From assembly GCF_003337435.1 (NCBI RefSeq), contig NZ_QPJS01000001.1:1047998-1111997 (forward strand): DNA of 64,000 bases, in the 5' to 3' direction. The notes below the pieces were generated by a model. That model was not told the DNA's origin and searched no databases. It saw only the letters and a list, made by a program, of their open reading frames with translations. This document shows, in pieces, positions 1 through 64,000 of this stretch. Every line of letters starts with the position of its first letter. Position 1 is the first letter of the stretch. Source of the DNA: Schleiferia thermophila (GTDB lineage: Bacteria > Bacteroidota > Bacteroidia > Flavobacteriales > Schleiferiaceae). A program made the position numbers and the translations under genes.

Positions 1-1534
1 CGGCAAAATCACCAAGCATAGCCATATCGATGCCATAGCAATCCGGATATCGGATTTGAGGTGCAGAAGATGCTACGACAATGTGCTTTGGATTAAGTCT
101 GTCCAAAATTTTCAGAATACTGTCACGCAGCGTTGTTCCTCTTACTATTGAGTCATCGAGCACGACCAGGTTATCCGTTGCATGGACGACGCCATAAGTC
201 GTATCGTAAACATGACTTACCAAATCAGAGCGGGAGGCATCTTCGGTGATAAAAGTTCGAAGTTTTGCGTCCTTCCAGGCAATTTTTTCCATTCTGATTT
301 TTTGGTCCAGAATGTGGAGCAGGTCACTCTTGTCGCAACTGCCGCCCAGTTTCAGGATTTGATCGGCTTTTTTGTGGTTGAGGTAATGGTTTAAGCCTTG
401 AATCAGGCCGTAGTAGGCAACCTCAGCTGTATTGGGAATATAAGAGAATACGGTATTTTCCAGGTCGTAGTTGATCAATTTTAAAATTGGCTCTACAAGG
501 GCTTTTCCAAGTGCAATTCGCTCCTTGTAAATTCCTGCATCATTTCCCCGGCTGAAGTAAATTCTTTCAAAGGAACAGCTCCTGCGGGAGGTGTCTTTTT
601 TGATTTTTTTCTCTTCGAAATACCCGTTTTTTTTAATGATTAAAGCATTGCCGGGTATTAGTTCATTTATTTTTTTGAGAGGTACATTGAAAGTGGTCTG
701 AATTACCGGCCTCTCACTGGCTACGACGATCACCTCATCATCGGCGTAATAATACGCCGGGCGTATGCCTGCCGGATCTCTAAGCACAAAAGCATCACCG
801 TGCCCAAGCAGACCCGCCATTACATATCCTCCATCCCAATGTTTGCTGGCTTTTTTCAGAATGTTAGCCAGGTCGAGCTCAGCTGCGATCAGAGGGGTGA
901 TGTCTTTTTTGCTGTATCCGGCTTTTTTGTATTTCTGATAAACGTCTTCATTTTCTTTGTCTAAAAAATGGCCAATTTTCTCCAGAATGGTGACCGTATC
1001 CGCTTTCTCTTTGGGATGCTGCCCTAAGTTGATCAGCTTTTGAAAGAGAAAGTCCACATTGGTCATGTTGAAATTACCGGCCAGCAGCAAATTGCGGGTC
1101 ATCCAGTTGTTTTGCCTAAGGAATGGGTGACATTGCTCTATGCTGTTTCCGCCATACGTACCGTAGCGCAGGTGTCCCAGATACAGCTCGCCTACGTAGG
1201 GAAGCAATTCTTTTAAGCGCTGCATGGGCAGCTCATCAGGTTTCTTGTCAGCAAGCAGCTCGGCAAACCGGATTCGTATCCTGGCAAAGATATCTTTGAT
1301 GGGTGCACTATCATTGGATCTGATCCGGCTGATATATCGCTGTCCGGGCTGCATGTCAAATTTGATGGAAGCCAAACCGGCTCCATCCTGTCCCCGGTTG
1401 TGTTGCTTTTCCATCAGCAAATACATCTTATTAAGCCCATAGAAGGCCGTTTGATACTTTTCTTTATAGTAATCCAACGGTTTCAACAGCCTCAACAGGG
1501 CTATTCCGCATTCGTGTTTTATAGTGTCGCTCAT
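1..1534 (-). CDS. purF: Amidophosphoribosyltransferase-type (PurF family) protein, C-terminus cut by window edge
   Basis: Reading the minus strand from the ATG at 1532-1534 gives an unbroken frame of 511 codons to the window edge. The N-terminus MSDTIKHECGIALLRL carries the class II glutamine amidotransferase Cys at residue 9, after a short propeptide as in Bacillus-type PurF. Asn/Gly motifs of the amidotransferase domain follow (RGQDGAGLAS). Near the edge is the PRPP-binding loop of type I phosphoribosyltransferases (VVLDDSIVRGTT). The family makes 5-phosphoribosylamine from PRPP and glutamine, the first step of purine synthesis. The insert-rich, long form resembles the larger PurF homologue that many Bacteroidota carry beside a canonical PurF, so it may be a paralogue rather than the only enzyme. 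Its C-terminus is outside the window. Confidence 0.85.
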   Translation of the reverse strand, partial: MSDTIKHECGIALLRLLKPLDYYKEKYQTAFYGLNKMYLLMEKQHNRGQDGAGLASIKFDMQPGQRYISRIRSNDSAPIKDIFARIRIRFAELLADKKPDELPMQRLKELLPYVGELYLGHLRYGTYGGNSIEQCHPFLRQNNWMTRNLLLAGNFNMTNVDFLFQKLINLGQHPKEKADTVTILEKIGHFLDKENEDVYQKYKKAGYSKKDITPLIAAELDLANILKKASKHWDGGYVMAGLLGHGDAFVLRDPAGIRPAYYYADDEVIVVASERPVIQTTFNVPLKKINELIPGNALIIKKNGYFEEKKIKKDTSRRSCSFERIYFSRGNDAGIYKERIALGKALVEPILKLINYDLENTVFSYIPNTAEVAYYGLIQGLNHYLNHKKADQILKLGGSCDKSDLLHILDQKIRMEKIAWKDAKLRTFITEDASRSDLVSHVYDTTYGVVHATDNLVVLDDSIVRGTTLRDSILKILDRLNPKHIVVASSAPQIRYPDCYGIDMAMLGDFA

Positions 1535-1646
1535 ATGGATGCGATTGCTGAAGGCATTCTCTCAATCTGGGCTGGCATGCTCTGTATTTCAAATTAAAGA
1601 TAGAGCCGTTCTTTTTTGACTGACCGGTAATTCAATTTACTTTTTG

Positions 1647-2123
1647 TCACCTATCTATTTCAAATTCACTTCTCCATAGATTATCGATCATCAGCTCAAA
1701 CTTTACCAACTGTGGAGGCGGATTGTATCTGTTTGTCACTGTTTTTACTACTTTTCCGTTTACGTTCAGAGTAGTGATGGCAGAGGGCAGGTCGCTTATG
1801 TACACGTTGTCGTAAGCGTCTTGTAGATTGAGAAAATTGATGCTTACCAATGCTGCCCTGATTTTCTGTACTTCGTCGAGGGGAATATAGGTTTCATATT
1901 GACCTTTGGGGTTTGCAAAATCTTTTCCTATAAAAGTAAGTTTTCCATCGGAGTCCAAAGTGACGGTGTAGACCGGGCAGGTACCAAAGCAGGGAGTTCG
2001 TTCTAAAGTGATGGTAAAGGGCTTGTTACCATGTAAAGCCCTGGCAGTGGTATTGGACTTGCTTTTGCAGCCACCCGCTATACCACCTGCCAACATCGAG
2101 AGAAAGATTATCCAATGTTTCAT
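1647..2123 (-). CDS. DUF6438-domain lipoprotein
   Basis: The start is the ATG at 2121-2123, one base after the yidC stop; longer versions of the frame only run through yidC in another register. The first 19 residues form a lipoprotein signal peptide with a candidate lipidated Cys at residue 19 (AGGIAGGC). The mature part has the motif ITLERTPCFGTCPVYTVTL, the signature of DUF6438, a domain of unknown function found mainly in Bacteroidota lipoproteins; its two Cys in CFGTC could form a disulphide or bind metal. The near-abutting position suggests translational coupling with yidC, though no functional link is known. Length 158 residues. Confidence 0.75.
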   Translation of the reverse strand: MKHWIIFLSMLAGGIAGGCKSKSNTTARALHGNKPFTITLERTPCFGTCPVYTVTLDSDGKLTFIGKDFANPKGQYETYIPLDEVQKIRAALVSINFLNLQDAYDNVYISDLPSAITTLNVNGKVVKTVTNRYNPPPQLVKFELMIDNLWRSEFEIDR

Positions 2124-2124
2124 T

Positions 2125-3870
2125 TTAGATTTTTTTGCGCCGGAGGCTTCTGTTTCCTTTGATTTGCTGTTCTTTGGCCAGCTGCTCAAAGGTCTGCATA
2201 AATTTCGATGGTTTGACTTCTCTGGCTTGATTTTCTTTGATTTTAGCGTGCAGTTTTTCTTCGTCGATAAAGGACTTAATGGCATATTGCTGTCCAAAAG
2301 TAATCAGGTTAGAGACGAAATAGTAGTATGTAAGTCCGGCGGCATAGTTGTTAAATACGCCGAGGAATATTACGGGCATCAGATACATCATGTATTTCAG
2401 CTGCGGATATTGGTTGTTTTGAGGTGTAAGCTGCTGATTCATCCATGTATAAATGATGGTTGAGATGGTCATCAGCAATGTAAACAAGCTCACGTGCGAC
2501 CCATACCCGGGTATTCTGAAAGGCAATTCGAATACTGAGTCGTAAGTGGACAAATCCTCTGCCCACAAAAATGATTGTCCTCTAAGCTCAAAGGATGCCG
2601 GAAAAAATTGAAATACAGCAAACAGTATCGGCAACTGAAACAAAAGTGGTATGCAACCACCCAGCGGATTGACCCCACTTTTTTTGTAAAGTTCCATCAA
2701 AGCTTGTTGTTTTTTCAGCTGGTCTTTTTCATCCTTGTATTTTTCATTGATTTCATCCATTTCGGGTTTGAGTATCCTCATTTTGGCCATACTTCTGTAA
2801 GAACCATACGTAAATGGGAAAATCACTATTTTGATCATAATGGCCATGAGCAGGATGATAATGCCATAATTCAGGCCGTAGGATTCAAGCCAATTGAATA
2901 TGGGGATTACTACGCCTCTGTTAATCCATCCGAAAATGCCCCATCCCAGCGGAATCAGCTTCTCGTAGTCGTTCTTGTATTTTTTAAGAATTACAAATTT
3001 ATTGGGCCCCATGTAGAGGTTCATATCAATGGCTGAGGAGGTAGATGGCAGTTCAGCGCGCAGTGTCATCAGCTTGGTGTAATTTTCATCCGGTAGTGGT
3101 TCTACCGTCATTTCAGCATTCGGAAATTCATTCTTGCTGTTGAGTATCAGCGAAAAAAATTGATGTCGGAAGGCTATCCAGTCCAACTGTTCGGCCCTCT
3201 CGCTATCTGAACGTGTTTCGCTGAGGTTTTTCAGTTTCCCTGACGAGAGGTGGTAGTACACCGTAGTCCGATTGCTTTCAAAATCTCGATTTTTCTCAAG
3301 TCTGAATCCTTTGAGTTTCATATCGATAAAGCCTCCGTTTTGAAGCATCGGCGACTCTACCGTAATCTCAACTCGATAACTTCCATTGCGTAGATGGTAA
3401 GTGATATGTATTGGTTTGCCCTCCACTTCCGCAGAAAATCGAATGTGACTTTCTGATTTGTCGGATATTCGAAAGAAAAGCCTATCCGTGGGTACGGATA
3501 GTACTTTGCCAAGTAGTATTTTAAACTCAAGATTTTCATCTACCAGTTTTAAGGGTTCCTTTTTATAGTTGAACTGGTTTTTTATAATGGCTTGTCGAAT
3601 GGAGGCCCCCTTGTTTGAGAGGTTCAGATAAATTAAGTCATTTTCAATTGAGAAAAACTCTTCATTCGAAAAATCTGCCATTACTATTCCTTCAATACTT
3701 GATGGGATCTCTTCCTCTTCATTGATATCATCTGCTGTAGTTTCATCGGAGGTTTCAACTTTTTGTACAGCAGAGGTTTCGGCTGGTGGAGTACTGGTGA
3801 AACCTATCCACATCATAATGACTCCAATCAGAATCAGACCGATGATGGTATTGTTATCTAACTTATTCAT
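2125..3870 (-). CDS. yidC: Membrane protein insertase YidC
   Basis: The 581-residue protein has an N-terminal membrane anchor (residues about 6-22), a long periplasmic beta-rich P1 domain (about 50-340) and a C-terminal Oxa1/YidC core of membrane segments from about residue 350. The core carries family motifs such as LGWGIFGWINRGVVIPIFN, FPFTYGSYRSMAKMRILKPE and GVNPLGGCIPLLFQLPILFA. It inserts and folds inner-membrane proteins, alone or with SecYEG. The C-terminal tail is basic (NRSLRRKKI), as usual for ribosome contact. It lies 23 bp downstream of pyrG in the same direction, a gene order common in Bacteroidota, so the two are probably co-transcribed. Confidence 0.96.
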   Translation of the reverse strand: MNKLDNNTIIGLILIGVIMMWIGFTSTPPAETSAVQKVETSDETTADDINEEEEIPSSIEGIVMADFSNEEFFSIENDLIYLNLSNKGASIRQAIIKNQFNYKKEPLKLVDENLEFKILLGKVLSVPTDRLFFRISDKSESHIRFSAEVEGKPIHITYHLRNGSYRVEITVESPMLQNGGFIDMKLKGFRLEKNRDFESNRTTVYYHLSSGKLKNLSETRSDSERAEQLDWIAFRHQFFSLILNSKNEFPNAEMTVEPLPDENYTKLMTLRAELPSTSSAIDMNLYMGPNKFVILKKYKNDYEKLIPLGWGIFGWINRGVVIPIFNWLESYGLNYGIIILLMAIMIKIVIFPFTYGSYRSMAKMRILKPEMDEINEKYKDEKDQLKKQQALMELYKKSGVNPLGGCIPLLFQLPILFAVFQFFPASFELRGQSFLWAEDLSTYDSVFELPFRIPGYGSHVSLFTLLMTISTIIYTWMNQQLTPQNNQYPQLKYMMYLMPVIFLGVFNNYAAGLTYYYFVSNLITFGQQYAIKSFIDEEKLHAKIKENQAREVKPSKFMQTFEQLAKEQQIKGNRSLRRKKI

Positions 3871-3893
3871 ATTCTGTTTATGACTGTAATTTT

Positions 3894-5516
3894 TTAATCT
3901 TTTGATGACTTAGCCACCGTATCGCATGCCTTTAAAAAGTTAACAAACAGGGGATGAGGATGTGCCACTGTGCTTTTGTACTCGGGGTGAAATTGAACTC
4001 CAATAAAAAATGAATGGTCTGTCAGCTCTACAATCTCGACCAGGTCTTTATCAGGATTAACCCCTGAAAACACCAAACCGGCTTCTTCCAGTTGATTGCG
4101 ATATGTATTATTGAACTCATACCGGTGTCTGTGTCGTTCAGATATATTAGTTCTTCGATAGATGGCATAGGCGAGGGTATTTTCTTTCAGAGTACATGGC
4201 CAGGCCCCCAGACGCATGGTGCCGCCTTTGTCTGTAATATTTTTCTGGTCTTCCATCAGGTCAATTACGGGGTGTGGGGTATTTGGGTCGATTTCAGTGG
4301 AATTAGCACCAACGAGCCCGGCTACATTTCTGGCAAACTCAATGACAGCTACCTGCATACCCAGACAGATTCCAAAAAACGGAATTTTTCTCTCGCGAGC
4401 GTAGCGTACAGCTTCGAGTTTTCCGTCGAATCCCCTTTCACCAAATCCGGGTGCTACCAATACTCCGTGTAGTCCCTGAAGGGTTTCAGATACAGTATCG
4501 GGTCTTAATGTTTCAGCATGTATCCATCGTATGTTAACTTTCAATTCGGTTTTGGCACCCGCATGTATCAGGCTCTCAGCAATGGACTTGTAGGAATCCT
4601 TTAACTCTACATACTTTCCTATTAGCCCTACGGTTACCTCTGCCTTTGGAAATTTGAGCCTGTAGAGAAAATCTTTCCATTGTGCCAGGTCGGGCTCTCC
4701 CTGCATGGGCAGTTTCAACCGTTTCAATACAGCTTCATCGAGCTTCTCATTTCGCATCAGCATAGGCACAGCGTAGATGGTCTCTGCATCGATAGATTCA
4801 ATGACTGCGTCTTTTTTAACATTGCAAAACAACGCGAGCTTCTTTCGAATGTCCTCACCAAGAGGATGCTCAGTACGGCATACTAATATGTCCGGCTGTA
4901 CACCACTTTCCTGAAGCATCTTAACAGAGTGTTGTGTAGGTTTGGTCTTAAGCTCACCAGTTGCTTTCAGATAAGGTATAAGTGTGAGGTGCACGACCAA
5001 TGCATTCTCTCCAAGCTCCCACTTCAGCTGTCGGACTGCCTCAATGTAAGGAAGTGCTTCAATATCGCCCACCGTGCCACCGATTTCAGTAATCACAATC
5101 TCATATTCCCCTGACTGGCCCAGGATTTTGATATGGTTTTTGATCTCGTCCGTGATATGAGGAATTACCTGCACCGTTTTGCCCAAAAACTCCCCTCTCC
5201 TTTCTTTTTCGATTACATTTAAATATATTCTTCCGGTAGTTACATTGTTTGCTCTGGAGGTAGGCCGATTGAGAAATCGTTCATAATGTCCTAAATCCAG
5301 ATCTGTTTCTGCTCCATCTTCCGTTACGAAGCATTCACCATGTTCGTAAGGATTGAGCGTCCCGGGATCCACATTGATGTAAGGATCCAATTTCTGGATG
5401 GTAACTGAGTAGCCCCTGGACTGTAGCAAAGTAGCTAGCGATGAGGAAATGATACCTTTCCCCAATGATGACGTAACACCGCCAGTAACAAAAATATACT
5501 TGGTAGCTGATGACAT
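3894..5516 (-). CDS. pyrG: CTP synthase
   Basis: The 540-residue product has the usual family length. The N-terminal synthetase domain begins with [17 protein letters not shown] (P-loop) and [20 protein letters not shown]. The C-terminal class I glutamine amidotransferase domain has the nucleophile motif FFGICLGMQ and the His-Glu pair in VQFHPEYKS. It makes CTP from UTP, ATP and glutamine in the cytosol. The start ATG at 5514-5516 lies 34 bp downstream of a TAnnTTTG box. It is the first gene of the apparent pyrG-yidC-lipoprotein unit. Confidence 0.97.
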
Positions 5517-5550
5517 GAATACAATCTTCTGATGCAGAAAAACAGGTCGA

Positions 5551-5558
5551 CAAAGCTA
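5551..5558 (-). promoter_or_regulatory. Candidate -7 box of the pyrG promoter
   Basis: On the minus strand the sequence reads TAGCTTTG, a match to the Bacteroidota -7 element TAnnTTTG, 34 bp upstream of the pyrG start. A TTTG lies further upstream (complement of 5582-5585), but the 23-bp spacer is longer than the typical 19-21, so the -33 assignment is weak. Confidence 0.4.
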
Positions 5559-5668
5559 ATATGCTGCATCTTAGTTCACACCAAATACAATACTAAGATT
5601 TTAAGTGTGTGTATGAATTACCTCAACCGTTTTTTTTTCTTGTTAACACTTGGACTTTTTACAACTCC

Positions 5669-5676
5669 TACATTTG
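5669..5676 (+). promoter_or_regulatory. Candidate -7 box upstream of the acyl-CoA dehydrogenase-like gene
   Basis: TACATTTG matches TAnnTTTG and sits 27 bp before the ATG at 5704. It lies downstream of the alternative start at 5650, which argues for the 5704 start. No convincing -33 element at the right spacing. Confidence 0.45.
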
Positions 5677-5703
5677 CTTAATTGTAAGACATTTTCATTA
5701 TTA

Positions 5704-6705
5704 ATGTTTGATTACAAGCCTTTTAAGCTCGATAAACCTGAACTTTTGCAAGTATATACCAACGGGTTGCTGCCGTCAGGGTGGAAAGAGCACCTTTTTT
5801 CAGGAGGTTGGTTCAAAATTTTTCTTCCCCAATCGCTCGGTGGTTTTGAACTCCCACTTTCTGAAGGTCTGGATGTTCTTTACCATACTGCTGCTGTTCA
5901 AGGCAGTCTTGGATGGAGGGTCAATCTTGGTGCAGGTGCAGGCTACTTTGCCGGAAGTATGCCAGAAACACTTGCTTCGCAAATTTTCAGACCTGATAAA
6001 GTCTTGATTTCAGGTAGTGGTGCCACAACGGGCTCCGCCATCCGAAAGGGGGATTTCTGGTTGTTAAACGGCACGTGGAATTTCTGTACTGGTGCCGATA
6101 TTGCCACGGCATTTACTGTCAATGCACTCCTGGAAGATGGTACTTACCGCACCTTTGTATTGCCACCCCAACAGGTAATTGTGCATACTCACTGGCCATA
6201 TTTGGCTATGAAAGCTACAGCTACCTTTACTATTGAGGCCAAGGATGTAAAAATTCCTGAATCTTTTGCATTCACCATAGGAACTATTCAGCCCTATACA
6301 AACTATCCTCTTTATCGACTGGATTTTTCATCATTCGCCAGGTTCTGTATGTCGGCCTCGCTGCTGGGTATGGCTCATTGTTTTTTACAACATGTTTCTG
6401 AATTCCTTTCATACGAACACATTTCTCCTAACGATGAGCTCAACAATTTATCGCATGCTACACAACATTGGAGAAATGACCTCTACACGCTGGCAGACCA
6501 GGTGTACGCAAGCCTGTCTTCTCAATCAATAGTATCAGCCGAGGATAGTGTGCGTAGGCTAACTTCCAAATACAAAAATCTGATCGAGCAACTTTCTTTC
6601 AAGATTGTTCAAATCTGTGGAATGTCAATCTTTCAGAGCCATAGTCTTCCTTTCCAAGCTGCCATGGACTTATGGCTGGCGGGTAAGCATTTTTTATATC
6701 GGTAA
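5704..6705 (+). CDS. Acyl-CoA dehydrogenase-like flavoprotein
   Basis: The start at 5704 is preferred over an in-frame ATG at 5650 because a promoter box lies between them. The 333-residue product shows an acyl-CoA dehydrogenase layout: an N-terminal helical part with FKIFLPQSLGGFELPLSE, a middle beta domain with RKGDFWLLNGTWNFCTGADI and a C-terminal helical part. It is shorter than the usual 380-400 residues, and I cannot identify a catalytic Glu. Relatives include both dehydrogenases and flavin-dependent monooxygenases, so the substrate is unknown. It is divergent from pyrG and followed by 218 bp of non-coding DNA before the glycosyltransferase genes. Confidence 0.7.
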   Translation: MFDYKPFKLDKPELLQVYTNGLLPSGWKEHLFSGGWFKIFLPQSLGGFELPLSEGLDVLYHTAAVQGSLGWRVNLGAGAGYFAGSMPETLASQIFRPDKVLISGSGATTGSAIRKGDFWLLNGTWNFCTGADIATAFTVNALLEDGTYRTFVLPPQQVIVHTHWPYLAMKATATFTIEAKDVKIPESFAFTIGTIQPYTNYPLYRLDFSSFARFCMSASLLGMAHCFLQHVSEFLSYEHISPNDELNNLSHATQHWRNDLYTLADQVYASLSSQSIVSAEDSVRRLTSKYKNLIEQLSFKIVQICGMSIFQSHSLPFQAAMDLWLAGKHFLYR

Positions 6706-6879
6706 TTCTAATCAAAAACACTCCCTCTACTTGGTATATCCACCTTCTTATATTATGGACCAAAAGAATCATTAGAGAGCATTGATCATGTTGGCCGAAT
6801 GTCTAAAAACTATCAATTGCCAAATATCTGAAGGCCTGACAAATCCAGTAAATATTCTTTTTTCTTTTTTTAAATCCAA

Positions 6880-6887
6880 TAGATTTG
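6880..6887 (+). promoter_or_regulatory. Candidate -7 box upstream of the GT4 gene
   Basis: TAGATTTG matches TAnnTTTG and lies 36 bp before the TTG start at 6924, in the 218-bp gap after the acyl-CoA dehydrogenase-like gene. A T-rich tract (6858-6876) lies upstream in place of a clear -33 element. Confidence 0.4.
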
Positions 6888-6923
6888 CCTCAGTTTTAAA
6901 CAAAAATAACTACACACGCGACT

Positions 6924-7955
6924 TTGAAAATCGCTCAACTAATCCCATCCCCTGCAATGACCGGACCGGTCACTGTAGCTCATGAGCTCAGTCAATTACT
7001 AGCTAAAAAAGCCGAAGTAGACCTTTTCTATTTTGATGAAAAGAACGGCTATCGCTGGACCAATGGCCGGAAGATATCCTTCTTTAAATTGTCCCGAAAA
7101 TGGCGTGAATATGACATACTTCATAGCCATACGCTTAGACCTGACCTTTTTTCCGCTATACAAAAAACATTTAATCCCGGAGTCAGGACTGTAGCGACCC
7201 TTCACAACTTTTTCCCAGTAGAATACCGCATTGAATACCCTATTCCTCATGCCATTGCCGGCACGGCTTTTCACTACCTCGCTCTTAAAAACAAAGACGC
7301 TCTGGTAGCCATTACACCGGAAATGAAGCGATACTATCAAGGCAAAAGGCTGCAAAATGTCCGTTACATACCCAACACACGTATTTTGCCACAGCCAACG
7401 GAGTATATTCGGCAATTAGCTCTTCGGATATCCGATTGGAAAGGGAATTCAATACTGCTTATGACCATTGGCACTGTCAATGAGCGAAAAAACCTTTTCA
7501 CCATCATTCCCCTTTTGATAGCCAATCCAGAGTGGAAGTGGATTCACATCGGTACAGGCCCTCTGATGACAAAACTCAAAGAAAAAATTTCCGACCAAAA
7601 GCTTCAGCACCGCGTTCTTCTGCAAGGACATATCGATGGTGGAAGCGCACTATTGCCGGTAGCAGATGTACTGCTGCTTCCCTCACTCAGCGAGGGCTTT
7701 CCTTTGGTCGTGCTCGAGGCCTTTCAGGCGGGAATACCGGTAGTCGTTAATGATATCAGGACCTTTCAGGAGCTTTTTTCTTCTGAGGTTTTGCGCTGCC
7801 GACCATCCGACGTGGTTCAATTTAGCAGTGCAGTATCTGCGGCTATTCATCAAAAAGCACAGTTGACAGAAGCCGCTTATAGGAGATTCCAAAAAGACTT
7901 TTCCCCTGATGTGGTCTCAGCCGCATATTTGTCCCTATATGAAAACTTACTTTGA
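6924..7955 (+). CDS. Glycosyltransferase family 4 protein
   Basis: The frame opens at a TTG (6924-6926); no suitable ATG lies near, and the N-terminus MKIAQLIPSPAMTGPVTVAHEL starts directly with the first beta strand and glycine-rich loop of the GT-B fold. The C-terminal half has the GT4 donor-binding region (MTIGTVNERKNLFTIIPLL, LLLPSLSEGFPLVVLEAFQAG, with the EGFPLVVLE E-x7-E signature). The enzyme probably transfers a sugar from a nucleotide donor to a lipid or glycan on the cytosolic membrane face; donor and acceptor cannot be told. It overlaps the next GT2 gene by 17 bp, so the two likely act together. Confidence 0.85.
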   Translation: MKIAQLIPSPAMTGPVTVAHELSQLLAKKAEVDLFYFDEKNGYRWTNGRKISFFKLSRKWREYDILHSHTLRPDLFSAIQKTFNPGVRTVATLHNFFPVEYRIEYPIPHAIAGTAFHYLALKNKDALVAITPEMKRYYQGKRLQNVRYIPNTRILPQPTEYIRQLALRISDWKGNSILLMTIGTVNERKNLFTIIPLLIANPEWKWIHIGTGPLMTKLKEKISDQKLQHRVLLQGHIDGGSALLPVADVLLLPSLSEGFPLVVLEAFQAGIPVVVNDIRTFQELFSSEVLRCRPSDVVQFSSAVSAAIHQKAQLTEAAYRRFQKDFSPDVVSAAYLSLYENLL

Positions 7956-8775
7956 TCAATACCTGCCCATTTCCGTACTCATCCCTGTGTATTATGGCGA
8001 CCGGGCCGACTGGTTTGACCAGGCAATGCGCAGTCTCACACAGCAGACACAACGCGCTTCTGAACTCATTGTCGTTCAAGACGGACCCATTTCCTCTGAA
8101 CTCAACGATCGTATCCGCTTTTGGCTCAAGCTGCATCACAATGGCAAGTTGGTCACGCTTCCCGAAAATCAAGGCATTCCTGCAGCCCTTAATGCCGGCA
8201 TTCAGGCTGCTACACAGCCATGGATAGCCCGAATGGATGCCGACGACATTTCCGACCTCCAAAGATTTGAAATTCAGTGGGATTTCCTGGTGAAAAACCC
8301 TGACGTAGTCATCGTTGGCTCCTGGATTGATGAATATGATGAATCCATGACTACCTTTTTGTCTTCCCGCAGGCCGCCCGTTTCGCACAGTGAAATTTAT
8401 AAGTTCGCTCACTGGCGCTGTCCCTTCAATCATCAAACCGTTATCTACCGACGCGATGCAGTACTCAGCGTAGGTGGCTATCCCCTCACTAAAGTAATGG
8501 GCGAAGATTATGTACTCTGGACTCGTCTTCTACATGCCGGATATCGCACCGCCAACATTCCCCGTCCGTTGGTAAAGGTGCGAGCAGGAAGAGCTCTCAT
8601 TCATCGCCGGAGAGGCTGGCATTACCTCCGCCTCGAATACAAATCTATGTCTATGATCTACCGAATGGGTTTTTTTACCTGGTGGCAATACCTTCTTCAG
8701 CTATGCATACGCACTGCTGTCCGTCTTTCACCGACCCCTGTCGTAAGAAGGATTTACTCACGACTACGCAAGTAA
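7939..8775 (+). CDS. Glycosyltransferase family 2 protein
   Basis: The ATG at 7939 is chosen because the product then begins MKTYFDQYLPISVLIPVYYG, placing the GT2 first strand at the N-terminus; an upstream start at 7909 is possible but runs further into the previous gene. The GT-A fold motifs are LTQQTQRASELIVVQDG, the DxD-type MDADDISDL and a catalytic region GEDYVLWTRLLHAGY. The C-terminal part is basic and amphipathic, suggesting membrane association. It resembles transferases that extend rhamnose- or hexose-containing glycans, but the specificity is unknown. It overlaps the upstream GT4 gene in another frame, forming a two-gene unit. Confidence 0.85.
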   Translation: MKTYFDQYLPISVLIPVYYGDRADWFDQAMRSLTQQTQRASELIVVQDGPISSELNDRIRFWLKLHHNGKLVTLPENQGIPAALNAGIQAATQPWIARMDADDISDLQRFEIQWDFLVKNPDVVIVGSWIDEYDESMTTFLSSRRPPVSHSEIYKFAHWRCPFNHQTVIYRRDAVLSVGGYPLTKVMGEDYVLWTRLLHAGYRTANIPRPLVKVRAGRALIHRRRGWHYLRLEYKSMSMIYRMGFFTWWQYLLQLCIRTAVRLSPTPVVRRIYSRLRK

Positions 8776-9651
8776 TTTATGATTTTAAACCTAAGTTGTT
8801 AAGCTAAAATATCACATAAAAAATCACTATTACCTGACATATTGGTCCATATCCAAGATTAATACAATCCAGGACCATCTTATCCACATCTTATTGAACA
8901 GATTTGGAACCATTTAATCCTTGTTTAAAACTAGTAGCACAAGTAAAATTAAGTAATATGTTATAATCGTTAAAAAAAATGTTATCAGGTTTTATAACGA
9001 TTCATCATTTTATAAATAGCGATTCCAGGCAGTTGTATCTGAGTGAAGGACCTGAAAACTCAATTTATAATAAATTCATTTTTGGAAAATATCTTATGTG
9101 GATGCTGAGTATTTTAAAGGTAAACAGGTAATCTTTGTTATTTGATTTCTTTTTCAAACTTTAATATTACTGGCAGTTATGTGGGTTTTAGATGGTATAT
9201 AGAGACCTCTTTTCACCACCTTATGACCTCCGATTGGAAGGGAGGATTCTCATTAACGGAATTAATTTTTAAATTGCTTAAAATAATAAGAGATTATGCA
9301 TTTGTCATTACATGGCATGTCATAGATATTACTAAAAAAATCTCTTGCTTTACATATTTAGTAAAATCAAAGTTTCCGGTATTTCGAGCTGGTAATCTCC
9401 TGTAAGTAATTCGTTCAAATCTTTAGTTACATACAATGCTTTCAGACAATAAATTACCATCAAATTCTATATTAAAAATGATATGTGAATGCGGTACATT
9501 TATCAAATAATGAACATCATAACCTATTTTGAACAGTATAATACAACTGGATAAACGATTGCATTTTTGCCGAAAATAAAAAACCCGACATCATTTAATC
9601 TGCGCTTAGTCCCAATTCTATCTTTGCCCGCCAAAACTGACAGAAGCTACT
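8776..9651 (+). other. Intergenic region, AT-rich, no convincing gene
   Basis: This 876-bp stretch is AT-rich and separates the glycosyltransferase pair from proline dehydrogenase. It holds a 50-codon ATG frame (8979-9131) and, in another frame just after, an 87-codon frame opening with TTG (9142-9405). Neither looks like a known family. They could be two pieces of one decayed gene, but nothing proves it. The only functional signal I trust is the promoter box at 9619-9626. Confidence 0.5.
9619..9626 (+). promoter_or_regulatory. Candidate -7 box of the proline dehydrogenase promoter
   Basis: TATCTTTG matches TAnnTTTG and lies 25 bp before the ATG at 9652. TTTA at 9594-9597 is about 21 bp upstream and could be a degenerate -33 element. 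Confidence 0.5.
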
Positions 9652-10839
9652 ATGAAGCCCTATGAAGACCCAGAGCTATTTGAAAATACCAGCATAGCCT
9701 TCAGTTACCGAACAGATGCTGAACTCAGGCAAGCCCGCTGGCTCTTTAAGCTTATCGAAAATCCTTCCATTGTTACATTTGGAAAGAAAATACTTCCCTT
9801 AGCCGATAAACTGCACATTCCCTACCATTGGATCGTAAAAAAAACCATCTTCCGACAATTTTGCGGTGGTGAGACCATGCAGGAGTCGCTCCCTACCATT
9901 GAAAGGCTGTATCAATTTGGGGTAAAGTCCATTCTGGATTACAGTGTAGAAGGCAAGGAATCGGAAGATGACTTCGAGCATACTTGTCTGAAAATTATTG
10001 AAATCATCCGGTTTTCGAAAGACAAGCCAGCAATACCCTTTGCCGTTTTTAAAATGACAGGCATCGGACGTTTTGCTCTTCTCGAAAAAGTAAGTAAGCA
10101 ATGCCCACTCACAGCCAATGAGCTAAAAGAGTGGGAGCGCGTACAGTCACGCGTTAATTCCATCTGTGCCGAAGCCGCTTTGTGCAATTTGCCCGTGATG
10201 ATCGATGCCGAAGAAAGCTGGATCCAGCCAGCCATTGACACTTTGGCCGAAGAAATGATGTGGAAGTATAACACCGATAAACCCGTGGTATACACCACAC
10301 TTCAGATGTACAGACACGATCGCTTCGAATACCTCAAAACCCTACTTCTACGCGCCAGAGAGCTCAACCGCAAGATCGGGGTTAAAATCGTACGAGGGGC
10401 CTACATGGAAAAAGAAAGAGAGCGAGCGCGACAATTGGGATATACAGACCCGATACAACCTGACAAAGCATCTTCTGATCGCGACTACGATTACGCACTC
10501 CGCCTTGTCGTAGACAATCTTCACCAATTCGGATTAGTGGCAGGTACACACAATGAGGAAAGCTGCAGGGTGCTCATGCGGGCCATGGCCGACTACAATG
10601 TGCACAACGATGATCCCCGCGTGTATTTTTCCCAGCTCTATGGGATGAGTGACCACCTCAGCTTTAATCTGGCCGCCTTGCGGTACAATGTGGTCAAATA
10701 CGTTCCCTTTGGACCTGTACACGACGTACTTCCATATCTTATACGCCGGGCTGAAGAAAATACAAGTGTAGCCGGTCAGACCGGCCGCGAACTATCGCTT
10801 ATCAATAAAGAACTCAAAAGAAGAAATCTAATCGAATGA
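9652..10839 (+). CDS. Proline dehydrogenase
   Basis: The 395-residue protein matches the monofunctional PRODH type of Bacteroidota, an FAD-dependent beta/alpha barrel that oxidises proline to pyrroline-5-carboxylate and passes electrons to the quinone pool. Visible family motifs are KIGVKIVRGAYMEKERERA, a FAD/substrate region with AGTHNEESCRVLMRAMADY and the C-terminal VVKYVPFGPVHDVLPYLIRR, which supplies the substrate-binding arginines. A TAnnTTTG box lies just upstream. The stop overlaps the start of a GT2 gene by 4 bp (ATGA), an odd functional pairing. The partner pyrroline-5-carboxylate dehydrogenase is not in the window. Confidence 0.92.
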   Translation: MKPYEDPELFENTSIAFSYRTDAELRQARWLFKLIENPSIVTFGKKILPLADKLHIPYHWIVKKTIFRQFCGGETMQESLPTIERLYQFGVKSILDYSVEGKESEDDFEHTCLKIIEIIRFSKDKPAIPFAVFKMTGIGRFALLEKVSKQCPLTANELKEWERVQSRVNSICAEAALCNLPVMIDAEESWIQPAIDTLAEEMMWKYNTDKPVVYTTLQMYRHDRFEYLKTLLLRARELNRKIGVKIVRGAYMEKERERARQLGYTDPIQPDKASSDRDYDYALRLVVDNLHQFGLVAGTHNEESCRVLMRAMADYNVHNDDPRVYFSQLYGMSDHLSFNLAALRYNVVKYVPFGPVHDVLPYLIRRAEENTSVAGQTGRELSLINKELKRRNLIE

Positions 10840-11576
10840 TCAACAATAAAAAAATCGTAGTAGTACTTCCGGCATACAACGCTGCCAAAACCCTCGAAAT
10901 AACATACAATGAAATTCCCTTCGACCTGGTAGATGAGGTCATTCTGGTAGACGACTGTTCGCACGATGAAACCGTCCAAGTAGGTCGTCAGCTCGGAATT
11001 CGCCACATTATCCGACACGACCGCAATCTAGGCTATGGTGGTAATCAAAAAACCTGCTACCGTAAAGCCCTCGAACTTCAGGCAGATATCGTGGTAATGC
11101 TTCACCCTGATTACCAATACACCCCTAAACTCATCCCCTCCATGTGCTACCTTATCGCCTACGAATTGTACGACTGTGTACTCGGTTCCAGAATCCTCAG
11201 CAAAGGAGCTCTGGCAGGTGGAATGCCCTGGTATAAATACCTGGCCAACAGAATATTGACATTTATACAAAATATCCTGGTCAATCACAAACTCTCCGAA
11301 TACCATACCGGATATCGGGCCTTCAGTCGCAAAGTGCTTGAATCACTTAATCTGGATTACAACTCCAACAATTTCGTATTCGACAATCAAATGCTCTCCC
11401 AAATCATCTATAAGGGGTTTCGAATCGGTGAAGTCAGCTGCCCGACCAAATACTTCGACGATGCTTCCTCAATAAACCTGAAAAACAGCGCCATTTACGG
11501 CATTGGAGTGTTGGGCGTTTCGGTAAAACATTTTTTGTGTAAAATACGTCTAATTAAATCAAAAATGTATCAATAA
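10836..11576 (+). CDS. Glycosyltransferase family 2, dolichyl/polyprenyl-phosphate sugar transferase type
   Basis: The 246-residue protein is a soluble GT-A enzyme like DPM1 and bacterial polyprenyl-phosphate mannosyl/glucosyl transferases. It opens with KKIVVVLPAYNAAKTLEI, then VDDCSHDETV, NLGYGGNQKTCYRKAL, the metal-binding ADIVVMLHPDYQY (an HPD in place of DxD) and LGSRILSKGALAGGMPWYKY. Such enzymes load a sugar on polyprenyl phosphate for use on the outer side of the membrane. It has no C-terminal transmembrane pair. The last 11 codons and stop have a near-identical copy at 14581-14621, 3 kb downstream. Confidence 0.85.
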   Translation: MINNKKIVVVLPAYNAAKTLEITYNEIPFDLVDEVILVDDCSHDETVQVGRQLGIRHIIRHDRNLGYGGNQKTCYRKALELQADIVVMLHPDYQYTPKLIPSMCYLIAYELYDCVLGSRILSKGALAGGMPWYKYLANRILTFIQNILVNHKLSEYHTGYRAFSRKVLESLNLDYNSNNFVFDNQMLSQIIYKGFRIGEVSCPTKYFDDASSINLKNSAIYGIGVLGVSVKHFLCKIRLIKSKMYQ

Positions 11577-11577
11577 A
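11537..11577 (+). repeat. Direct repeat copy 1 (3' end of the GT2 gene)
   Basis: These 41 bases match 14581-14621 in the same orientation: the last 24 bases (11554-11577) are identical and the first 17 differ at 4 positions. This copy encodes the C-terminus of the GT2 protein and its stop codon, so it is the functional one. Confidence 0.8.
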
Positions 11578-11826
11578 AAAGAAAACTAAATTTTATCGAG
11601 TTATAAGTAATCTTGGGAATGGTAAGCTATTAAATACCCTGATTTTCTTACCGGAAATATCATAGACCTTAATCAAATCAATTGAATATTATTTGCAAAC
11701 TTTAGGTAAATTCTCAAATGGATCATTCGGTAGAAAACAGAAACGAAATATTCCAATGACAATACCAGTAATTCCATTCAATAAAACTTCAAAACTTTTT
11801 TAATCCAGGGATTGGAAACAACCATT
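11577..11826 (+). other. Intergenic region between convergent genes
   Basis: This 250-bp AT-rich spacer lies between the GT2 gene and the convergent broken T9SS gene. I see no strong terminator hairpin and no open frame. Confidence 0.4.
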
Positions 11827-13635
11827 TCATTGGATTATAATTTTTGAAGTCTTGTTTATTTTTTTAGTTTGTATATTGATAATATAGGTACCAGTGGAAG
11901 TAAACTCTATTGGTAAAATGGAATGTGAGGTAAACAGCTTCTGGAACACTAATCTTCCAGTGAGGTCAAAAATTTTTATATGAGCTTTTTCAGGTTCTTT
12001 TAATTGTAAAAAAAACTTCCCATTTGACGGATTTGGATAAATAGATATAACGGAATTTTCAGTAAACTCTCTAGTAGAAATATTGTGATTAAGAACACAA
12101 TTTTTAAGTCCTAAATATTTGGGATTGTTGATATCCTGAAAATTGATTTTTATTCCCCAACTGCCCCATTGAGTATATGTACTATGAGATGAATAATGAC
12201 AAAATAATGTTCCAATGGTATCATACCAAAAGTTAAAATACTGGCAATACAAATCTTGCATCAAAGGATGTAAATTTGCGGAAATCAGTTTATTTGTCAG
12301 AGTATTGTTGGTAATATTACCACCGGTGGCTACAAGGTGTTGTCCTCCTTCATAACAAATTAAGTCCAGTCCGTGATAGTTTGCTACTGTTTAATGTGCA
12401 ATCATAGCTGAGAACGCTTCAGTAAGAGAATTTTGCATTCGTGTTATAATTTCAGCCGTTGTTATGGAATTAACTACTCCATCAGATACAATCTGATCAG
12501 CCACATTTCCTGCAAAATATGGAGCAATAGAAAGAGCATTAGCGCTAACGCCATGTGGATTATACAGAGGATTATTAAAATATGAAATCAGCTGCTCCGA
12601 CAACCAGCCATTGGTCGTTGCCTGAGAAGGAATTATCTTGATAAGCCGGGAGTCATTGTCAAAAACATCTTCAAAAATTTTAAAAACATCTGCTGACCTT
12701 TTCACGGTATACTTCCAGGCTCTCTCCCATTCTGGGCCTGTATAACCTAAACTTTGAGCCATCTGAGCACATTCCGCATGTTGAGGAAATGCTGCATTCC
12801 AGACCTCATTGCTGTATTCCAGATATACTTTAATAGAGGAATCCAGGTTTGAATGCAAAAGTGTAGCTAGTTGATAAATATATAGGTCATTTGCTTTATG
12901 AGGTATATTTATCCAAATGTCTTTTTTAGTCAAATTAGCAATTTCAATTACACTTTCCCACGAAGCTCCTGTGGATTTTGCTTGTGTATAATAGTTGGCA
13001 GGTGTTCTATCCGTCCATTGGACCACAGCGGAACCATTCGTTTTCGTGAAATCCATAAATCGGATTACCTGAAAATCTTTCAAAAAATCAAGAAATTCAT
13101 TGGTGTATTTTTGAACTTCGTAAGTGTTTACATAATCGGGGTAAATAAATTTAATATCACTAATGGGACTGGAAACTGAAGAGCTGAGAATTTCAAGCAT
13201 TATACCCCCACCTGTTACATTTACTAAAGTATCGACAGGGCAGTTGTACGTACCCGAGGCTCCAAAACTCAAGCGAACCTGTCCATTTCCCCAAACTTTA
13301 AGCCGATAATGACCTGTTGGTACCGCGTTGCCAATGTCCCAAAGCATTAATGTTTTCACGATTTGAGGTGGGTTGGAACCATCATTGTAGGGAATCTGCA
13401 ATGGATATCCACTTACATTAAGCGGTACATTGACTCCTGTATTCCATGGCCCTGTGCCATCAGCGTTACTACTTATCCAGCTTCTTGATTGTTTAAAACC
13501 ATCTGTAAAAACAAGCTCTGTAGAATAATCCCCAACTGATGAAATGTTTATCCCAATGGGACGTTTGATTTGAGCCATTGATAAACTGAAAATAGAACTT
13601 AGAAAAATCAGCCAACAGTAAAACTTAGTGTTCAT
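11827..13635 (-). pseudogene. Secreted glycoside-hydrolase-like protein with T9SS sorting domain, interrupted by an in-frame stop
   Basis: The minus-strand frame runs 603 codons from the ATG at 13633-13635 to a stop at 11827-11829 but is broken once by TAA at 12391-12393 (codon 415). Both halves are in the same frame with no other stop. Before the stop are a signal peptide (residues 1-21, cleavage near SLSMAQ), a beta-rich N-terminal part and a TIM-barrel-like part with VYLEYSNEVWN, a typical Asn-Glu acid/base motif of clan A hydrolases. After the stop are GLDLICYEGGQHL, which looks like the nucleophile strand, and a C-terminal type A sorting domain (SIYPNPSNGKFFLQL ... IFDLTGRLVF). The intact protein would be exported through the type IX system. 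The truncated product would lack the second Glu and the sorting signal. Relatives are annotated as cellulose-binding-like proteins. Confidence 0.8.
12391..12393 (-). other. In-frame TAA that breaks the T9SS glycoside-hydrolase-like gene
   Basis: Codons on both sides (…ATGATTGCACAT, TAA, ACAGTAGCAAACTAT…) read in one frame with no length change, so the lesion is a single nonsense codon, for example from CAA. A sequencing error is the alternative. Confidence 0.8.
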
Positions 13636-15960
13636 ATAGTGATGATTTTAAGAGTATTATGAATCAGTGGTTTAGATGTTTTTAAGATTGGATTTCTGCA
13701 ATTTATAATTGTATCGAAAATGGTTTGTGAAATATTGAACCATGATTGAAATATTACAACTAAATTTAATGGTACTTTAAATTCCGATATGTAATGAGAA
13801 TATAGAAGTTTATAGTAAGTCAACATCAGCTCCTTTAAGAAATGCAACATCGGAATGACGAAAAAATCAAATGCCTTATGAACACTACATTCAAATTGGA
13901 GTTTCTGAAAATTTTTAAAAAAGTTTCTATAACAAAAACCAACAGTTACTCCTATAAATGAATTACAATATCTCTGTGCAGATATGTTGAGTTTTTCAGA
14001 TCATAATGAAAAGATAATGAGAGAAGATATTTGAACTGAAAGCCGGTGATTATAATATTATAATTGCAAAACTTATTACAATCGGTGCTATAGGCTAAAA
14101 ATCTGCTGATTGCAAAATTTTCAAATGATTTTTGATTTGTAGAAATAAATGCTTCAGTAGATACGATTTGCTTGACAAAATAAGGATCTAAAGCAGGTGT
14201 AATAATGAAAATGATTAATAAACTCAATAGGAAATGCAACATTTTCATACTTTACAACACGAAAATTTTTTTGAGTTTATATTTTTTTACATATACAAAA
14301 TAATAAACCCAAATGTGTCTAAACCAAGACATTACTACCAGACAGCATGTTTTTTACATCAATTACCAAATAAATTGATTAAATGGAATTTTTGATGTAG
14401 GTACATTTATTTACAACCTGTGTGTTTTAAAAGATTAAAGTCAGTGCGTAGAAATATGCTAATTCTTATTGCTTATTAAATAACACTTATTTTGATTGTG
14501 AGATAAAGGTTTACCTTTTAGCCACTATTGTCAACTTTGATTTTCACAGGTAGAGAACAAATTCTAATAAAAATAAAAAAGTGTTAAATACATCTTTTTA
14601 AATCAAAAATGTATCAATAAACGCATACATATTTTTTAGATGATATTTAAATACTCAAGTTTAAAATTGGTAGTTTTTTACAATTTCATTTCACTTCATA
14701 AGAAATAGTGGAAGAATAAGCGTAAATTATTGAATTGTATTTTAAAGTCTAAAGCCAATCAGTAGGAATTTCAAAAGAACTACTTATACAAAACGAAATA
14801 ATTTCCATGAAATATTGAAGTATTAAAAAGTTAAAACAATAGAATAATTTCAAAATAAATATCACTTTATTTACGTTTTTATTTCATAAATAATAGCTCA
14901 AATTTTTACAGATTAAGTTTAACGGTATTCAAAATATCTTAAATTTCTATTTTGAATACAAGCCTTATAGTACTTCAACAGTTGTGATCGGTTGTTTAAA
15001 TTTCATCATTGATGCAGTAAAGTCAATAAATAAATTTAAAAGTACTATTAGATTTCTGACAATGGATGTATCAACATATTCAGGTTTAATTTCTCAAATA
15101 AATACCTAATTTCATGCATCCTATTTTCGTAGTTAAAAAACCAAATTATAAAGAAGTTTTCTGAAGCTTATTAATCTGGAATCACAGTCCATTACTGCTA
15201 TCCGTATGAGTTTTCTAATTTTGAGCAAATGATTTCAAATATCAATTGTCTATAATTCAATTTAATAGTATTTTTTAATTAAAAATAAAAGCCCCATAAA
15301 ATAGCTTTTTACTATACAAGACATTACAAAAAATGAATCTGTTTTATTTCATCTCTATATTGTTAAACATTTGTCAAGCTACTTGCTATGAAAACAAAAT
15401 TTTTTCCTACATAGTACTTCTACCTTTTACACCTTGTTTATTCAGCAAAATTCCATCCAGTACTAAAAGCTAGTTTACAAGCATTAGTTCATATGTTTTT
15501 ACACCTTGTTCATTTATTTAACTATTTTGCAGTGTAATTCTGATAAATGAAGAATTGCATAAGGCTATATGCTAAAATGCAACGATTGCATGGGATGGAA
15601 TTTGTTTTCATTGTTCCATTTTCAGTTGTGAATAGCCAATCCAACCTCAGCATTATCATGCCCATGCTCTGGTATGTACTTAATGAATTGGTATACAACT
15701 TAAAACGCTATTATTTTTATCCCAACTTTAAAATAATCACATAAGTGTCATACTAAAAAAAGATTGAAGCATCGTTCTGTTCTTACGCCCTGTATAGTAG
15801 ATCTAACCTACCACCCAACTTCACAAGCAATACATCATGTTCAGGGCAAAACACCAGGATAAATTGTCCGTAGATAATTGAAAGACACCATTTCATCATA
15901 CACGGCTTTTGCCAGATCCTGAAAGCATACTGTATTTCGGATTTTAGCACATCGTTCGAG
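13636..15960 (+). other. Long AT-rich non-coding region
   Basis: About 2.3 kb with no gene I can support. Small frames include a 98-codon minus-strand frame at 13952-14248 whose N-terminus looks like a signal peptide (MKMLHFLLSLLIIFIITPAL), a 46-codon frame at 15333-15473 and a 65-codon frame at 15547-15744. None resembles a known family and all have the AT-driven composition of the surroundings. The second copy of the GT2 3' end lies at 14581-14621. A weak hairpin with AAAAGC/GCTTTT arms lies near 15287-15309. Short related motifs (TTTACACCTTGTT) recur near 15425 and 15498. Confidence 0.5.
14581..14621 (+). repeat. Direct repeat copy 2 (orphan copy of the GT2 gene 3' end)
   Basis: Matches 11537-11577, with the last 24 bases identical and 4 differences in the rest. 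It is not attached to any open frame here, so it is a displaced fragment of the GT2 C-terminal coding region. The two copies bound the broken T9SS gene. Confidence 0.8.
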
Positions 15961-15968
15961 TAAATTTG
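15961..15968 (+). promoter_or_regulatory. Candidate -7 box of the CCA-adding enzyme promoter
   Basis: TAAATTTG matches TAnnTTTG and ends only 12 bp before the ATG at 15981, implying a very short 5' leader. It overlaps an in-frame TTG at 15966, which therefore is not the start. Confidence 0.45.
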
Positions 15969-15980
15969 TCTCCGAAATTG

Positions 15981-17414
15981 ATGCAAATGGATTTAACAGA
16001 TGCAATACGAGACGATGTATTCACCCTGATTTCCCGTTGTGCAGACGAGTGCAACACGACGGCTTATGTAGTTGGAGGCTATGTTCGTGACTTTCTTTTA
16101 AAGAGACCCTTGCCCTCTGACATCGATATCGTGTGCTTGGGAAGTGGTATTGACCTGGCCGAGAAGTTTGCTGAAGCAGTACAGAGAGAGGAGGACTTGG
16201 TTGTTTTTAAAAATTTTGGTACTGCCATGGTACCTTTTGGAAATCTGCAAATTGAATTTGTAGGAGCACGTAAAGAATCCTACAGGCGCGACTCCCGAAA
16301 GCCTTCAGTAGAGGTAGGGACCCTGGAAGATGATCAAAAAAGACGCGATTTTACCATCAATGCATTGGCAATTGCCCTAAATGGGGAGCTAAAAGGCCAG
16401 CTTATTGACCCATTTGGTGGTGTTGCTCATCTGAGTAAGGGGATCATAAAAACTCCTCTGGATCCGGAAATCACCTTCTCCGACGATCCACTGCGAATGA
16501 TGCGCGCCATACGATTTGCAGCTCAATTGCAGTTTACCATCGAGGAAGAAACCTTTCAGGGCATCTGCTCACAAGCTGAGCGAATCTCCATAGTTTCTAA
16601 GGAACGTGTCAGCGATGAATTGCATAAAATCATGCACACCCCAAGACCTTCCATCGGGCTCCGGCTTATGTTTGAATGCGGACTGATGAAACTGATTTTA
16701 CCGGAAGTTTATGCCCTTCATGGTGTGGATGAAGTAGATGGCCATCAGCATAAGGAAAATTTTTTTCATACTCTTGAAGTGGTGGACAATGTAGCTCGAC
16801 GGTCAGGCAATTTATGGCTGCGTTACGCTGCCTTATTTCACGATATTGGCAAGCCTCTCACAAAGAAGGTCGACCCTCAGCAGGGCTGGACCTTTCACGG
16901 TCATGAGTTGGTGGGAAGTCGGATGACAAAAAAAATTTTTGAGCGCATGAAATGGCCCCTCGGTCAGCCCCTTTCATATGTGCAAAAGCTCATTGCCTTA
17001 AGCTCCAGGCCGGCAGCTCTTACCGTCGAGAATACCACCGACTCTGCGTTCAGAAGGTTGCTCTTTGAGGCCGGCGATTACCTAGATGACCTCATCCTTT
17101 TATGTGAATCAGACATCACAACCAAAAACCATCAGAAGAAGATTAAATTTCTTGAAAACTATGCCACTGTGCGTAAAAAGCTCGCCGAAATTGAAGAAAA
17201 GGACAAAATAAGAAATTGGAAGCCGCCAGTAAGTGGAGATGAAATCATGGAGATGTTTAATCTGAAACCATCAAAAAAAGTTGGAATGCTAAAAGACAGC
17301 TTGAAGGAAGCAATACTCGATGGTGTGATACCTAATGACCGACATGCTGCATTGAAGTTTTTAAAAGAGAAATTCAAAACTTTGACGGCTGAGGTAAATA
17401 CAGATAAGCATTAA
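15981..17414 (+). CDS. cca: tRNA nucleotidyltransferase (CCA-adding / poly(A) polymerase head family) with HD domain
   Basis: The start at ATG 15981 (or 15987) is chosen because an earlier TTG lies inside the promoter box. The class II nucleotidyltransferase head has AYVVGGYVRDFLLKR, the metal-binding SDIDIVCLG and QKRRDFTINALAI, followed by DDPLRMMRAIRFAAQL of the RNA-binding neck. A C-terminal HD domain has LRYAALFHDIGKPLTK. It adds or repairs the 3' CCA end of tRNA in the cytosol; the HD domain may give phosphatase or phosphodiesterase activity. The length (477 residues) is normal for Bacteroidota. It converges on rnhA. Confidence 0.93.
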   Translation: MQMDLTDAIRDDVFTLISRCADECNTTAYVVGGYVRDFLLKRPLPSDIDIVCLGSGIDLAEKFAEAVQREEDLVVFKNFGTAMVPFGNLQIEFVGARKESYRRDSRKPSVEVGTLEDDQKRRDFTINALAIALNGELKGQLIDPFGGVAHLSKGIIKTPLDPEITFSDDPLRMMRAIRFAAQLQFTIEEETFQGICSQAERISIVSKERVSDELHKIMHTPRPSIGLRLMFECGLMKLILPEVYALHGVDEVDGHQHKENFFHTLEVVDNVARRSGNLWLRYAALFHDIGKPLTKKVDPQQGWTFHGHELVGSRMTKKIFERMKWPLGQPLSYVQKLIALSSRPAALTVENTTDSAFRRLLFEAGDYLDDLILLCESDITTKNHQKKIKFLENYATVRKKLAEIEEKDKIRNWKPPVSGDEIMEMFNLKPSKKVGMLKDSLKEAILDGVIPNDRHAALKFLKEKFKTLTAEVNTDKH

Positions 17415-17440
17415 AAGAAATCAAAAATATCTTTACTCTT

Positions 17441-17920
17441 CTATGTATTATTTGCACAAATAGACTCATAATACAAATCCACTTCAGGATCGGGTTTTAA
17501 AATTGCTTCGACTGCCAGCTTATCGCATCGTTCATTGTAAGGATGGTTGTTATGTCCTTTAACCCAATACATTTTGGGCAGGTAGAGCTGGTAAAGCGTT
17601 GAAAATTCCTGCCATAGATCCGGATTTTTTACCTTATTCCATCCTTTGCGGATCCACTTGGCCAACCATCCCATATTGACGGCATCGACCACATATTTTG
17701 AATCAGAATAAATTTCGATCGGAATATGCTTTTTTTTAACAGCTTTAAGAGCATCGATCACAGCCAGTAATTCCATTCTGTTATTGGTGGTCTTACGAAA
17801 GTGCCTTATCAGTATTTTTTCTTTTTCGCCAAAGGTCAATATGGAAGCATAAGCACCCGGACCGGGATTGCCTGTACAGGCCCCATCTGTGTAAATACGG
17901 ATAACTTCATGATTATTCAT
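17441..17920 (-). CDS. rnhA: Ribonuclease HI
   Basis: The start at 17920 (MNNHEVIRIYTDGACTGNPG) gives a 159-residue protein of normal length; longer versions read into purN. Catalytic residues are visible: Asp in IYTDGACTGNPGPGAYA, Glu in NNRMELLAVIDAL, Asp in IYSDSKYVVDA and the distal His/Asp in VKGHNNHPYNERCDKLA. It cleaves RNA in RNA-DNA hybrids. The start overlaps the purN stop by 8 bp, so the two are probably translated from one mRNA. Confidence 0.95.
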   Translation of the reverse strand: MNNHEVIRIYTDGACTGNPGPGAYASILTFGEKEKILIRHFRKTTNNRMELLAVIDALKAVKKKHIPIEIYSDSKYVVDAVNMGWLAKWIRKGWNKVKNPDLWQEFSTLYQLYLPKMYWVKGHNNHPYNERCDKLAVEAILKPDPEVDLYYESICANNT

Positions 17921-18485
17921 CCAATTCCTGAATGAGTGATTCAATGACTCCCGGGTAGTGGGTATGCTCCAATTGCTGAACCTTGTAAGCAACCTCTTCT
18001 GGGGTGTCTTCCGGATCAACTTCCACTCGAGCCTGAAAAATTATTTCGCCTTCGTCGTATTCATTGGTCAGGTAATGGATGGTAATTCCAGTTTCTTCCT
18101 CTTCATTGGCTACCACTGCTTCATGTACGCGCATGCCATACATTCCCTCACCTCCGTAATCAGGAAGTAGAGCAGGATGAATGTTTACAATTCTTCTTTC
18201 ATATGCCTGCAGAATGTTGTTCGGAATCTTCTTTAAAAATCCTGCTAGAGCTATGAAATCGATTTTTGCCGATTTAAGCTTAGATAGCACAGAGCCATTT
18301 TCCAGTTCATCTTCCTGAAAAATCAAAACCGGAATACCAAGCTTTTTCATTCGATCAATAACACCTGCCTTTTTGTTGTTGGTGCAAACTAAGGTAACAC
18401 GTGCTACGTCGCTTTCGACGAAATGTTTGGCAATTTTTTCGGCATTGGAGCCTGAGCCAGACGCAAATACAGCTATACGCTTCAT
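17913..18485 (-). CDS. purN: Phosphoribosylglycinamide formyltransferase
   Basis: The 190-residue protein has the GART fold: phosphate-binding loop AVFASGSGSNAEKIA near the N-terminus, catalytic NIHPALLPDYGGEGMYG (Asn/His) and the Asp-containing TNEYDEGEIIFQARV. It uses 10-formyltetrahydrofolate to formylate GAR, the third step of purine synthesis. It overlaps rnhA by 8 bp and lies 33 bp downstream of the hybrid histidine kinase gene, so it could be read through from that gene. Confidence 0.95.
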   Translation of the reverse strand: MKRIAVFASGSGSNAEKIAKHFVESDVARVTLVCTNNKKAGVIDRMKKLGIPVLIFQEDELENGSVLSKLKSAKIDFIALAGFLKKIPNNILQAYERRIVNIHPALLPDYGGEGMYGMRVHEAVVANEEEETGITIHYLTNEYDEGEIIFQARVEVDPEDTPEEVAYKVQQLEHTHYPGVIESLIQELDE

Positions 18486-18518
18486 CTAAAATTTATAGGG
18501 ACAAAAATATTTTATACT

Positions 18519-21500
18519 CTAATTGGTAGAATCATCTGCCAATGATTTTAAGATATTAATCAACTGATAAAGGTCCATTGGCTTTTTGATGACCATATCA
18601 AAGCCTGCTGACTTACACCGCTCCATAGTCTCAGGCATCACATCGGCAGTGACGGCTGCGACTTTAACATGTTTGGTGGTAGCCAGATTATTGCTACTCC
18701 TTATGTATTCAAGGCAAGTAAATCCATCCATTACAGGCATGTGAAGGTCCATCAAAATAAGGTCGTATCGGTTGACAGTTGCTTTTTCAATAGCCTCTTT
18801 TCCATTTCCAGCCACATCAAATTTATACCCATATTTACTCAAAATATTCCCTAGTAACCGTTGATTTATTATATTGTCTTCTACAATGAGAATTACTGTA
18901 TCATTAGATACTGATTTATTAGTACTTTTATCGGTTACAGAATTAATTTCAATTTCCGTATCTGACAGATTATTTTTATCCTTATCCTCAATTTGAATTG
19001 GAATTTTCAAATAAAAAATACTTCCTACATCTTTTGTGGATTCATAGGAAAGTTCACCCTGTAACAATTCGACAAACTTTTTAGTTAATGCCAGGCCTAG
19101 ACCGGTGCCCTGAAACTCTTTATTAAATTCCCTGTATTCCTGTTCAAAGGTTTTAAACATTTTTGGTTTAAAATCCTCTGAAATACCAATACCAGTATCG
19201 TGGATTTCCGCCATCAACTGATTGCCATCTACACGCAGATATACTCTCACACCTCCCACTTTTGTAAACTTTATTGCATTGGATATCAAATTATTAAAAA
19301 TTTGATGTAATACGTTTACATCCGTGTATACAAGCAACTCCTTATCATAGTCATGTTCAATTTTGAAAAATATGTTTTTTTTCTTTGCCCATATACTAAA
19401 CATTTTGTAGATATTTTCAAAAAAGTCAAATAAATGTATTGTCTTGAATTTAAGAGTGAATTTAGCATCGGTAATTTTAGAATAGTCTAAAATATCGTTT
19501 ACCAGATTGAGCAGGCTTCTGGCCGAAAAAAGGATTGTATTTGTGTATTCTTTTGATTTTTCATCGAGGTTTTCATCCATTAAAAGCTCACAGAATCCAA
19601 TGATAGCATTGAGAGGAGTTCTGATTTCATGGCTCATATTGCTAAGAAACAAGCTTTTAGCCTTAGCCGATTCATTGGCTTGATGATTAAGTTCAGTGAG
19701 TTCGCTTTGTACCGTTTTTAAATCAGTAATTTCAACACCAACACAAAGAAGTCCACTTTCTTGATTCTGTATTTCAAAAGGAATTTTATAGGTTAAAAAC
19801 CATTTGGTTTCATTATTTTTTGTGAATGTCTCTTCAAATACATGAAGTTTGTTATCTTTAAATACTCTTTCATCGTTTAATGTCCAAACAACAAGTTCAC
19901 TTTCGACAGCACCAAGTTGTTGAGCATTTTTATTCACTATATCTGAAGGATCGGAAAATCCGAATAAATCTGCAGTAGCTTTATTAGCAAGATATACAGA
20001 ACCATCTTTGCGTTTAATATATATAAGAGTAGGACTGATATCCAGAATTTTTTGCATCAGTTCTTTTTGTTTTCTCAATTCTTCCTGAAATATTACTTTA
20101 TCGGTAATATCAAGCGAATATCCGAGAATTAAAATTTTTTCCTGTTCGATTTTAATCAATTTTTTTCCAGCTAAGATATATTCATTGCCCCAAGGTGTTA
20201 TTAGTTTTTGTTCGTATTTGTACTCTCCTTGTTCAATGGCAATCAAATCACTTTTTCTGTATTCTTCGGCAAGTTCCTTGGGATAGATTTCATGGTCAAG
20301 CTTACCAAGAATTTCTTCGCGTGTTTTATTTATATAAGACAACATTAAATTGTTACCAAAGAAATACTTGCCTTCTGTATTTTTAAGAAAGATGCTAACG
20401 GGTAAATTATTTAGGATTTCTTCATACATAAATTTAATTCTATTAACTTCAACCTCAGCAATTTTTTGTGAAGTTATATCTGTTCCATAACCCAATATAA
20501 ACAGTATTTCATTGTTTACATCAAGGATTGGTTTGAGTTTTCGTAGATGAAATTTTTGTTCACCGTTCACATTAAATTGTTCAATCCATTCAACTTCACA
20601 TTTCTTTTCAATAACTTCTGATTTTTTAGCATTTCGCTGATTAAAAATATCGACCGGAAGATTTCGTATCTTAAAGTAGTCATAATCTGTCTTCCCAATA
20701 ATCCATTTTCTTCTGTTTTCATCTTTTATGGCATATTTATTTACAAAAATATATTTAAATTCTTTATCTAATACGGCTACATCAGATGGCAAATGGTCAA
20801 GTATGGTATCATAAAATTCTTTTTGCTCAACGAGCTGTTTGTTGATTTCAATTTGATTGGTAAGGTCCAATAGATAACCAACTAAATTATTTGAAGTTTC
20901 GTCTATTCGTCCATAAAATTTATAATATTTATTTTTGTGCTGAAATTCATAAGTATTTACCTCTGATTTATGTTCAAAACAATCAATGACAAAATCCATC
21001 CATTGATGGGGTACATATTGATCGATATTTAATGAAAAATCTGCAATAAACTTTATATTAGCATAAACTATTTTTCCGTTTGAATCAATTTCCACTATTG
21101 GAATTGGACTTTCTTCTGCAATGCCTGCAAGTTTTTTGGTCTGTATCAGAAGGTTTTTATGTTCTGTTTCATCTGAAACAATCAGTAATACACTGTTAAT
21201 TGAATTTTTAATATCAACAGGAAGATAATGAAGTTTAATCCATAATTCTGTATTGTTTTTTAATGATATTTTTCTTTCCACAATGGTCTGCTGACCTGCA
21301 TATGCCATATCAATCGCTTTTTTTACGCGATCCTTATCTTCTTCGAATGAAAAATCAAATATGCTGTCGCCTGTAGTAAAAGATTTATTAAATATGGATC
21401 TTACAATATTGGAAAATCTATAATTAGTTGTTGTGATTTTATATTCTTTGTCAATTTGTAATACCAGTTGTGGAATTGTATAAATTATTGTAATAATATT

Positions 21501-22037
21501 GGCTTGATTCTCCAGAAGTGATTTTTCTTTTCTGTAATTTTTTAAAGCTATGATACCGAGTAAATAACTTATAAGCAAAAACGAAAAGACATAATTTAGG
21601 ATGTAAAACAATTTATATTCTGTAGTAAATTGAATATCGGTTTTAAAAAAAAGCAATATAGCAATCAGTAAAAAAGTAATCATCACGATGAGAGATACTG
21701 ACCTCCTTAAATTTTTCTCATCATTTAAAGTAAGTACATAAATATAGGCCAATAGTGGAAATATATAAAGACTCACTCCATTGAGATAGTTTCTATTGGT
21801 AATAGAAAAGAGTATAACTCCTGCAATGGAAGTAAAAAATATAATACGACTAATATTGTATTTGCCTACTTTTGAGAAGTAATAAGACAATAGCATAAAC
21901 ATTACTAGAATGGATGAAAGAAATGCAACTTCTCTGATTCCCAGTAAATAAATAATTGGTGTATAAAAAGCAACGGTTATGGCAGCAAAAAAAGAATACG
22001 ATCTGAGTAATTTACTCAGAAATTGAGTTTCATTCAT
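18519..22037 (-). CDS. Membrane-bound hybrid sensor histidine kinase with multiple PAS domains and a receiver domain
   Basis: The 1172-residue protein has about six membrane segments in residues 18-166, then a row of about five PAS-like domains (roughly 185-290, 300-395, 410-530, 535-655, 660-785), several ending in the IGYGTDITSQK / LGYSLDITDK type of C-terminal motif. The histidine kinase core has SNMSHEIRTPLNAIIGF with His803, an N box NLISNAIKFT, and G boxes HDTGIGI and GTGLGLALTKKF. A C-terminal receiver has VILIVEDN and LILMDLHMPVMDG with Asp1097 and the KKP lysine. No HPt domain or separate response regulator is adjacent, so the output is unknown. It probably senses a redox or small-molecule signal through its PAS domains. 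Confidence 0.92.
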   Translation of the reverse strand: MNETQFLSKLLRSYSFFAAITVAFYTPIIYLLGIREVAFLSSILVMFMLLSYYFSKVGKYNISRIIFFTSIAGVILFSITNRNYLNGVSLYIFPLLAYIYVLTLNDEKNLRRSVSLIVMITFLLIAILLFFKTDIQFTTEYKLFYILNYVFSFLLISYLLGIIALKNYRKEKSLLENQANIITIIYTIPQLVLQIDKEYKITTTNYRFSNIVRSIFNKSFTTGDSIFDFSFEEDKDRVKKAIDMAYAGQQTIVERKISLKNNTELWIKLHYLPVDIKNSINSVLLIVSDETEHKNLLIQTKKLAGIAEESPIPIVEIDSNGKIVYANIKFIADFSLNIDQYVPHQWMDFVIDCFEHKSEVNTYEFQHKNKYYKFYGRIDETSNNLVGYLLDLTNQIEINKQLVEQKEFYDTILDHLPSDVAVLDKEFKYIFVNKYAIKDENRRKWIIGKTDYDYFKIRNLPVDIFNQRNAKKSEVIEKKCEVEWIEQFNVNGEQKFHLRKLKPILDVNNEILFILGYGTDITSQKIAEVEVNRIKFMYEEILNNLPVSIFLKNTEGKYFFGNNLMLSYINKTREEILGKLDHEIYPKELAEEYRKSDLIAIEQGEYKYEQKLITPWGNEYILAGKKLIKIEQEKILILGYSLDITDKVIFQEELRKQKELMQKILDISPTLIYIKRKDGSVYLANKATADLFGFSDPSDIVNKNAQQLGAVESELVVWTLNDERVFKDNKLHVFEETFTKNNETKWFLTYKIPFEIQNQESGLLCVGVEITDLKTVQSELTELNHQANESAKAKSLFLSNMSHEIRTPLNAIIGFCELLMDENLDEKSKEYTNTILFSARSLLNLVNDILDYSKITDAKFTLKFKTIHLFDFFENIYKMFSIWAKKKNIFFKIEHDYDKELLVYTDVNVLHQIFNNLISNAIKFTKVGGVRVYLRVDGNQLMAEIHDTGIGISEDFKPKMFKTFEQEYREFNKEFQGTGLGLALTKKFVELLQGELSYESTKDVGSIFYLKIPIQIEDKDKNNLSDTEIEINSVTDKSTNKSVSNDTVILIVEDNIINQRLLGNILSKYGYKFDVAGNGKEAIEKATVNRYDLILMDLHMPVMDGFTCLEYIRSSNNLATTKHVKVAAVTADVMPETMERCKSAGFDMVIKKPMDLYQLINILKSLADDSTN

Positions 22038-22058
22038 ATACTTAATTTCTTGAGATGT

Positions 22059-22385
22059 TTATTTATTTTTTGGATTCAATGGTTCTTTTCCCCGAATAAT
22101 ATCAAAAAACATAATAAAATCAGATGCCAGACTATATCCTGGGTATTTAAATGTGGCTGGTTTATTTTTCTCAAAAAAGAAGTGACCCACCCAGGCAAAA
22201 CCATATCCAAGTACAGGAATTATAGCCAAATAAATCCAGTTAAATGTGACTAAAAAAGTAATGAAACTGATAATTACCAATCCGGTGCCTACAAAGTGTA
22301 AGGCCCTGCAATTGGGGTTTTGATGTTCTGATAAATAAAAGGGATAAAACTCTTTCAGAGATGTATATTTTTTATCCGCATTCAT
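22059..22385 (-). CDS. DUF962 / Mpo1-like membrane protein
   Basis: The 108-residue protein has the motif FYPFYLSEHQNPNCRALHFVGT (first His pair region) and AWVGHFFFEKNKPATFKYP with further His, plus two hydrophobic segments. These are the marks of the DUF962/Mpo1 family, whose yeast member is an Fe-dependent dioxygenase acting on 2-hydroxy fatty acids. Histidines H20, H30 and H68 are candidate metal ligands. Role in this organism is inferred only by family. It starts in divergent orientation to the isoaspartyl peptidase gene and precedes the hybrid kinase gene by 21 bp. Confidence 0.8.
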   Translation of the reverse strand: MNADKKYTSLKEFYPFYLSEHQNPNCRALHFVGTGLVIISFITFLVTFNWIYLAIIPVLGYGFAWVGHFFFEKNKPATFKYPGYSLASDFIMFFDIIRGKEPLNPKNK

Positions 22386-22392
22386 AGCTTTG
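22385..22392 (+). promoter_or_regulatory. Candidate -7 box of the isoaspartyl peptidase promoter
   Basis: TAGCTTTG matches TAnnTTTG, 26 bp before the ATG at 22419; its first base overlaps the start codon of the divergent DUF962 gene. No clear -33 element. Confidence 0.4.
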
Positions 22393-22418
22393 CGTTTTTC
22401 AACAAAATTATTTAATAA

Positions 22419-23378
22419 ATGAAAATATCAAAAACCCTTGTTGTGTTTTCATACTATGTGATAAGCTTAATGCCTATTCTCGCGCAAAACAAACCCTTTG
22501 GATTGGTGATTCACGGAGGTGCCGGAGACTTTAATCTGAGAAAAAACCCGGAACTCGCGGAAGTTTACAGAGCAAGCCTTCGCTATGCTCTTGACAGCGG
22601 ATATCGAATGCTGACAAACGGACATAAGGCTGAGGATGTGGTAGTTGCTGTCATAGAAATTCTGGAAAACGATACACTTTTCAATGCTGGAAAAGGTGCC
22701 GTACTAACAAAAGAGGGCCATGCAGAGTTAGACGCCTCTATCATGACAGGTCATGACCTAGCAGCAGGAGCTGTTTGTGGCGTCAGATATATTAAAAATC
22801 CGATTAAAGCTGCTCAACTGGTAAAAAACCGCAGTTCACATGTGCTGCTTTCAGGTCCGGGAGCCGAGCGATTTGCATTTTCAAATGGTCTTGACAGCGT
22901 CGCAAATGAGTTTTTCATCACTGAAAAAACCAAAATACGCTGGCGTGAACTCAAAGAATCTGAAAAATTTGGCACGGTAGGATGCGTAGTACTCGATCAA
23001 TGGGGCAACCTTGCTGCTGGTACATCTACTGGTGGTATGATGATGAAAAATTTCGGAAGAATTGGCGATGCGCCAATCATAGGTGCCGGAACATACGCAC
23101 AAAATGAGGTAATTGCCATAAGCTGTACTGGCCACGGAGAATTTTTCATCCGACAAGTAGCAGCCTATCAGGTGGCTGCACGAATAATGTACAAAAAGCA
23201 AGCACCTGCAAAAGCTATTCAGCAAACCTTAGCTACCATCAAAAAATTAGGGGGTACAGGGGGTATGATTGCCATTGATCCAAAAGGCCGACTATACTCA
23301 GACTTCACAACCAATGGAATGTTTAGGGCTGGAAAAAATAGTCTTGGCAATTACTTCGTCAAAATCCATGAAGAATAA
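22419..23378 (+). CDS. Isoaspartyl peptidase / L-asparaginase (Ntn-hydrolase), exported
   Basis: The 319-residue protein begins with a signal peptide (residues 1-22, ending near PILAQ), then LVIHGGAG, the hallmark of plant-type asparaginases. The autocleavage site is GTVGCVVLD, giving an N-terminal catalytic Thr186, with GNLAAGTSTGGMMMKN and GTYAQNEVIAISCTGHGEFF in the beta subunit. The precursor cleaves itself into alpha and beta chains and removes isoaspartyl residues from peptides. The signal peptide places it in the periplasm or outside. It is monocistronic, convergent with terC. Confidence 0.92.
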   Translation: MKISKTLVVFSYYVISLMPILAQNKPFGLVIHGGAGDFNLRKNPELAEVYRASLRYALDSGYRMLTNGHKAEDVVVAVIEILENDTLFNAGKGAVLTKEGHAELDASIMTGHDLAAGAVCGVRYIKNPIKAAQLVKNRSSHVLLSGPGAERFAFSNGLDSVANEFFITEKTKIRWRELKESEKFGTVGCVVLDQWGNLAAGTSTGGMMMKNFGRIGDAPIIGAGTYAQNEVIAISCTGHGEFFIRQVAAYQVAARIMYKKQAPAKAIQQTLATIKKLGGTGGMIAIDPKGRLYSDFTTNGMFRAGKNSLGNYFVKIHEE

Positions 23379-23394
23379 GGAATAAAAATTAAAG

Positions 23395-24120
23395 TCAACC
23401 TCTTTGGCTTTGTCTTTTTAGCAATTTTAGGTTTAACATTTCGACAAAGACCGAAAATGCCATCGCAAAATAGATATAGCCTTTGGGAATTCCCTTATCA
23501 AAACTTTCCATCAAAAGCGAAACCCCAATCAAAAGGAGAAAACTCAATGCGAGAACTTTTACGGTCGGATGTTTTTCGACAAACGCCGAGACCGAACGAA
23601 CCGAAAACATCATTACCAGGATGGCCAGAATTACCGCCACGATCATAACCCATAGCTGATTGGCCATCCCAATGGCTGTAATGACACTATCCAGGGAGAA
23701 TACAACATCCAGCAGTATTATCTGTGTGATTACTGAAGTTAATGTAATGGTTTTCATCGCAATAGAACCTTCCTCACGCAGATCTCCCTCAAGCTTATGA
23801 TGAATTTCTACGGTACTTTTATAGATTAGAAACAGACCTCCGAAAAAGAGGATGAGGTCCCTGCCAGAGACTTCTCTGGTAGCCTTATCCGCCAGGTCAA
23901 ATGGCAATTCGAATATGGGGGAAGTCAAACCCATAATCCAATTCAGTGACAACAGTAAAAGAATCCTTGTACCCATGGCGAACGAAAGCCCAATTTTTCG
24001 CGCTTTGTCTTGCTGATGTACAGGCAACCTGGACGACAAAATACTGATGAAAATGATGTTGTCAATCCCCAAAACGATCTCCATGACCGTCAGAGTAACC
24101 AAAGCAATGAATGCATCCAT
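23395..24120 (-). CDS. TerC-family integral membrane protein
   Basis: The start at ATG 24118-24120 (MDAFIALVTLTVMEIVLGID) is chosen because it begins at the first membrane helix; upstream in-frame codons read through a region carrying the scoA promoter. The 241-residue protein has about seven hydrophobic segments and the conserved acidic motifs EIVLGIDNIIFI and LLDVVFSLDSVITAIGM inside helices. TerC proteins are linked to metal ion efflux, for example manganese loading of exported proteins. The old name from tellurite resistance is not evidence of that function here, as no other ter genes are present. Confidence 0.88.
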   Translation of the reverse strand: MDAFIALVTLTVMEIVLGIDNIIFISILSSRLPVHQQDKARKIGLSFAMGTRILLLLSLNWIMGLTSPIFELPFDLADKATREVSGRDLILFFGGLFLIYKSTVEIHHKLEGDLREEGSIAMKTITLTSVITQIILLDVVFSLDSVITAIGMANQLWVMIVAVILAILVMMFSVRSVSAFVEKHPTVKVLALSFLLLIGVSLLMESFDKGIPKGYIYFAMAFSVFVEMLNLKLLKRQSQRG

Positions 24121-24215
24121 ACTAAAAAAAGCTGGTAAATCTGGAAATAAACAGTTTGACAGGCCAATTAAAGCCGGTGTGCAAAATTTGTTTTTATCAC
24201 ATATCAATAAAAATT

Positions 24216-24223
24216 TACATTTG
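24216..24223 (+). promoter_or_regulatory. Candidate -7 box upstream of scoA
   Basis: TACATTTG matches TAnnTTTG, 20 bp before the ATG at 24244. TTTG at 24187-24190 lies 25 bp upstream, a longer spacer than usual. Confidence 0.45.
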
Positions 24224-24243
24224 CCAGTAAATCAATTTAAAGA

Positions 24244-24954
24244 ATGATTAACAAAGCAGTTAGAAATGCAGTGGAAGCTATACAAGGCCTTAAAGACGGG
24301 ATGACCGTGATGTTTGGAGGTTTTGGGCTTTGTGGAATACCGGAAAATGCCATATCAGCCATCCGAAGTGCAGGTATTAAAAATCTTACCTGCATAAGCA
24401 ACAATGCCGGAGTTGATGATTTTGGTCTGGGATTATTGCTGCAAACCAGACAGATAAAAAAAATGATTTCTTCGTATGTAGGTGAAAATGAAGAATTTGA
24501 GCGACAGATGCTCAGCGGGGAGCTCGAAGTAGAGCTCATACCTCAGGGGACTTTAGCGGAACGCTGCAGGGCTGCCGGCGCCGGTATCCCAGCCTTTTAT
24601 ACACCAGCAGGCTACGGTACTGAAGTAGCTGTGGGAAAGGAAGTAAAAGTTTTCAATGGTAAGCCCCATATTTTGGAATACGCATTTGAGGCGGACTTTG
24701 CTTTTGTGAAAGCTTGGAAAGGCGATACAGCAGGAAATCTTATTTACAAAGGCACTGCATTGAATTTTAATCATGTGATGGCGATGGCTGGAAAAATAAC
24801 AGTGGCGGAAGTTGAAGAATTGGTGCCTGCAGGCGCTCTTGACCCAAATTTCATTCACACGCCAGGCATTTTTGTACAAAGAATCTTTCAAGGTGCCCAT
24901 TACGAAAAAAGAATCGAACAGCGGACTGTTCGGAAAAAGGATTTGGTTGTTTGA
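24244..24954 (+). CDS. scoA: 3-oxoacid CoA-transferase subunit A
   Basis: The 236-residue protein has the CoA-transferase family I subunit A pattern: [63 protein letters not shown] and [26 protein letters not shown]. With subunit B it moves CoA between succinyl-CoA and acetoacetate. Subunit B carries the catalytic Glu and normally follows at once; here the next gene is an unrelated amidotransferase and no scoB is found in the window. The partner must be elsewhere on the genome, or the protein has another partner. Confidence 0.92.
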
Positions 24955-25079
24955 CTTTAAGAAATAATCCTATTTGTATCAAATATCTGATTAAATCACT
25001 CAAAGCAAAACCAAACACTTATGAAAATTTCATCCAATAATCCGGTAAAACTTTGTCAATGGTCTAATGTAATATATTA

Positions 25080-25958
25080 ATGAATACACTGTCAAAAGAT
25101 TTATACGACAACAGTTTTAAAATAGCCATCCTGGATATGTACCTCGGCGAACCCAATCAGGGAAAGCCTGGAATATACTCCATAATACATGATTTCTGCG
25201 CAGAAAATAATCTAAAACCCATCATTAGAGAATATGATACCAGAGGAAAAGGCGATGTTCCTGACTTAAATTATGATGCTTATATATCAACCGGTGGTCC
25301 TGGTAGTCCGATAGATAGTGAAGGAAGCCAATGGGAAGAAGCCTATTTTTCGTTTATCGAAAAACTGAGACAGCACAACCGGCTTTATCCAAAAAAAAGA
25401 AAACTACTTTTTCTGATCTGCCACAGTTTTCAGATTTTTGTTAGACACTATGGATTAGGAAAATTATCGAAGAGAAAATCAACTTCCTTTGGGATTTTCC
25501 CTATACACAAAACCGCTGACGGCAAAGAAGACAGATATTTAAAAGACCTTCCAGATCCCTTTTGGGCAGTTGATAGTAGGGATTATCAAATTACTGAACC
25601 CAATGAGAAAGCCCTGCTGCTGATGGGAAGTAAGATTTTATGTGTCGAAAAATTAAGACCTCATGTAAGACTCGAAAGAGCCATCATGTGTATGCGTTTT
25701 GACCAGGAAATATTCGGAACTCAATTTCATCCGGAAGCAAATGTGGAAGGAATGCTCACCTATCTGCAAAATCCGGAAAAGAAAAAATATATCATCGACA
25801 CGTATGGAGAAGACAAATACTATGATATGCTCAAAAAAATCAATGACTCCGACAAAATAATCCTTACGAGAGATACAATATTAATGAATTTTTTAAAAGA
25901 AGCAAATACTATCAGAAAAAATAACTACATGGCTTATGTACAAGAAGTACAGAGATGA
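25080..25958 (+). CDS. Class I glutamine amidotransferase-like protein
   Basis: The 292-residue protein is built around a class I amidotransferase fold: YDAYISTGGPGSPID (oxyanion-type loop), nucleophile Cys114 in LFLICHSFQ, and His217/Glu219 in GTQFHPEANVEG, a complete triad. A C-terminal extension of about 70 residues is not part of the usual domain. Such proteins release ammonia from glutamine for a partner synthetase. The next gene, overlapping by 23 bp, encodes an ATP-grasp-like protein, so the pair may form an amide-making enzyme. The substrate is unknown; I do not recognise a named pathway. Confidence 0.8.
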   Translation: MNTLSKDLYDNSFKIAILDMYLGEPNQGKPGIYSIIHDFCAENNLKPIIREYDTRGKGDVPDLNYDAYISTGGPGSPIDSEGSQWEEAYFSFIEKLRQHNRLYPKKRKLLFLICHSFQIFVRHYGLGKLSKRKSTSFGIFPIHKTADGKEDRYLKDLPDPFWAVDSRDYQITEPNEKALLLMGSKILCVEKLRPHVRLERAIMCMRFDQEIFGTQFHPEANVEGMLTYLQNPEKKKYIIDTYGEDKYYDMLKKINDSDKIILTRDTILMNFLKEANTIRKNNYMAYVQEVQR

Positions 25959-27138
25959 TTTTAACAGAAAATTTTCACAGGAGAAATATGTTCGGTTTCT
26001 TGACAGATTGTTTAAAGATTTTGACTATAAAATACCTTTCAGAATAGCTGAAACTCCAGTTTTTTTTGAATCCAAATATAAAAATTTATTTCTCTCAGCT
26101 GCAAGCGATATTCTAGACCAGATTCTTACCATTGATCTAGAAGAAATAACCAGAAATAAAATACCAGAAAGATATCAGCTCCCGGGAGATGACGGAAAGC
26201 CACATTTCATAGCCATTGATTTTGGTCTGACGCAAGACGAGGATGGAAATATTGTTCCAAAGCTTATTGAGCTTCAAGGATTTCCCTCCCTTTTTTGTTA
26301 TCAGCCGTGGCTGTACAACCACTACAAAGACTTTTTCGAATTACCTGACAACTTAACGCCTTATTTTCTTGGAGATTCCGAGAAAGAATATTTTGAAATT
26401 CTTCGCAAAATCATTGTTGGAGATTGCGATCCGCAACAGGTAATTTTACTGGAAATTGAACCCGAAAAACAGAATACAGCTATTGACTTTTTTGTTACAA
26501 AGAAAATCTTTGGAATTGATTACGTTTGCCTGACAAAAGTGTATGGTAAAGGAAACAAATTATACTATAATAAAGACGGAAAAGCAATACAAATCAAAAG
26601 AATATACAACCGGGTAATTTTCGATGAACTAGACCAAAGAAGAGATTTAAATCTTTCAATAGATTTTAACAAAACATATGATGTGAAATGGATTACTCAT
26701 CCCAACTGGTTTTTTAAAATATCAAAACTTCTTTTACCAGAAATTAAGAGCAAATATTCGCCCGAATGTATAAAATTAAATGAGGAGCAAAACATACCAG
26801 ATAATCTGGAAAATTATGTATTAAAACCTCTCTTTAGCTTCTCAGGAAGTGGAGTTGTTTTCAATGTAAAAGAAGAGGATATATTACAAATACCGAAAGC
26901 AGAAAGGTCCAATTACATTCTTCAGGAGAAAGTACCATATGCCCGCCTGATTGAAGACCCTGATGACGTTCAAAAATCAAAAGCCGAACTGAGAATTTTG
27001 TACGTATGGCCCGAAGATCAGCAACAACCGATACCTATGATCAACCTGATGCGCCTTAGCAAGGGCGAGATGATCGGAGTAAAGTACAATAAAAACAAAA
27101 CCTGGGTAGGAGGCAGTATAGGTTTATTTGAGAAGTAA
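25936..27138 (+). CDS. ATP-grasp-like protein paired with the amidotransferase
   Basis: The 400-residue protein is not one I can name. Features suggest an ATP-grasp ligase: YVLKPLFSFSGSGVVF with Lys297 and a glycine-rich loop (304-306), a hinge-like ILQEKVPYARLIE (Glu331), KAELRILYVWPE (Glu351/Arg353) and a metal-site-like IPMINLMRLSKGEM (Asn370). The N-terminal half has IAIDFGLTQDEDGNIVPKL followed by IELQGFPS, a likely substrate domain. The start ATG 25936 overlaps the upstream amidotransferase gene, pointing to tight coupling. I infer ATP-dependent amidation or ligation of a carboxylate with ammonia from the partner. It converges on a LysE-type exporter gene with a 15-bp overlap. Confidence 0.6.
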   Translation: MYKKYRDDFNRKFSQEKYVRFLDRLFKDFDYKIPFRIAETPVFFESKYKNLFLSAASDILDQILTIDLEEITRNKIPERYQLPGDDGKPHFIAIDFGLTQDEDGNIVPKLIELQGFPSLFCYQPWLYNHYKDFFELPDNLTPYFLGDSEKEYFEILRKIIVGDCDPQQVILLEIEPEKQNTAIDFFVTKKIFGIDYVCLTKVYGKGNKLYYNKDGKAIQIKRIYNRVIFDELDQRRDLNLSIDFNKTYDVKWITHPNWFFKISKLLLPEIKSKYSPECIKLNEEQNIPDNLENYVLKPLFSFSGSGVVFNVKEEDILQIPKAERSNYILQEKVPYARLIEDPDDVQKSKAELRILYVWPEDQQQPIPMINLMRLSKGEMIGVKYNKNKTWVGGSIGLFEK

Positions 27139-27741
27139 TCCCTTGCCTACCAATATAGTCCCAAAAACTCCTAAAACAAAAGAGACAATGCCGTTTAGGC
27201 GCTTCAAATGTCGCTCTGTCAAGTATTGTCGCATTTTTCTGGCGAAGAGTATCTTTACAATATCTACAGTGAAATAGGTGCCAAGGGTTAAGCCGAAATA
27301 CAACCACATGTATGTATTTTGAAAAGCGTATTTGTTACCGATAATGATTGTACTCGTAAGCCAATACGCTAGCACACCTACATTTAAAAAATTAATCAAA
27401 AAGCCCTTGAAAAAATTTTTTGAAAAGTTCGATTGAATTGTAAAACTTCGAACGTCAATATTTCTCTTTCTAAAAAATGAAAAAGCTGCATAAAAAAGGA
27501 TTATACATCCACCGACTATATAAACATATTTGTTGCCAGCAACAGAGCTCAACAATTGTTCGCTTCCGTAAAAGGCAAGTGCGATTAGAAGTATATCCGA
27601 TATCAGCACACCAAAATTGAAAACCAATGCCTTCAGAGCTCCTTGATAAATACTTGTTTCTAAAAGAATTAGAAACACAGGACCTACCATAAAACTCAAT
27701 GTAAGGCCTAACAAAATGGCTGCAGAAACCAGCTCTATCAC
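27124..27741 (-). CDS. LysE/RhtB-family transporter
   Basis: The 205-residue protein has about six membrane helices and the family N-terminus LLGLTLSFMVGPVFLILLETS followed by GALKALVFNFGVLISDILLI. LysE proteins export amino acids or small metabolites. It starts with GTG overlapping the stop of the upstream coiled-coil gene by one base and ends inside the end of the convergent ATP-grasp-like gene. A role in exporting that pair's product is possible but unproven because the genes are on opposite strands. Confidence 0.82.
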   Translation of the reverse strand: MIELVSAAILLGLTLSFMVGPVFLILLETSIYQGALKALVFNFGVLISDILLIALAFYGSEQLLSSVAGNKYVYIVGGCIILFYAAFSFFRKRNIDVRSFTIQSNFSKNFFKGFLINFLNVGVLAYWLTSTIIIGNKYAFQNTYMWLYFGLTLGTYFTVDIVKILFARKMRQYLTERHLKRLNGIVSFVLGVFGTILVGKGLLLK

Positions 27742-28160
27742 TAAATAGCGGGATTATTTGACTGCTGTTTTAACTCTTCTATGTGAGCCTCCAAATCTGA
27801 AATCTTTTGTGTGAGCTGCTTGTTGCTTTTTTCCAGCTGACTTATTTTCTGTTCTTTTTGATTTACGGATTTTTTTAATTCATCAATCTGAACTGATTTT
27901 TCCTCGAGTATAGTATTTAATTGTTCAACTTTTTGATTTAATGCTTTTATCTCCTCCAGTAGTTGATTTTTAATCTTTTCATAGTCCAGAGTACGAATAT
28001 ATTGGTACACGATGTAAATGGCAAAAGCAATGGCAAAGATCCAGTTTGTAATGCTAGCCGACGTAAGTGAACTTGAAGCAATAAATCCAAAGTAGATAGC
28101 CGCCAATATGGCCACTGCTACAGTAATCAGAGTGACGAGTTCAATCTTTTTGGAATCCAT
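27741..28160 (-). CDS. Small membrane protein with C-terminal coiled coil
   Basis: The 139-residue protein has two membrane helices (about residues 8-28 and 36-54) and then a long heptad-rich segment (about 60-132) full of Leu, Glu, Lys and Gln (for example QKVEQLNTILEEKSVQIDEL), predicted as a continuous coiled coil. No enzymatic motif. It is 35 bp downstream of rnr and 1 bp overlaps lysE, so all three may be co-transcribed. Function unknown; it could be a scaffold on the cytosolic membrane face. Confidence 0.7.
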   Translation of the reverse strand: MDSKKIELVTLITVAVAILAAIYFGFIASSSLTSASITNWIFAIAFAIYIVYQYIRTLDYEKIKNQLLEEIKALNQKVEQLNTILEEKSVQIDELKKSVNQKEQKISQLEKSNKQLTQKISDLEAHIEELKQQSNNPAI

Positions 28161-28195
28161 GGCGCTGATGTTTGGGGCGAAAGTAAAAATAAATT

Positions 28196-30361
28196 TTACT
28201 CGACTACAGAAAAATCTATTTGTTTCTTTTGCAAATCCACCTTTTTTACTCTGACTTTTAATTTTTCTCCTAACTGATATATTTTTCCCTTTCTGCTTCC
28301 GATTAGTTGATAATTATCTTCGTCGAAGATATAGTAATCGTCTTTAAAATCCGAGATTCGAATCATTCCTTCGCATTTATTGTCCACTAGTTCCACATAT
28401 ATGCCGTATTCGGTCACTCCAGAAATCACACCTTCGAAGGTCTTACCTATTTTATCCATTAAAAATTTACTCATCATGTATTTAACGGAGGCTCGCTCGG
28501 CATCTGTCGCCAACTTTTCCCTTTGGGAGGAATGCTTGCACTTTTCTTCCCAAAGGTTTTTATTTTTTGCTTCTTTTCCCTCCAGGTGCCATTGAAGTAT
28601 TCGATGAACCATCACATCGGGATATCTGCGTATAGGCGAAGTGAAGTGTGTGTAATATTCAAACCCCAGTCCGTAGTGACCTCTGTTTTTTGTGCTGTAA
28701 ATGGCTTTGGCCATTGACCTGATGGCGAGGGTTTCAATCAAATTTTGCTCTGGTTTGCCTTTTACTGCATTGAGCATGGCATTTATGCTGTTGGTGATTT
28801 GCTTACGGCTGGAAATATGCAGTTTATATCCAAATCTGGATACAAAACCCTGTAGCTCAATCAATTTGTCGGGATCCGGATCGTCATGGACACGGTAGAC
28901 CATTATTTTCCCCGATGGTTTACCGTCAGCATTTCGCCCGACTGCCATTGCCACATATTTATTGGCGAGCAGCATAAATTCTTCGATGAGATGGTTGCTG
29001 TCTCCAATAGTTTTTTGATACACCCCGGTAGGATTGTTTTTTTCATCGAGGATAAACTTTACTTCCGACTTGTCAAATCCTATTGAACCGGCCTTAAACC
29101 TTTGTGTACGGAGTTTTTTGGCTATTGAATTCAAAATTTTTAATTCACGGGCAAAATCACCTTTTCCGGTTTTTAATATTCCCTCTGCTTCTTCGTATGT
29201 AAATCTGCGCTGGGAGTGAATAATTGTTCTTCCAAACCATACTGAATGGACGTGTGCTTTGGCATCAATTTCAAAGACGGCTGAGAAGCAGAATTTGTCT
29301 TCCTTAGGTCGGAGGGAGCATAGGTAATTAGAAAGTTTTTCCGGCAGCATGGGGACAACCCGGTCCACCAAATATACCGATGTCCCTCTTTGATATGCTT
29401 CTTCGTCGATTTTGCTGCCTGGCCGAACGTAATATGTCACATCGGCAATGTGAACACCAACTTCCAAATTTCCGTTTTCAAGAGGCCGAACGGAAAGCGC
29501 ATCGTCGAAATCCTTAGCGTCCTCAGGGTCGATGGTAAATGTAACGACGCCTCTAAAATCGCGTCTTTTGGATATTTCTTTGGGATCCAGCTTATCAGGT
29601 ATTTTTTCAGCTTCTTCCTCTACATCTGCCGGAAATTCGTAAGGCAAATCGTATTCGGCCAGAATGGAGTGAATTTCGGTTTCATGTTCGCCGGGGCGGC
29701 CGAGTACTTTGATTATTTTTCCAAAAGGACTGGTCGCTTGCTCTGGCCAATCCGTTAGTTGCACTACGACTTTGTCGCCGTCTGCTGCTCCATTTTTATT
29801 TTCTTCACCGATATAGAAATCGGTGTAAATTCTTTTATTGTCGGGTACCACAAAGCCGTACTTTTTGCGAGCCGCCATAAAGGTGCCTACAAATTCTGTT
29901 CGCTCCCTTTCCAAAATTCCAATGATTTCTCCATGTGGCAAATCCCTTCTTTTAAAGGCGTACAGAGCTACTTGAACCCGGTCACCCGGCAAGGCCCGGT
30001 TGAGCGCTTCTTTGTCGATGAATATATCTGGCATTCGGGTACCGTCGGGCAGAGGATCGGCAATCACAAATCCATGTCCTGCATTGGTTATTTCCAGCAC
30101 TCCTAAAACCGTCTGACTCTTTGGTCTGAAGACATATTTACCTTCGGTAGGGGACTCTATTACTTTGTCGCGCACCAGTGCGTCGAGGCAATCCTTGAGA
30201 ACTTTTCTCTGTTCGCGATCGGTGATGTGAAGCCGGGCACTTACTTGTTTGTAGTTGAGTTGCTTTCCGGGTTCGGATGAAAGGGTTTTCAGTATTTTGT
30301 TTTTGAGGTCTTTCACTGCTGTAATTTGGGTATTCTTTTTTGATTTTGTTTTTTTATTCAT
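28196..30361 (-). CDS. rnr: Ribonuclease R
   Basis: The ATG at 30359-30361 (MNKKTKSKKNTQ) is chosen; an upstream ATG at 30394 lies deeper in xseA. The 721-residue exoribonuclease has an N-terminal helix-turn-helix part, cold-shock domains, the RNB catalytic domain with TFTIDPEDAKDFDDALSV (metal-binding Asp cluster) and EAYQRGTSVYLVDRVVPMLP, and a C-terminal S1 domain (FEGVISGVTEYGIYVELVD). It degrades structured RNA 3' to 5'. It overlaps the xseA stop by 8 bp. Confidence 0.95.
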   Translation of the reverse strand: MNKKTKSKKNTQITAVKDLKNKILKTLSSEPGKQLNYKQVSARLHITDREQRKVLKDCLDALVRDKVIESPTEGKYVFRPKSQTVLGVLEITNAGHGFVIADPLPDGTRMPDIFIDKEALNRALPGDRVQVALYAFKRRDLPHGEIIGILERERTEFVGTFMAARKKYGFVVPDNKRIYTDFYIGEENKNGAADGDKVVVQLTDWPEQATSPFGKIIKVLGRPGEHETEIHSILAEYDLPYEFPADVEEEAEKIPDKLDPKEISKRRDFRGVVTFTIDPEDAKDFDDALSVRPLENGNLEVGVHIADVTYYVRPGSKIDEEAYQRGTSVYLVDRVVPMLPEKLSNYLCSLRPKEDKFCFSAVFEIDAKAHVHSVWFGRTIIHSQRRFTYEEAEGILKTGKGDFARELKILNSIAKKLRTQRFKAGSIGFDKSEVKFILDEKNNPTGVYQKTIGDSNHLIEEFMLLANKYVAMAVGRNADGKPSGKIMVYRVHDDPDPDKLIELQGFVSRFGYKLHISSRKQITNSINAMLNAVKGKPEQNLIETLAIRSMAKAIYSTKNRGHYGLGFEYYTHFTSPIRRYPDVMVHRILQWHLEGKEAKNKNLWEEKCKHSSQREKLATDAERASVKYMMSKFLMDKIGKTFEGVISGVTEYGIYVELVDNKCEGMIRISDFKDDYYIFDEDNYQLIGSRKGKIYQLGEKLKVRVKKVDLQKKQIDFSVVE

Positions 30362-31691
30362 CTTTTTTGGTTTGAATTTTAAGGACATCGGCATTGACTA
30401 TTCCATCTTTCATCGTAATGATGATCTCTTGATTTGCTTTTAGTTGTTTGATTGAGCGGATAGTTCTCTTATTTGCTGTAATGTAGGCATATCCTTTTTT
30501 CAGAATGTTTTCAGGGTTTTGAATCTGAATTATTTTTTCGATAGTACTTAGTTCCCTGTTGTATTTTTTCAATTGAGATTGCCCGGATTTTATCAGTGTC
30601 ACTATTTCAAAATCCAATCTTCCGTGTTGTGCTTTAATTATTCTGAATATATTGCTTTGATAGGTATGAATCAGTGATGAAATTTTGAATTGCTGGTATG
30701 TTATTTTACGGGGAAATGAGGAAGTTGTTTTTATGAGAATATTTTTGATTTGTGTTTTGTGAATCTTGAGAGCAAAGGTAACTTGTTTTACAATTGCGTG
30801 GCCTACAGATTTCAGTTCTGATTCTCTTTTGTGAAATATGTCCAGATAATACTCTGCAAGGGCTGTAGGGGTAATTGCGTGATGAAAGGCTACCATTTCA
30901 GCTACGGTCAAGTTTGTAGAGTGCCCTATACCGGTAAGAACCGGCAATGGATAAGTGGCTATGTCACTACAAAGGTTGTAATTGTTGTAACAGGATAAGC
31001 CTGCTTCTCCCCCACCCCCTCTGATAATCATGACCATATCAAAGCTGGTATGAACCGATAAAATTTTTCTCAATTGTTGTCTGATGGATGCTACGGCCTC
31101 ATCACCTTGCAGCAGTGCCGGAAATAACATAAAAAACAAGCCGTATTTCGTTGTATACGGTTCCACTACTTTTTGAAAATCGGACCATCCTTTGCTGGTT
31201 TCAACGGATATGACGGCTACATTCTTTGGCAAGTCTCTAAATGAGCGATTTTTATTGAGTTCGAAGACACCGCGGCTTTTGAGTTTGGCAATGGTTTCCA
31301 GTTTTTCGCGTTCGATCATCCCCAGTGAAAATGAGGTATCTATCTGATGGATTCGCAAGCTCAGGCCGTGTACAGCATCGAAGGTGATAGAAGCTTCAAA
31401 CAGAATTTCCAATCCATCCTTGAGTGGTTCATTGAGCACCTGAAGAAAGGCTGATTGAATCCGCAGCAGATCACTTTTCCAAATTATGGCTCTGAGCTGG
31501 GCTACCACCCTGCCATCGTCTTTTTGTACCAGGTCGGGATAGGCATGTCCGCTGTATTTGTAATAATTTAATTTCATCAACTCAGCTCTCACCCAAAATC
31601 GGGACGTATATCGCTCGTCGAGAGTTTTTTTTATGCTTCTGCAGACTTCGAAGAGAGAAAAAACTTTTTTGTCACCAAATGTCTGAGGCAT
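30354..31691 (-). CDS. xseA: Exodeoxyribonuclease VII large subunit
   Basis: The 445-residue protein has the N-terminal OB-type domain (RFWVRAELMKLNYYKYSGHAYPDLVQ) and the catalytic core with NVAVISVETSKGWSDF, MVMIIRGGGGEAGLSCYNNY and PVLTGIGHSTNLTVAEMVA, then a long helical tail. It cuts single-stranded DNA into oligonucleotides. The small subunit gene xseB, often next to xseA, is not found here; xseA runs directly into rnr with an 8-bp overlap. Confidence 0.93.
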   Translation of the reverse strand: MPQTFGDKKVFSLFEVCRSIKKTLDERYTSRFWVRAELMKLNYYKYSGHAYPDLVQKDDGRVVAQLRAIIWKSDLLRIQSAFLQVLNEPLKDGLEILFEASITFDAVHGLSLRIHQIDTSFSLGMIEREKLETIAKLKSRGVFELNKNRSFRDLPKNVAVISVETSKGWSDFQKVVEPYTTKYGLFFMLFPALLQGDEAVASIRQQLRKILSVHTSFDMVMIIRGGGGEAGLSCYNNYNLCSDIATYPLPVLTGIGHSTNLTVAEMVAFHHAITPTALAEYYLDIFHKRESELKSVGHAIVKQVTFALKIHKTQIKNILIKTTSSFPRKITYQQFKISSLIHTYQSNIFRIIKAQHGRLDFEIVTLIKSGQSQLKKYNRELSTIEKIIQIQNPENILKKGYAYITANKRTIRSIKQLKANQEIIITMKDGIVNADVLKIQTKKDE

Positions 31692-31897
31692 GACGTTTTT
31701 ATTTACCTTGAGATAAATTTATAATGCTGAGCAAGTATATAGTAGATTCATGAAAAAGGAATCAGCATTCCGTAAGCCCTATGTTCTGATTCCCAATTAA
31801 TCTTAATTTTCACTCGATTTCAGATAAAAGAAACAGCTAAAATCATCTGGTCTAAACCTTTAGTCTATAAGTGATGTAATCAAGTAAACAACTCTCC

Positions 31898-32476
31898 ATG
31901 CGAACTGTCGTAATTACTCTGAGCCTACTGTTTCTTTTTGTTACTTCTAAGGCGCAATCTACTGAAAATCTTGACACATGGCGGGTTGTAAAAACACGTC
32001 AAAACATGGCTATTCTGGGAGGTTGGGCCCTTGTAAACATAGGCGGAGGGATAGCAGGCATGAGATTCACAAAAGGAAATACCTACTATTTTCATCAAAT
32101 GAATGTCGGGTGGAATGCGGTAAATCTCGGAATTGCAGCAGTAGGCTACATTTTAACCAAACCTTCCGGCGAATCCGATCCGTTTAGGCTAATCAGCAGG
32201 CTATCGGCCATGGAAAACTCGCTTATGCTCAACACGGGACTCGATGTCGCATACATCACTTCGGGTATAGCCTTGATTGAGCTTTCCAGGCACCAACCCA
32301 TTCGATCTGATCAGTTTAAAGGATTTGGACAGTCATTAATACTTCAAGGTGCTTTTCTGGCGATATTCGATATCTATCAATACGTGGTAATCAACAAGAA
32401 AAAGAATCAATTTTTAAAAGAGAAACTGTCCATACATACAACACCTTTGTACGGTTGCATTACATTTCGGTTTTGA
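31898..32476 (+). CDS. Exported multi-helix membrane protein (possibly DUF6992 family)
   Basis: The 192-residue protein has a signal peptide (residues 1-19, ending SKAQ) and then about four hydrophobic segments with small residues (MAILGGWALVNIGGGIAGM, WNAVNLGIAAVGYIL, GLDVAYITSGIALIEL, LILQGAFLAIFDIYQYV). The pattern WALVNIGGG ... NVGWNAVNL is familiar from a Bacteroidota family without known function, likely DUF6992, but I cannot confirm this. It is monocistronic, convergent with the sigma factor gene (stop codons 4 bp apart). Confidence 0.7.
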   Translation: MRTVVITLSLLFLFVTSKAQSTENLDTWRVVKTRQNMAILGGWALVNIGGGIAGMRFTKGNTYYFHQMNVGWNAVNLGIAAVGYILTKPSGESDPFRLISRLSAMENSLMLNTGLDVAYITSGIALIELSRHQPIRSDQFKGFGQSLILQGAFLAIFDIYQYVVINKKKNQFLKEKLSIHTTPLYGCITFRF

Positions 32477-32479
32477 AAA

Positions 32480-33079
32480 TTATTCATCCGGAAACAATTC
32501 AATTTGTATTTGATGTTTTTTAATTAACTTTCTCAAATTTATCAATGCATATCGCATTCTGCCGAGAGCTGTATTGATGCTTACAAACGTTTTATCTGCA
32601 ATTTCTTTAAAACTAAGTTCATCGTAAATCCTCATTTCAAGTACTATGCGTTGTTCCTCAGGCAATAAGGAAATCAACTTTTTCAGATCAGTTTCAGTTT
32701 GTTCACTTATCATATTCATTTCCATACTTGGTACATTGGATTTTATTCTTTTCAAAGTCAATTTTTGGTCAATTGATTCATTGATGATTTGATTTCTGTT
32801 TGCTTTTCTGAAGTGGTCAATTATATAATTATGTGCAATTCTCATTACCCAATTTATGAACTTTCCCTCGTCGTTGTATTTTCCCAATTTCAACGTATTG
32901 ATTACCTTGATAAATACATCCTGAAAAACATCGTTTGCCAGCTCTTCGTCCTTGAGTTTTGAATAGATGAAGTGATAAACTTTTCGCTCGTGCCGGGCCA
33001 GTAGGCAGGCAAATGCTGATTCGTCACCTGCTAAATATTTTTCGATGAGCTGTTGGTCAGATGCGTTACCGTAAGCCAT
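32480..33079 (-). CDS. ECF-type RNA polymerase sigma factor
   Basis: The 199-residue protein has sigma region 2 (DELANDVFQDVFIKVINTLK and FINWVMRIAHNYIIDHFRK) and region 4 (LPEEQRIVLEMRIYDELSFKEIADKTFVSINTALGRMRYAL). It is of the group that in Bacteroidota directs extracytoplasmic or growth-related transcription. No anti-sigma gene is adjacent, so it is likely one of the anti-sigma-free types common in the phylum. It is divergent from uvrA. Confidence 0.92.
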   Translation of the reverse strand: MAYGNASDQQLIEKYLAGDESAFACLLARHERKVYHFIYSKLKDEELANDVFQDVFIKVINTLKLGKYNDEGKFINWVMRIAHNYIIDHFRKANRNQIINESIDQKLTLKRIKSNVPSMEMNMISEQTETDLKKLISLLPEEQRIVLEMRIYDELSFKEIADKTFVSINTALGRMRYALINLRKLIKKHQIQIELFPDE

Positions 33080-33170
33080 AACTACTTCTTTTTTAAAATT
33101 TTACACCAGATAAAAGGATAGAAGTAGTATTATGCGATAGGCTTCCGGTTTTATTTTGATTTTTGTTTCA

Positions 33171-33178
33171 CAAATATA
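33171..33178 (-). promoter_or_regulatory. Candidate -7 box of the sigma factor gene promoter
   Basis: The minus strand reads TATATTTG, matching TAnnTTTG, 91 bp upstream of the start. TTTG on the same strand (complement of 33193-33196) is only 14 bp away, too close for a normal -33. Confidence 0.35.
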
Positions 33179-33215
33179 AACGCTGTATTAAACAAATATG
33201 CAAGATGTGTCCTTA

Positions 33216-33223
33216 TAATTTTG
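33216..33223 (+). promoter_or_regulatory. Candidate -7 box of the uvrA promoter
   Basis: TAATTTTG matches TAnnTTTG and lies 22 bp before the ATG at 33246. Confidence 0.4.
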
Positions 33224-33245
33224 CTGTTATTTTTTGCAGTATTCA

Positions 33246-36056
33246 ATGCAGGACAATCAATTGCTGAAGGACAAGGGATTAATAGTCGTCAGGGGTGCAC
33301 GGATGCACAATTTAAAGAACGTTTCGGTTTCAATACCCAGATCTCAATTCGTTGTAATCACCGGGGTATCGGGTAGTGGTAAATCTTCACTTGCTTTTGA
33401 TACGCTCTATGCCGAAGGACATAGGAGATATGTAGAGAGTCTCTCGTCCTATGCCAGGCAATTTACTGGTAAACTGAGCAAACCCGATGTTGACAGCATT
33501 ACAGGTCTTGCACCGGCTATTGCAATTCAACAAAAAGTTACCACCCGAAATTCCAGAAGTACGGTAGGTACAAACACAGAAATTTACGATTACCTAAAAC
33601 TGTTATTTGCCAGAATCGGGAAAACGTATTCGCCGGTGAGTGGTAAACTTGTAAAGCGGCATACTGTATCTGATGTGATTGATTACATTACATCTCTCGA
33701 GGCAGGCCATCGATTTTTACTAGTATTTACCTATAAGCCACACAACGGCCGTTCTATAGAAGAGTCTGTCAACATTCTGAGACAACAGGGTTATGCCCGA
33801 CTGTTGGCAGACCAACAGGTGGTGCGGATCGATGATTTCTCACCTGATAAACATAAAGAAATCAAAGTAGTGGTGGACCGTGGAACCACCGGACCTGCTG
33901 ATGAGGAAGATTTAAGTCGACTGGCCGATTCCGTGCAGACAGCCTTTTTTGAAGGAAGGGGAAGTTGTGAGGTGCTTTTAATTGATGCGCCGGAACGCAA
34001 TGCAGTGTTTTCCAATCAATATTCAGAAGATGGTATCCAGTTTGAAGAGCCGAGTGTTCACCTATTTAGTTTCAACACATCCTACGGTGCTTGTCCGACC
34101 TGTGAAGGCTGGGGCACTGTGATTGGTATAGATGAAAATCTGGTAATACCCGATCAAAATCTTTCCTTTTTTGAAGGATGTGTGGCACCCTGGCGAACCG
34201 ATGGCATGCGGTGGTGGATGTCACAAGTGATATCAGGTGCCGAAAAGGCGGGTTTTCACATTCACCGACCCTACCGGATGCTGTCAGAACAACAAAAGAA
34301 AATGCTTTGGGAAGGGACGAAGTGGTTTCAGGGTATTCACGCTTTTTTTAAAGAGGTCGAATCTAATCTGCACAAGATTCAATACCGCGTGCTCCTCTCC
34401 AGATACAGGGGGCGTACAGTATGCCCCGAATGTGGTGGTAGCCGGCTTCGAAAAGAAGCACTTTATGTAAAAATTAATGGCTACAACATTGCTCAATTGG
34501 CCGAAATGCAAGTTCAGGATCTGTTGAAAACCTTCAGAGAGATGAAGTTTTCCCCTTTTGAAAGAGAAATAGCCGATCGGCTGATTAGAGAGATTACTAC
34601 CAGATTGGAGTATTTGTGCAACGTAGGTCTTGGATATCTCACTTTGAACAGGCGAAGCGATACGCTGTCAGGAGGAGAAACACAGAGAATCCAGTTGACG
34701 ACTTCACTGGGTAGCAGCCTGGTGGGGAGCATGTACATTCTCGATGAGCCGAGCATTGGGTTGCACAGCCGCGATACAGAGCAGTTGATTTCCATACTCA
34801 AAAAACTAAAATCTGCTGGCAATAGTGTGATCGTGGTGGAACACGATGAGGATGTGATGATAGCAGCCGATTACATTATAGACATGGGGCCGGGTGCCGG
34901 TTCGCAAGGAGGAGAAGTGATCTTTGCGGGCACGCCCGCAGAACTGGTCCATTCAGAAAATAGCCTAACGGCCAAATATCTGACTGGAAGGATGGAAATC
35001 GAAGTGCCCACTACACGTAGAACACCTAAAGAATTCATCACCATAGAAGATGCATATCAACACAATTTGAAGGGAATCACAGTCCGATTCGGACTGGAAT
35101 GCCTGAATGCAGTAACGGGAGTAAGTGGGTCTGGAAAATCCACCTTAATCAACGAGATTCTCTATCCGGCGATGTTGAAATACTTGGATTTGCCAGGGGA
35201 ACGGCCAGGACTGCACAAAGCCTTGCACCTGCCTAAAAACCGGATTAAAAAAGTAGAGTTCATCGACCAAAACCCGATTGGAAGGTCTTCAAGATCTAAT
35301 CCGGTTACCTACATTAAGGCCTTTGATGAGATACGAGAACTGTTTGCCAGTCAAAAATTGTCTAAGCTTAGAGGTTACGGTGCCCGACATTTTTCATTCA
35401 ATGTGCCCGGTGGACGATGTGAGGCTTGCGAGGGAGAAGGGATTCTTACTGTGGAAATGCAATTTATGGCCGATGTACATTTGATATGTGAAGAATGCAA
35501 TGGCACTAGATACAAAAAAGAAGTATTGGAAGTCAAAATCCACGACAAATCTATCTATGACATTCTTGAAATGACTGTAGACGAAGCATTTGATTTCTTT
35601 ACTTCTATTAACGCTCCAAAAATTTCAAGACAGTTGAAACCATTGATGGATGTAGGATTAGGATACGTTAAATTGGGGCAATCGGGCAGCACCTTAAGTG
35701 GTGGTGAAGCGCAGCGACTAAAACTGGCATCTTTTCTAACTCAGGGGTCTCACTCGGTTAGCACACTATTTATTTTTGATGAACCTACCACTGGTCTGCA
35801 TTTTCAAGATGTAAAAAAATTATTGGCTGCATTCAATGCCCTGATTGATAATGGGCATACAGTCCTTGTCATAGAACATCACATGGATGTAATCAAATGT
35901 GCGGATTGGGTAGTAGACCTCGGACCTGAAGGAGGTATTGGAGGTGGCCATCTGATTTTTGAAGGTACACCTGAAGATTTGGTAAAGTGCGAAAACTCAT
36001 ACACAGCTAAATACCTGGCCCGTAAACTTGTCCCTTCAGGTCAAAACATTTATTAA
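33246..36056 (+). CDS. uvrA: Excinuclease ABC subunit A
   Basis: The ATG at 33246 is preferred to an in-frame TTG at 33234. The 936-residue protein has two ABC ATPase modules: Walker A VITGVSGSGKSSLAFD with signature LSGGETQRIQL, and Walker A NAVTGVSGSGKSTLINE with signature LSGGEAQRLKLASFL. Zinc-binding Cys pairs occur as CPTC, CPECGG and CEACEGEG ... CEECNG. It recognises DNA damage with UvrB in nucleotide excision repair. Bacteroidota often have more than one UvrA; nothing here shows which this is. Confidence 0.96.
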   Translation: MQDNQLLKDKGLIVVRGARMHNLKNVSVSIPRSQFVVITGVSGSGKSSLAFDTLYAEGHRRYVESLSSYARQFTGKLSKPDVDSITGLAPAIAIQQKVTTRNSRSTVGTNTEIYDYLKLLFARIGKTYSPVSGKLVKRHTVSDVIDYITSLEAGHRFLLVFTYKPHNGRSIEESVNILRQQGYARLLADQQVVRIDDFSPDKHKEIKVVVDRGTTGPADEEDLSRLADSVQTAFFEGRGSCEVLLIDAPERNAVFSNQYSEDGIQFEEPSVHLFSFNTSYGACPTCEGWGTVIGIDENLVIPDQNLSFFEGCVAPWRTDGMRWWMSQVISGAEKAGFHIHRPYRMLSEQQKKMLWEGTKWFQGIHAFFKEVESNLHKIQYRVLLSRYRGRTVCPECGGSRLRKEALYVKINGYNIAQLAEMQVQDLLKTFREMKFSPFEREIADRLIREITTRLEYLCNVGLGYLTLNRRSDTLSGGETQRIQLTTSLGSSLVGSMYILDEPSIGLHSRDTEQLISILKKLKSAGNSVIVVEHDEDVMIAADYIIDMGPGAGSQGGEVIFAGTPAELVHSENSLTAKYLTGRMEIEVPTTRRTPKEFITIEDAYQHNLKGITVRFGLECLNAVTGVSGSGKSTLINEILYPAMLKYLDLPGERPGLHKALHLPKNRIKKVEFIDQNPIGRSSRSNPVTYIKAFDEIRELFASQKLSKLRGYGARHFSFNVPGGRCEACEGEGILTVEMQFMADVHLICEECNGTRYKKEVLEVKIHDKSIYDILEMTVDEAFDFFTSINAPKISRQLKPLMDVGLGYVKLGQSGSTLSGGEAQRLKLASFLTQGSHSVSTLFIFDEPTTGLHFQDVKKLLAAFNALIDNGHTVLVIEHHMDVIKCADWVVDLGPEGGIGGGHLIFEGTPEDLVKCENSYTAKYLARKLVPSGQNIY

Positions 36057-36070
36057 CCCCCGGGTCACCC

Positions 36071-36078
36071 TACATTTG
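36071..36078 (+). promoter_or_regulatory. Candidate -7 box of the toroid/acetyltransferase/SDR cassette
   Basis: TACATTTG matches TAnnTTTG; TTTA at 36049-36052 lies 18 bp upstream as a possible -33. It is 14 bp after the uvrA stop and 17 bp before the TTG start of the next gene, suggesting the cassette has its own promoter. Confidence 0.45.
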
Positions 36079-36095
36079 TCCAAAATCCTGGAATA

Positions 36096-37289
36096 TTGAT
36101 ACGCTCGGTAGCTCTGTACTCTAAGTATTTTTTATGTACAATAGCATCGCCCCATAAAACGCGCGCGGCACTACTATCGGCCACTGATCTCTACATGACT
36201 GATCACAGGCCTCCTGCAAACGATGAAGTAGAATCTGCAGTAGAATCGGCGCTGCAATGGCTTCTTCACAGTCAGGCATCAAATTCGGAAGGAGGTTTTG
36301 CCACATATGACTTCGCGGGTGGATACACATCTCCCTACCCGGAAACCACCGGCTACATAGTCGAAAGTCTGTTGATGTGGCCTGAGTTACGTCAAAAACC
36401 CGAAATCAGGCAATCAGCCGAAAAAGCACTTCAATGGCTGCTGGCCATCCAAAAACCTTCGGGCGGCTGGCAAGGCGGGTATCTGCACGAAAACAGACCC
36501 GAGATCGTATTCAATACCGGCCAGGTCATCAGGGGATTACTGGAAGGATACGTTCACCTGGGTGGTCAACACTATCTCGATGCTGCCACCAGGGCTGCAG
36601 ATTGGCTGGTGTCGATTCAGCACCCTGAGGGCTACTGGAACCGGCACGTGTATCTGAACGAAATACGCGTATACGATACCTACGTGGCAGCACCCTTGTA
36701 CAAATTAGGTAAAATCACCGAAAATCAGGGATACAAAGATGCTGCCCTAAAAAACGCAAATTGGGTGGTAGGAAGCCAGCTTTTAAAAAACGGATGGTTT
36801 CAAAACGCGGACAATTCCAAAAAGCACAACCACCGACCCATATTGCACACGATAGCTTACTCATTGGACGGACTTTTGGACCTGGCGCTGGCAACCGGTG
36901 ACGGGGTGTGGTTGGATGCTGCTCTTACCACCGCCACAGCGCTGAAAGCAGCACTGCTCCAAGATAAAAGACTTAAAGGCAGGTACGACAAGAGATGGTA
37001 CGGACAGCGATCGATCTGCAATACTGGAGTGGCTCAATGTGCTGTAATTTTCGCCAAACTACATCTGCACTACAGGGCAAAAATCTGGAAAGACGCTTAC
37101 AACATGCTGGTCAACTATCTGCTCCATCATCAGATCCGCACTCCGGGAGTGCCGTATTTGCACGGGGGCATCACTGGAAGTTCTCCGCTGTGGGGAAGAT
37201 ACGAACCCTTCCGGATTCCAAACTGGGGCGTGAAATATTTCCTTGACGCGATGATGTACAATTCTGAGGTAAACTGTCAAAAGCAATGA
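36096..37289 (+). CDS. Alpha/alpha-toroid protein, similar to polysaccharide biosynthesis protein VpsJ
   Basis: The start is taken as the TTG at 36096, 17 bp after a promoter box; an ATG at 36195 (MTDHRPPANDEVES) is the alternative. The protein is a series of helical hairpin repeats with QW-like motifs (ALQWLLHSQ, ALQWLLAIQKPSGGWQGGY, AADWLVSIQHPEGYWN, NWVVGSQLLKNGWFQN), as in terpene cyclase and glycan-acting toroids. It also has conserved aromatic and acidic patches (IVFNTGQVIRGL, YGQRSICNTGVAQCA). I infer a glycan or lipid-linked intermediate as ligand, as for VpsJ-like proteins; it lacks the DxDD motif of squalene cyclases. It overlaps the next gene by 4 bp (ATGA). Confidence 0.65.
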   Translation: MIRSVALYSKYFLCTIASPHKTRAALLSATDLYMTDHRPPANDEVESAVESALQWLLHSQASNSEGGFATYDFAGGYTSPYPETTGYIVESLLMWPELRQKPEIRQSAEKALQWLLAIQKPSGGWQGGYLHENRPEIVFNTGQVIRGLLEGYVHLGGQHYLDAATRAADWLVSIQHPEGYWNRHVYLNEIRVYDTYVAAPLYKLGKITENQGYKDAALKNANWVVGSQLLKNGWFQNADNSKKHNHRPILHTIAYSLDGLLDLALATGDGVWLDAALTTATALKAALLQDKRLKGRYDKRWYGQRSICNTGVAQCAVIFAKLHLHYRAKIWKDAYNMLVNYLLHHQIRTPGVPYLHGGITGSSPLWGRYEPFRIPNWGVKYFLDAMMYNSEVNCQKQ

Positions 37290-38179
37290 GAGACCTACTC
37301 CGATCGCTGATGCCTGCAGGTGTGCTGGAGCTCTACAGAAAGTACAAAAAACAAAGAACGCGTACTGCACTGCTGAACAAAGCTCGGTCAGGTCAAATCA
37401 TCACAGTTTCTACACTGATTGACCAGTTGAAAAGCGCTGGTCTGAGGACCGGAGATAGCTTGTTGGTACACTGTTCAATGAGCAGACTTGGCTATTTGGC
37501 CGACGGTCCCAAAACGCTGATCGATGCAATTCTGGAAGTGATTGGACCTGACGGAAACCTGCTGATGCCGTCTTCGCCCAACCCGGCATTGCAACTTGAT
37601 TACATTCGAAGCCATCCACATTTTGATGTAAGGCTAGACCCCTCAGCGATGGGGGCGGTGACCGAATACTTTCGGCTGATGCCCGGTGTGGAACGCTCTC
37701 TGAGCCCTACTGAGCCTGTATGTGCCTTTGGTCCTTTGGCTCAATGGCTTACAGAGGGGCACCTCGGCCGACTGACTCCATACGACAAATACTCACCATT
37801 TTACCGGTTGACCGAAGTCAACGGAAAAATCCTCTACGCCGGTGTTACCCTGGCTCAGGCAGGTACCAGTCTTCACTTGCTCGAAGATGCCGTAGAGGAC
37901 TTTCCATATCCGGTATATTTTCCGGATACCTTCACCGTAAAGATTACTGACAAAAACGGTGTGAGATATACCCAACCTGTCAAAGTACACAATCCCGCTC
38001 AATCGGCCAGGCGACAGTGCGATGCTTTGATACCCATGTTTATCTCTTCTGGCGCTATGCATAAGGTACAAATCGGAGAGGGAACCGGACTGATGACCGA
38101 TGCTGCCCGCATGTTTGAGGTGATGCTGGAGCAATACAAACAAAAAGGAATTACCATGTATACTCCCTATGGCAAGTGA
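37286..38179 (+). CDS. AAC(3)-family N-acetyltransferase (polysaccharide or metabolite type)
   Basis: The 297-residue protein has the antibiotic-acetyltransferase fold: DSLLVHCSMSRLGYLADGP, IGPDGNLLMPSSPNP, MGAVTEYFRLMPGVERSLSP, SPFYRL and a catalytic-type His in AGTSLHLLEDAVED. It uses acetyl-CoA to acetylate an amino group. Members near glycan or biosynthetic genes act on sugars or metabolites and not on aminoglycosides. It sits between the toroid protein and an SDR with overlaps on both sides (4 bp and 11 bp), so the three form one unit. Confidence 0.8.
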   Translation: MRDLLRSLMPAGVLELYRKYKKQRTRTALLNKARSGQIITVSTLIDQLKSAGLRTGDSLLVHCSMSRLGYLADGPKTLIDAILEVIGPDGNLLMPSSPNPALQLDYIRSHPHFDVRLDPSAMGAVTEYFRLMPGVERSLSPTEPVCAFGPLAQWLTEGHLGRLTPYDKYSPFYRLTEVNGKILYAGVTLAQAGTSLHLLEDAVEDFPYPVYFPDTFTVKITDKNGVRYTQPVKVHNPAQSARRQCDALIPMFISSGAMHKVQIGEGTGLMTDAARMFEVMLEQYKQKGITMYTPYGK

Positions 38180-38894
38180 TAGAAAAACTCTCCTGCTCAC
38201 AGGGGCTTCAGGTGGGCTGGGCCGTGCCATTATACCTGTGCTGCACAATGCTGGATTTCACTTGGTTCTTCAAGCTAATACCCGTGTGGATGAACTGAGA
38301 AATTTTGTACAAGAAAGGCATTTTGAAAATGTTTCCGTCATCCGGCATTCGCTTGCCAATGCAGAGGAGGTGAAGGCTTTTGCGGAATTAGTAGGCGAAG
38401 AAATCGATGTCCTGGTAGCAAATGCAGGTATTAGCCTATCGGCTGCTGCCCATAAGGTCAGAACAGACGACTGGCAAAAGACCCTGGATATCAATCTTTC
38501 TGTGCCGTTTTACCTGGCACAATCGCTTTTTGCAGGCATGCGCAAGCGAAACTTCGGTCGTATCATCTTTATTTCGTCGGTTGTGGCCAATACTTTGGTA
38601 CGTGGCACGGCTGCCTATGCGGCATCCAAGGCGGGCTTACAAGGGCTGGCTCGTGCACTTGCAGCAGATTGGGCGCCTTTTGGAATCACTGTCAATTGCA
38701 TAGCTCCGGGGTATATGCAGGCCGGGATGATTTCAGACATACCGCCGGAAATTCTCCCTCAGTTTACTGAAAAATCGGTGCAAAAGCGCCTAGGACCTCC
38801 TGAAGAAATCGGGCATGCCGTGGTGTACCTGGCTTCGCAGGAGAGCAGCTTTATGACCGGTCAGACTCTCCACATCAATGGTGGAATTTTTTAA
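38169..38894 (+). CDS. Short-chain dehydrogenase/reductase, FabG-like
   Basis: The 241-residue SDR has the NAD(P) loop LLTGASGGLGRAII, the NAGIS motif (VLVANAGIS), catalytic Ser in IIFISSVVAN and YxxxK in AAYAASKAGLQGLARAL, ending with SFMTGQTLHINGG. It is like 3-oxoacyl-ACP reductases but could reduce a keto group on a sugar or polyketide-like substrate. The overlap with the acetyltransferase gene ties it to the cassette; it is the last gene. Confidence 0.85.
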   Translation: MASDRKTLLLTGASGGLGRAIIPVLHNAGFHLVLQANTRVDELRNFVQERHFENVSVIRHSLANAEEVKAFAELVGEEIDVLVANAGISLSAAAHKVRTDDWQKTLDINLSVPFYLAQSLFAGMRKRNFGRIIFISSVVANTLVRGTAAYAASKAGLQGLARALAADWAPFGITVNCIAPGYMQAGMISDIPPEILPQFTEKSVQKRLGPPEEIGHAVVYLASQESSFMTGQTLHINGGIF

Positions 38895-39299
38895 TTGTAT
38901 GACCGGGTGATGGATGAGAAGATTACGGTTGATTTCTTCGCAGCAGGCATATATGGTAAGTAGATAAGATTGGATGTGATGTGAATTTTAAGAGCCTCAA
39001 CGGGAGTTGAAAAATTTTGTCCGTGCCTGGATGAAAATATGTGTGGCTTTGGTTGTATCGAAAGCGGATTATTTGATACAAGGTTTCGGTGACTGCTGCA
39101 GAATTGTATGAGGTGAGCTGTACAAATCAGGGATGGCTGACCGGAGTGTTTCCATGTCTTATCAGCAGATTGAATTCGGTCTACCAACGCGTTGAAAAAG
39201 CAGTCATCTGCCGGGCTCAACCATATAGCTGGTAAGGTACTAAACAAAACAGATTTTGGAGGTTTGTCAATATCATTGAAGCCTTGCCTCATTGTGCAT
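38895..39299 (+). other. Intergenic region between convergent genes, left of the GC-rich element
   Basis: About 400 bp with no supportable gene. Long open frames here on the minus strand arise from the neighbouring GC-rich element and do not resemble proteins. Confidence 0.4.
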
Positions 39300-39475
39300 G
39301 CGCCAGGGCGGAGGCGGATATGAGCCGCAGCGGGCGGGCTGTGTGGCTCACGGGCGAGGAGGCGGAGCGGAGCAAGCCACCGCAGCCCGATGTGCCACGC
39401 CCGAACCGCAAGGCGAATAGGAGCCGTAGACCGGCCCCCGGCCGCAATCATCGGACGGCCGGGGGAGGCGCCCCT
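39300..39475 (-). repeat. GC-rich structured repeat, copy A (downstream of pheT)
   Basis: The element is far richer in GC than its surroundings and matches 46843-47016 on the opposite strand, over about 175 bp with many substitutions and small indels. Read in the pheT direction it begins about 24 bp after the pheT stop. It has a perfect 10-bp stem (39435-39444 with 39456-39465) and a second stem (39343-39355 with 39385-39398, one mismatch and one bulge). Its placement after a stop codon suggests a 3'-end RNA structure or a mobile REP-like repeat. Confidence 0.75.
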
Positions 39476-39498
39476 CAAAAAAAATAAATACTTGCTTT

Positions 39499-41925
39499 TC
39501 AACGGAGTCTAGCTCCACACTGGCTGGACAGAGTTTCGAAAATGCGCTGCATAATGTGGTCGATTTCGTGTTCTTGAAGAGTGTGGCTGTCGCTGCGCAG
39601 GATGAAACGCAGGGCATAGGATTTGGTGCCGGCGGGAAGGTTTTTGCCCTGATAAACGTCGAAGAGCCTGATATCGCGCAATTGGCTGATGCGTAAGGAG
39701 GCTATGGCATCGGTCAGGGCTTTAAAAGTGACGGAGGTATCGACCAGCAAAGCAAGGTCGCGGACTACTTCAGGATAGGGGTGTATGGGCTTGTAGGTGG
39801 TCTTCTGCCGAAGCGAAAGGTGGAAGAGGTTTTCCCAGTGAAGGTGGGCATAGTAAACAGGTTGGTCGATTTCAAAGTTGACCAACAGAGTGGGCGCTAC
39901 CGCCCGAAGGCTGGCAATCGGCTGTCCATGGGCAGATATATCGATGCCTTCGCCAAGGTCATCGGAGGTGTAGGATTTGGTGATGTCGTGAATTTTGAAT
40001 TGATGGAGGACAGCTTCGACAGTGTCTACCAGATGATAGAAGGTGATGGGCGTGGAGGGCTGCATCCAGGTATCTTCAGGCCAATGTCCGGTGAGGACGA
40101 TGGCCAGCTGGTCGGTCTCCGAAAAGGAATCTGGCGTGGTTCGATGGTAGATTTTCCCGAATTCGAAGAGCATCAGGCTGTGCTGCTGGCGGTTTAAGTT
40201 GTAGCGTATGGTATGAAGGAGGGGTGGGAGCATGGAGGTCCTCAGTACCGAAAGGTCGCGGCTCAGGGGATTGAGCAGGGCGATGGCTTTATCTTGTTGG
40301 CTGGCCGGTAGATGGTCGGGAGAGGTGAGTGAATTGTTGAGGCATTCGCTCAATCCCCTTGCCGAGAGCAGTCGTGCTACCTGGCTTTTCTGGAGTAGCT
40401 CCTGATGGTCGGTGACGGGGGTATGCCAGGCAAATTTTATTTTCCGTGGTGGGTCGATGGCATCGAGGCCGTAGATGCGTAGAATTTCTTCGGCGATGTC
40501 GGCTTCGCGCTGTACATCTACCCTGTAGGCGGGGACTTCGAGGCGCAGGGTGTCTTCGATTTCTGCGGCTATTTTGATTTCGAGCGATGCGAGTATGGAT
40601 TTTATTTCGGCGTTGGAGATGTCTTTTTTGCCGATGAACCGGCGAATCCGGTCGAGATTGGCATCTACAGGATGTGGAGCTATGGGGGTAGGGTATTCGT
40701 CGTGGATGTTCATGGAAATTTCGCCACCGGCCAGTTCTTTGATGAGAATGGCAGCACGCTTGAGTGCGTAAAGGGTCATATCCGGATCCACTCCTCTTTC
40801 GTAGCGGTAAGAGGCATCGGTCTGTAATCCATGACGCCGTGCTGACCGCCTAATGTGAACCGAATCGAAAACAGCCGATTCCAGGAATACATTGACGGTG
40901 TGCCCGGTCACTCCTGAATAGAGGCCTCCGTAAATACCTGCCAGAACTAGGGGCTTATCGGCATCGCATATCATGAGGTCGTCGGCTGAGAGTGTGCGTT
41001 CAATACCGTCGAGAGTGATGAACTTTTCTCCTTCGGTGGCTTTTCGTATTTTGATTTTGCGGCCTGTTATTTTGTCGGCATCAAAGGCATGCAAGGGATG
41101 TCCACATTCGTGCAGGACAAAGTTGGTAATGTCGACGATATTGTTGATGGGAGTAAGCCCTACTGCTTTAAGCCGTTGCTGTAGCCATTGCGGAGAGGGA
41201 CCTACTTTAACGCCTGACACAGTGACGCCTGCATAGCGGTAACAGGCTTTTAGGTCATCGATTTCAATGTCGACGGTCAATTGTTGGTTGCTGACCTTAA
41301 AGCTTGCCACTGAAGGCAGGTTGATTTCGGTTTTTTTCTTCTTGTGAGTGAGGTAGGCGTAGAGGTCGCGTGCGACGCCATAGTGGCTCATGGCATCAGC
41401 CCGGTTGGGGGTCAGTCCGATTTCGAGGATGTAATCCACATCGGTTGCGATGCATCCTGCCAGCGGGAGGCCTACCTGTGTATCGTCTGGTAACACCATG
41501 ATGCCATTGTGGTCGTGGCTGAGGCCGAGCTCATCTTCTGCACAAATCATCCCCTCGCTAACTGCTCCTCTGATTTTGCTTTTTTTAATGTGGATTTCTT
41601 CTCCGGAAAAGGTCTTAAGCCTCGCACCGACCTGAGCAACAGGCACTTTTTGTCCTGCGGCAACATTGGGAGCCCCGCATACGATCTGCAGCAGTAGTCC
41701 GTTGCCCACATCTACCTGACAAAGTGTAAGCTTATCTGCGTTTGGATGCTTTTCGGCACTGACTATGTAGCCTACAACGACTTTTGGATCGATTTCAGGT
41801 CCCCCGCCCAAGCGTTCGATTGCTTCACATTCCAGTCCTATTTGTGTCAGAATTTCACCAACTTCATTTACATTTAGATTCTTTAAATCAATGTATTCTT
41901 TCAGCCAGTTATATGATATTTTCAT
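39499..41925 (-). CDS. pheT: Phenylalanine-tRNA ligase beta subunit
   Basis: The 808-residue protein has the tRNA-binding domain (KVVVGYIVSAEKHPNADKLTLCQVD), B3/B4 with LTPNRADAMSHYGVARDL, the B5 region (SRRHGLQTDASYRYERGVDP), the catalytic-like core (LNPLSRDLSVLRTSMLPPLL) and a C-terminal anticodon-binding FDX-ACB domain (HPYPEVVRDLALLVD). With PheS it charges tRNA-Phe. pheS is not adjacent, as in many Bacteroidota. Its promoter box lies at 41950-41957. Confidence 0.96.
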   Translation of the reverse strand: MKISYNWLKEYIDLKNLNVNEVGEILTQIGLECEAIERLGGGPEIDPKVVVGYIVSAEKHPNADKLTLCQVDVGNGLLLQIVCGAPNVAAGQKVPVAQVGARLKTFSGEEIHIKKSKIRGAVSEGMICAEDELGLSHDHNGIMVLPDDTQVGLPLAGCIATDVDYILEIGLTPNRADAMSHYGVARDLYAYLTHKKKKTEINLPSVASFKVSNQQLTVDIEIDDLKACYRYAGVTVSGVKVGPSPQWLQQRLKAVGLTPINNIVDITNFVLHECGHPLHAFDADKITGRKIKIRKATEGEKFITLDGIERTLSADDLMICDADKPLVLAGIYGGLYSGVTGHTVNVFLESAVFDSVHIRRSARRHGLQTDASYRYERGVDPDMTLYALKRAAILIKELAGGEISMNIHDEYPTPIAPHPVDANLDRIRRFIGKKDISNAEIKSILASLEIKIAAEIEDTLRLEVPAYRVDVQREADIAEEILRIYGLDAIDPPRKIKFAWHTPVTDHQELLQKSQVARLLSARGLSECLNNSLTSPDHLPASQQDKAIALLNPLSRDLSVLRTSMLPPLLHTIRYNLNRQQHSLMLFEFGKIYHRTTPDSFSETDQLAIVLTGHWPEDTWMQPSTPITFYHLVDTVEAVLHQFKIHDITKSYTSDDLGEGIDISAHGQPIASLRAVAPTLLVNFEIDQPVYYAHLHWENLFHLSLRQKTTYKPIHPYPEVVRDLALLVDTSVTFKALTDAIASLRISQLRDIRLFDVYQGKNLPAGTKSYALRFILRSDSHTLQEHEIDHIMQRIFETLSSQCGARLR

Positions 41926-41949
41926 TTAAGAAAACTTAAGATCAAGCAG

Positions 41950-41978
41950 CAAAAATACAGGGGGGACGAACAAACAAA
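41950..41978 (-). promoter_or_regulatory. Candidate pheT promoter
   Basis: On the minus strand TATTTTTG (complement of 41950-41957) matches the -7 TAnnTTTG box, and TTTG (complement of 41975-41978) lies 17 bp upstream as the -33 element. It is 24 bp before the pheT start. This is the best-spaced pair in the window. Confidence 0.5.
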
Positions 41979-42188
41979 GGGTTGCCTCCACAATTGCGAC
42001 CGGCTTATTAGAAATTTTTTTGGATATGGTATTCAAAGGCTTTTGAACAAAGATGCTGATAAAAATATTTTGATTATAGAGGATTGGCCGATGGATTTTT
42101 AAAATTCAGGCACAACAGCCGGTAAACAACAGTGCCCATACTTTAGAAGATAGGCTTAGGTGGCACGTGTAATTTGGTGTAAAGTTTG

Positions 42189-42196
42189 TAGGTTTG
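42189..42196 (+). promoter_or_regulatory. Candidate -7 box of the def operon promoter
   Basis: TAGGTTTG matches TAnnTTTG, 18 bp before the ATG at 42215. It would drive the chain of overlapping genes from def onwards. Confidence 0.4.
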
Positions 42197-42214
42197 CGCG
42201 CTTTCTAAGTGATA

Positions 42215-42796
42215 ATGACAACTACCATCTTGCCAATAGTAGCTTATGGAGATCCGGTGCTCAAGCGCCGGAGTGTGCCAGTTGGCCCGGACTACAAAGA
42301 CCTCGATACGCTAATCGCCAATATGTGGGAAACTATGTATCAGGCCAACGGTGTAGGATTGGCAGCCCCACAAATCGGGCTCAACATCAGGCTTTTTCTG
42401 GTGGACGCAACTCCATTTGCCGAAGATTCCGATTTTCGGAATGAAGAGGGCATTTCGACCTTTAAAAAAGTATTTATCAACGCTGAAATCGAAGAGGAAT
42501 TTGGCGAAAAGTGGATGTTCAACGAGGGATGTCTGTCCATCCCTGAAGTGCGGGAGGATGTGCTCCGCCATGAAAGCATCACCATCCGCTACCTGGATGA
42601 ACATTTTCGCGAACACCGCGAGACATTCAATGGCATCAGAGCCCGAATCATCCAACACGAATACGACCACATCGAAGGCATCTTGTTTACCGACCGGCTC
42701 TCCCCGCTGAAAAAACGTCTGATCAAGGGAAAACTCGACAACATCCTGAAAGGAAAAGTTCAGTGCAATTACAAAATCCGTTTTTACAACCGATGA
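42215..42796 (+). CDS. def: Peptide deformylase
   Basis: The ATG at 42215 is preferred to the GTG at 42209. The 193-residue enzyme has the three family motifs: GVGLAAPQIG (about 46-55), EGCLSIP with metal Cys106, and QHEYDHIEG with His148, Glu149 and His152. It removes the formyl group from nascent proteins. Its stop overlaps the start of the next lipoprotein gene (ATGA), so it heads a tight chain. Confidence 0.95.
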   Translation: MTTTILPIVAYGDPVLKRRSVPVGPDYKDLDTLIANMWETMYQANGVGLAAPQIGLNIRLFLVDATPFAEDSDFRNEEGISTFKKVFINAEIEEEFGEKWMFNEGCLSIPEVREDVLRHESITIRYLDEHFREHRETFNGIRARIIQHEYDHIEGILFTDRLSPLKKRLIKGKLDNILKGKVQCNYKIRFYNR

Positions 42797-43380
42797 AAAA
42801 ATTGTATCGCGCTGCGTTGTTTCTGCTTCTGGCTGTTCACTGGCAATGCGGTGGCAGAAGCCCACAGGAGGGCGATACAGGCCTGGAGCTTTCGGACCTG
42901 TTGGAAGATATACGACAGACCGAAAACCAATTGCTGGCCACAATGCCCAATGCGGATACGGCCTTAGCTGCCAGACTAATTGAAAAAATCAGCCTGTACA
43001 CCGAAGCTCTGCCGTACGACACACTTTCGGCTCAATTGATGATCAAAGCGGCCAACCTGTTTCTGCTCTTTCCCGATATGGAAGTGAATGCACTCAGACA
43101 GCTGCAGCTGGTATACACCAGGTTTGCAGGGCAGAATCATGCAGCACAGGCATTGTTTCTCTCCGGCATGATTTACGATAACAACCTGCGTCAGCCACAG
43201 CAGGCCATTAAAATGTGGGAACAATTGATAGAACAGTATCCGGGACATCCTTTGGCCGCACAAGCAGCTACCCTGTTAAAAATCACGGACGAGGACCCCT
43301 CCAACGATATTGAACTGATTGAAAAATGGCTCAACGACCCAAAAAACAAAACCAATCAAATACAAGTGCAAACAGAGTGA
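42793..43380 (+). CDS. Lipoprotein with TPR-like helical repeats
   Basis: The ATG at 42793 gives a signal peptide with candidate lipidated Cys19 (LLAVHWQCGG, an atypical lipobox). The 195-residue product is helical, with a TPR-like segment (QAIKMWEQLIEQYPGHPLAAQAATLL) near the C-terminus, like tetratricopeptide scaffold lipoproteins. It overlaps def by 4 bp and lies 4 bp before the DUF5606 gene. Its role is unknown; position suggests co-expression with growth genes. Confidence 0.7.
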   Translation: MKKLYRAALFLLLAVHWQCGGRSPQEGDTGLELSDLLEDIRQTENQLLATMPNADTALAARLIEKISLYTEALPYDTLSAQLMIKAANLFLLFPDMEVNALRQLQLVYTRFAGQNHAAQALFLSGMIYDNNLRQPQQAIKMWEQLIEQYPGHPLAAQAATLLKITDEDPSNDIELIEKWLNDPKNKTNQIQVQTE

Positions 43381-43384
43381 ACCT

Positions 43385-43849
43385 ATGGATTTGAAGAAAA
43401 TCATCGCCATCACCGGAAAGCCCGGTCTTTACAAACTGATTGCTACCACCCGAACAGGCATCCTGGTCGAAAGCCTGGCCGATGGCAAAAAAATGCCTGT
43501 CAGTGCCAACCAGAACGCTTCCAGCCTGAACGACATTTCAATGTTTACCTACAGCGACGACAAACCTCTTCGCGAAATCCTGGCCATGATGTATAAGCAT
43601 TACCAGGGAAAACAAGCCCCCTCTCACAAAGAATACGAAGCAACACTCAGGGCAGAACTCGAACACTTCTTTCCCGAATACGACCGCGAAAGAGTCTACT
43701 TCAGCGACATCAAAAAGCTCTTCCAATGGTACAACATCTTACTGGAAAAAGGACTGGTCGATGAACATCCAGAGCCTGCAACAGCTCAGCAGGAAAGTGC
43801 CCCCGACAAGCAACCGGAAGAAAACACCAATGCCGATACTCAAGCGTGA
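43385..43849 (+). CDS. DUF5606 family protein
   Basis: The start at ATG 43385 (MDLKKIIAITGKPGLYKLIA) matches the conserved N-terminus of DUF5606, a Bacteroidota-specific family of unknown function. Motifs include GILVESLADGKKMPVSANQN, DRERVYFSDIKKLFQWYNIL. The C-terminal 30 residues are Gln/Glu/Pro-rich and probably disordered. The stop overlaps the GTG start of mazG (GTGA). Family members usually sit beside mazG or def, as here, but their role is not known. Confidence 0.88.
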   Translation: MDLKKIIAITGKPGLYKLIATTRTGILVESLADGKKMPVSANQNASSLNDISMFTYSDDKPLREILAMMYKHYQGKQAPSHKEYEATLRAELEHFFPEYDRERVYFSDIKKLFQWYNILLEKGLVDEHPEPATAQQESAPDKQPEENTNADTQA

Positions 43850-44625
43850 ACTCCAGAGAAGATAAACTCAAAGCCTTCGACCGCCTGCTCACCATCATGG
43901 ACGAGCTGAGGGAACAATGCCCATGGGACCGCAAACAAACCATGGAAAGCCTCCGCCATCTCACCATAGAAGAGACCTACGAACTCGCAGACGCCATCCT
44001 GGAACACAATATGGATGACATCAAAAAGGAGATCGGCGATCTGATGCTTCACATGGTCTTCTACGCCCGGATTGCTTCCGAATCCGGGCATTTCGACATA
44101 GCCGATGTACTCAACACCATCTGCGACAAGCTCATAGCCCGACATCCTCACATCTATGGCGATGTTAAAGTCAGTGGCGAAGAAGAAGTAAAAGCCAATT
44201 GGGAAAAACTCAAACTCAAAGAAGGCAACCGCTCCGTACTCGAAGGTGTCCCCAAAAGCCTCCCCGCTATGGTGAAAGCCCAACGCATACAGGAAAAAGC
44301 ACGTGGAGCAGGCTTTGACTGGGATAATGCCGAGCAGGTCTGGACGAAAGTACAGGAGGAACTAGAAGAATTTCAATCCGAAGTCCACTCCGGCAATCAC
44401 GAAAAAATGGAAAACGAATTCGGTGACCTGCTGTTCAGCCTGATCAACTATGCCCGATTCCTCAACATAAACCCCGAAAACGCCCTCGAAAAGACCAACA
44501 AAAAATTTATTCACCGCTTCACCTACATGGAAAAGGCCGTTCAAGCTGCCGGCAATAACCTGCACAACCTCACCCTGGCCGAAATGGATAAGTACTGGGA
44601 CCAGGCAAAAAATACGGAACAATGA
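43846..44625 (+). CDS. mazG: Nucleoside triphosphate pyrophosphohydrolase
   Basis: The 259-residue protein starts at a GTG that overlaps the DUF5606 stop. It has two MazG domains: CPWDRKQTMESLRHLTIEETYELADAI with IGDLMLHMVFYARIA, and EELEEFQSE with FGDLLFSLINYARF, carrying the metal-binding Glu/Asp pattern. It hydrolyses NTPs to NMP and pyrophosphate, a clean-up role linked to stress. It overlaps the next gene by 4 bp. Confidence 0.94.
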   Translation: MNSREDKLKAFDRLLTIMDELREQCPWDRKQTMESLRHLTIEETYELADAILEHNMDDIKKEIGDLMLHMVFYARIASESGHFDIADVLNTICDKLIARHPHIYGDVKVSGEEEVKANWEKLKLKEGNRSVLEGVPKSLPAMVKAQRIQEKARGAGFDWDNAEQVWTKVQEELEEFQSEVHSGNHEKMENEFGDLLFSLINYARFLNINPENALEKTNKKFIHRFTYMEKAVQAAGNNLHNLTLAEMDKYWDQAKNTEQ

Positions 44626-45353
44626 AACACATAGCTCTCATCGCTATTGCACTCTTTAGCATTGAGCTGAGTCAGGCTCAGAAAGTAAAGAAAAATGCTG
44701 AGCTATATACCAAACCCGGTGTCCGTGTGCTCTTCATCATACCCGAAGGCACCGAAGTGTACACAGGCCCTATGACAGACAACTGGTATCCGGTCAGCAT
44801 CGAAGTCATGATTCGAAAGGCCGAAATGAGCGGCCACCGCATCGCTCAAGGAGCATCCGTATTCATCGGCGGAAAAGAAGTCGGCATCATGCCACAACAA
44901 TGGGATGTACCAGAAATAATTGAAGCAACCGGCCGCCACAAAGACAAGTACCGCGTCATCATTGAAGGCTATCTCTTCAAAACCAAAGTGGACGAAACCA
45001 CCAAACCCGAAACTGAAATCGAAAAAATCATCAACCGAAAAGGAAACATCCAAGCAGCCCTGACCGATTGGATTGCCGCATTCAAACCCGAAAAACACAT
45101 CCTTCCCCAAGGTACCGTATACATCGTCCGCGACCACAACCGCTCCCTCAAAGGCGACCGAATCCGTATGCTTCTCTTTCTGAAAGGCGACAATAAACTC
45201 ACCGCCGTAGTCACCGATAGCCATCCACTCACAGCCCGGTTCAGACACATACAATACGAAGAACCCTTCATATACCACTTCCCACTTGGAAAACCCAGTC
45301 CCAATGACTGGAAGGAAATCGAAGAGATTGTTCTCAAATTCACTCCCCTCTGA
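44622..45353 (+). CDS. Exported protein with SH3-like N-terminal region
   Basis: The 243-residue protein has a signal peptide (residues 1-19, ending LSQAQ) and KKNAELYTKPGVRVLFIIPEGTEVYTGPMTDNWYPV, like a bacterial SH3 motif of short beta strands. The rest is beta-rich without a motif I recognise. It overlaps mazG by 4 bp and precedes the methyltransferase gene by 11 bp. Function unknown; periplasmic or cell-surface location likely. Confidence 0.65.
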   Translation: MKHIALIAIALFSIELSQAQKVKKNAELYTKPGVRVLFIIPEGTEVYTGPMTDNWYPVSIEVMIRKAEMSGHRIAQGASVFIGGKEVGIMPQQWDVPEIIEATGRHKDKYRVIIEGYLFKTKVDETTKPETEIEKIINRKGNIQAALTDWIAAFKPEKHILPQGTVYIVRDHNRSLKGDRIRMLLFLKGDNKLTAVVTDSHPLTARFRHIQYEEPFIYHFPLGKPSPNDWKEIEEIVLKFTPL

Positions 45354-45364
45354 AAGGGCGCCAC

Positions 45365-46816
45365 ATGCCATACCAGCACCCGATGACCAAAAAATTCAAA
45401 AAAGGCGACCTGATCCCGCATCTTGAAGTGTCAGCTGCCGGAGCCCAGGGCAAAGCCATAGCCCGCACCTCTCAAGGCCAGGTGGTTTTCATTCCATACG
45501 CAGTACCAGGAGATATCATAGACGCAGAAGTCGTGCAATCCAAAAAAAACTACCTCGAAGCCCGCATCGTCCACCTTCATACCCCCTCACCACACCGTAC
45601 TTCCCCCCCTTGCACTCATTTCGGCCTATGCGGAGGCTGCAAATGGCAGCATATGCACTACCAGGCCCAATTACAATGGAAACAGCAGGAAGTCACCAAC
45701 AACCTCCTCCACCTCGGCAAACTCTCACTCCCGGAACCCGACCCCATACTCGCATCCAGCAGCACATTCGGCTATCGAAACAAAGTCGAATATTCCTTCA
45801 GCTCCATGCGATGGCTCACCGAACAGCAAATCACCGAAGGCCGGTCGCTCGACCGCCGGGCGCTTGGCTTCCACATACCCGGCCGATGGGACAGAGTACT
45901 ACATATTGAACACTGCCACCTGCACGACTCCTTCACCAACCAAATCCGCAATTACCTGTTTCACTACGCCATCGATCACCACCTAAGCTTCTGGCATCCC
46001 AAAGAACAAACAGGCCTGCTGCGCACCCTTACCCTCCGCTACACCACCACCGGCCAATACATGGTCATCCTGCAATTTGGTCACAACGATACATCCGCCA
46101 TACATCGACTCCTTGACAGCCTGCTGCAGACCTTTCCTCAGCTCACTACCCTACTCTACGCCATCAATACCAAAGGCAACGATGCCCTCTACGACCTCGA
46201 CCTGGTCTGTTATCACGGTCCCGGATACATCGAAGAACAAATGCCAGCCTACAACGCCCGGCATCAGCCCCTCATTTTTCGCATCAGCCCAAAGAGTTTT
46301 TACCAGACCAACTCCCACCAGGCCACACAGCTATATCGTAGGGCCCTCGACTATCTTCGACCCACAGGCACCGAGCTCGTCTACGACCTCTACACCGGCA
46401 CCGGTACCATCGCCCTCTACATGGCTCGGTATGTGCGCAAAGTCATAGGCGTAGAACTCGTACCCGATGCCATAGCCGACGCACACACCAATGCCCTTCT
46501 CAATCAAATCACCAATACCACCTTTATTGCCGGCGACATAAAACAAACTTTCACACCTGTATTTATTGCCACCCATGGCAATCCCGACGCCATAATAGTC
46601 GACCCTCCCCGCGATGGCATGCACCCCGATGTAGTCAATACTCTATTGCGCCTGGCCCCGCCCGCAATCGTTTACATCAGTTGCAACAGCGCCACCCAGG
46701 CCCGCGACCTGGCCATGCTCAGCAGCCGATACAGCATCATACGCTACGGAGCAGTCGATATGTTTCCACACACACATCATGTAGAGAGCGTAGCCCTCTT
46801 GCACAGACAAGACTAA
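45365..46816 (+). CDS. rlmD: 23S rRNA (uracil-C5)-methyltransferase, RlmD/RumA family
   Basis: The ATG at 45365 is used; the ATG at 45383 (MTKKFKKGDLI) is also possible. The protein has an N-terminal TRAM domain, the iron-sulphur cluster cysteines in CTHFGLCGGCKWQHM plus a later Cys (HCHLHDS), an AdoMet site YDLYTGTGTIALYMA, DPPRDGMHPDVV and the catalytic Cys in YISCNSATQARDL. It methylates C5 of a uridine in 23S rRNA; RlmD is the likely type, but the exact base cannot be told. It is the last gene of the def chain. Confidence 0.92.
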   Translation: MPYQHPMTKKFKKGDLIPHLEVSAAGAQGKAIARTSQGQVVFIPYAVPGDIIDAEVVQSKKNYLEARIVHLHTPSPHRTSPPCTHFGLCGGCKWQHMHYQAQLQWKQQEVTNNLLHLGKLSLPEPDPILASSSTFGYRNKVEYSFSSMRWLTEQQITEGRSLDRRALGFHIPGRWDRVLHIEHCHLHDSFTNQIRNYLFHYAIDHHLSFWHPKEQTGLLRTLTLRYTTTGQYMVILQFGHNDTSAIHRLLDSLLQTFPQLTTLLYAINTKGNDALYDLDLVCYHGPGYIEEQMPAYNARHQPLIFRISPKSFYQTNSHQATQLYRRALDYLRPTGTELVYDLYTGTGTIALYMARYVRKVIGVELVPDAIADAHTNALLNQITNTTFIAGDIKQTFTPVFIATHGNPDAIIVDPPRDGMHPDVVNTLLRLAPPAIVYISCNSATQARDLAMLSSRYSIIRYGAVDMFPHTHHVESVALLHRQD

Positions 46817-46842
46817 TTCCACATGAATAATATTTGTAGTTT

Positions 46843-47016
46843 GGGCGCCTCCCCCGGCCTCCTTGAGGGGAGACCGGGGGCCGGTCTACGGCTACTATTC
46901 CCTTTGCGGATCGGGCGTGGTCCATAGGGCTGCGGTGGCTTGCTTCCGCTCCGCCTCCTCACCCTTGGACCACACTGCCCGCCCGCTACAGCTCATATCC
47001 GCCTCCGCCCTGGCGC
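46843..47016 (+). repeat. GC-rich structured repeat, copy B (downstream of the rlmD-type gene)
   Basis: Matches copy A at 39300-39475 on the opposite strand, so each copy has the same orientation relative to the gene before it. It begins 26 bp after the stop codon. Stems: 46851-46857 with 46874-46880, and 46917-46924 with 46966-46973, the latter extended by 46912-46917 with 46980-46985. Against copy A one pair in the second stem changes from T-A to C-G, keeping the pairing. Confidence 0.75.
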
Positions 47017-47329
47017 GAAAACCACAATGGACAGATAACACCTCGCGTTCCCAAATCAAGGTAATTTTCTCCTAAAGTCAATACTTGCGCACATCTGTAT
47101 CCTGCCGCTTACAACTAAAGAATTGTAAATGAACTCAGTGAATTGGCATACAAAATCATACAACTCTATTCAGACCCTCACAAAGTATTTAAATAAACGA
47201 TGTGGCTTCGTAGAAACCCGATACATCCCTGCAATCCTAAAATTTAAAGCTTTGTTATAAATTGATTTTCAGTATTTTATTTCTTTTTTGCCAACTCAAA
47301 TAACAGACAATTAAATCCCAATATCAACA
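47017..47329 (+). other. Intergenic region between the GC-rich element and asd
   Basis: About 310 bp with no open frame of note. No clear TAnnTTTG box was found before asd. Confidence 0.4.
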
Positions 47330-48319
47330 ATGAAAGTCGCCTTGGTTGGAGCTACAGGTTTGGTGGGCTCCGAAATGCTTAAAGTACTGGAAGAAAGAAA
47401 TTTCCCGGTAACAGAGTTAATTCCTGCAGCCTCAGAAAAAAGCATCGGAAAGAAAATTACATTCAAAGGTCAACAAATACCGGTAGTCTCCCTGCAGGAA
47501 GCTGTCGAACGAAAGCCTGACATAGCCATTTTTTCCGCCGGAGGAAGTGTAAGCCTTCAATGGGCCCCAAGATTTACAGCCTATGGATGCCGTGTGGTCG
47601 ACAATTCATCAGCCTGGCGAATGGACCCCGACAAAAAGCTCATCGTGCCCGAAGTCAATGGCCACCTGCTCCAGAGCACCGATTACATCATTGCCAATCC
47701 CAACTGTTCTACCATCCAAATGGTCATGGTACTAGGACCACTTCATCAACGCTACAAAGTCCGAAGAGTAGTCATAAGTACCTACCAATCTGTCACTGGC
47801 ACCGGAGCCAGAGCCGTGGCACAACTTATGGCTGAGCGAAAGGGAGAATCAACCGAAAAAATTTATCCACACCCCATTGACCTGAATTGCATCCCACAGT
47901 GCGATGTTTTCCTCGACAATGGCTACACCAAAGAAGAAATGAAGCTCACCCATGAGACCGTAAAAATCCTCAGCGATCCAGAAATAAAAGTTACCGCTAC
48001 AGCCGTTCGGATACCTGTCATTGGCGGCCATAGCGAATCCGTAAATGCCACCTTCAAACACGCCTTTGACCTCGACGAGGTAAAAGACATCCTCTCCTCC
48101 GCACCGGGCGTAAGGCTACTGGACAACCCTTCGAAATTCGAATATCCCATGCCACTGTTATCTAAAGGTAAAGATGATGTTTTTGTAGGAAGAATAAGAC
48201 GTGACTTCACTCTCGATAATACCCTAAACCTTTGGATTGTAGCCGACAATCTGCGAAAAGGCGCAGCTACCAACGCTATACAGATTGCAGAACTGTTGGT
48301 AAAAAAATTCCTGATGTAG
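47330..48319 (+). CDS. asd: Aspartate-semialdehyde dehydrogenase
   Basis: The 329-residue protein has the NADP loop VALVGATGLVGSEMLKVL, the active-site Cys126 in IANPNCSTIQMV, SVTGTGARAVAQL and the catalytic His region IPVIGGHSESVNATF. It reduces aspartyl phosphate in the pathway to lysine, threonine, methionine and diaminopimelate. It is monocistronic and ends just before a strong terminator. Confidence 0.96.
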   Translation: MKVALVGATGLVGSEMLKVLEERNFPVTELIPAASEKSIGKKITFKGQQIPVVSLQEAVERKPDIAIFSAGGSVSLQWAPRFTAYGCRVVDNSSAWRMDPDKKLIVPEVNGHLLQSTDYIIANPNCSTIQMVMVLGPLHQRYKVRRVVISTYQSVTGTGARAVAQLMAERKGESTEKIYPHPIDLNCIPQCDVFLDNGYTKEEMKLTHETVKILSDPEIKVTATAVRIPVIGGHSESVNATFKHAFDLDEVKDILSSAPGVRLLDNPSKFEYPMPLLSKGKDDVFVGRIRRDFTLDNTLNLWIVADNLRKGAATNAIQIAELLVKKFLM

Positions 48320-48337
48320 CCTTTTGACCAGCACAAA

Positions 48338-48367
48338 ACAAAAAAGCCCCATTGCGGGGCTTTTTTT
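48338..48367. terminator. Bidirectional intrinsic terminator between asd and the wzc-like gene
   Basis: A short GC stem (GCCCC / GGGGC with an ATTGC loop) is flanked by A runs on one side and T runs on the other, so it can end transcription from both strands. It lies between the convergent asd and wzc-like genes. Confidence 0.9.
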
Positions 48368-48385
48368 CATGCATTTGGATCAGAA

Positions 48386-50845
48386 TTACTTTTTTTTCTT
48401 CTTGCCTACATTCACATCTTCACCCTCCTCTTCATCTGTGTAGCCATAGCCATATCCATAGCCATAGCCATATCCATAGCCGTACCCATAGCCATAGCCA
48501 TAGCCGTAGCCATAGCCACCTTTTTTTGCATTAAAATCGTTGACACATATGCCAAGGTTTTTAAAAATACCCGATTGATATTTCTCATTTATGGACCTGA
48601 GAACCTCCTTTGGAGAAAAACCAGCCCGAATCACATAAATCATCAAATCCGATAACCTTGCTATTTCAATCGAATCAGAAACTAAAAGCACCGGAACTGT
48701 ATCGATGATGATGTATTCATATTGTTGCTTCAGCTGGTTGATCAACACCTCAAATTCATGCCTGATGATAAGTTCGGAGGGATTAGGAGGTATGGGTCCA
48801 CCTGAAATGACATCCAGATTTTCATATACCGTGTGTTGAATAATTTCATCTGCCGAATCCTGTCCAGACAAATACGTACTAAGACCTTTTTCGTTCAAAA
48901 GGTCAAAGTCCTTGAAGATTTTCGGCTTTCTGAGGTCTGCACCAATCAATATTGTTTTCTTACCAGCCATGGCAAGAACACTACCCAAATTTATACTTAC
49001 AAACGTTTTGCCTTCACCGGGGATACTCGAAGTTACAGCGATCACTTTAAGCACTCCGTTATTGGTGGATTTAAAAAATTCCAGATTGGCCCTAATGCCC
49101 CGGAAATTTTCAGCTATGATGGATTTTGGATAGTCTAAAACTACCAAATTAGAATCTCTTTTGCTGTGCCCAACAATCCCTACAATAGGAACCGATGTTC
49201 CCTTTTCAATCTCCGCAATGGAGTACACCTTGTTGTTAAAATACACGACAGTTAATACAAATCCAACCGGAATAATAAAACCCAACATCAGTCCCACAGC
49301 GTAGGTCAAACCGGGTTTGGGACTTATTGGAATATTATCCACCAAAGCTCTTTCCACGATGCGTACATCTGTCTGTGTACTTGCAGCACTAATACCTACT
49401 TCTGCTCTCTTCTGCATCAGATAGGTAAAGAGTGTTTGGTTGAGTTCAAATTTTCTCTTTATTCTCAACAGGTCCTGTTCCGACTTAGGCACTTTACTGA
49501 GCTGTTGCTCCAGTTGTTGCATCTTCCTCTTCAGAGTGTTTTGTTCCATCTGGAGTACATTTCTCAGTCCTGAAATATTGTCCCTGATATTTTGTTGAAT
49601 CTGGGCAATTTGAAGAGTGAGCTCTTTAATGACCGGGTTATCAGCCGTCAGACTTCCATACCGCGCTCTTTGACTAATGAGATCGTTGAGTTTAGTAACC
49701 AGGTTGATGATCACCGGGTCGCTAATTCCACTTACGGTGGGCTGCACCAGTTCTGATTTAAGATCTCTTTGATTGAGTTGATTTTCCAGATATTTGATGT
49801 ACTCGAGCTTTAACTGATTTTGAGAGGATTCACGATCGATCTCGGTAAGTCTAGAAAGCAGTTCACCAGCCTCTGACTGTATATCAATGACCAGATTGGA
49901 CGATCTGTAAGTCTGCAAAATGTTTTCAGCCACTATCAAGCTGTCTTCTATTCCCTTAAGTTGCTCATTGATAAAATCCAGAGTAGCCCTACTGGCAGAC
50001 TTCTTAAGTTCCAGTCCGAATTCGATGTAGGACTGAACAAACGCATTGAGGTAATCCCTGATTTTTTCTGTAGAAGAACCTGTTAATTCAATGTTAATAC
50101 CTGATGAGCTCTTGGCTGCAGGTTCTATTTTAACCTGCTGAGCATACGCATTGGCCAAGCCTTTTCGGTTTTGAAATTTAAAAGTGAAATTGGCTTTCTC
50201 CGTTAATTTTTTTAAAGGTATCAGCCGAAATTTATAACATTCACTCTCTATCCATTCATTAAACGATACAATTTGTTCTAATTCTTTTATGGAGGAACAG
50301 CTCAGCGCGGAATCAGACTCGTACAGATAACTTGCTGCAGACTTTGCATCCCGAATGCGAATTCTGAATTCATTCTGTGACAGGATGGTCACTTCATACT
50401 CACCCAGCCACTGAGGATGCGCCGGATCGTATTCTATCTCAAAAGGCTTCTCTGTTCCATACAGTTCGACATTGCGGACTCTTCCTTCTCCTATTAGACT
50501 CACTTCAAAAGGCACCTTTTTTAACACTCGTTCTGCCAGATTCACACTTTTCAATATCAGCACCTCGTTTTCAAATTTCAGCCGAGGATTGTAATACCCC
50601 ATGGACAGCAACAACATGTCCATGGCCGGGGCAGATTTTTCGCCATCGGCCAATAAAATAATGGTCTTCCCTTTGTAAGTAGGAACACTGTATCGTATGT
50701 AGAGCCATGCTCCGATAAGTCCTATTAAAACTCCGGCAATCACCAATTTCCAATACTCTAAAATTCTGTACAAGAAATTTCGGATATCCAAAGACTCCTC
50801 TTCCGATCTGTTGTACATAGAATTACTATCTCTTTGCAACTGCAT
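48386..50845 (-). CDS. Polysaccharide co-polymerase/bacterial tyrosine kinase (Wzc-like)
   Basis: The 819-residue protein has an N-terminal Wzz domain with membrane segments near 35-55 and 525-545, a long coiled-coil periplasmic part, and a C-terminal BY-kinase. The kinase has Walker A in AVTSSIPGEGKTFVSINLG, a Walker A'-like ILIGADLRKPK with Gly in place of the first Asp, and Walker B YIIIDTVPVLLVSD. The C-terminus is a perfect (Gly-Tyr)13 run (residues 777-802), then an acidic stretch and a Lys run. The tyrosine cluster is the usual autophosphorylation site and is here unusually regular. It controls polysaccharide length and export with the Wza-like protein encoded just upstream (9 bp). Confidence 0.94.
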   Translation of the reverse strand: MQLQRDSNSMYNRSEEESLDIRNFLYRILEYWKLVIAGVLIGLIGAWLYIRYSVPTYKGKTIILLADGEKSAPAMDMLLLSMGYYNPRLKFENEVLILKSVNLAERVLKKVPFEVSLIGEGRVRNVELYGTEKPFEIEYDPAHPQWLGEYEVTILSQNEFRIRIRDAKSAASYLYESDSALSCSSIKELEQIVSFNEWIESECYKFRLIPLKKLTEKANFTFKFQNRKGLANAYAQQVKIEPAAKSSSGINIELTGSSTEKIRDYLNAFVQSYIEFGLELKKSASRATLDFINEQLKGIEDSLIVAENILQTYRSSNLVIDIQSEAGELLSRLTEIDRESSQNQLKLEYIKYLENQLNQRDLKSELVQPTVSGISDPVIINLVTKLNDLISQRARYGSLTADNPVIKELTLQIAQIQQNIRDNISGLRNVLQMEQNTLKRKMQQLEQQLSKVPKSEQDLLRIKRKFELNQTLFTYLMQKRAEVGISAASTQTDVRIVERALVDNIPISPKPGLTYAVGLMLGFIIPVGFVLTVVYFNNKVYSIAEIEKGTSVPIVGIVGHSKRDSNLVVLDYPKSIIAENFRGIRANLEFFKSTNNGVLKVIAVTSSIPGEGKTFVSINLGSVLAMAGKKTILIGADLRKPKIFKDFDLLNEKGLSTYLSGQDSADEIIQHTVYENLDVISGGPIPPNPSELIIRHEFEVLINQLKQQYEYIIIDTVPVLLVSDSIEIARLSDLMIYVIRAGFSPKEVLRSINEKYQSGIFKNLGICVNDFNAKKGGYGYGYGYGYGYGYGYGYGYGYGYGYTDEEEGEDVNVGKKKKK

Positions 50846-50854
50846 GGTTAACGT

Positions 50855-51673
50855 TTATCTTAAATTTCTGGAAACAATGATTAATGTAAGCAGCGTACTC
50901 ACCACGCTTAATACTCCGGTAAATGTCTGAAAGCCTGTGGTACCGATACCCCAGCTTTTGGCCGGTAGCGGTTTTACGTTGATGATATCGTTCGGTTCTA
51001 AAAAAATATCCGGACTGGCCAGCGCAGATCTATCGGTCAGATCAAGGGTTTTAAACACATACCCCTTGGGAGTCATCCGAATAATCTCTACTTCTGTTCG
51101 GTTTCCGACAAAATCAATATCTCCAGCCTCTGCAAGGGCATCCATCACAGTTACGTAATTTCTGAAGAAAACATACCTTCCGGGGCGTCTTACATCACCG
51201 ATTACCTTTATGTTGATTCCGGGTATTACTGAACGTACAGTTACTGTCCCTGCTTCAAAATACCGAAGTAGCTCTCTTTCTATAGCTTCTTTTACCTCTA
51301 CAATGGAAAGCCCAGCAATGTGAATTTTACCAACAACGGGGAGGGTTAAATAACCCAGCTGGTCGACAAAAAATCCCTGCAGATAAAAAATCGGATCGAG
51401 CCCACCGCCCGATCCACCAGCAAATCCTCCAATGGGTACCTGCTGAGCAGTGGCAGCATTAAATACGCGGTTCACATCTTCATTTGTCGAAATCACCTCG
51501 ACTTTAATTATATCACCAGGTTGTATACGGTATTTGATGATCAATCGGGAATGAAATTCCGCTGAATCGACTTCTAAAGATGCTCCCTTGTCCTGGAAGT
51601 AGGTAAGTTGGCGCCTTGAGACACAAGATAAAGCCATTAAAGAAATTAGAAAAGGGATGCTAAATTTTTTCAT
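50855..51673 (-). CDS. Polysaccharide export outer-membrane lipoprotein (Wza-like)
   Basis: The 272-residue protein has a lipoprotein signal with Cys17 (LMALSC), a Poly_export domain (KYRIQPGDIIKVEVISTNED), and SLBB domains (VIPGINIKVIGDVRRPGRYVF). A hydrophobic C-terminus (VLSVVSTLLTLIIVSRN) may cross the outer membrane. It forms the export channel that works with the Wzc-like kinase encoded next. Length is shorter than Wza of E. coli but usual for Bacteroidota. Confidence 0.92.
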   Translation of the reverse strand: MKKFSIPFLISLMALSCVSRRQLTYFQDKGASLEVDSAEFHSRLIIKYRIQPGDIIKVEVISTNEDVNRVFNAATAQQVPIGGFAGGSGGGLDPIFYLQGFFVDQLGYLTLPVVGKIHIAGLSIVEVKEAIERELLRYFEAGTVTVRSVIPGINIKVIGDVRRPGRYVFFRNYVTVMDALAEAGDIDFVGNRTEVEIIRMTPKGYVFKTLDLTDRSALASPDIFLEPNDIINVKPLPAKSWGIGTTGFQTFTGVLSVVSTLLTLIIVSRNLR

Positions 51674-51724
51674 TGATTTAATAAAATTCAGTTGTTATAT
51701 GTATTTTCCATGCTAACCGGACCT

Positions 51725-52729
51725 TCAAAGCAAATTTTGATTTTTAATCGGGGCGTTTCGTAAAAAAGGATGTGGACTTAGCGGCAGAGATGCCAGCGGA
51801 TGATACTCCCCTTTCGGTCCGGTCGGTTTGCTGTTTCTTATCTGATAGGCCAGCTCAATTCCCCAATAGGCGTCTTTCGGACCGTATCCGTTTCCCTTCA
51901 ATACATCGCGGTACATGGCAGTGTGCAGATCGGCAAAGCCATCGCTGAACTCAAATTCTTCGCCGTTGATTTTTAAACTTCTGTACGTTCGCCCGCCGGC
52001 AGTTCGAACCTGCTCAGGAAGGCATTCGCTGTTGATGCTGAGAAACCAACGGACCCGGGCTTTCTCCAGCTCGAGAAATCCGGCAGCTCTGTCATGGGTA
52101 TATATATGAACGGTTTGATGCACCGGCTTGCCAAAGATCCACACCAGCATATCAAAAAAATGAATGCCGATATTTGTAACGATACCTCCTGATTTGCTTT
52201 CGTCACCTTTCCAGGATGCATAATACCATTTGCCCCTTGAAGTAATGTAGGTAAGATCTACATCGTACAACTGATCAGACTTATGGTTATCGACCATTTC
52301 CTTTAAAGCCATTACAGAGGGATGTACTCTAAGCTGTAAAACGGTATAAATCCTGCGACCATATTCCCGCTCTGCTTCCATCAAGGCCTCTACATTCCAT
52401 GGGTTTAACACCAGTGGCTTTTCACAAATTACATCAGCCCCTATCCTTAATCCAAATCGTATATGACTATCATGTAAATAGTTAGGCGAGCATACAGAAA
52501 GAAAATCAATCGGTTGACTTCTTCTTTTAATCAACTCTACATGGCGATCAAAACGCTCAAACTCAGTAAAAAAAGCTGCGTCAGGAAAATAACTGTCTAA
52601 TATTCCGACTACATCGCATGGATCGTAGGCTACAATTAATTCATTGAGGGTATCTTTGATGGCCTTCATATGCCGGGGAGCCACGTAGCCAGCTGCACCT
52701 ATTAGACCAAATTTTTTTCCAGTTTTCAA
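51725..52729 (-). CDS. Gfo/Idh/MocA oxidoreductase, WbpB/WlbA-like UDP-GlcNAcA 3-dehydrogenase
   Basis: The 334-residue protein has the N-terminal FGLIGAAGYVAPRHMKAI, typical of WbpB/WlbA, the EKP motif (VICEKPLVLNP) of the family and the GGIVTNIGIHFFDMLVWIFG core. WbpB oxidises C3 of UDP-GlcNAc-uronate to give a 3-keto sugar for an aminotransferase. Here the next gene encodes an aminotransferase 5 bp away, but that enzyme looks more like PglE (C4). The WbpA dehydrogenase that makes the uronate is not in the window. Confidence 0.85.
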   Translation of the reverse strand: MKTGKKFGLIGAAGYVAPRHMKAIKDTLNELIVAYDPCDVVGILDSYFPDAAFFTEFERFDRHVELIKRRSQPIDFLSVCSPNYLHDSHIRFGLRIGADVICEKPLVLNPWNVEALMEAEREYGRRIYTVLQLRVHPSVMALKEMVDNHKSDQLYDVDLTYITSRGKWYYASWKGDESKSGGIVTNIGIHFFDMLVWIFGKPVHQTVHIYTHDRAAGFLELEKARVRWFLSINSECLPEQVRTAGGRTYRSLKINGEEFEFSDGFADLHTAMYRDVLKGNGYGPKDAYWGIELAYQIRNSKPTGPKGEYHPLASLPLSPHPFLRNAPIKNQNLL

Positions 52730-52734
52730 TTTCT

Positions 52735-53877
52735 CTATGCAAAAACTTTGTAGATTACATCTTCAATGCGTTTCCAATCATCATCGGTGAGATTGGAACC
52801 CGAGGGCAAACATAATCCTTGCACAAATAATTGCTCTGAGATTTTTTCACCATAATATAATTCTTTAGCGAAAACCGGCTGCAAATGCATAGGCTTCCAC
52901 AAAGGACGACTTTCAATCATTTCACTTTCAAAGGCCAACCTCAATTTTTCCCGGTTGATGCCGTTATTTTTCATTGGATCTAAAATCACCGTCGTCAGCC
53001 AGCGATTGGAAAAAAAACCCTCCGGTTCGTCAAGCCATTTGATGCAATATCCTCGATTGTTTATTTCTGAAAAGATTTCCTTGTACCGTTCAAAATTTTT
53101 TCTCCTCTGCCAAATTCGGTCTTCCAGTACCTGCATTTGACCACGCCCTATTCCCGCCACCACATTGCTCATGCGATAGTTGTAGCCGATCTCTTTATGT
53201 TCGTAATGAGGTGCTGGTTCTCTGGCTTGGGTAGCCAGAAATCTGGCTTTCACCACAAAATCCTTATTGTCGGAAAGCAATGCACCTCCACCACTGGTAG
53301 TGATGATTTTATTACCGTTAAAAGATAAGATTCCAATATCACCAAAAGAGCCACATTTTCTACCCTGAATAGATGAGCCTAATGCCTCAGCGGCATCTTC
53401 TATGACAGGTATTTCAAATTGCCTTGCAATTTCTAAGATTCGATCCATTTTGGCAGGCATGCCATACAGATGCACGGGAATGATCGCTTTTGGTCTATTG
53501 CCCTTTTTTTCTAAATCGGTGATGGCTTCCTGCAGATGGTCAGGACACATGTTCCAGGTTTCCGACTCTGAATCGATAAAAACCGGATGAGCACCTACGT
53601 ACGCAATGGGATTTGCCGTACCTGAAAAAGTAAAACTCTGACATATGACCACATCTCCCCTCCCTACTCCCAGCATGACCAATGCCAGATGTATGGCTGC
53701 TGTGCCACTACTCAAGGCCGCTGCGTATCTGACTCCTGTATATTCGGCCAGATCGTGCTCAAATCCGTCTACATTCGGACCGAGAGGAGCTACCCAGTTG
53801 CTGCGAAATGCTTCGTGGACGTATTCCAGTTCCTTATCGCCTAAGTGAGGTGAGGAAAGATAAATTTTGGATTTCAA
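52735..53877 (-). CDS. DegT/DnrJ/EryC1/StrS aminotransferase, PglE-like
   Basis: The 380-residue PLP enzyme starts IYLSSPHLGDKELEYVHEAF and keeps the PglE-like features SSGTAAIHLALVMLG, EDAAEALGSSIQGRKCGSFG and SFNGNKIITTSGGGALL with the PLP Lys. Similarity to PglE suggests transfer of an amino group to C4 of UDP-2-acetamido-4-keto-2,4,6-trideoxy-glucose, on the way to diacetylbacillosamine. It precedes the WbpB-like gene; a C3 role (WbpE type) is the alternative. Confidence 0.85.
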   Translation of the reverse strand: MKSKIYLSSPHLGDKELEYVHEAFRSNWVAPLGPNVDGFEHDLAEYTGVRYAAALSSGTAAIHLALVMLGVGRGDVVICQSFTFSGTANPIAYVGAHPVFIDSESETWNMCPDHLQEAITDLEKKGNRPKAIIPVHLYGMPAKMDRILEIARQFEIPVIEDAAEALGSSIQGRKCGSFGDIGILSFNGNKIITTSGGGALLSDNKDFVVKARFLATQAREPAPHYEHKEIGYNYRMSNVVAGIGRGQMQVLEDRIWQRRKNFERYKEIFSEINNRGYCIKWLDEPEGFFSNRWLTTVILDPMKNNGINREKLRLAFESEMIESRPLWKPMHLQPVFAKELYYGEKISEQLFVQGLCLPSGSNLTDDDWKRIEDVIYKVFA

Positions 53878-53889
53878 GCTTATAAAAAA

Positions 53890-54522
53890 TTATTGTAAAA
53901 TTTTTGCTGGTACACCAACAACCTTTGAATTATCTGGAATCGAACGAGTTATCATTGCTTGACCACCTACTACAGAGTTATCCCCAATGATTATATTTTG
54001 AAGCGTACAACTTCCTATACCCATATCCACACAATCTCCTATTTTTGTATGTCCACCAATACATACACCAGGCGCTAAACTACTGAAATTTCCTATCTCT
54101 GCATGATGTCCAATAGCACAGTTCATGTTTAAAATTACAAAATTTTTCAATGTCGCGCCGTAGTTTACCATACAACCTGGATAAACTATACAACCTTTTC
54201 CAATTTCAACATCCTCTGAAATCCAGGCATTTTTTGCGATAAGGGTCATGTATTCAAAATTTGAACTCAATGATATCCTATCAAATATTGATTTTTTAAT
54301 ATTTGGAAATGCTACACCCATTACAACAAAGGCAGGCTCATCCAAAGTGAGTAAAAATTCAATTTTATCAACTATGGGATAACCCATAAAGGTACTTCCT
54401 ATTTTTTTAACATCATCATCTAAAAATTTTATTTGAAACCGATCAATTCCGTACAACTTTAAATTAGATGCAATGTGTCCTCCGACGCTTCCAGCGCCAA
54501 TTATAAAAATTTTTTCTTTCAT
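53890..54522 (-). CDS. Sugar N-acetyltransferase, PglD/NeuD family
   Basis: The 210-residue protein has an N-terminal Rossmann-like part (IFIIGAGSVGGHIASNL) and a C-terminal left-handed beta helix of hexapeptide repeats (EIGKGCIVYPGCMVNYGATL, catalytic His in GHHAEIGNFSSLAPGV). PglD acetylates the 4-amino group of the PglE product. The gene lies 12 bp before the aminotransferase and 1 bp after the sugar transferase gene, fitting a PglC-D-E module. Confidence 0.85.
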   Translation of the reverse strand: MKEKIFIIGAGSVGGHIASNLKLYGIDRFQIKFLDDDVKKIGSTFMGYPIVDKIEFLLTLDEPAFVVMGVAFPNIKKSIFDRISLSSNFEYMTLIAKNAWISEDVEIGKGCIVYPGCMVNYGATLKNFVILNMNCAIGHHAEIGNFSSLAPGVCIGGHTKIGDCVDMGIGSCTLQNIIIGDNSVVGGQAMITRSIPDNSKVVGVPAKILQ

Positions 54523-54523
54523 A

Positions 54524-55138
54524 CTAATTGTTTCCGCTAAAAGGTTGCATAGGACGCTCTTTTGATTGATTAATCCCCTCTCGCAACAATACTTTCTTTA
54601 TAGTGAGAAAGAGAATTTTCATGTCAAATAAAAATGAAACATGATCTACATATTCTATATCTAATTCAAACTTTCTTGTCCAGGAAATGGAATTGCGTCC
54701 GTTTACCTGAGCCCAACCTGTAATGCCTGGTTTCACCTCATGCCTGCGTAGTTGTTCTTTATTGTAAAGAGGTATATATTTAAACAATAAAGGCCTGGGA
54801 CCTACAATACTCATATCGCCTTTGAGCACATTGATCAACTGTGGAAGTTCATCAATGGATAAATTTCTTATAATCCTGCCAATTTTGGTTATTCGTTGTA
54901 CGTCAGGTAATAAGTTACCGTTTTCATCGCACTGATCATTCATTGTTTTGAACTTGATAATCTTAAAGGGCTTTTGATTTAATCCAGGTCTAAGTTGATA
55001 GTAAAAAATTTGACCTTTGTTCTGAATACTTAAAAGAACAGCTACTATCAGCAAAATCGGAAAGGTGAAAATTAAAGCTACAATTGAAATTAAAACATCT
55101 AATGTTCTTTTTATCCATTTTCTATACATATTTTTCAA
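54524..55138 (-). CDS. Undecaprenyl-phosphate sugar-1-phosphate transferase, PglC-like
   Basis: The 204-residue monotopic phosphoglycosyltransferase has one N-terminal membrane segment (LDVLISIVALIFTFPILLIV), KIIKFKTMND, the catalytic DELPQLINVLKGDMSIVGPRP with Asp-Glu, and KPGITGWAQVNGRNSISW. It puts the first sugar phosphate on the lipid carrier, starting each repeat unit. The small size matches PglC, with no N-terminal extension as in WbaP. Confidence 0.93.
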   Translation of the reverse strand: MKNMYRKWIKRTLDVLISIVALIFTFPILLIVAVLLSIQNKGQIFYYQLRPGLNQKPFKIIKFKTMNDQCDENGNLLPDVQRITKIGRIIRNLSIDELPQLINVLKGDMSIVGPRPLLFKYIPLYNKEQLRRHEVKPGITGWAQVNGRNSISWTRKFELDIEYVDHVSFLFDMKILFLTIKKVLLREGINQSKERPMQPFSGNN

Positions 55139-56129
55139 GGATTTCTTTCATCCCTTTTTTGACTGGCAATTGCCATAATAGTTTGCACCAGTCATGATTG
55201 CCTTCAATAAGCCCTGGTCCATTTTGAGTAATCACAATGTCCCATCCAATAGATCTGTTTTGAGGGTGTTTTAAAGCAGCTTTCTTAGCCAATTCTACAG
55301 TTTCTTTCCAAAATGGTATCTGAAAGCCAATGATAGATACTCCAGTGTTTGGATGATAATATTCATCTGGTTTTGTTATGTCACTATATACTCCTGGACC
55401 AGTTACTACTCCTGTACTTTCATCAATAGGGGCCGCAATATTCCCAGCAGCTAAATTGTCCACATGTGAATTTATAGAAATTCTCAGACGACAACCTAAC
55501 ACTTCCACTTCATTTTTTTCATTGAGTTGAGTAAAGATTCGGATTGTATTGACTGCAGAGGGAGATAATTTTTGTAAATCTGAATGCTGAATTAAAAATT
55601 CTTCGGCCAAATCATAGCCCTCATTTTCCATAAAATGAATCAATGATTCTATTGTAAAGTCATCGGCTGGCCTGATCAATACACCCTTACCACATTTACC
55701 TTTAGCAAACTTAAAAACTATTTTTCCAGATGAATTAGCCAATAGTTCTTGACATAATTTCTGATTACTTTTAAGGGTTTTTAAATCTGCCACCTTGTGT
55801 AAAAAAAACTCATTATAGCTCTTGTAAAAAAGCGTTTTGTCGTCAAGAATTTGACGTTCAGATTTTGGGTTCATTCGTAGCTGGTACTCATACATATACC
55901 CGGTGCCTGCCCATTTTTTCCTCTCTTGATCAATTAGATAATAAAAACGAAATTGAAAATATTCAAGTAAAGAAATATTATACCGAAAAACCGAGCCTAA
56001 TACATCCCTTAAGAGAAAAAATCTAGGTCTTCCGGTTAATTTTTCTGTATAGTTCAAAAATTTGTTAAATTTTTTTTTATCCAGATGTTTCAAGTAATAA
56101 ATTAAATAAAAAATTTTTTTCATACTCAC
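55122..56129 (-). CDS. Sugar-transfer-associated ATP-grasp protein
   Basis: The 335-residue protein matches the ATP-grasp family found beside sugar transferases: GKIVFKFAKGKCGKGVLIRP (ATP loop), AVNTIRIFTQLNEKNEVEVLG, GNIAAPIDESTGVVTGPGV and GPGLIEGNHDWCKLLWQLP. It probably adds an amino acid or another carboxyl compound to the glycan through an amide bond. It overlaps the sugar transferase gene by 17 bp. Confidence 0.88.
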   Translation of the reverse strand: MSMKKIFYLIYYLKHLDKKKFNKFLNYTEKLTGRPRFFLLRDVLGSVFRYNISLLEYFQFRFYYLIDQERKKWAGTGYMYEYQLRMNPKSERQILDDKTLFYKSYNEFFLHKVADLKTLKSNQKLCQELLANSSGKIVFKFAKGKCGKGVLIRPADDFTIESLIHFMENEGYDLAEEFLIQHSDLQKLSPSAVNTIRIFTQLNEKNEVEVLGCRLRISINSHVDNLAAGNIAAPIDESTGVVTGPGVYSDITKPDEYYHPNTGVSIIGFQIPFWKETVELAKKAALKHPQNRSIGWDIVITQNGPGLIEGNHDWCKLLWQLPVKKGMKEILEKYV

Positions 56130-56134
56130 TCATT

Positions 56135-57256
56135 TTAATAGCAAGATAAATAAACATGATGTATTTTATTCCAAATTGAAATTTGAGAAAAACCTTGTGC
56201 CCATTTTATACCTTCCTGTCCATGTTTTATTCTCAATTCTTTATTTTCAATATAAAGACCAAGAGCATTATAAAGAGATTTTTTATCTCTAGTTTTGAAT
56301 ACCAAACCATTAATATCCTTATTTACTGAGTCAATGCAACCTGTAGCATCGCTAACCACAACCGGTAGACCAAGGGCGGCTGCCTGAATAGGCACATTCG
56401 GAAAACCCTCCCTCCATGAAGGCAATACAAATATGTCAAAAAGTGACATGTGCAAGGGAACATTGTCCTGGAAGGGTATGTGAATAATCCCAGGATGAGA
56501 TCGGAATCTATGTTCGAAAATTTTATCGCATTTAATATGACCCATCATAATCAGTTTCAAATTATGGTATTTTTTATATAAATCTTCAAAAACATTTACC
56601 AACTCATAAACTCCTTTATCTCTGGTAATTCTGCCTACAAAACCAATAACCAAACAATCTTTTAGACCGTATTTTATTTTTAACTGGTTTACCTCATCCT
56701 GATTTATCTTGAGTTTATCAAAAGCTTCAATATTAACTCCATTGCTACTTGTAAGAACAATAGATTTTACATTGTCCAAAACTTTGTAATTGCCTGCGGC
56801 TGTCAATAATGAAGGACTGACATAAACTACTTTATATGCCATATTTACAGTTATACGCTCAATAATAATCAAAATTTTTCTGAGGATTCCTTTCTCTGTT
56901 TCAAATCTTAATCCCCTGCAAGTGTAAATGCGTTTTTTAATTCCTAAAAGTCTTGCCGCTATAAGGCCCAATAATGCCATTTTGGGAGTTCCTAAGTTTA
57001 CGATATCTGGTTTGATCGTTCTAAAATGTTTTATGATCTGAAATAATGTCTTTAGATCCTTAAGAGGGTTAATATCAGCCACAATATCAACCGGTAAATG
57101 CTTGATCCCTTCTTTCTCACAAAAAATCCTCTCCTTATAATGATCTTCAGAAATTAAATACACATCGTATCCTAATTTTCTAAAATAACTCGCCTGTCCG
57201 TCTAATAATCTTGAACTTCCTCCCAAAGTAACCCCCAAAATAAGCTTTTTTCCCAT
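56135..57256 (-). CDS. Glycosyltransferase family 4 protein
   Basis: The ATG at 57254-57256 (MGKKLILGVTLGG) overlaps the asnB stop by 1 bp. The GT-B enzyme has SSRLLDGQASYFRKLGYDVYL, IGFVGRITRDKGVYELVNVF and FVLPSWREGFPNVPIQAAALG. Related proteins transfer GalNAc or HexNAc to lipid-linked diNAcBac (PglA-like), which would fit the pgl-type module. Length 373 residues. Confidence 0.88.
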   Translation of the reverse strand: MGKKLILGVTLGGSSRLLDGQASYFRKLGYDVYLISEDHYKERIFCEKEGIKHLPVDIVADINPLKDLKTLFQIIKHFRTIKPDIVNLGTPKMALLGLIAARLLGIKKRIYTCRGLRFETEKGILRKILIIIERITVNMAYKVVYVSPSLLTAAGNYKVLDNVKSIVLTSSNGVNIEAFDKLKINQDEVNQLKIKYGLKDCLVIGFVGRITRDKGVYELVNVFEDLYKKYHNLKLIMMGHIKCDKIFEHRFRSHPGIIHIPFQDNVPLHMSLFDIFVLPSWREGFPNVPIQAAALGLPVVVSDATGCIDSVNKDINGLVFKTRDKKSLYNALGLYIENKELRIKHGQEGIKWAQGFSQISIWNKIHHVYLSCY

Positions 57257-59133
57257 CAAAATCTTTGCTTTTGATACCATTTCTGGAAAACAAATAAAAC
57301 CCAAAGTTTCACACTATGATTTTCATGATTTCTCATATGCTCATCTATTAATTTTTGAATATAATTAGCTCTAAAAATTCCTTGGAATTCTACAAAATCA
57401 TAGTCAAGTAATTCTAATAATTCGCTCTTCAATTCATTTTTAAACCATATTCTAAGAGGAAGCCCAAAACCCTTTTTACTAAAAGTCAAAGTTTCCGGTG
57501 GTAAAAGGTCTGCAAAGGTGTCTTTGAGTATCTTTTTCTTTTCTTTACCCTGAATTTTAAAATGTATTGGTAAACGGAAAGAAAAATCAACAATTTTCGA
57601 ATCCAAAAAAGGAACCCTTGCTTCCAAGGAATTGAACATACTCATACGATCCACTTTAGTCAGCATATCACCCTCCAACACCATATTTATATCGCTGTAA
57701 AAAGTGCTGTCTAATTCGCTCAAAAATGATGTTTCACTGAAATAAATACCTATATCACTATCAGATGACTGGTAATAATCAACCATCATCAATTCCTGTT
57801 TTTCTCTGTCCGAAAATCCCAGAGATGATAGTTGAATGTAGCGCTGAATTGAAGCTAAGGAAGCAGAATTAATTAATTTTTTTGCTTTCCTTAGTTCATG
57901 ATTTGTAAGGTTAGTATGAGGAATTAAGCTAATTACATTTTTAATAAAATTTTGAATAACAGTCGGAATTTTTTTCCATCGAGTAGCATAATAAAGTCCT
58001 AAATATTTTTCATATCCTCCAAACAATTCATCTGCACCATCGCCAGTCAATACTACGGTCACTTTCTCCCTTGCTTTCTTTGAGACAATAAACGACGGAA
58101 TAGCAGAAGAATCGCCGAAAGGTTCATCAAAATAAGCCAGGACTTCATCCACTACGGCTAGTAATTCCTCATGACCCAACACATGCAAGGTATGATCTGA
58201 TTGTATATGTTTTGCCACTAAAGCAGCCCTTTCACTTTCATCATACGCTTTCTCTTTAAAACCAATTGAAAAAGTTTTAACAGGCTCTGAAGAAATTTTA
58301 GCCATAATGGCCGAAACAATACTGGAATCTATACCTCCGCTTAAAAAAGATCCGATTGGCACATCTGATACCATTCGTTCCTCAACTGATTCAAATAAAA
58401 GTTTACTTAATGTTTTTTTTGCATTATCGTAATCAGTAATTAATTTATTAACACCACCATGTACAATTTTTTTTAGATCATAATATTTCTGTATTTCATA
58501 ATTTCCATTATAATCCACCACAATATAATGTCCCGGACACAGCTTATACACATCTTCATAAATGGTATAAGGAGCCGGTATATAAGTTAAGCTAAAATAG
58601 AGATTTAGTCCCTTAAGAGAAATTTTTTTTTTATAAAAAAAACTATTTAATGCTTTGAGCTCTGATGAAAACATAAATCCAAAAGAACCTCTGGTATAAT
58701 ATAATGGTTTCTCCCCATATCGATCTCTTGCGATAAAGAGTTTTTCCAAATTCTTATCCAAAAGAGCGATCGAAAACATTCCCTCTAATTTTTCCAAACA
58801 TACCTTCCAACCAAAAGCTTGATAGCATTTTATAATGACTTCTGTATCACTCTGAGTTAGAAATTCTACTCCAGTTTTGCCTAATTCAGTTTTTAATTTT
58901 TTAAAATTATAAATTTCCCCGTTGAAAACAACAACAATCGATTGGTCTTCTGAAAACATTGGCTGGCTGCCTTGATTTAAATCGATTACTGATAATCTCC
59001 GGTGACCTAAACCCACAGGAGGGTCATAGTAAATGCCACCTGCATCAGGTCCTCTCTTTTTTAAAAAATTAGTGGAGTATAGTAGATCCGATTCACTTAT
59101 AGAGTTAGAAATAAATCCGAAAATTCCGCACAT
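57256..59133 (-). CDS. asnB: Asparagine synthetase (glutamine-hydrolysing)
   Basis: The 625-residue protein has the N-terminal class II amidotransferase domain (MCGIFGFISN, Cys2; GLGHRRLSVIDL; GEIYNF) and the synthetase domain with SFLSGGIDSSIVSAIM (PP loop) and LTGDGADELFGGYEKY. In polysaccharide loci such proteins often amidate uronic acids on the glycan and not aspartate. The WbpB-like enzyme nearby would supply a uronate, so that role is plausible. It heads the cluster after a 676-bp AT-rich gap. Confidence 0.9.
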   Translation of the reverse strand: MCGIFGFISNSISESDLLYSTNFLKKRGPDAGGIYYDPPVGLGHRRLSVIDLNQGSQPMFSEDQSIVVVFNGEIYNFKKLKTELGKTGVEFLTQSDTEVIIKCYQAFGWKVCLEKLEGMFSIALLDKNLEKLFIARDRYGEKPLYYTRGSFGFMFSSELKALNSFFYKKKISLKGLNLYFSLTYIPAPYTIYEDVYKLCPGHYIVVDYNGNYEIQKYYDLKKIVHGGVNKLITDYDNAKKTLSKLLFESVEERMVSDVPIGSFLSGGIDSSIVSAIMAKISSEPVKTFSIGFKEKAYDESERAALVAKHIQSDHTLHVLGHEELLAVVDEVLAYFDEPFGDSSAIPSFIVSKKAREKVTVVLTGDGADELFGGYEKYLGLYYATRWKKIPTVIQNFIKNVISLIPHTNLTNHELRKAKKLINSASLASIQRYIQLSSLGFSDREKQELMMVDYYQSSDSDIGIYFSETSFLSELDSTFYSDINMVLEGDMLTKVDRMSMFNSLEARVPFLDSKIVDFSFRLPIHFKIQGKEKKKILKDTFADLLPPETLTFSKKGFGLPLRIWFKNELKSELLELLDYDFVEFQGIFRANYIQKLIDEHMRNHENHSVKLWVLFVFQKWYQKQRF

Positions 59134-59809
59134 ATTGTGAAAATCAAATTGAATAAATAAATTTAATTTTTTCCACTATTCCTTGTATAGAGAAAATAAT
59201 TTTAATATGAGATGTAAGTTATAACTATTTGTTGATAAATTGAATTTCAATTAAAAATTTTAGAAGTATTTTTTTCGTCTAAATAACGATTCTATCAAAT
59301 GAAGTTATTTTAGAATAAAAACAGATTGGATTACCTTTTAAAGAATACAGTAAATTTACTTTAGAAACATTTATTCAAAAAAAATTTGTGTAAAATTATT
59401 GAATACTTAAAGCGTAAATATGATCAAAAAGTTATGCTTTAATTTTAGTTTTAAAAATCTAATTAATTAAATTACAAATGTAAGAGAACTTCAAACATAT
59501 TTTTTACAATTACCAGATTTAATTTATGTTTTTTAAAACTCGATTCTTTAGTATGCATCTACAAGAAAAGATTTGCCTTTAATGTGTAAAGTTTGTATTT
59601 AATAGTAAAGTGAAATAATTAATATTGCTTTATTGTCTATCCAAAGAACATACCAAAATTTAGTTTTCATAAAACAAGATAAAAAAATAAATTTATATTA
59701 TAATAAATTTGCTTTTACTATGACAAAACCACAAAAGAAAAAAAATCACTCTACAAACGCTCGTGAAGATAAATAGCATAAATAACAAAGACAGAAATAA
59801 TTTAATATC
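59134..59809 (-). other. AT-rich intergenic region within the polysaccharide locus
   Basis: This 676-bp gap has no open frame of note and is one of the most AT-rich stretches of the window. It probably holds the promoter of the asnB-wzc operon and the end of the upstream transcript, but I cannot point to a clear box or hairpin. Confidence 0.4.
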
Positions 59810-60859
59810 TCACAAGATAAATTTTAAATACGATTGTATTATTTTGGAATAATCAAGATTATTTTTTATCAATCTGGCATTTGAGCTATATAATTCCCTC
59901 TTGTTTTTATTTACTATAAGTTCACTCAAAACTTCTCCTAATTTCACATAATTTTCAGGTTCAATAAGAACTCCATTAAATCCATCTTTTATTAAATCTC
60001 TTGCACCTGCTGTAAAATCGAAGCTTATGCAACAACATCCAGCAATTAATGCCTCAGCCAGCGCATTTGGAAATCCTTCACTTCTGGATGGCATTACAAA
60101 AATTCCAGCTCTTGCGTACAGTAAATCGATATCCTTCACCGGCCCCAAAAAATCGATCATTGACTTCTTGTCTTCATTTGCAAAATCCAACAAATACTTA
60201 CCCTCTTCTCGGGTACCGCCGGCAAAGACTAAACGCCACTCATCATTACTGACTCCGTTAAACGCTTTGACCAGCAAATCAAAACCTTTACAAGTATCTT
60301 GAAATCTCCCAACAGCTAAAATGATTTTTTCTCTTTTTACATAAGGATATAATTTGATTTCTCGAATAGCATTTGGAATGATGGTGTATTTATTATTTCC
60401 ATAATATTTTTTATGAAATTCAGAAGCTATAGATGTCTGAGAAATGACACCATTTACCTTTTTTAAGGAAAAAGATAAACGACAAAACCACTCTATTTTT
60501 TCAGGCCATTTATACAATGGACTAGAACGCTCGGTAACATATATTTTATATCTGGAAAAAATTAAAGCCATATTAGCTATGGCAGCATAAAATTTCGTAA
60601 AACATAAAATTGCATCTGGCTTAATATCAATAACATGTTTTCGTATATATCTCAAAGTTTTAATTAAATCCATTGATCCGTTATTAAAGCCATTTGGCTC
60701 AATATATTTAGATTTAAGTTCGAAAAAAGGAGATTTAGGAATAAGAGCGATATATGTAACTTCGTTGCCAAATTCCACAAAGCCATTAGCTATATTTACA
60801 GATGCACGTTCAACTCCGCCCATGCCAGCATTAGGACCAATTACAACAATTTTCTTCAT
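59810..60859 (-). CDS. Glycosyltransferase family 4 protein
   Basis: The 349-residue GT-B enzyme begins KKIVVIGPNAGMGGVERASVNIA, has KIILAVGRFQDTCKGFDLLVKAF and FVMPSRSEGFPNALAEALIAG (E-x7-E). It probably adds one sugar to the repeat unit. Its start overlaps the next upstream gene's stop by 4 bp, so it ends a chain of genes read from the right window edge. Confidence 0.88.
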   Translation of the reverse strand: MKKIVVIGPNAGMGGVERASVNIANGFVEFGNEVTYIALIPKSPFFELKSKYIEPNGFNNGSMDLIKTLRYIRKHVIDIKPDAILCFTKFYAAIANMALIFSRYKIYVTERSSPLYKWPEKIEWFCRLSFSLKKVNGVISQTSIASEFHKKYYGNNKYTIIPNAIREIKLYPYVKREKIILAVGRFQDTCKGFDLLVKAFNGVSNDEWRLVFAGGTREEGKYLLDFANEDKKSMIDFLGPVKDIDLLYARAGIFVMPSRSEGFPNALAEALIAGCCCISFDFTAGARDLIKDGFNGVLIEPENYVKLGEVLSELIVNKNKRELYSSNARLIKNNLDYSKIIQSYLKFIL

Positions 60860-61785
60860 AGAAAGGAAGCTACTATTTCCCTTTTGTATTGGTCAAAAGC
60901 TTCTGAATCGGGATGATCACCTACTTCTCTTCCTCCTTTAACCTCACTTGTATATTTACCTGGAATAAGTTGTCTTTCCTTATAGCAATCTCTCAGATAC
61001 CATTCGTATTCAATATCTAAATTACCTACGTCCAAACACCGGAATCCTTTTTTAAAAAGTTCAAAAACCAAGAACTTAGCTGCTGGTCCTAAAGCAACAA
61101 TTATTAAATCATTGTGACCGTGGTTTTTTGTTACGTAATCAATAATTTCGTCGCATTTATAAAAAGCATTATGTTTCGGAGCAATAATTCTATCTATTTT
61201 TTTAAAACCGGATAATAAATCATTGCCAACTCCGAATCTTGTTTTCTCACCTTCAATGATAAGAACTCTCTGACCTCTTAAAATTTCTTTCCATAAATTG
61301 AATCCTCTCTCACTGTAATCTTTGTTAAAACCATATGTAAGTCTGGTAATGCTTGCATTTGAATATTGCTTATTTAAATTTAAATATTTTTTAAACCTCC
61401 CATAGTTCCAAACAATTTGAGATTTCCAAAAAACTTTAACTTCCCCAGAAAGAGTGTCAATGTTGCTGTAACCAATTGGTAATCCGACCAACAATCCATC
61501 GTAGTCATTTTTTAAAATATCAATGAAAACCTTAGCAAGTCGTTTATCAAATTTCTGAAAAGGCAAATCAAGGCGATCAACTAAATATAAAATTTCACCA
61601 TCTCCAAAACGAACTATTGATAATTTGTCCTTTTTAATCTTTTGCAATGTATCAAATACAGATTCAACTTTTGGAAATTTATAATAAATTTTTACTATAG
61701 GAAACAATAGAGATAACGAATGCTTAAAAAAACGTCTTAAAAGAGCAAATTTTTTTCCATATCTCAAAATTTTATTGTTTATCAT
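60856..61785 (-). CDS. GT-D fold glycosyltransferase (DUF1792-like)
   Basis: The ATG at 61783-61785 overlaps the GT2 stop by 4 bp. The 309-residue protein has LSIVRFGDGEILYLVDR, the DGE-type motif of the GT-D family, with LRGQRVLIIEGEKTRFGVGN and ALGPAAKFLVFELFKKGF, CLDVGNLDIEYEWYLR near the C-terminus. GT-D enzymes, known from streptococcal glycoprotein synthesis, transfer hexoses; the sugar here is unknown. Confidence 0.85.
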   Translation of the reverse strand: MINNKILRYGKKFALLRRFFKHSLSLLFPIVKIYYKFPKVESVFDTLQKIKKDKLSIVRFGDGEILYLVDRLDLPFQKFDKRLAKVFIDILKNDYDGLLVGLPIGYSNIDTLSGEVKVFWKSQIVWNYGRFKKYLNLNKQYSNASITRLTYGFNKDYSERGFNLWKEILRGQRVLIIEGEKTRFGVGNDLLSGFKKIDRIIAPKHNAFYKCDEIIDYVTKNHGHNDLIIVALGPAAKFLVFELFKKGFRCLDVGNLDIEYEWYLRDCYKERQLIPGKYTSEVKGGREVGDHPDSEAFDQYKREIVASFL

Positions 61786-62834
61786 TTTTTCCGAAATTTT
61801 GACATAAAATAAATCATTAAATAAGCTGGAATTGAAATCTGATTTTTGCACATAAAGAAAAATATTCTGAAATGAAAAGGCATGTATTTTATTTGTAATT
61901 TTTTGTAACTTTTTGAAAAAGGCTCTGAAGTGATTAAATTTTTGAATAGACGATATCCAGTACTGCTTATACCTTTTGAAACATAGCCCAGAGAAATGTT
62001 GACCGTGGATAAGGCTATTCGATTATTTAATGCCTTTTCAAATTCATCTTTTTCTTCATTTATGTAATTTTTTTGAATAACCTTATTTAATTCAACAAAT
62101 AAATTTTCTAACTTGATTTTCAGTGTATTGTTATAGGTTTTAGTTAGAGAATTCGGATTGTTTTTGTTATAATGATGTAAATAGATGTTTAAATAATATG
62201 CACTTTTTATGTATGGATTTAATTGAGCATTAAACAAAACATCTGAACTTCCAACAGTCATTGTATCTGTCCAAAATATACCGTTTGACTTAATTATATC
62301 GGCTTTGTACAATTTACCCCAGCCTGCACTGAAATAATCAGTGCTCATAGGTTTTTTCAACTCTTCGTCTACAAGCCCCATCATCCGCCTTCGAAGAAAC
62401 TGCATATCTTTACCTGTAAATAACTTAGATTCGGGGAAAAAAAACGGGCCAGGAACTGATTTATTGGCATATTCTTTAAAATGTGGCCAGAAAACCATAT
62501 CTACATTGTATTTTAATGCTGCATGTATTGCTAATTCACATGTATTAAGTTCAATCCAATCGTCTGCATCTAAAAACATAATATAATTGCCACTACACAA
62601 TTTTATACCATCATTTAATGCCGCTGCCTGACCTTGGTTTTTTTTATTGATAATGAATATTCTTGAATCATTTAAAGAAAAATTTTTGATAAGTTTTAAT
62701 GAATTATCTGGACTTTCATCATTAATGTAAATAATTTCAATATTTTCAAATGTTTGATTTATTAAAGAATAATTTAATCTTTCTATATAGTTTTCAGAGT
62801 AGTAAAGCGGTATTATTATAGAGATCTTATTCAC
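61782..62834 (-). CDS. Glycosyltransferase family 2 protein
   Basis: The 350-residue GT-A protein has KISIIIPLYYSENYIERLNY, EIIYINDESPDNSL, AAALNDGIKLCSGNYIMFLD and the DxD in LDADDWIEL. The C-terminal half is helical and AT-rich in codon use. Similar enzymes act in capsule and O-antigen synthesis. It overlaps the formyltransferase gene by 8 bp. Confidence 0.88.
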   Translation of the reverse strand: MNKISIIIPLYYSENYIERLNYSLINQTFENIEIIYINDESPDNSLKLIKNFSLNDSRIFIINKKNQGQAAALNDGIKLCSGNYIMFLDADDWIELNTCELAIHAALKYNVDMVFWPHFKEYANKSVPGPFFFPESKLFTGKDMQFLRRRMMGLVDEELKKPMSTDYFSAGWGKLYKADIIKSNGIFWTDTMTVGSSDVLFNAQLNPYIKSAYYLNIYLHHYNKNNPNSLTKTYNNTLKIKLENLFVELNKVIQKNYINEEKDEFEKALNNRIALSTVNISLGYVSKGISSTGYRLFKNLITSEPFSKSYKKLQIKYMPFHFRIFFFMCKNQISIPAYLMIYFMSKFRKK

Positions 62835-63561
62835 CTTTTTTTAGATTAATTGAAACATATACTTTTTGACCATTTTCATCTATGAAAAATAGATTATCAT
62901 AAGAATCAAATGTTAAGGCTCTTAATCTATCTATAAATTGCTTTACGGTAACTTTTTCATTTAAATCTAGTTTTAATAAATTATAAAAATCTTTTTTAAA
63001 ATAAATTGATCCATTATTTTCAGGCTCGATTGTCATATAGTCACCTTTCAAAACATTTAAAATATTTCTCTCCCATAATTCAAGTTCCTTATTCACTATC
63101 TTATTATATAAAGTAAATGAAGTATCCCAGCTTTCTTTTTTTACAAATTCCCTATCAATAATCCTTCCTAAATCCAAATTTTCATCAATTTCATGGAATG
63201 TTGCACCAACTGGAGTATTATTGATTATTGCAAAAACTTGTGGATACCAACCACGATTTATTGGAATATATCCAGGATGTAAATTATAACATTTACATGA
63301 ATCAATTAAAATTTTTGGAAAAATTTGTTTGGAATGAATAGAAAAAACCATTTCATAATTATTTATAATTTCTTCAACATCATTATCTTTTTTTAAATTA
63401 TACTGCTTCAGGTATCTGTCAGAAAGATTAAAGTCTTTAATTGAAGAATAAATACTTGTAGCAAATGAAAATTCACTATCTATTCCAAGAATTTGATTGA
63501 TTTGATTGATTTTAGAACAGATTTTAAAGTTATCTGTGATAATTAAAGCTTTTTTTTTCAT
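62827..63561 (-). CDS. Formyltransferase for a dTDP-4-amino-4,6-dideoxyhexose (VioF/QdtF type)
   Basis: The 244-residue protein has the formyltransferase catalytic motif CYNLHPGYIPINRGWYPQVF (Asn-His) and VGATFHEIDENLDLGRIID (Asp), with a small C-terminal domain. The HPGYxPxNRGWYPQVF pattern is typical of sugar formyltransferases such as VioF. It would make dTDP-4-formamido-4,6-dideoxyglucose using formyltetrahydrofolate. The aminotransferase that would make the substrate is the next gene, one base away. Confidence 0.85.
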   Translation of the reverse strand: MKKKALIITDNFKICSKINQINQILGIDSEFSFATSIYSSIKDFNLSDRYLKQYNLKKDNDVEEIINNYEMVFSIHSKQIFPKILIDSCKCYNLHPGYIPINRGWYPQVFAIINNTPVGATFHEIDENLDLGRIIDREFVKKESWDTSFTLYNKIVNKELELWERNILNVLKGDYMTIEPENNGSIYFKKDFYNLLKLDLNEKVTVKQFIDRLRALTFDSYDNLFFIDENGQKVYVSINLKKGE

Positions 63562-63562
63562 A

Positions 63563-64000
63563 TTAATTATTTTGAACTCTTAACATTAGTCTTGCAATAT
63601 AATCAATTTCTTCAAAACTTAAAGTATGGTACAGCGGCAAGCATAAGACTTTTCTTGAGATATCATCAGTCACTGGTAAATTTTGAAGCTGTACATAGGG
63701 TAATGTATTGAGTGATGGATAAAAATACCTTCTGGGATAAATCCAATGATCATTTAAAATTTTAACAATTTTAAACAAAAACTCTTCGGAAGGTAATACT
63801 ATCGGGTAATATGAGTAATTATATTCAGATTCTGGCAATAAACTCTGAGTCGTTTTTTTTAATCCCTTAAGTTTTTTATCATAGTATGCAAATAACTCTC
63901 TTCTTCTACTTAGAATATCTTCAATGTAGTTTAAATTTACAAGTCCCATAGCTGCGTGAAGTTCAGAATTTTTCCCATTAATTCCCACTCCATTAAAATT
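63563..64000 (-). CDS. DegT/DnrJ/EryC1/StrS aminotransferase, C-terminal part (VioA-like), cut by window edge
   Basis: The frame is open to the window edge; translation from the edge reads NFNGVGINGKNSELHAAMGL, matching the conserved GKNSEMHAAMG block of sugar aminotransferases. The rest has YSYYPIVLPSEEFLFKIVK and RRYFYPSLN. Together with the formyltransferase it suggests a dTDP-4-keto-6-deoxyglucose 4-aminotransferase. The N-terminal half with the PLP Lys lies outside the window. Confidence 0.85.
   Translation of the reverse strand, partial: NFNGVGINGKNSELHAAMGLVNLNYIEDILSRRRELFAYYDKKLKGLKKTTQSLLPESEYNYSYYPIVLPSEEFLFKIVKILNDHWIYPRRYFYPSLNTLPYVQLQNLPVTDDISRKVLCLPLYHTLSFEEIDYIARLMLRVQNN

Follow-up and report, generated by a model that had tools for sequence, protein, structure and literature searches.

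Which kind of element is the GC-rich, folded sequence that stands twice in the analysed window (the whole 64,000-nt stretch of Schleiferia thermophila DNA), each time shortly after a stop codon? A first-pass annotation had described the two copies and proposed a 3'-end RNA, an attenuator-like terminator or a REP-like mobile element. Our analysis bears out the description. The two copies of 174 nt are 87% identical and inverted to each other, and they start in gene sense 25 nt past the stop codon of pheT (copy A) and 26 nt past that of rlmD (copy B), both host genes matching their protein families above the cut-offs (Table 1). The annotated end of copy A, 39475, lay 2 nt too far. With GC contents of 0.747 (copy A) and 0.701 (copy B), the copies are far above their 95-100 nt flanks (0.42-0.43) and the window mean (0.40), and in a scan with a 10-nt step the only 174-nt stretches of the window with a GC content above 0.65 were those over the two copies. 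As annotated, the first stem is kept between them while its loop differs. For the second, long stem one compensated pair had been reported; the compensation holds, but two pairs differ on both sides, pair 81/130 (A1 numbering; C-G in copy A, T-A in copy B) and pair 86/126 (C-G in copy A, A-T in copy B).

Table 1. Features of the two element copies and their host genes (window positions).
Feature	Position	Strand	Remarks
Element copy A	39300..39473	-	174 nt; read in pheT direction; model R1 157.2 bits (copy within the model's training set)
Element copy B	46843..47016	+	174 nt; read in rlmD direction; model R1 157.9 bits (copy within the model's training set)
T-rich tract abutting copy A, before the element	39474..39490	-	
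T-rich tract abutting copy B, before the element	46829..46842	+	
Hairpin I, copy A	39436..39464	-	A1 columns 10-39
Hairpin I, copy B	46852..46879	+	A1 columns 10-39
Central long arm, copy A	39330..39409	-	A1 columns 66-148
Central long arm, copy B	46906..46986	+	A1 columns 66-148
End-joining helix, 3' half, copy A	39300..39304	-	pairs with 39467-39471; A2 helix 1
End-joining helix, 3' half, copy B	47012..47016	+	pairs with 46845-46849
pheT, host gene of copy A	39499..41925	-	TIGR00472, 424.7 bits (cut-off 402.65)
rlmD, host gene of copy B	45365..46816	+	TIGR00479, 315.2 bits (cut-off 183.55)

The element is not limited to these two copies. The S. thermophila genome harbors 25 full copies of 172-176 nt and one interrupted by an N gap, dispersed across contigs C1-C6 without forming arrays. 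Among 24 of them the best pair is 95% identical and the median is 89%; outside an N-gap duplication at C1:140 kb there are no near-identical recent copies. With our model of the element (R1) we found 21 matches in Thermaurantimonas aggregans (99% complete) and four in a second Thermaurantimonas genome (70% complete). Judged by such sequence matches, the full-strength element is restricted to the S. thermophila genome and the genus Thermaurantimonas. The simple repeat had been expected to be common in Bacteroidota, but its exact pattern was present in one of 296 genomes. Phage and plasmid records gave no match at blastn sensitivity, viral contigs gave none to two exact patterns of the element, and its exact repeat words do not occur in the literature searched. 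In the accessible parts of publications on gene-downstream or REP-like repeats of Bacteroidetes and Flavobacterium, nothing was recognised as the element.

The position of the copies relative to genes is strict. Without L025 and L026, which contain N gaps, 24 S. thermophila copies were scored, and 21 of them start 9-65 nt past a stop codon on the same strand, in gene sense. The expected share within 70 nt of a same-strand stop is 0.136 for random intergenic positions, so the annotated preference is real and random placement can be dismissed; for T-rich intergenic positions the share is 0.165, and T-rich sequence alone is insufficient as the cause. The host genes are mutually unrelated and, where nameable, mostly housekeeping genes. 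On the far side of the element a gene was called for 22 of 24 copies, convergent at 13 and codirectional at a distance of at least 73 nt at nine. Genes were called with home-made codon or hexamer scores. True exceptions to the placement at gene ends are L010 and L023; at L010 a 90-aa frame was taken as the upstream gene, but approximately 70 nt from the element a 303-aa frame begins on the opposite strand. Copy L016, scored as a miss, lies behind a tRNA-Gln gene with a terminator.

In T. aggregans 16 of 17 pattern loci were bounded (L078 was not), and the 509-base stretch of L075 lacks a called gene, leaving 15 scored copies. Thirteen of these follow a gene on the same strand, ten of them within 70 nt. 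The misses are L083 and L087, and L083, placed on the opposite strand in this scoring, is preceded at a distance of 53 nt by a same-strand frame of 339 aa in the host-gene comparison described below. Elsewhere the upstream gene is on the same strand at 13/20 (genome G038), 4/8 (G041), 6/7 (G048), 2/5 (G053) and 7/13 (G181) loci.

Directly before the element the DNA is rich in T. The T fraction in the 10 nt preceding the 24 S. thermophila copies is 0.65, compared to 0.21 at positions -50 to -21, and the last 10 nt are the T-richer part at all 24 of these copies and at 16/16 copies in T. aggregans. T is also raised on this side in G041, where the opposite flank is likewise rich in T (0.43), in G048 and in G053, little raised in G181 (0.42 vs 0.34) and not raised in G038 (0.40 vs 0.38). 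A strong terminator, defined as a stem with a dG of -8.0 or below followed by a T tract, stands directly before the element at 6/7 copies in G048, 4/8 in G041, 5/16 in T. aggregans, 2/20 in G038 and 2/24 in S. thermophila. At the laxer threshold of -4, terminator-like stems were present in a fraction of 0.05-0.31 of shuffled controls and at 0/13 copies in G181 and 0/5 in G053. Since the T tract precedes rather than follows the element, and a terminator-like stem with a T tract is absent from the 120 nt after it at all 24 S. thermophila copies, the data do not support the idea that the element itself is an intrinsic, attenuator-like terminator.

The element is a short non-coding repeat. In its folded single strand a helix joins the two ends, one hairpin stands close to the 5' end, and the middle forms a long arm. 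In the cross-genus alignment, changes on both sides affect 23 of 41 pairs, among them pairs of the end-joining helix (GCGCC/GGCGC in S. thermophila, GCGTG/CACGC in Thermaurantimonas) and all 13 pairs of the main helix of the central arm. Two-sided changes were counted in 116 cells versus 36.4 in shuffles, while further pair types were not in excess (36 vs 36.0). This covariation confirms the earlier proposal of selection on structure.

A folded sequence in such a position could act in the mRNA, and the main rival to a mobile repeat is a structural RNA of the 3'-UTR. According to this explanation, which we consider possible but doubtful, the mRNA would extend past the T tract and include the element, the fold would block 3' exonucleases or end transcription, and copies spread by some event would be kept for their function. 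The strict sense placement at unit ends, with convergent or codirectional genes beyond, fits well, as does the lack of any other terminator after the element, although in S. thermophila a strong terminator is in any case present at just 12 of 78 gene ends of the ordinary kind. When L025, gapped columns and the hypervariable hairpin I loop are left aside, stem columns carry more copy-specific changes (31 in 95) than unpaired columns do (14 in 69). Of these stem changes, 17 still give Watson-Crick pairs, an observation that would likewise suit a role at the present site and that counts against a mobile repeat. However, variants common to at least two copies show the opposite trend, with 24 in 69 unpaired and 19 in 95 paired columns. 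Wobble pairs, counted to distinguish RNA from DNA as the working strand, point both ways: across genera GU exceeds AC (47 vs 18 cells, counted from the alignment table), but 33 of the 47 GU cells are in three columns, and within S. thermophila GU is not favoured (7 vs 11 AC of 1174 cells). The mixed orientation of related elements in other genomes and the change of host genes between genera also speak against the 3'-UTR explanation.

This change of host genes became apparent when T. aggregans and S. thermophila were compared using longest frames rather than curated genes as proteins: one of 15 compared host genes was common to both, and pheT and rlmD of T. aggregans are without the element. 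Because host genes mostly differ between genera, we favor insertion and turnover of sites. At one Flavobacterium gene pair, an element of the superfamily described below was present at four of 29 bounded species loci, and at 11 the aligned gene ends were just 20-81 nt apart, as read by eye in species too diverged for exact empty-site junctions.

Based on the 25 full, sharp-ended copies, their placement, the T-rich flank, the covariation, the site turnover and the superfamily link, the element is best explained as a mobile, non-autonomous repeat that inserts just behind T-rich tracts where genes end, an explanation in which we place about as much trust as doubt. The copies would have spread by inserting 3' of T-rich tracts, chiefly those found at intrinsic terminators and gene ends, and as a candidate step an enzyme supplied in trans may recognise the fold. 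The lack of near-identical recent copies in S. thermophila and the weaker orientation in G038, G041, G048, G053 and G181 count against a mobile repeat. So do the absent or slight T enrichment in G038 and G181, the T-rich opposite flank in G041, the frequency of terminator-like stems in the shuffled controls, and the fact that T-rich sequence does not suffice for the strict placement in S. thermophila. No clear target-site duplication of the kind left by classical DNA transposons and MITEs was detected: end matches of at least 4 nt occurred at 3/24 copies in S. thermophila (mismatched flanks 6%; longest match 4 nt), 0/16 in T. aggregans (2%) and 2/13 in G181 (15%).

Our search for a mobilising protein yielded none for the element. 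It is improbable that the copies are repeats of the REP/BIME type moved by a Y1 (RAYT, IS200/IS605-like) transposase. They are multi-copy, intergenic and folded, with a one-sided T-rich flank and no clear target-site duplication, and one protein of the S. thermophila genome matches the Y1 family PF01797; but its gene (C1:430618) and the closest copy on the list (C1:451967) are more than 20 kb apart, and neither T. aggregans nor the second, 70% complete Thermaurantimonas genome has a PF01797 match. Since T. aggregans nevertheless carries its 21 element matches, a Y1 transposase seems not to be needed. Of the three options in the first-pass annotation, the data speak most for a REP-like mobile element, with the Y1 enzyme apparently dispensable.

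The annotation knew no named family for the element, and direct searches agree. A scan of the window at Rfam gathering scores revealed no family at the element, nor did Rfam models at E values up to 10 match it at eight loci of S. thermophila and the two Thermaurantimonas genomes; Flavo-1 (RF01705), searched in these three genomes at E up to 1 with stricter filters, was also without a match, and the element scores below the 42 bits at which Rfam assigns membership in Flavo-1. A link to this family nevertheless exists through intermediates. Model R1 detects weaker copies in other Flavobacteriales, and at 12 of 15 such order-level loci Flavo-1 matches at the same place (E up to 1), ten with E below 0.001 and eight above the 42-bit gathering score; the two weakest matches have E values of 0.12 and 0.25, and three loci are without one. 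In G181, R1 matched 13/13 loci with E values of 1e-4 to 0.09 in 75 kb, and the Flavo-1 model matched 6/6 tested loci with 28.1-36.6 bits, while R1 matched 0/12 Flavo-1 loci of G038, G041 and G048. The coincidence at 12 of 15 loci argues for a divergent, enlarged relative, and on these model matches we assign the element to a remote, GC-rich branch of a Flavo-1 superfamily. Both have the same order of conserved blocks around the central arm and are multi-copy in Flavobacteriales. However, the element has 172-176 nt compared to 76 in the Flavo-1 model, its end-joining helix and hairpin I fall outside that model as aligned, it is GC-rich and nearly always behind stop codons, and the Rfam model corresponds to the strand opposite to the gene-sense strand used here.

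Rfam lists Flavo-1 under the type Gene; sRNA, which implies that the copies would be genes of a trans-acting small RNA. The conserved fold and the conserved stretches are compatible with this, but the presence of 25 diverged copies, linked in position to the ends of genes, makes it very improbable. Moreover, in the accessible part of an RNA-seq study of F. psychrophilum, Flavo-1 matches show no preference for the sense or the antisense strand, and many of them lie outside transcribed regions (PMC9723704). Flavo-1 is among the most abundant small-RNA families in a table that gives no function (PMC9029176, as far as accessible), and the accessible text of the literature naming the family assigns it none. 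In the light of our data, Flavo-1 appears closer to an element that spreads among gene ends than to a small RNA. It is tempting to speculate, with more reserve, that Flavo-1 represents just the inner arm of a larger mobile element, which also has an end-joining helix and a second hairpin. This element would spread through Bacteroidota via T tracts at transcript ends and would have become almost obligate at gene ends in Schleiferiaceae, as a 3'-UTR device that spreads itself and is moved by an enzyme. Gene-end placement, the T-rich flank, the outer helix and hairpin and the site turnover turn the choice between a mobile repeat and a portable 3'-UTR into a testable question, and S. thermophila and T. 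aggregans, with more than 20 copies each, are good test cases.

Among known systems, integron attC sites follow the stop codon in a fixed orientation, as the element does, and have the same relation to the upstream gene. The copies can hardly be attC sites, since none of the 24 has attC-like pairs of inverse-core and core boxes at its ends on either strand, they are scattered over C1-C6 rather than arrayed, and the nameable hosts are mostly housekeeping genes. Group IIC introns insert just behind intrinsic terminators; the comparison concerns only the manner of working, and the element has just 175 nt. REP/BIME repeats are dispersed, intergenic and folded and often lie at gene ends, and in all these respects the element resembles them. 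It differs in the lack of a Y1 match in both copy-bearing Thermaurantimonas genomes and in being much longer than REPs, for which an excerpt of PMC3733652 gives 20-40 bp.

The element occurs twice in the window, and its two copies share 87% identity. When the window was scanned in 10-nt steps, 174-nt stretches with more than 65% GC were found only over these copies.

Copies of the element in the window and their distance from the preceding stop codon
Feature	Position	Strand	Length	Location
Element copy A	39300-39473	- (gene direction)	174 nt	25 nt past pheT stop
Element copy B	46843-47016	+	174 nt	26 nt past rlmD stop

The search of the whole genome (2.6 Mb in 23 contigs) revealed 25 full copies and one interrupted by a run of N. 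The ends are sharp: all 25 full copies start with GGGCGC, end with GCGC and are 172-176 nt long. At C1:136.6-146.1 kb (L073:2622-12083), duplicated sequence flanks N gaps. There, the last ~50 residues of a 950-aa helicase-like frame are nearly the same as the C-terminal end of the adjacent pyruvate kinase, and almost identical element copies are located behind both. This duplication is perhaps a scaffolding artefact or a product of recombination at the gene end.

Among the 24 scorable copies (L025 and L026 were excluded for N gaps), 21 begin 9-65 nt (median 21) downstream of the stop codon of a same-strand gene. The same placement test is passed by 13.6% of the intergenic positions and 16.5% of the T-rich ones (464 kb, same genome), and the corresponding binomial probabilities of 21/24 are 9e-16 and 5e-14. 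At L016, a tRNA-Gln with a terminator precedes the element, while L010 and L023 are exceptions in which the start of an opposite-strand gene lies about 70 nt and 31 nt away, respectively. The host genes, as far as they can be named, are unrelated to one another: pheT, purD, a DASS symporter gene, folE, murA, pyk and rlmD were assigned above the model cut-off; by a best model below cut-off or over a partial gene, secA and genes for an exopolyphosphatase, an ABC-F protein, a gyrase/topoisomerase IV A protein, a LolC/E permease and others were assigned. In Thermaurantimonas aggregans strain LA, of the sister genus, a same-strand gene is upstream of 13 of the 15 scored copies at a distance of 18-129 nt (at most 70 nt in 10). 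That we are dealing with a portable 3'-UTR element is a possible, if somewhat doubtful, reading. An element in opposite orientation was also seen upstream of tmRNA in two genomes from different families, at ~66 and ~128 nt (L031:1005-1636 and L266:973-1640). Elsewhere in the window, a large protein gene at 48386-50845 has a (GY)n tail close to the C terminus; we take its product to be of the transport/tyrosine-kinase type.

In the own copies, T accounts for 65% of the 10 nt before the element versus 21% at -50 to -21, and in the T. aggregans copies for 81% versus 34%. The near T content exceeds the far one in 24/24 and 16/16 copies, respectively, and also in three other genomes (G041, 8/8; G048, 7/7; G053, 5/5); the rise is not clear in G038 (11/20) and G181 (7/13). 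This T tract belongs in part to strong intrinsic terminators, whose tail it forms. With a stem of -8.0 kcal/mol or below, such terminators precede the element in 6/7 copies of G048, 4/8 of G041, 5/16 of T. aggregans, 2/20 of G038 and 2/24 of the own genome, and in none of the 13 G181 or five G053 copies. At the laxer threshold of -4 the counts are 6/7 (shuffled rate 0.31), 4/8 (0.12), 9/16 (0.28), 6/20 (0.11) and 3/24 (0.07), again with none in G181 (0/13; 0.05) and G053 (0/5; 0.08). In the own genome, a terminator after the element was found in 0/24 copies, and strong terminators are present at 12/78 ordinary gene ends. Just 3' of the Thermaurantimonas copies (L074-L090) there is often a short palindrome of the GCGGCC..GGCCGC type, in some cases with T runs.

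The occupied sites mostly differ between the two genera. Comparison of 15 host frames of T. aggregans with 21 of the own genome revealed only murA in common, and neither pheT nor rlmD of T. aggregans is followed by a copy; behind its pheT, where the contig ends after a further 166 nt, a terminator-like stem with a T run was found. It is about an even bet that the element is a mobile repeat targeting T tracts at gene ends; this and the portable 3'-UTR reading are compatible and can hold together. No Y1 (REP-type) transposase was found in the element-rich genome of T. aggregans, no clear target-site duplication at the element ends, and no match to the element in phage and plasmid sequences. Further, a convergent gene pair in Flavobacterium (L174-L202; matched in 57/61 genomes, 30 loci fetched, 29 bounded) seems to gather several different repeat types across species. 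By eye, Flavo-1-type sequence was recognised in G038, G442 and G405, and G273 has a GGGCGTG...CACGC form; in 11 other loci the aligned gene ends are 20-81 nt apart, and in the remaining 14 the stretch between them is longer. The Rfam model of Flavo-1 (RF01705) scored 79.7 bits in G442 and 72.1 bits in G405, G038 being the starting match. In G273, R1, our covariance model of the window element, matches the element weakly (17.6 bits), and a sub-cut-off Flavo-1 match (35.9 bits) lies at a different place of that locus.

In the cross-genus alignment of 26 sequences from three genomes, 41 pairs are supported, 23 of them with two-sided changes. Such changes occupy 116 cells versus 36.4 after shuffling and at most 16 with partners slid; further pair types show no excess (36 versus 36.0 shuffled). 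For example, the end-joining helix reads GCGCC/GGCGC in the own genome and GCGTG/CACGC in Thermaurantimonas. When the 24 own copies are compared without the loop of the 5'-side hairpin I, unpaired columns carry copy-specific changes at a lower rate (14 in 69) than stem columns (31 in 95), while variants common to several copies show the opposite trend (24 in 69 versus 19 in 95). The 31 stem singletons comprise 17 that are still Watson-Crick, one GU, six AC and seven other mismatches. Within the genome, 7 GU versus 11 AC pairs were counted among 1174 cells; across genera the numbers are 47 GU versus 18 AC, with 33 of these GU falling in three columns. On these counts, the strand under selection may be either RNA or single-stranded DNA.

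R1 found matches in 9/88 genomes of the family Schleiferiaceae, in which NCBI taxonomy places T. aggregans and to which the genome of the window belongs by its kinship assignment: 26 in the genome of the window, 21 in T. aggregans, four in a second Thermaurantimonas genome (G019) and weak ones in six others. In the order sample, 20/196 genomes were matched (five from the own family, 14 from family f6 and one from f3). By eye, three genomes of one genus (L274, L275, L276) seemingly have a common element locus, and in two of them the sequences on either side (TTTTTTAGTG..CACTAAAAAA) look like inverted repeats that would place the element in a hairpin loop.

The first-pass annotation knew no named family for the element. 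A repeat pattern was found in one of 296 phylum-sample genomes, with 16 exact copies in G181 (reversed control, 0). R1 matches all 13 fetched G181 loci and none of 12 Flavo-1 loci from three other genomes; the Rfam model matches 6/6 tested G181 loci at 28.1-36.6 bits, under its gathering score of 42. Outside the family, Flavo-1 is co-located with the R1 match in 12 of 15 loci (one per genome; eight above 42 bits, 10 with E < 0.001, two weak) and absent from the remaining three, and in G010, of the own family, both models match one same element. Above cut-off, Flavo-1 occurs in 7/60 relatives; it is absent from the own genome, T. aggregans and G019. The window element is therefore outside Flavo-1 by Rfam's rule, yet this chain of tested steps identifies it as a homologue.

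PMC9723704 describes Flavo-1 matches without strand preference, many of them outside transcribed regions. Flavo-1 is also an entry in a table of PMC2864571, and PMC9029176 places it among abundant sRNA families, there with no function given. Palindromic candidate RNAs of Bacteroidetes are named in PMC8040213. The window element groups with a known but unexplained family. The Rfam model of Flavo-1 covers the inner arm, on the strand opposite to our reading of the window element; new are the enlarged form with an outer helix and a hairpin, the strict placement at gene ends and the site turnover.
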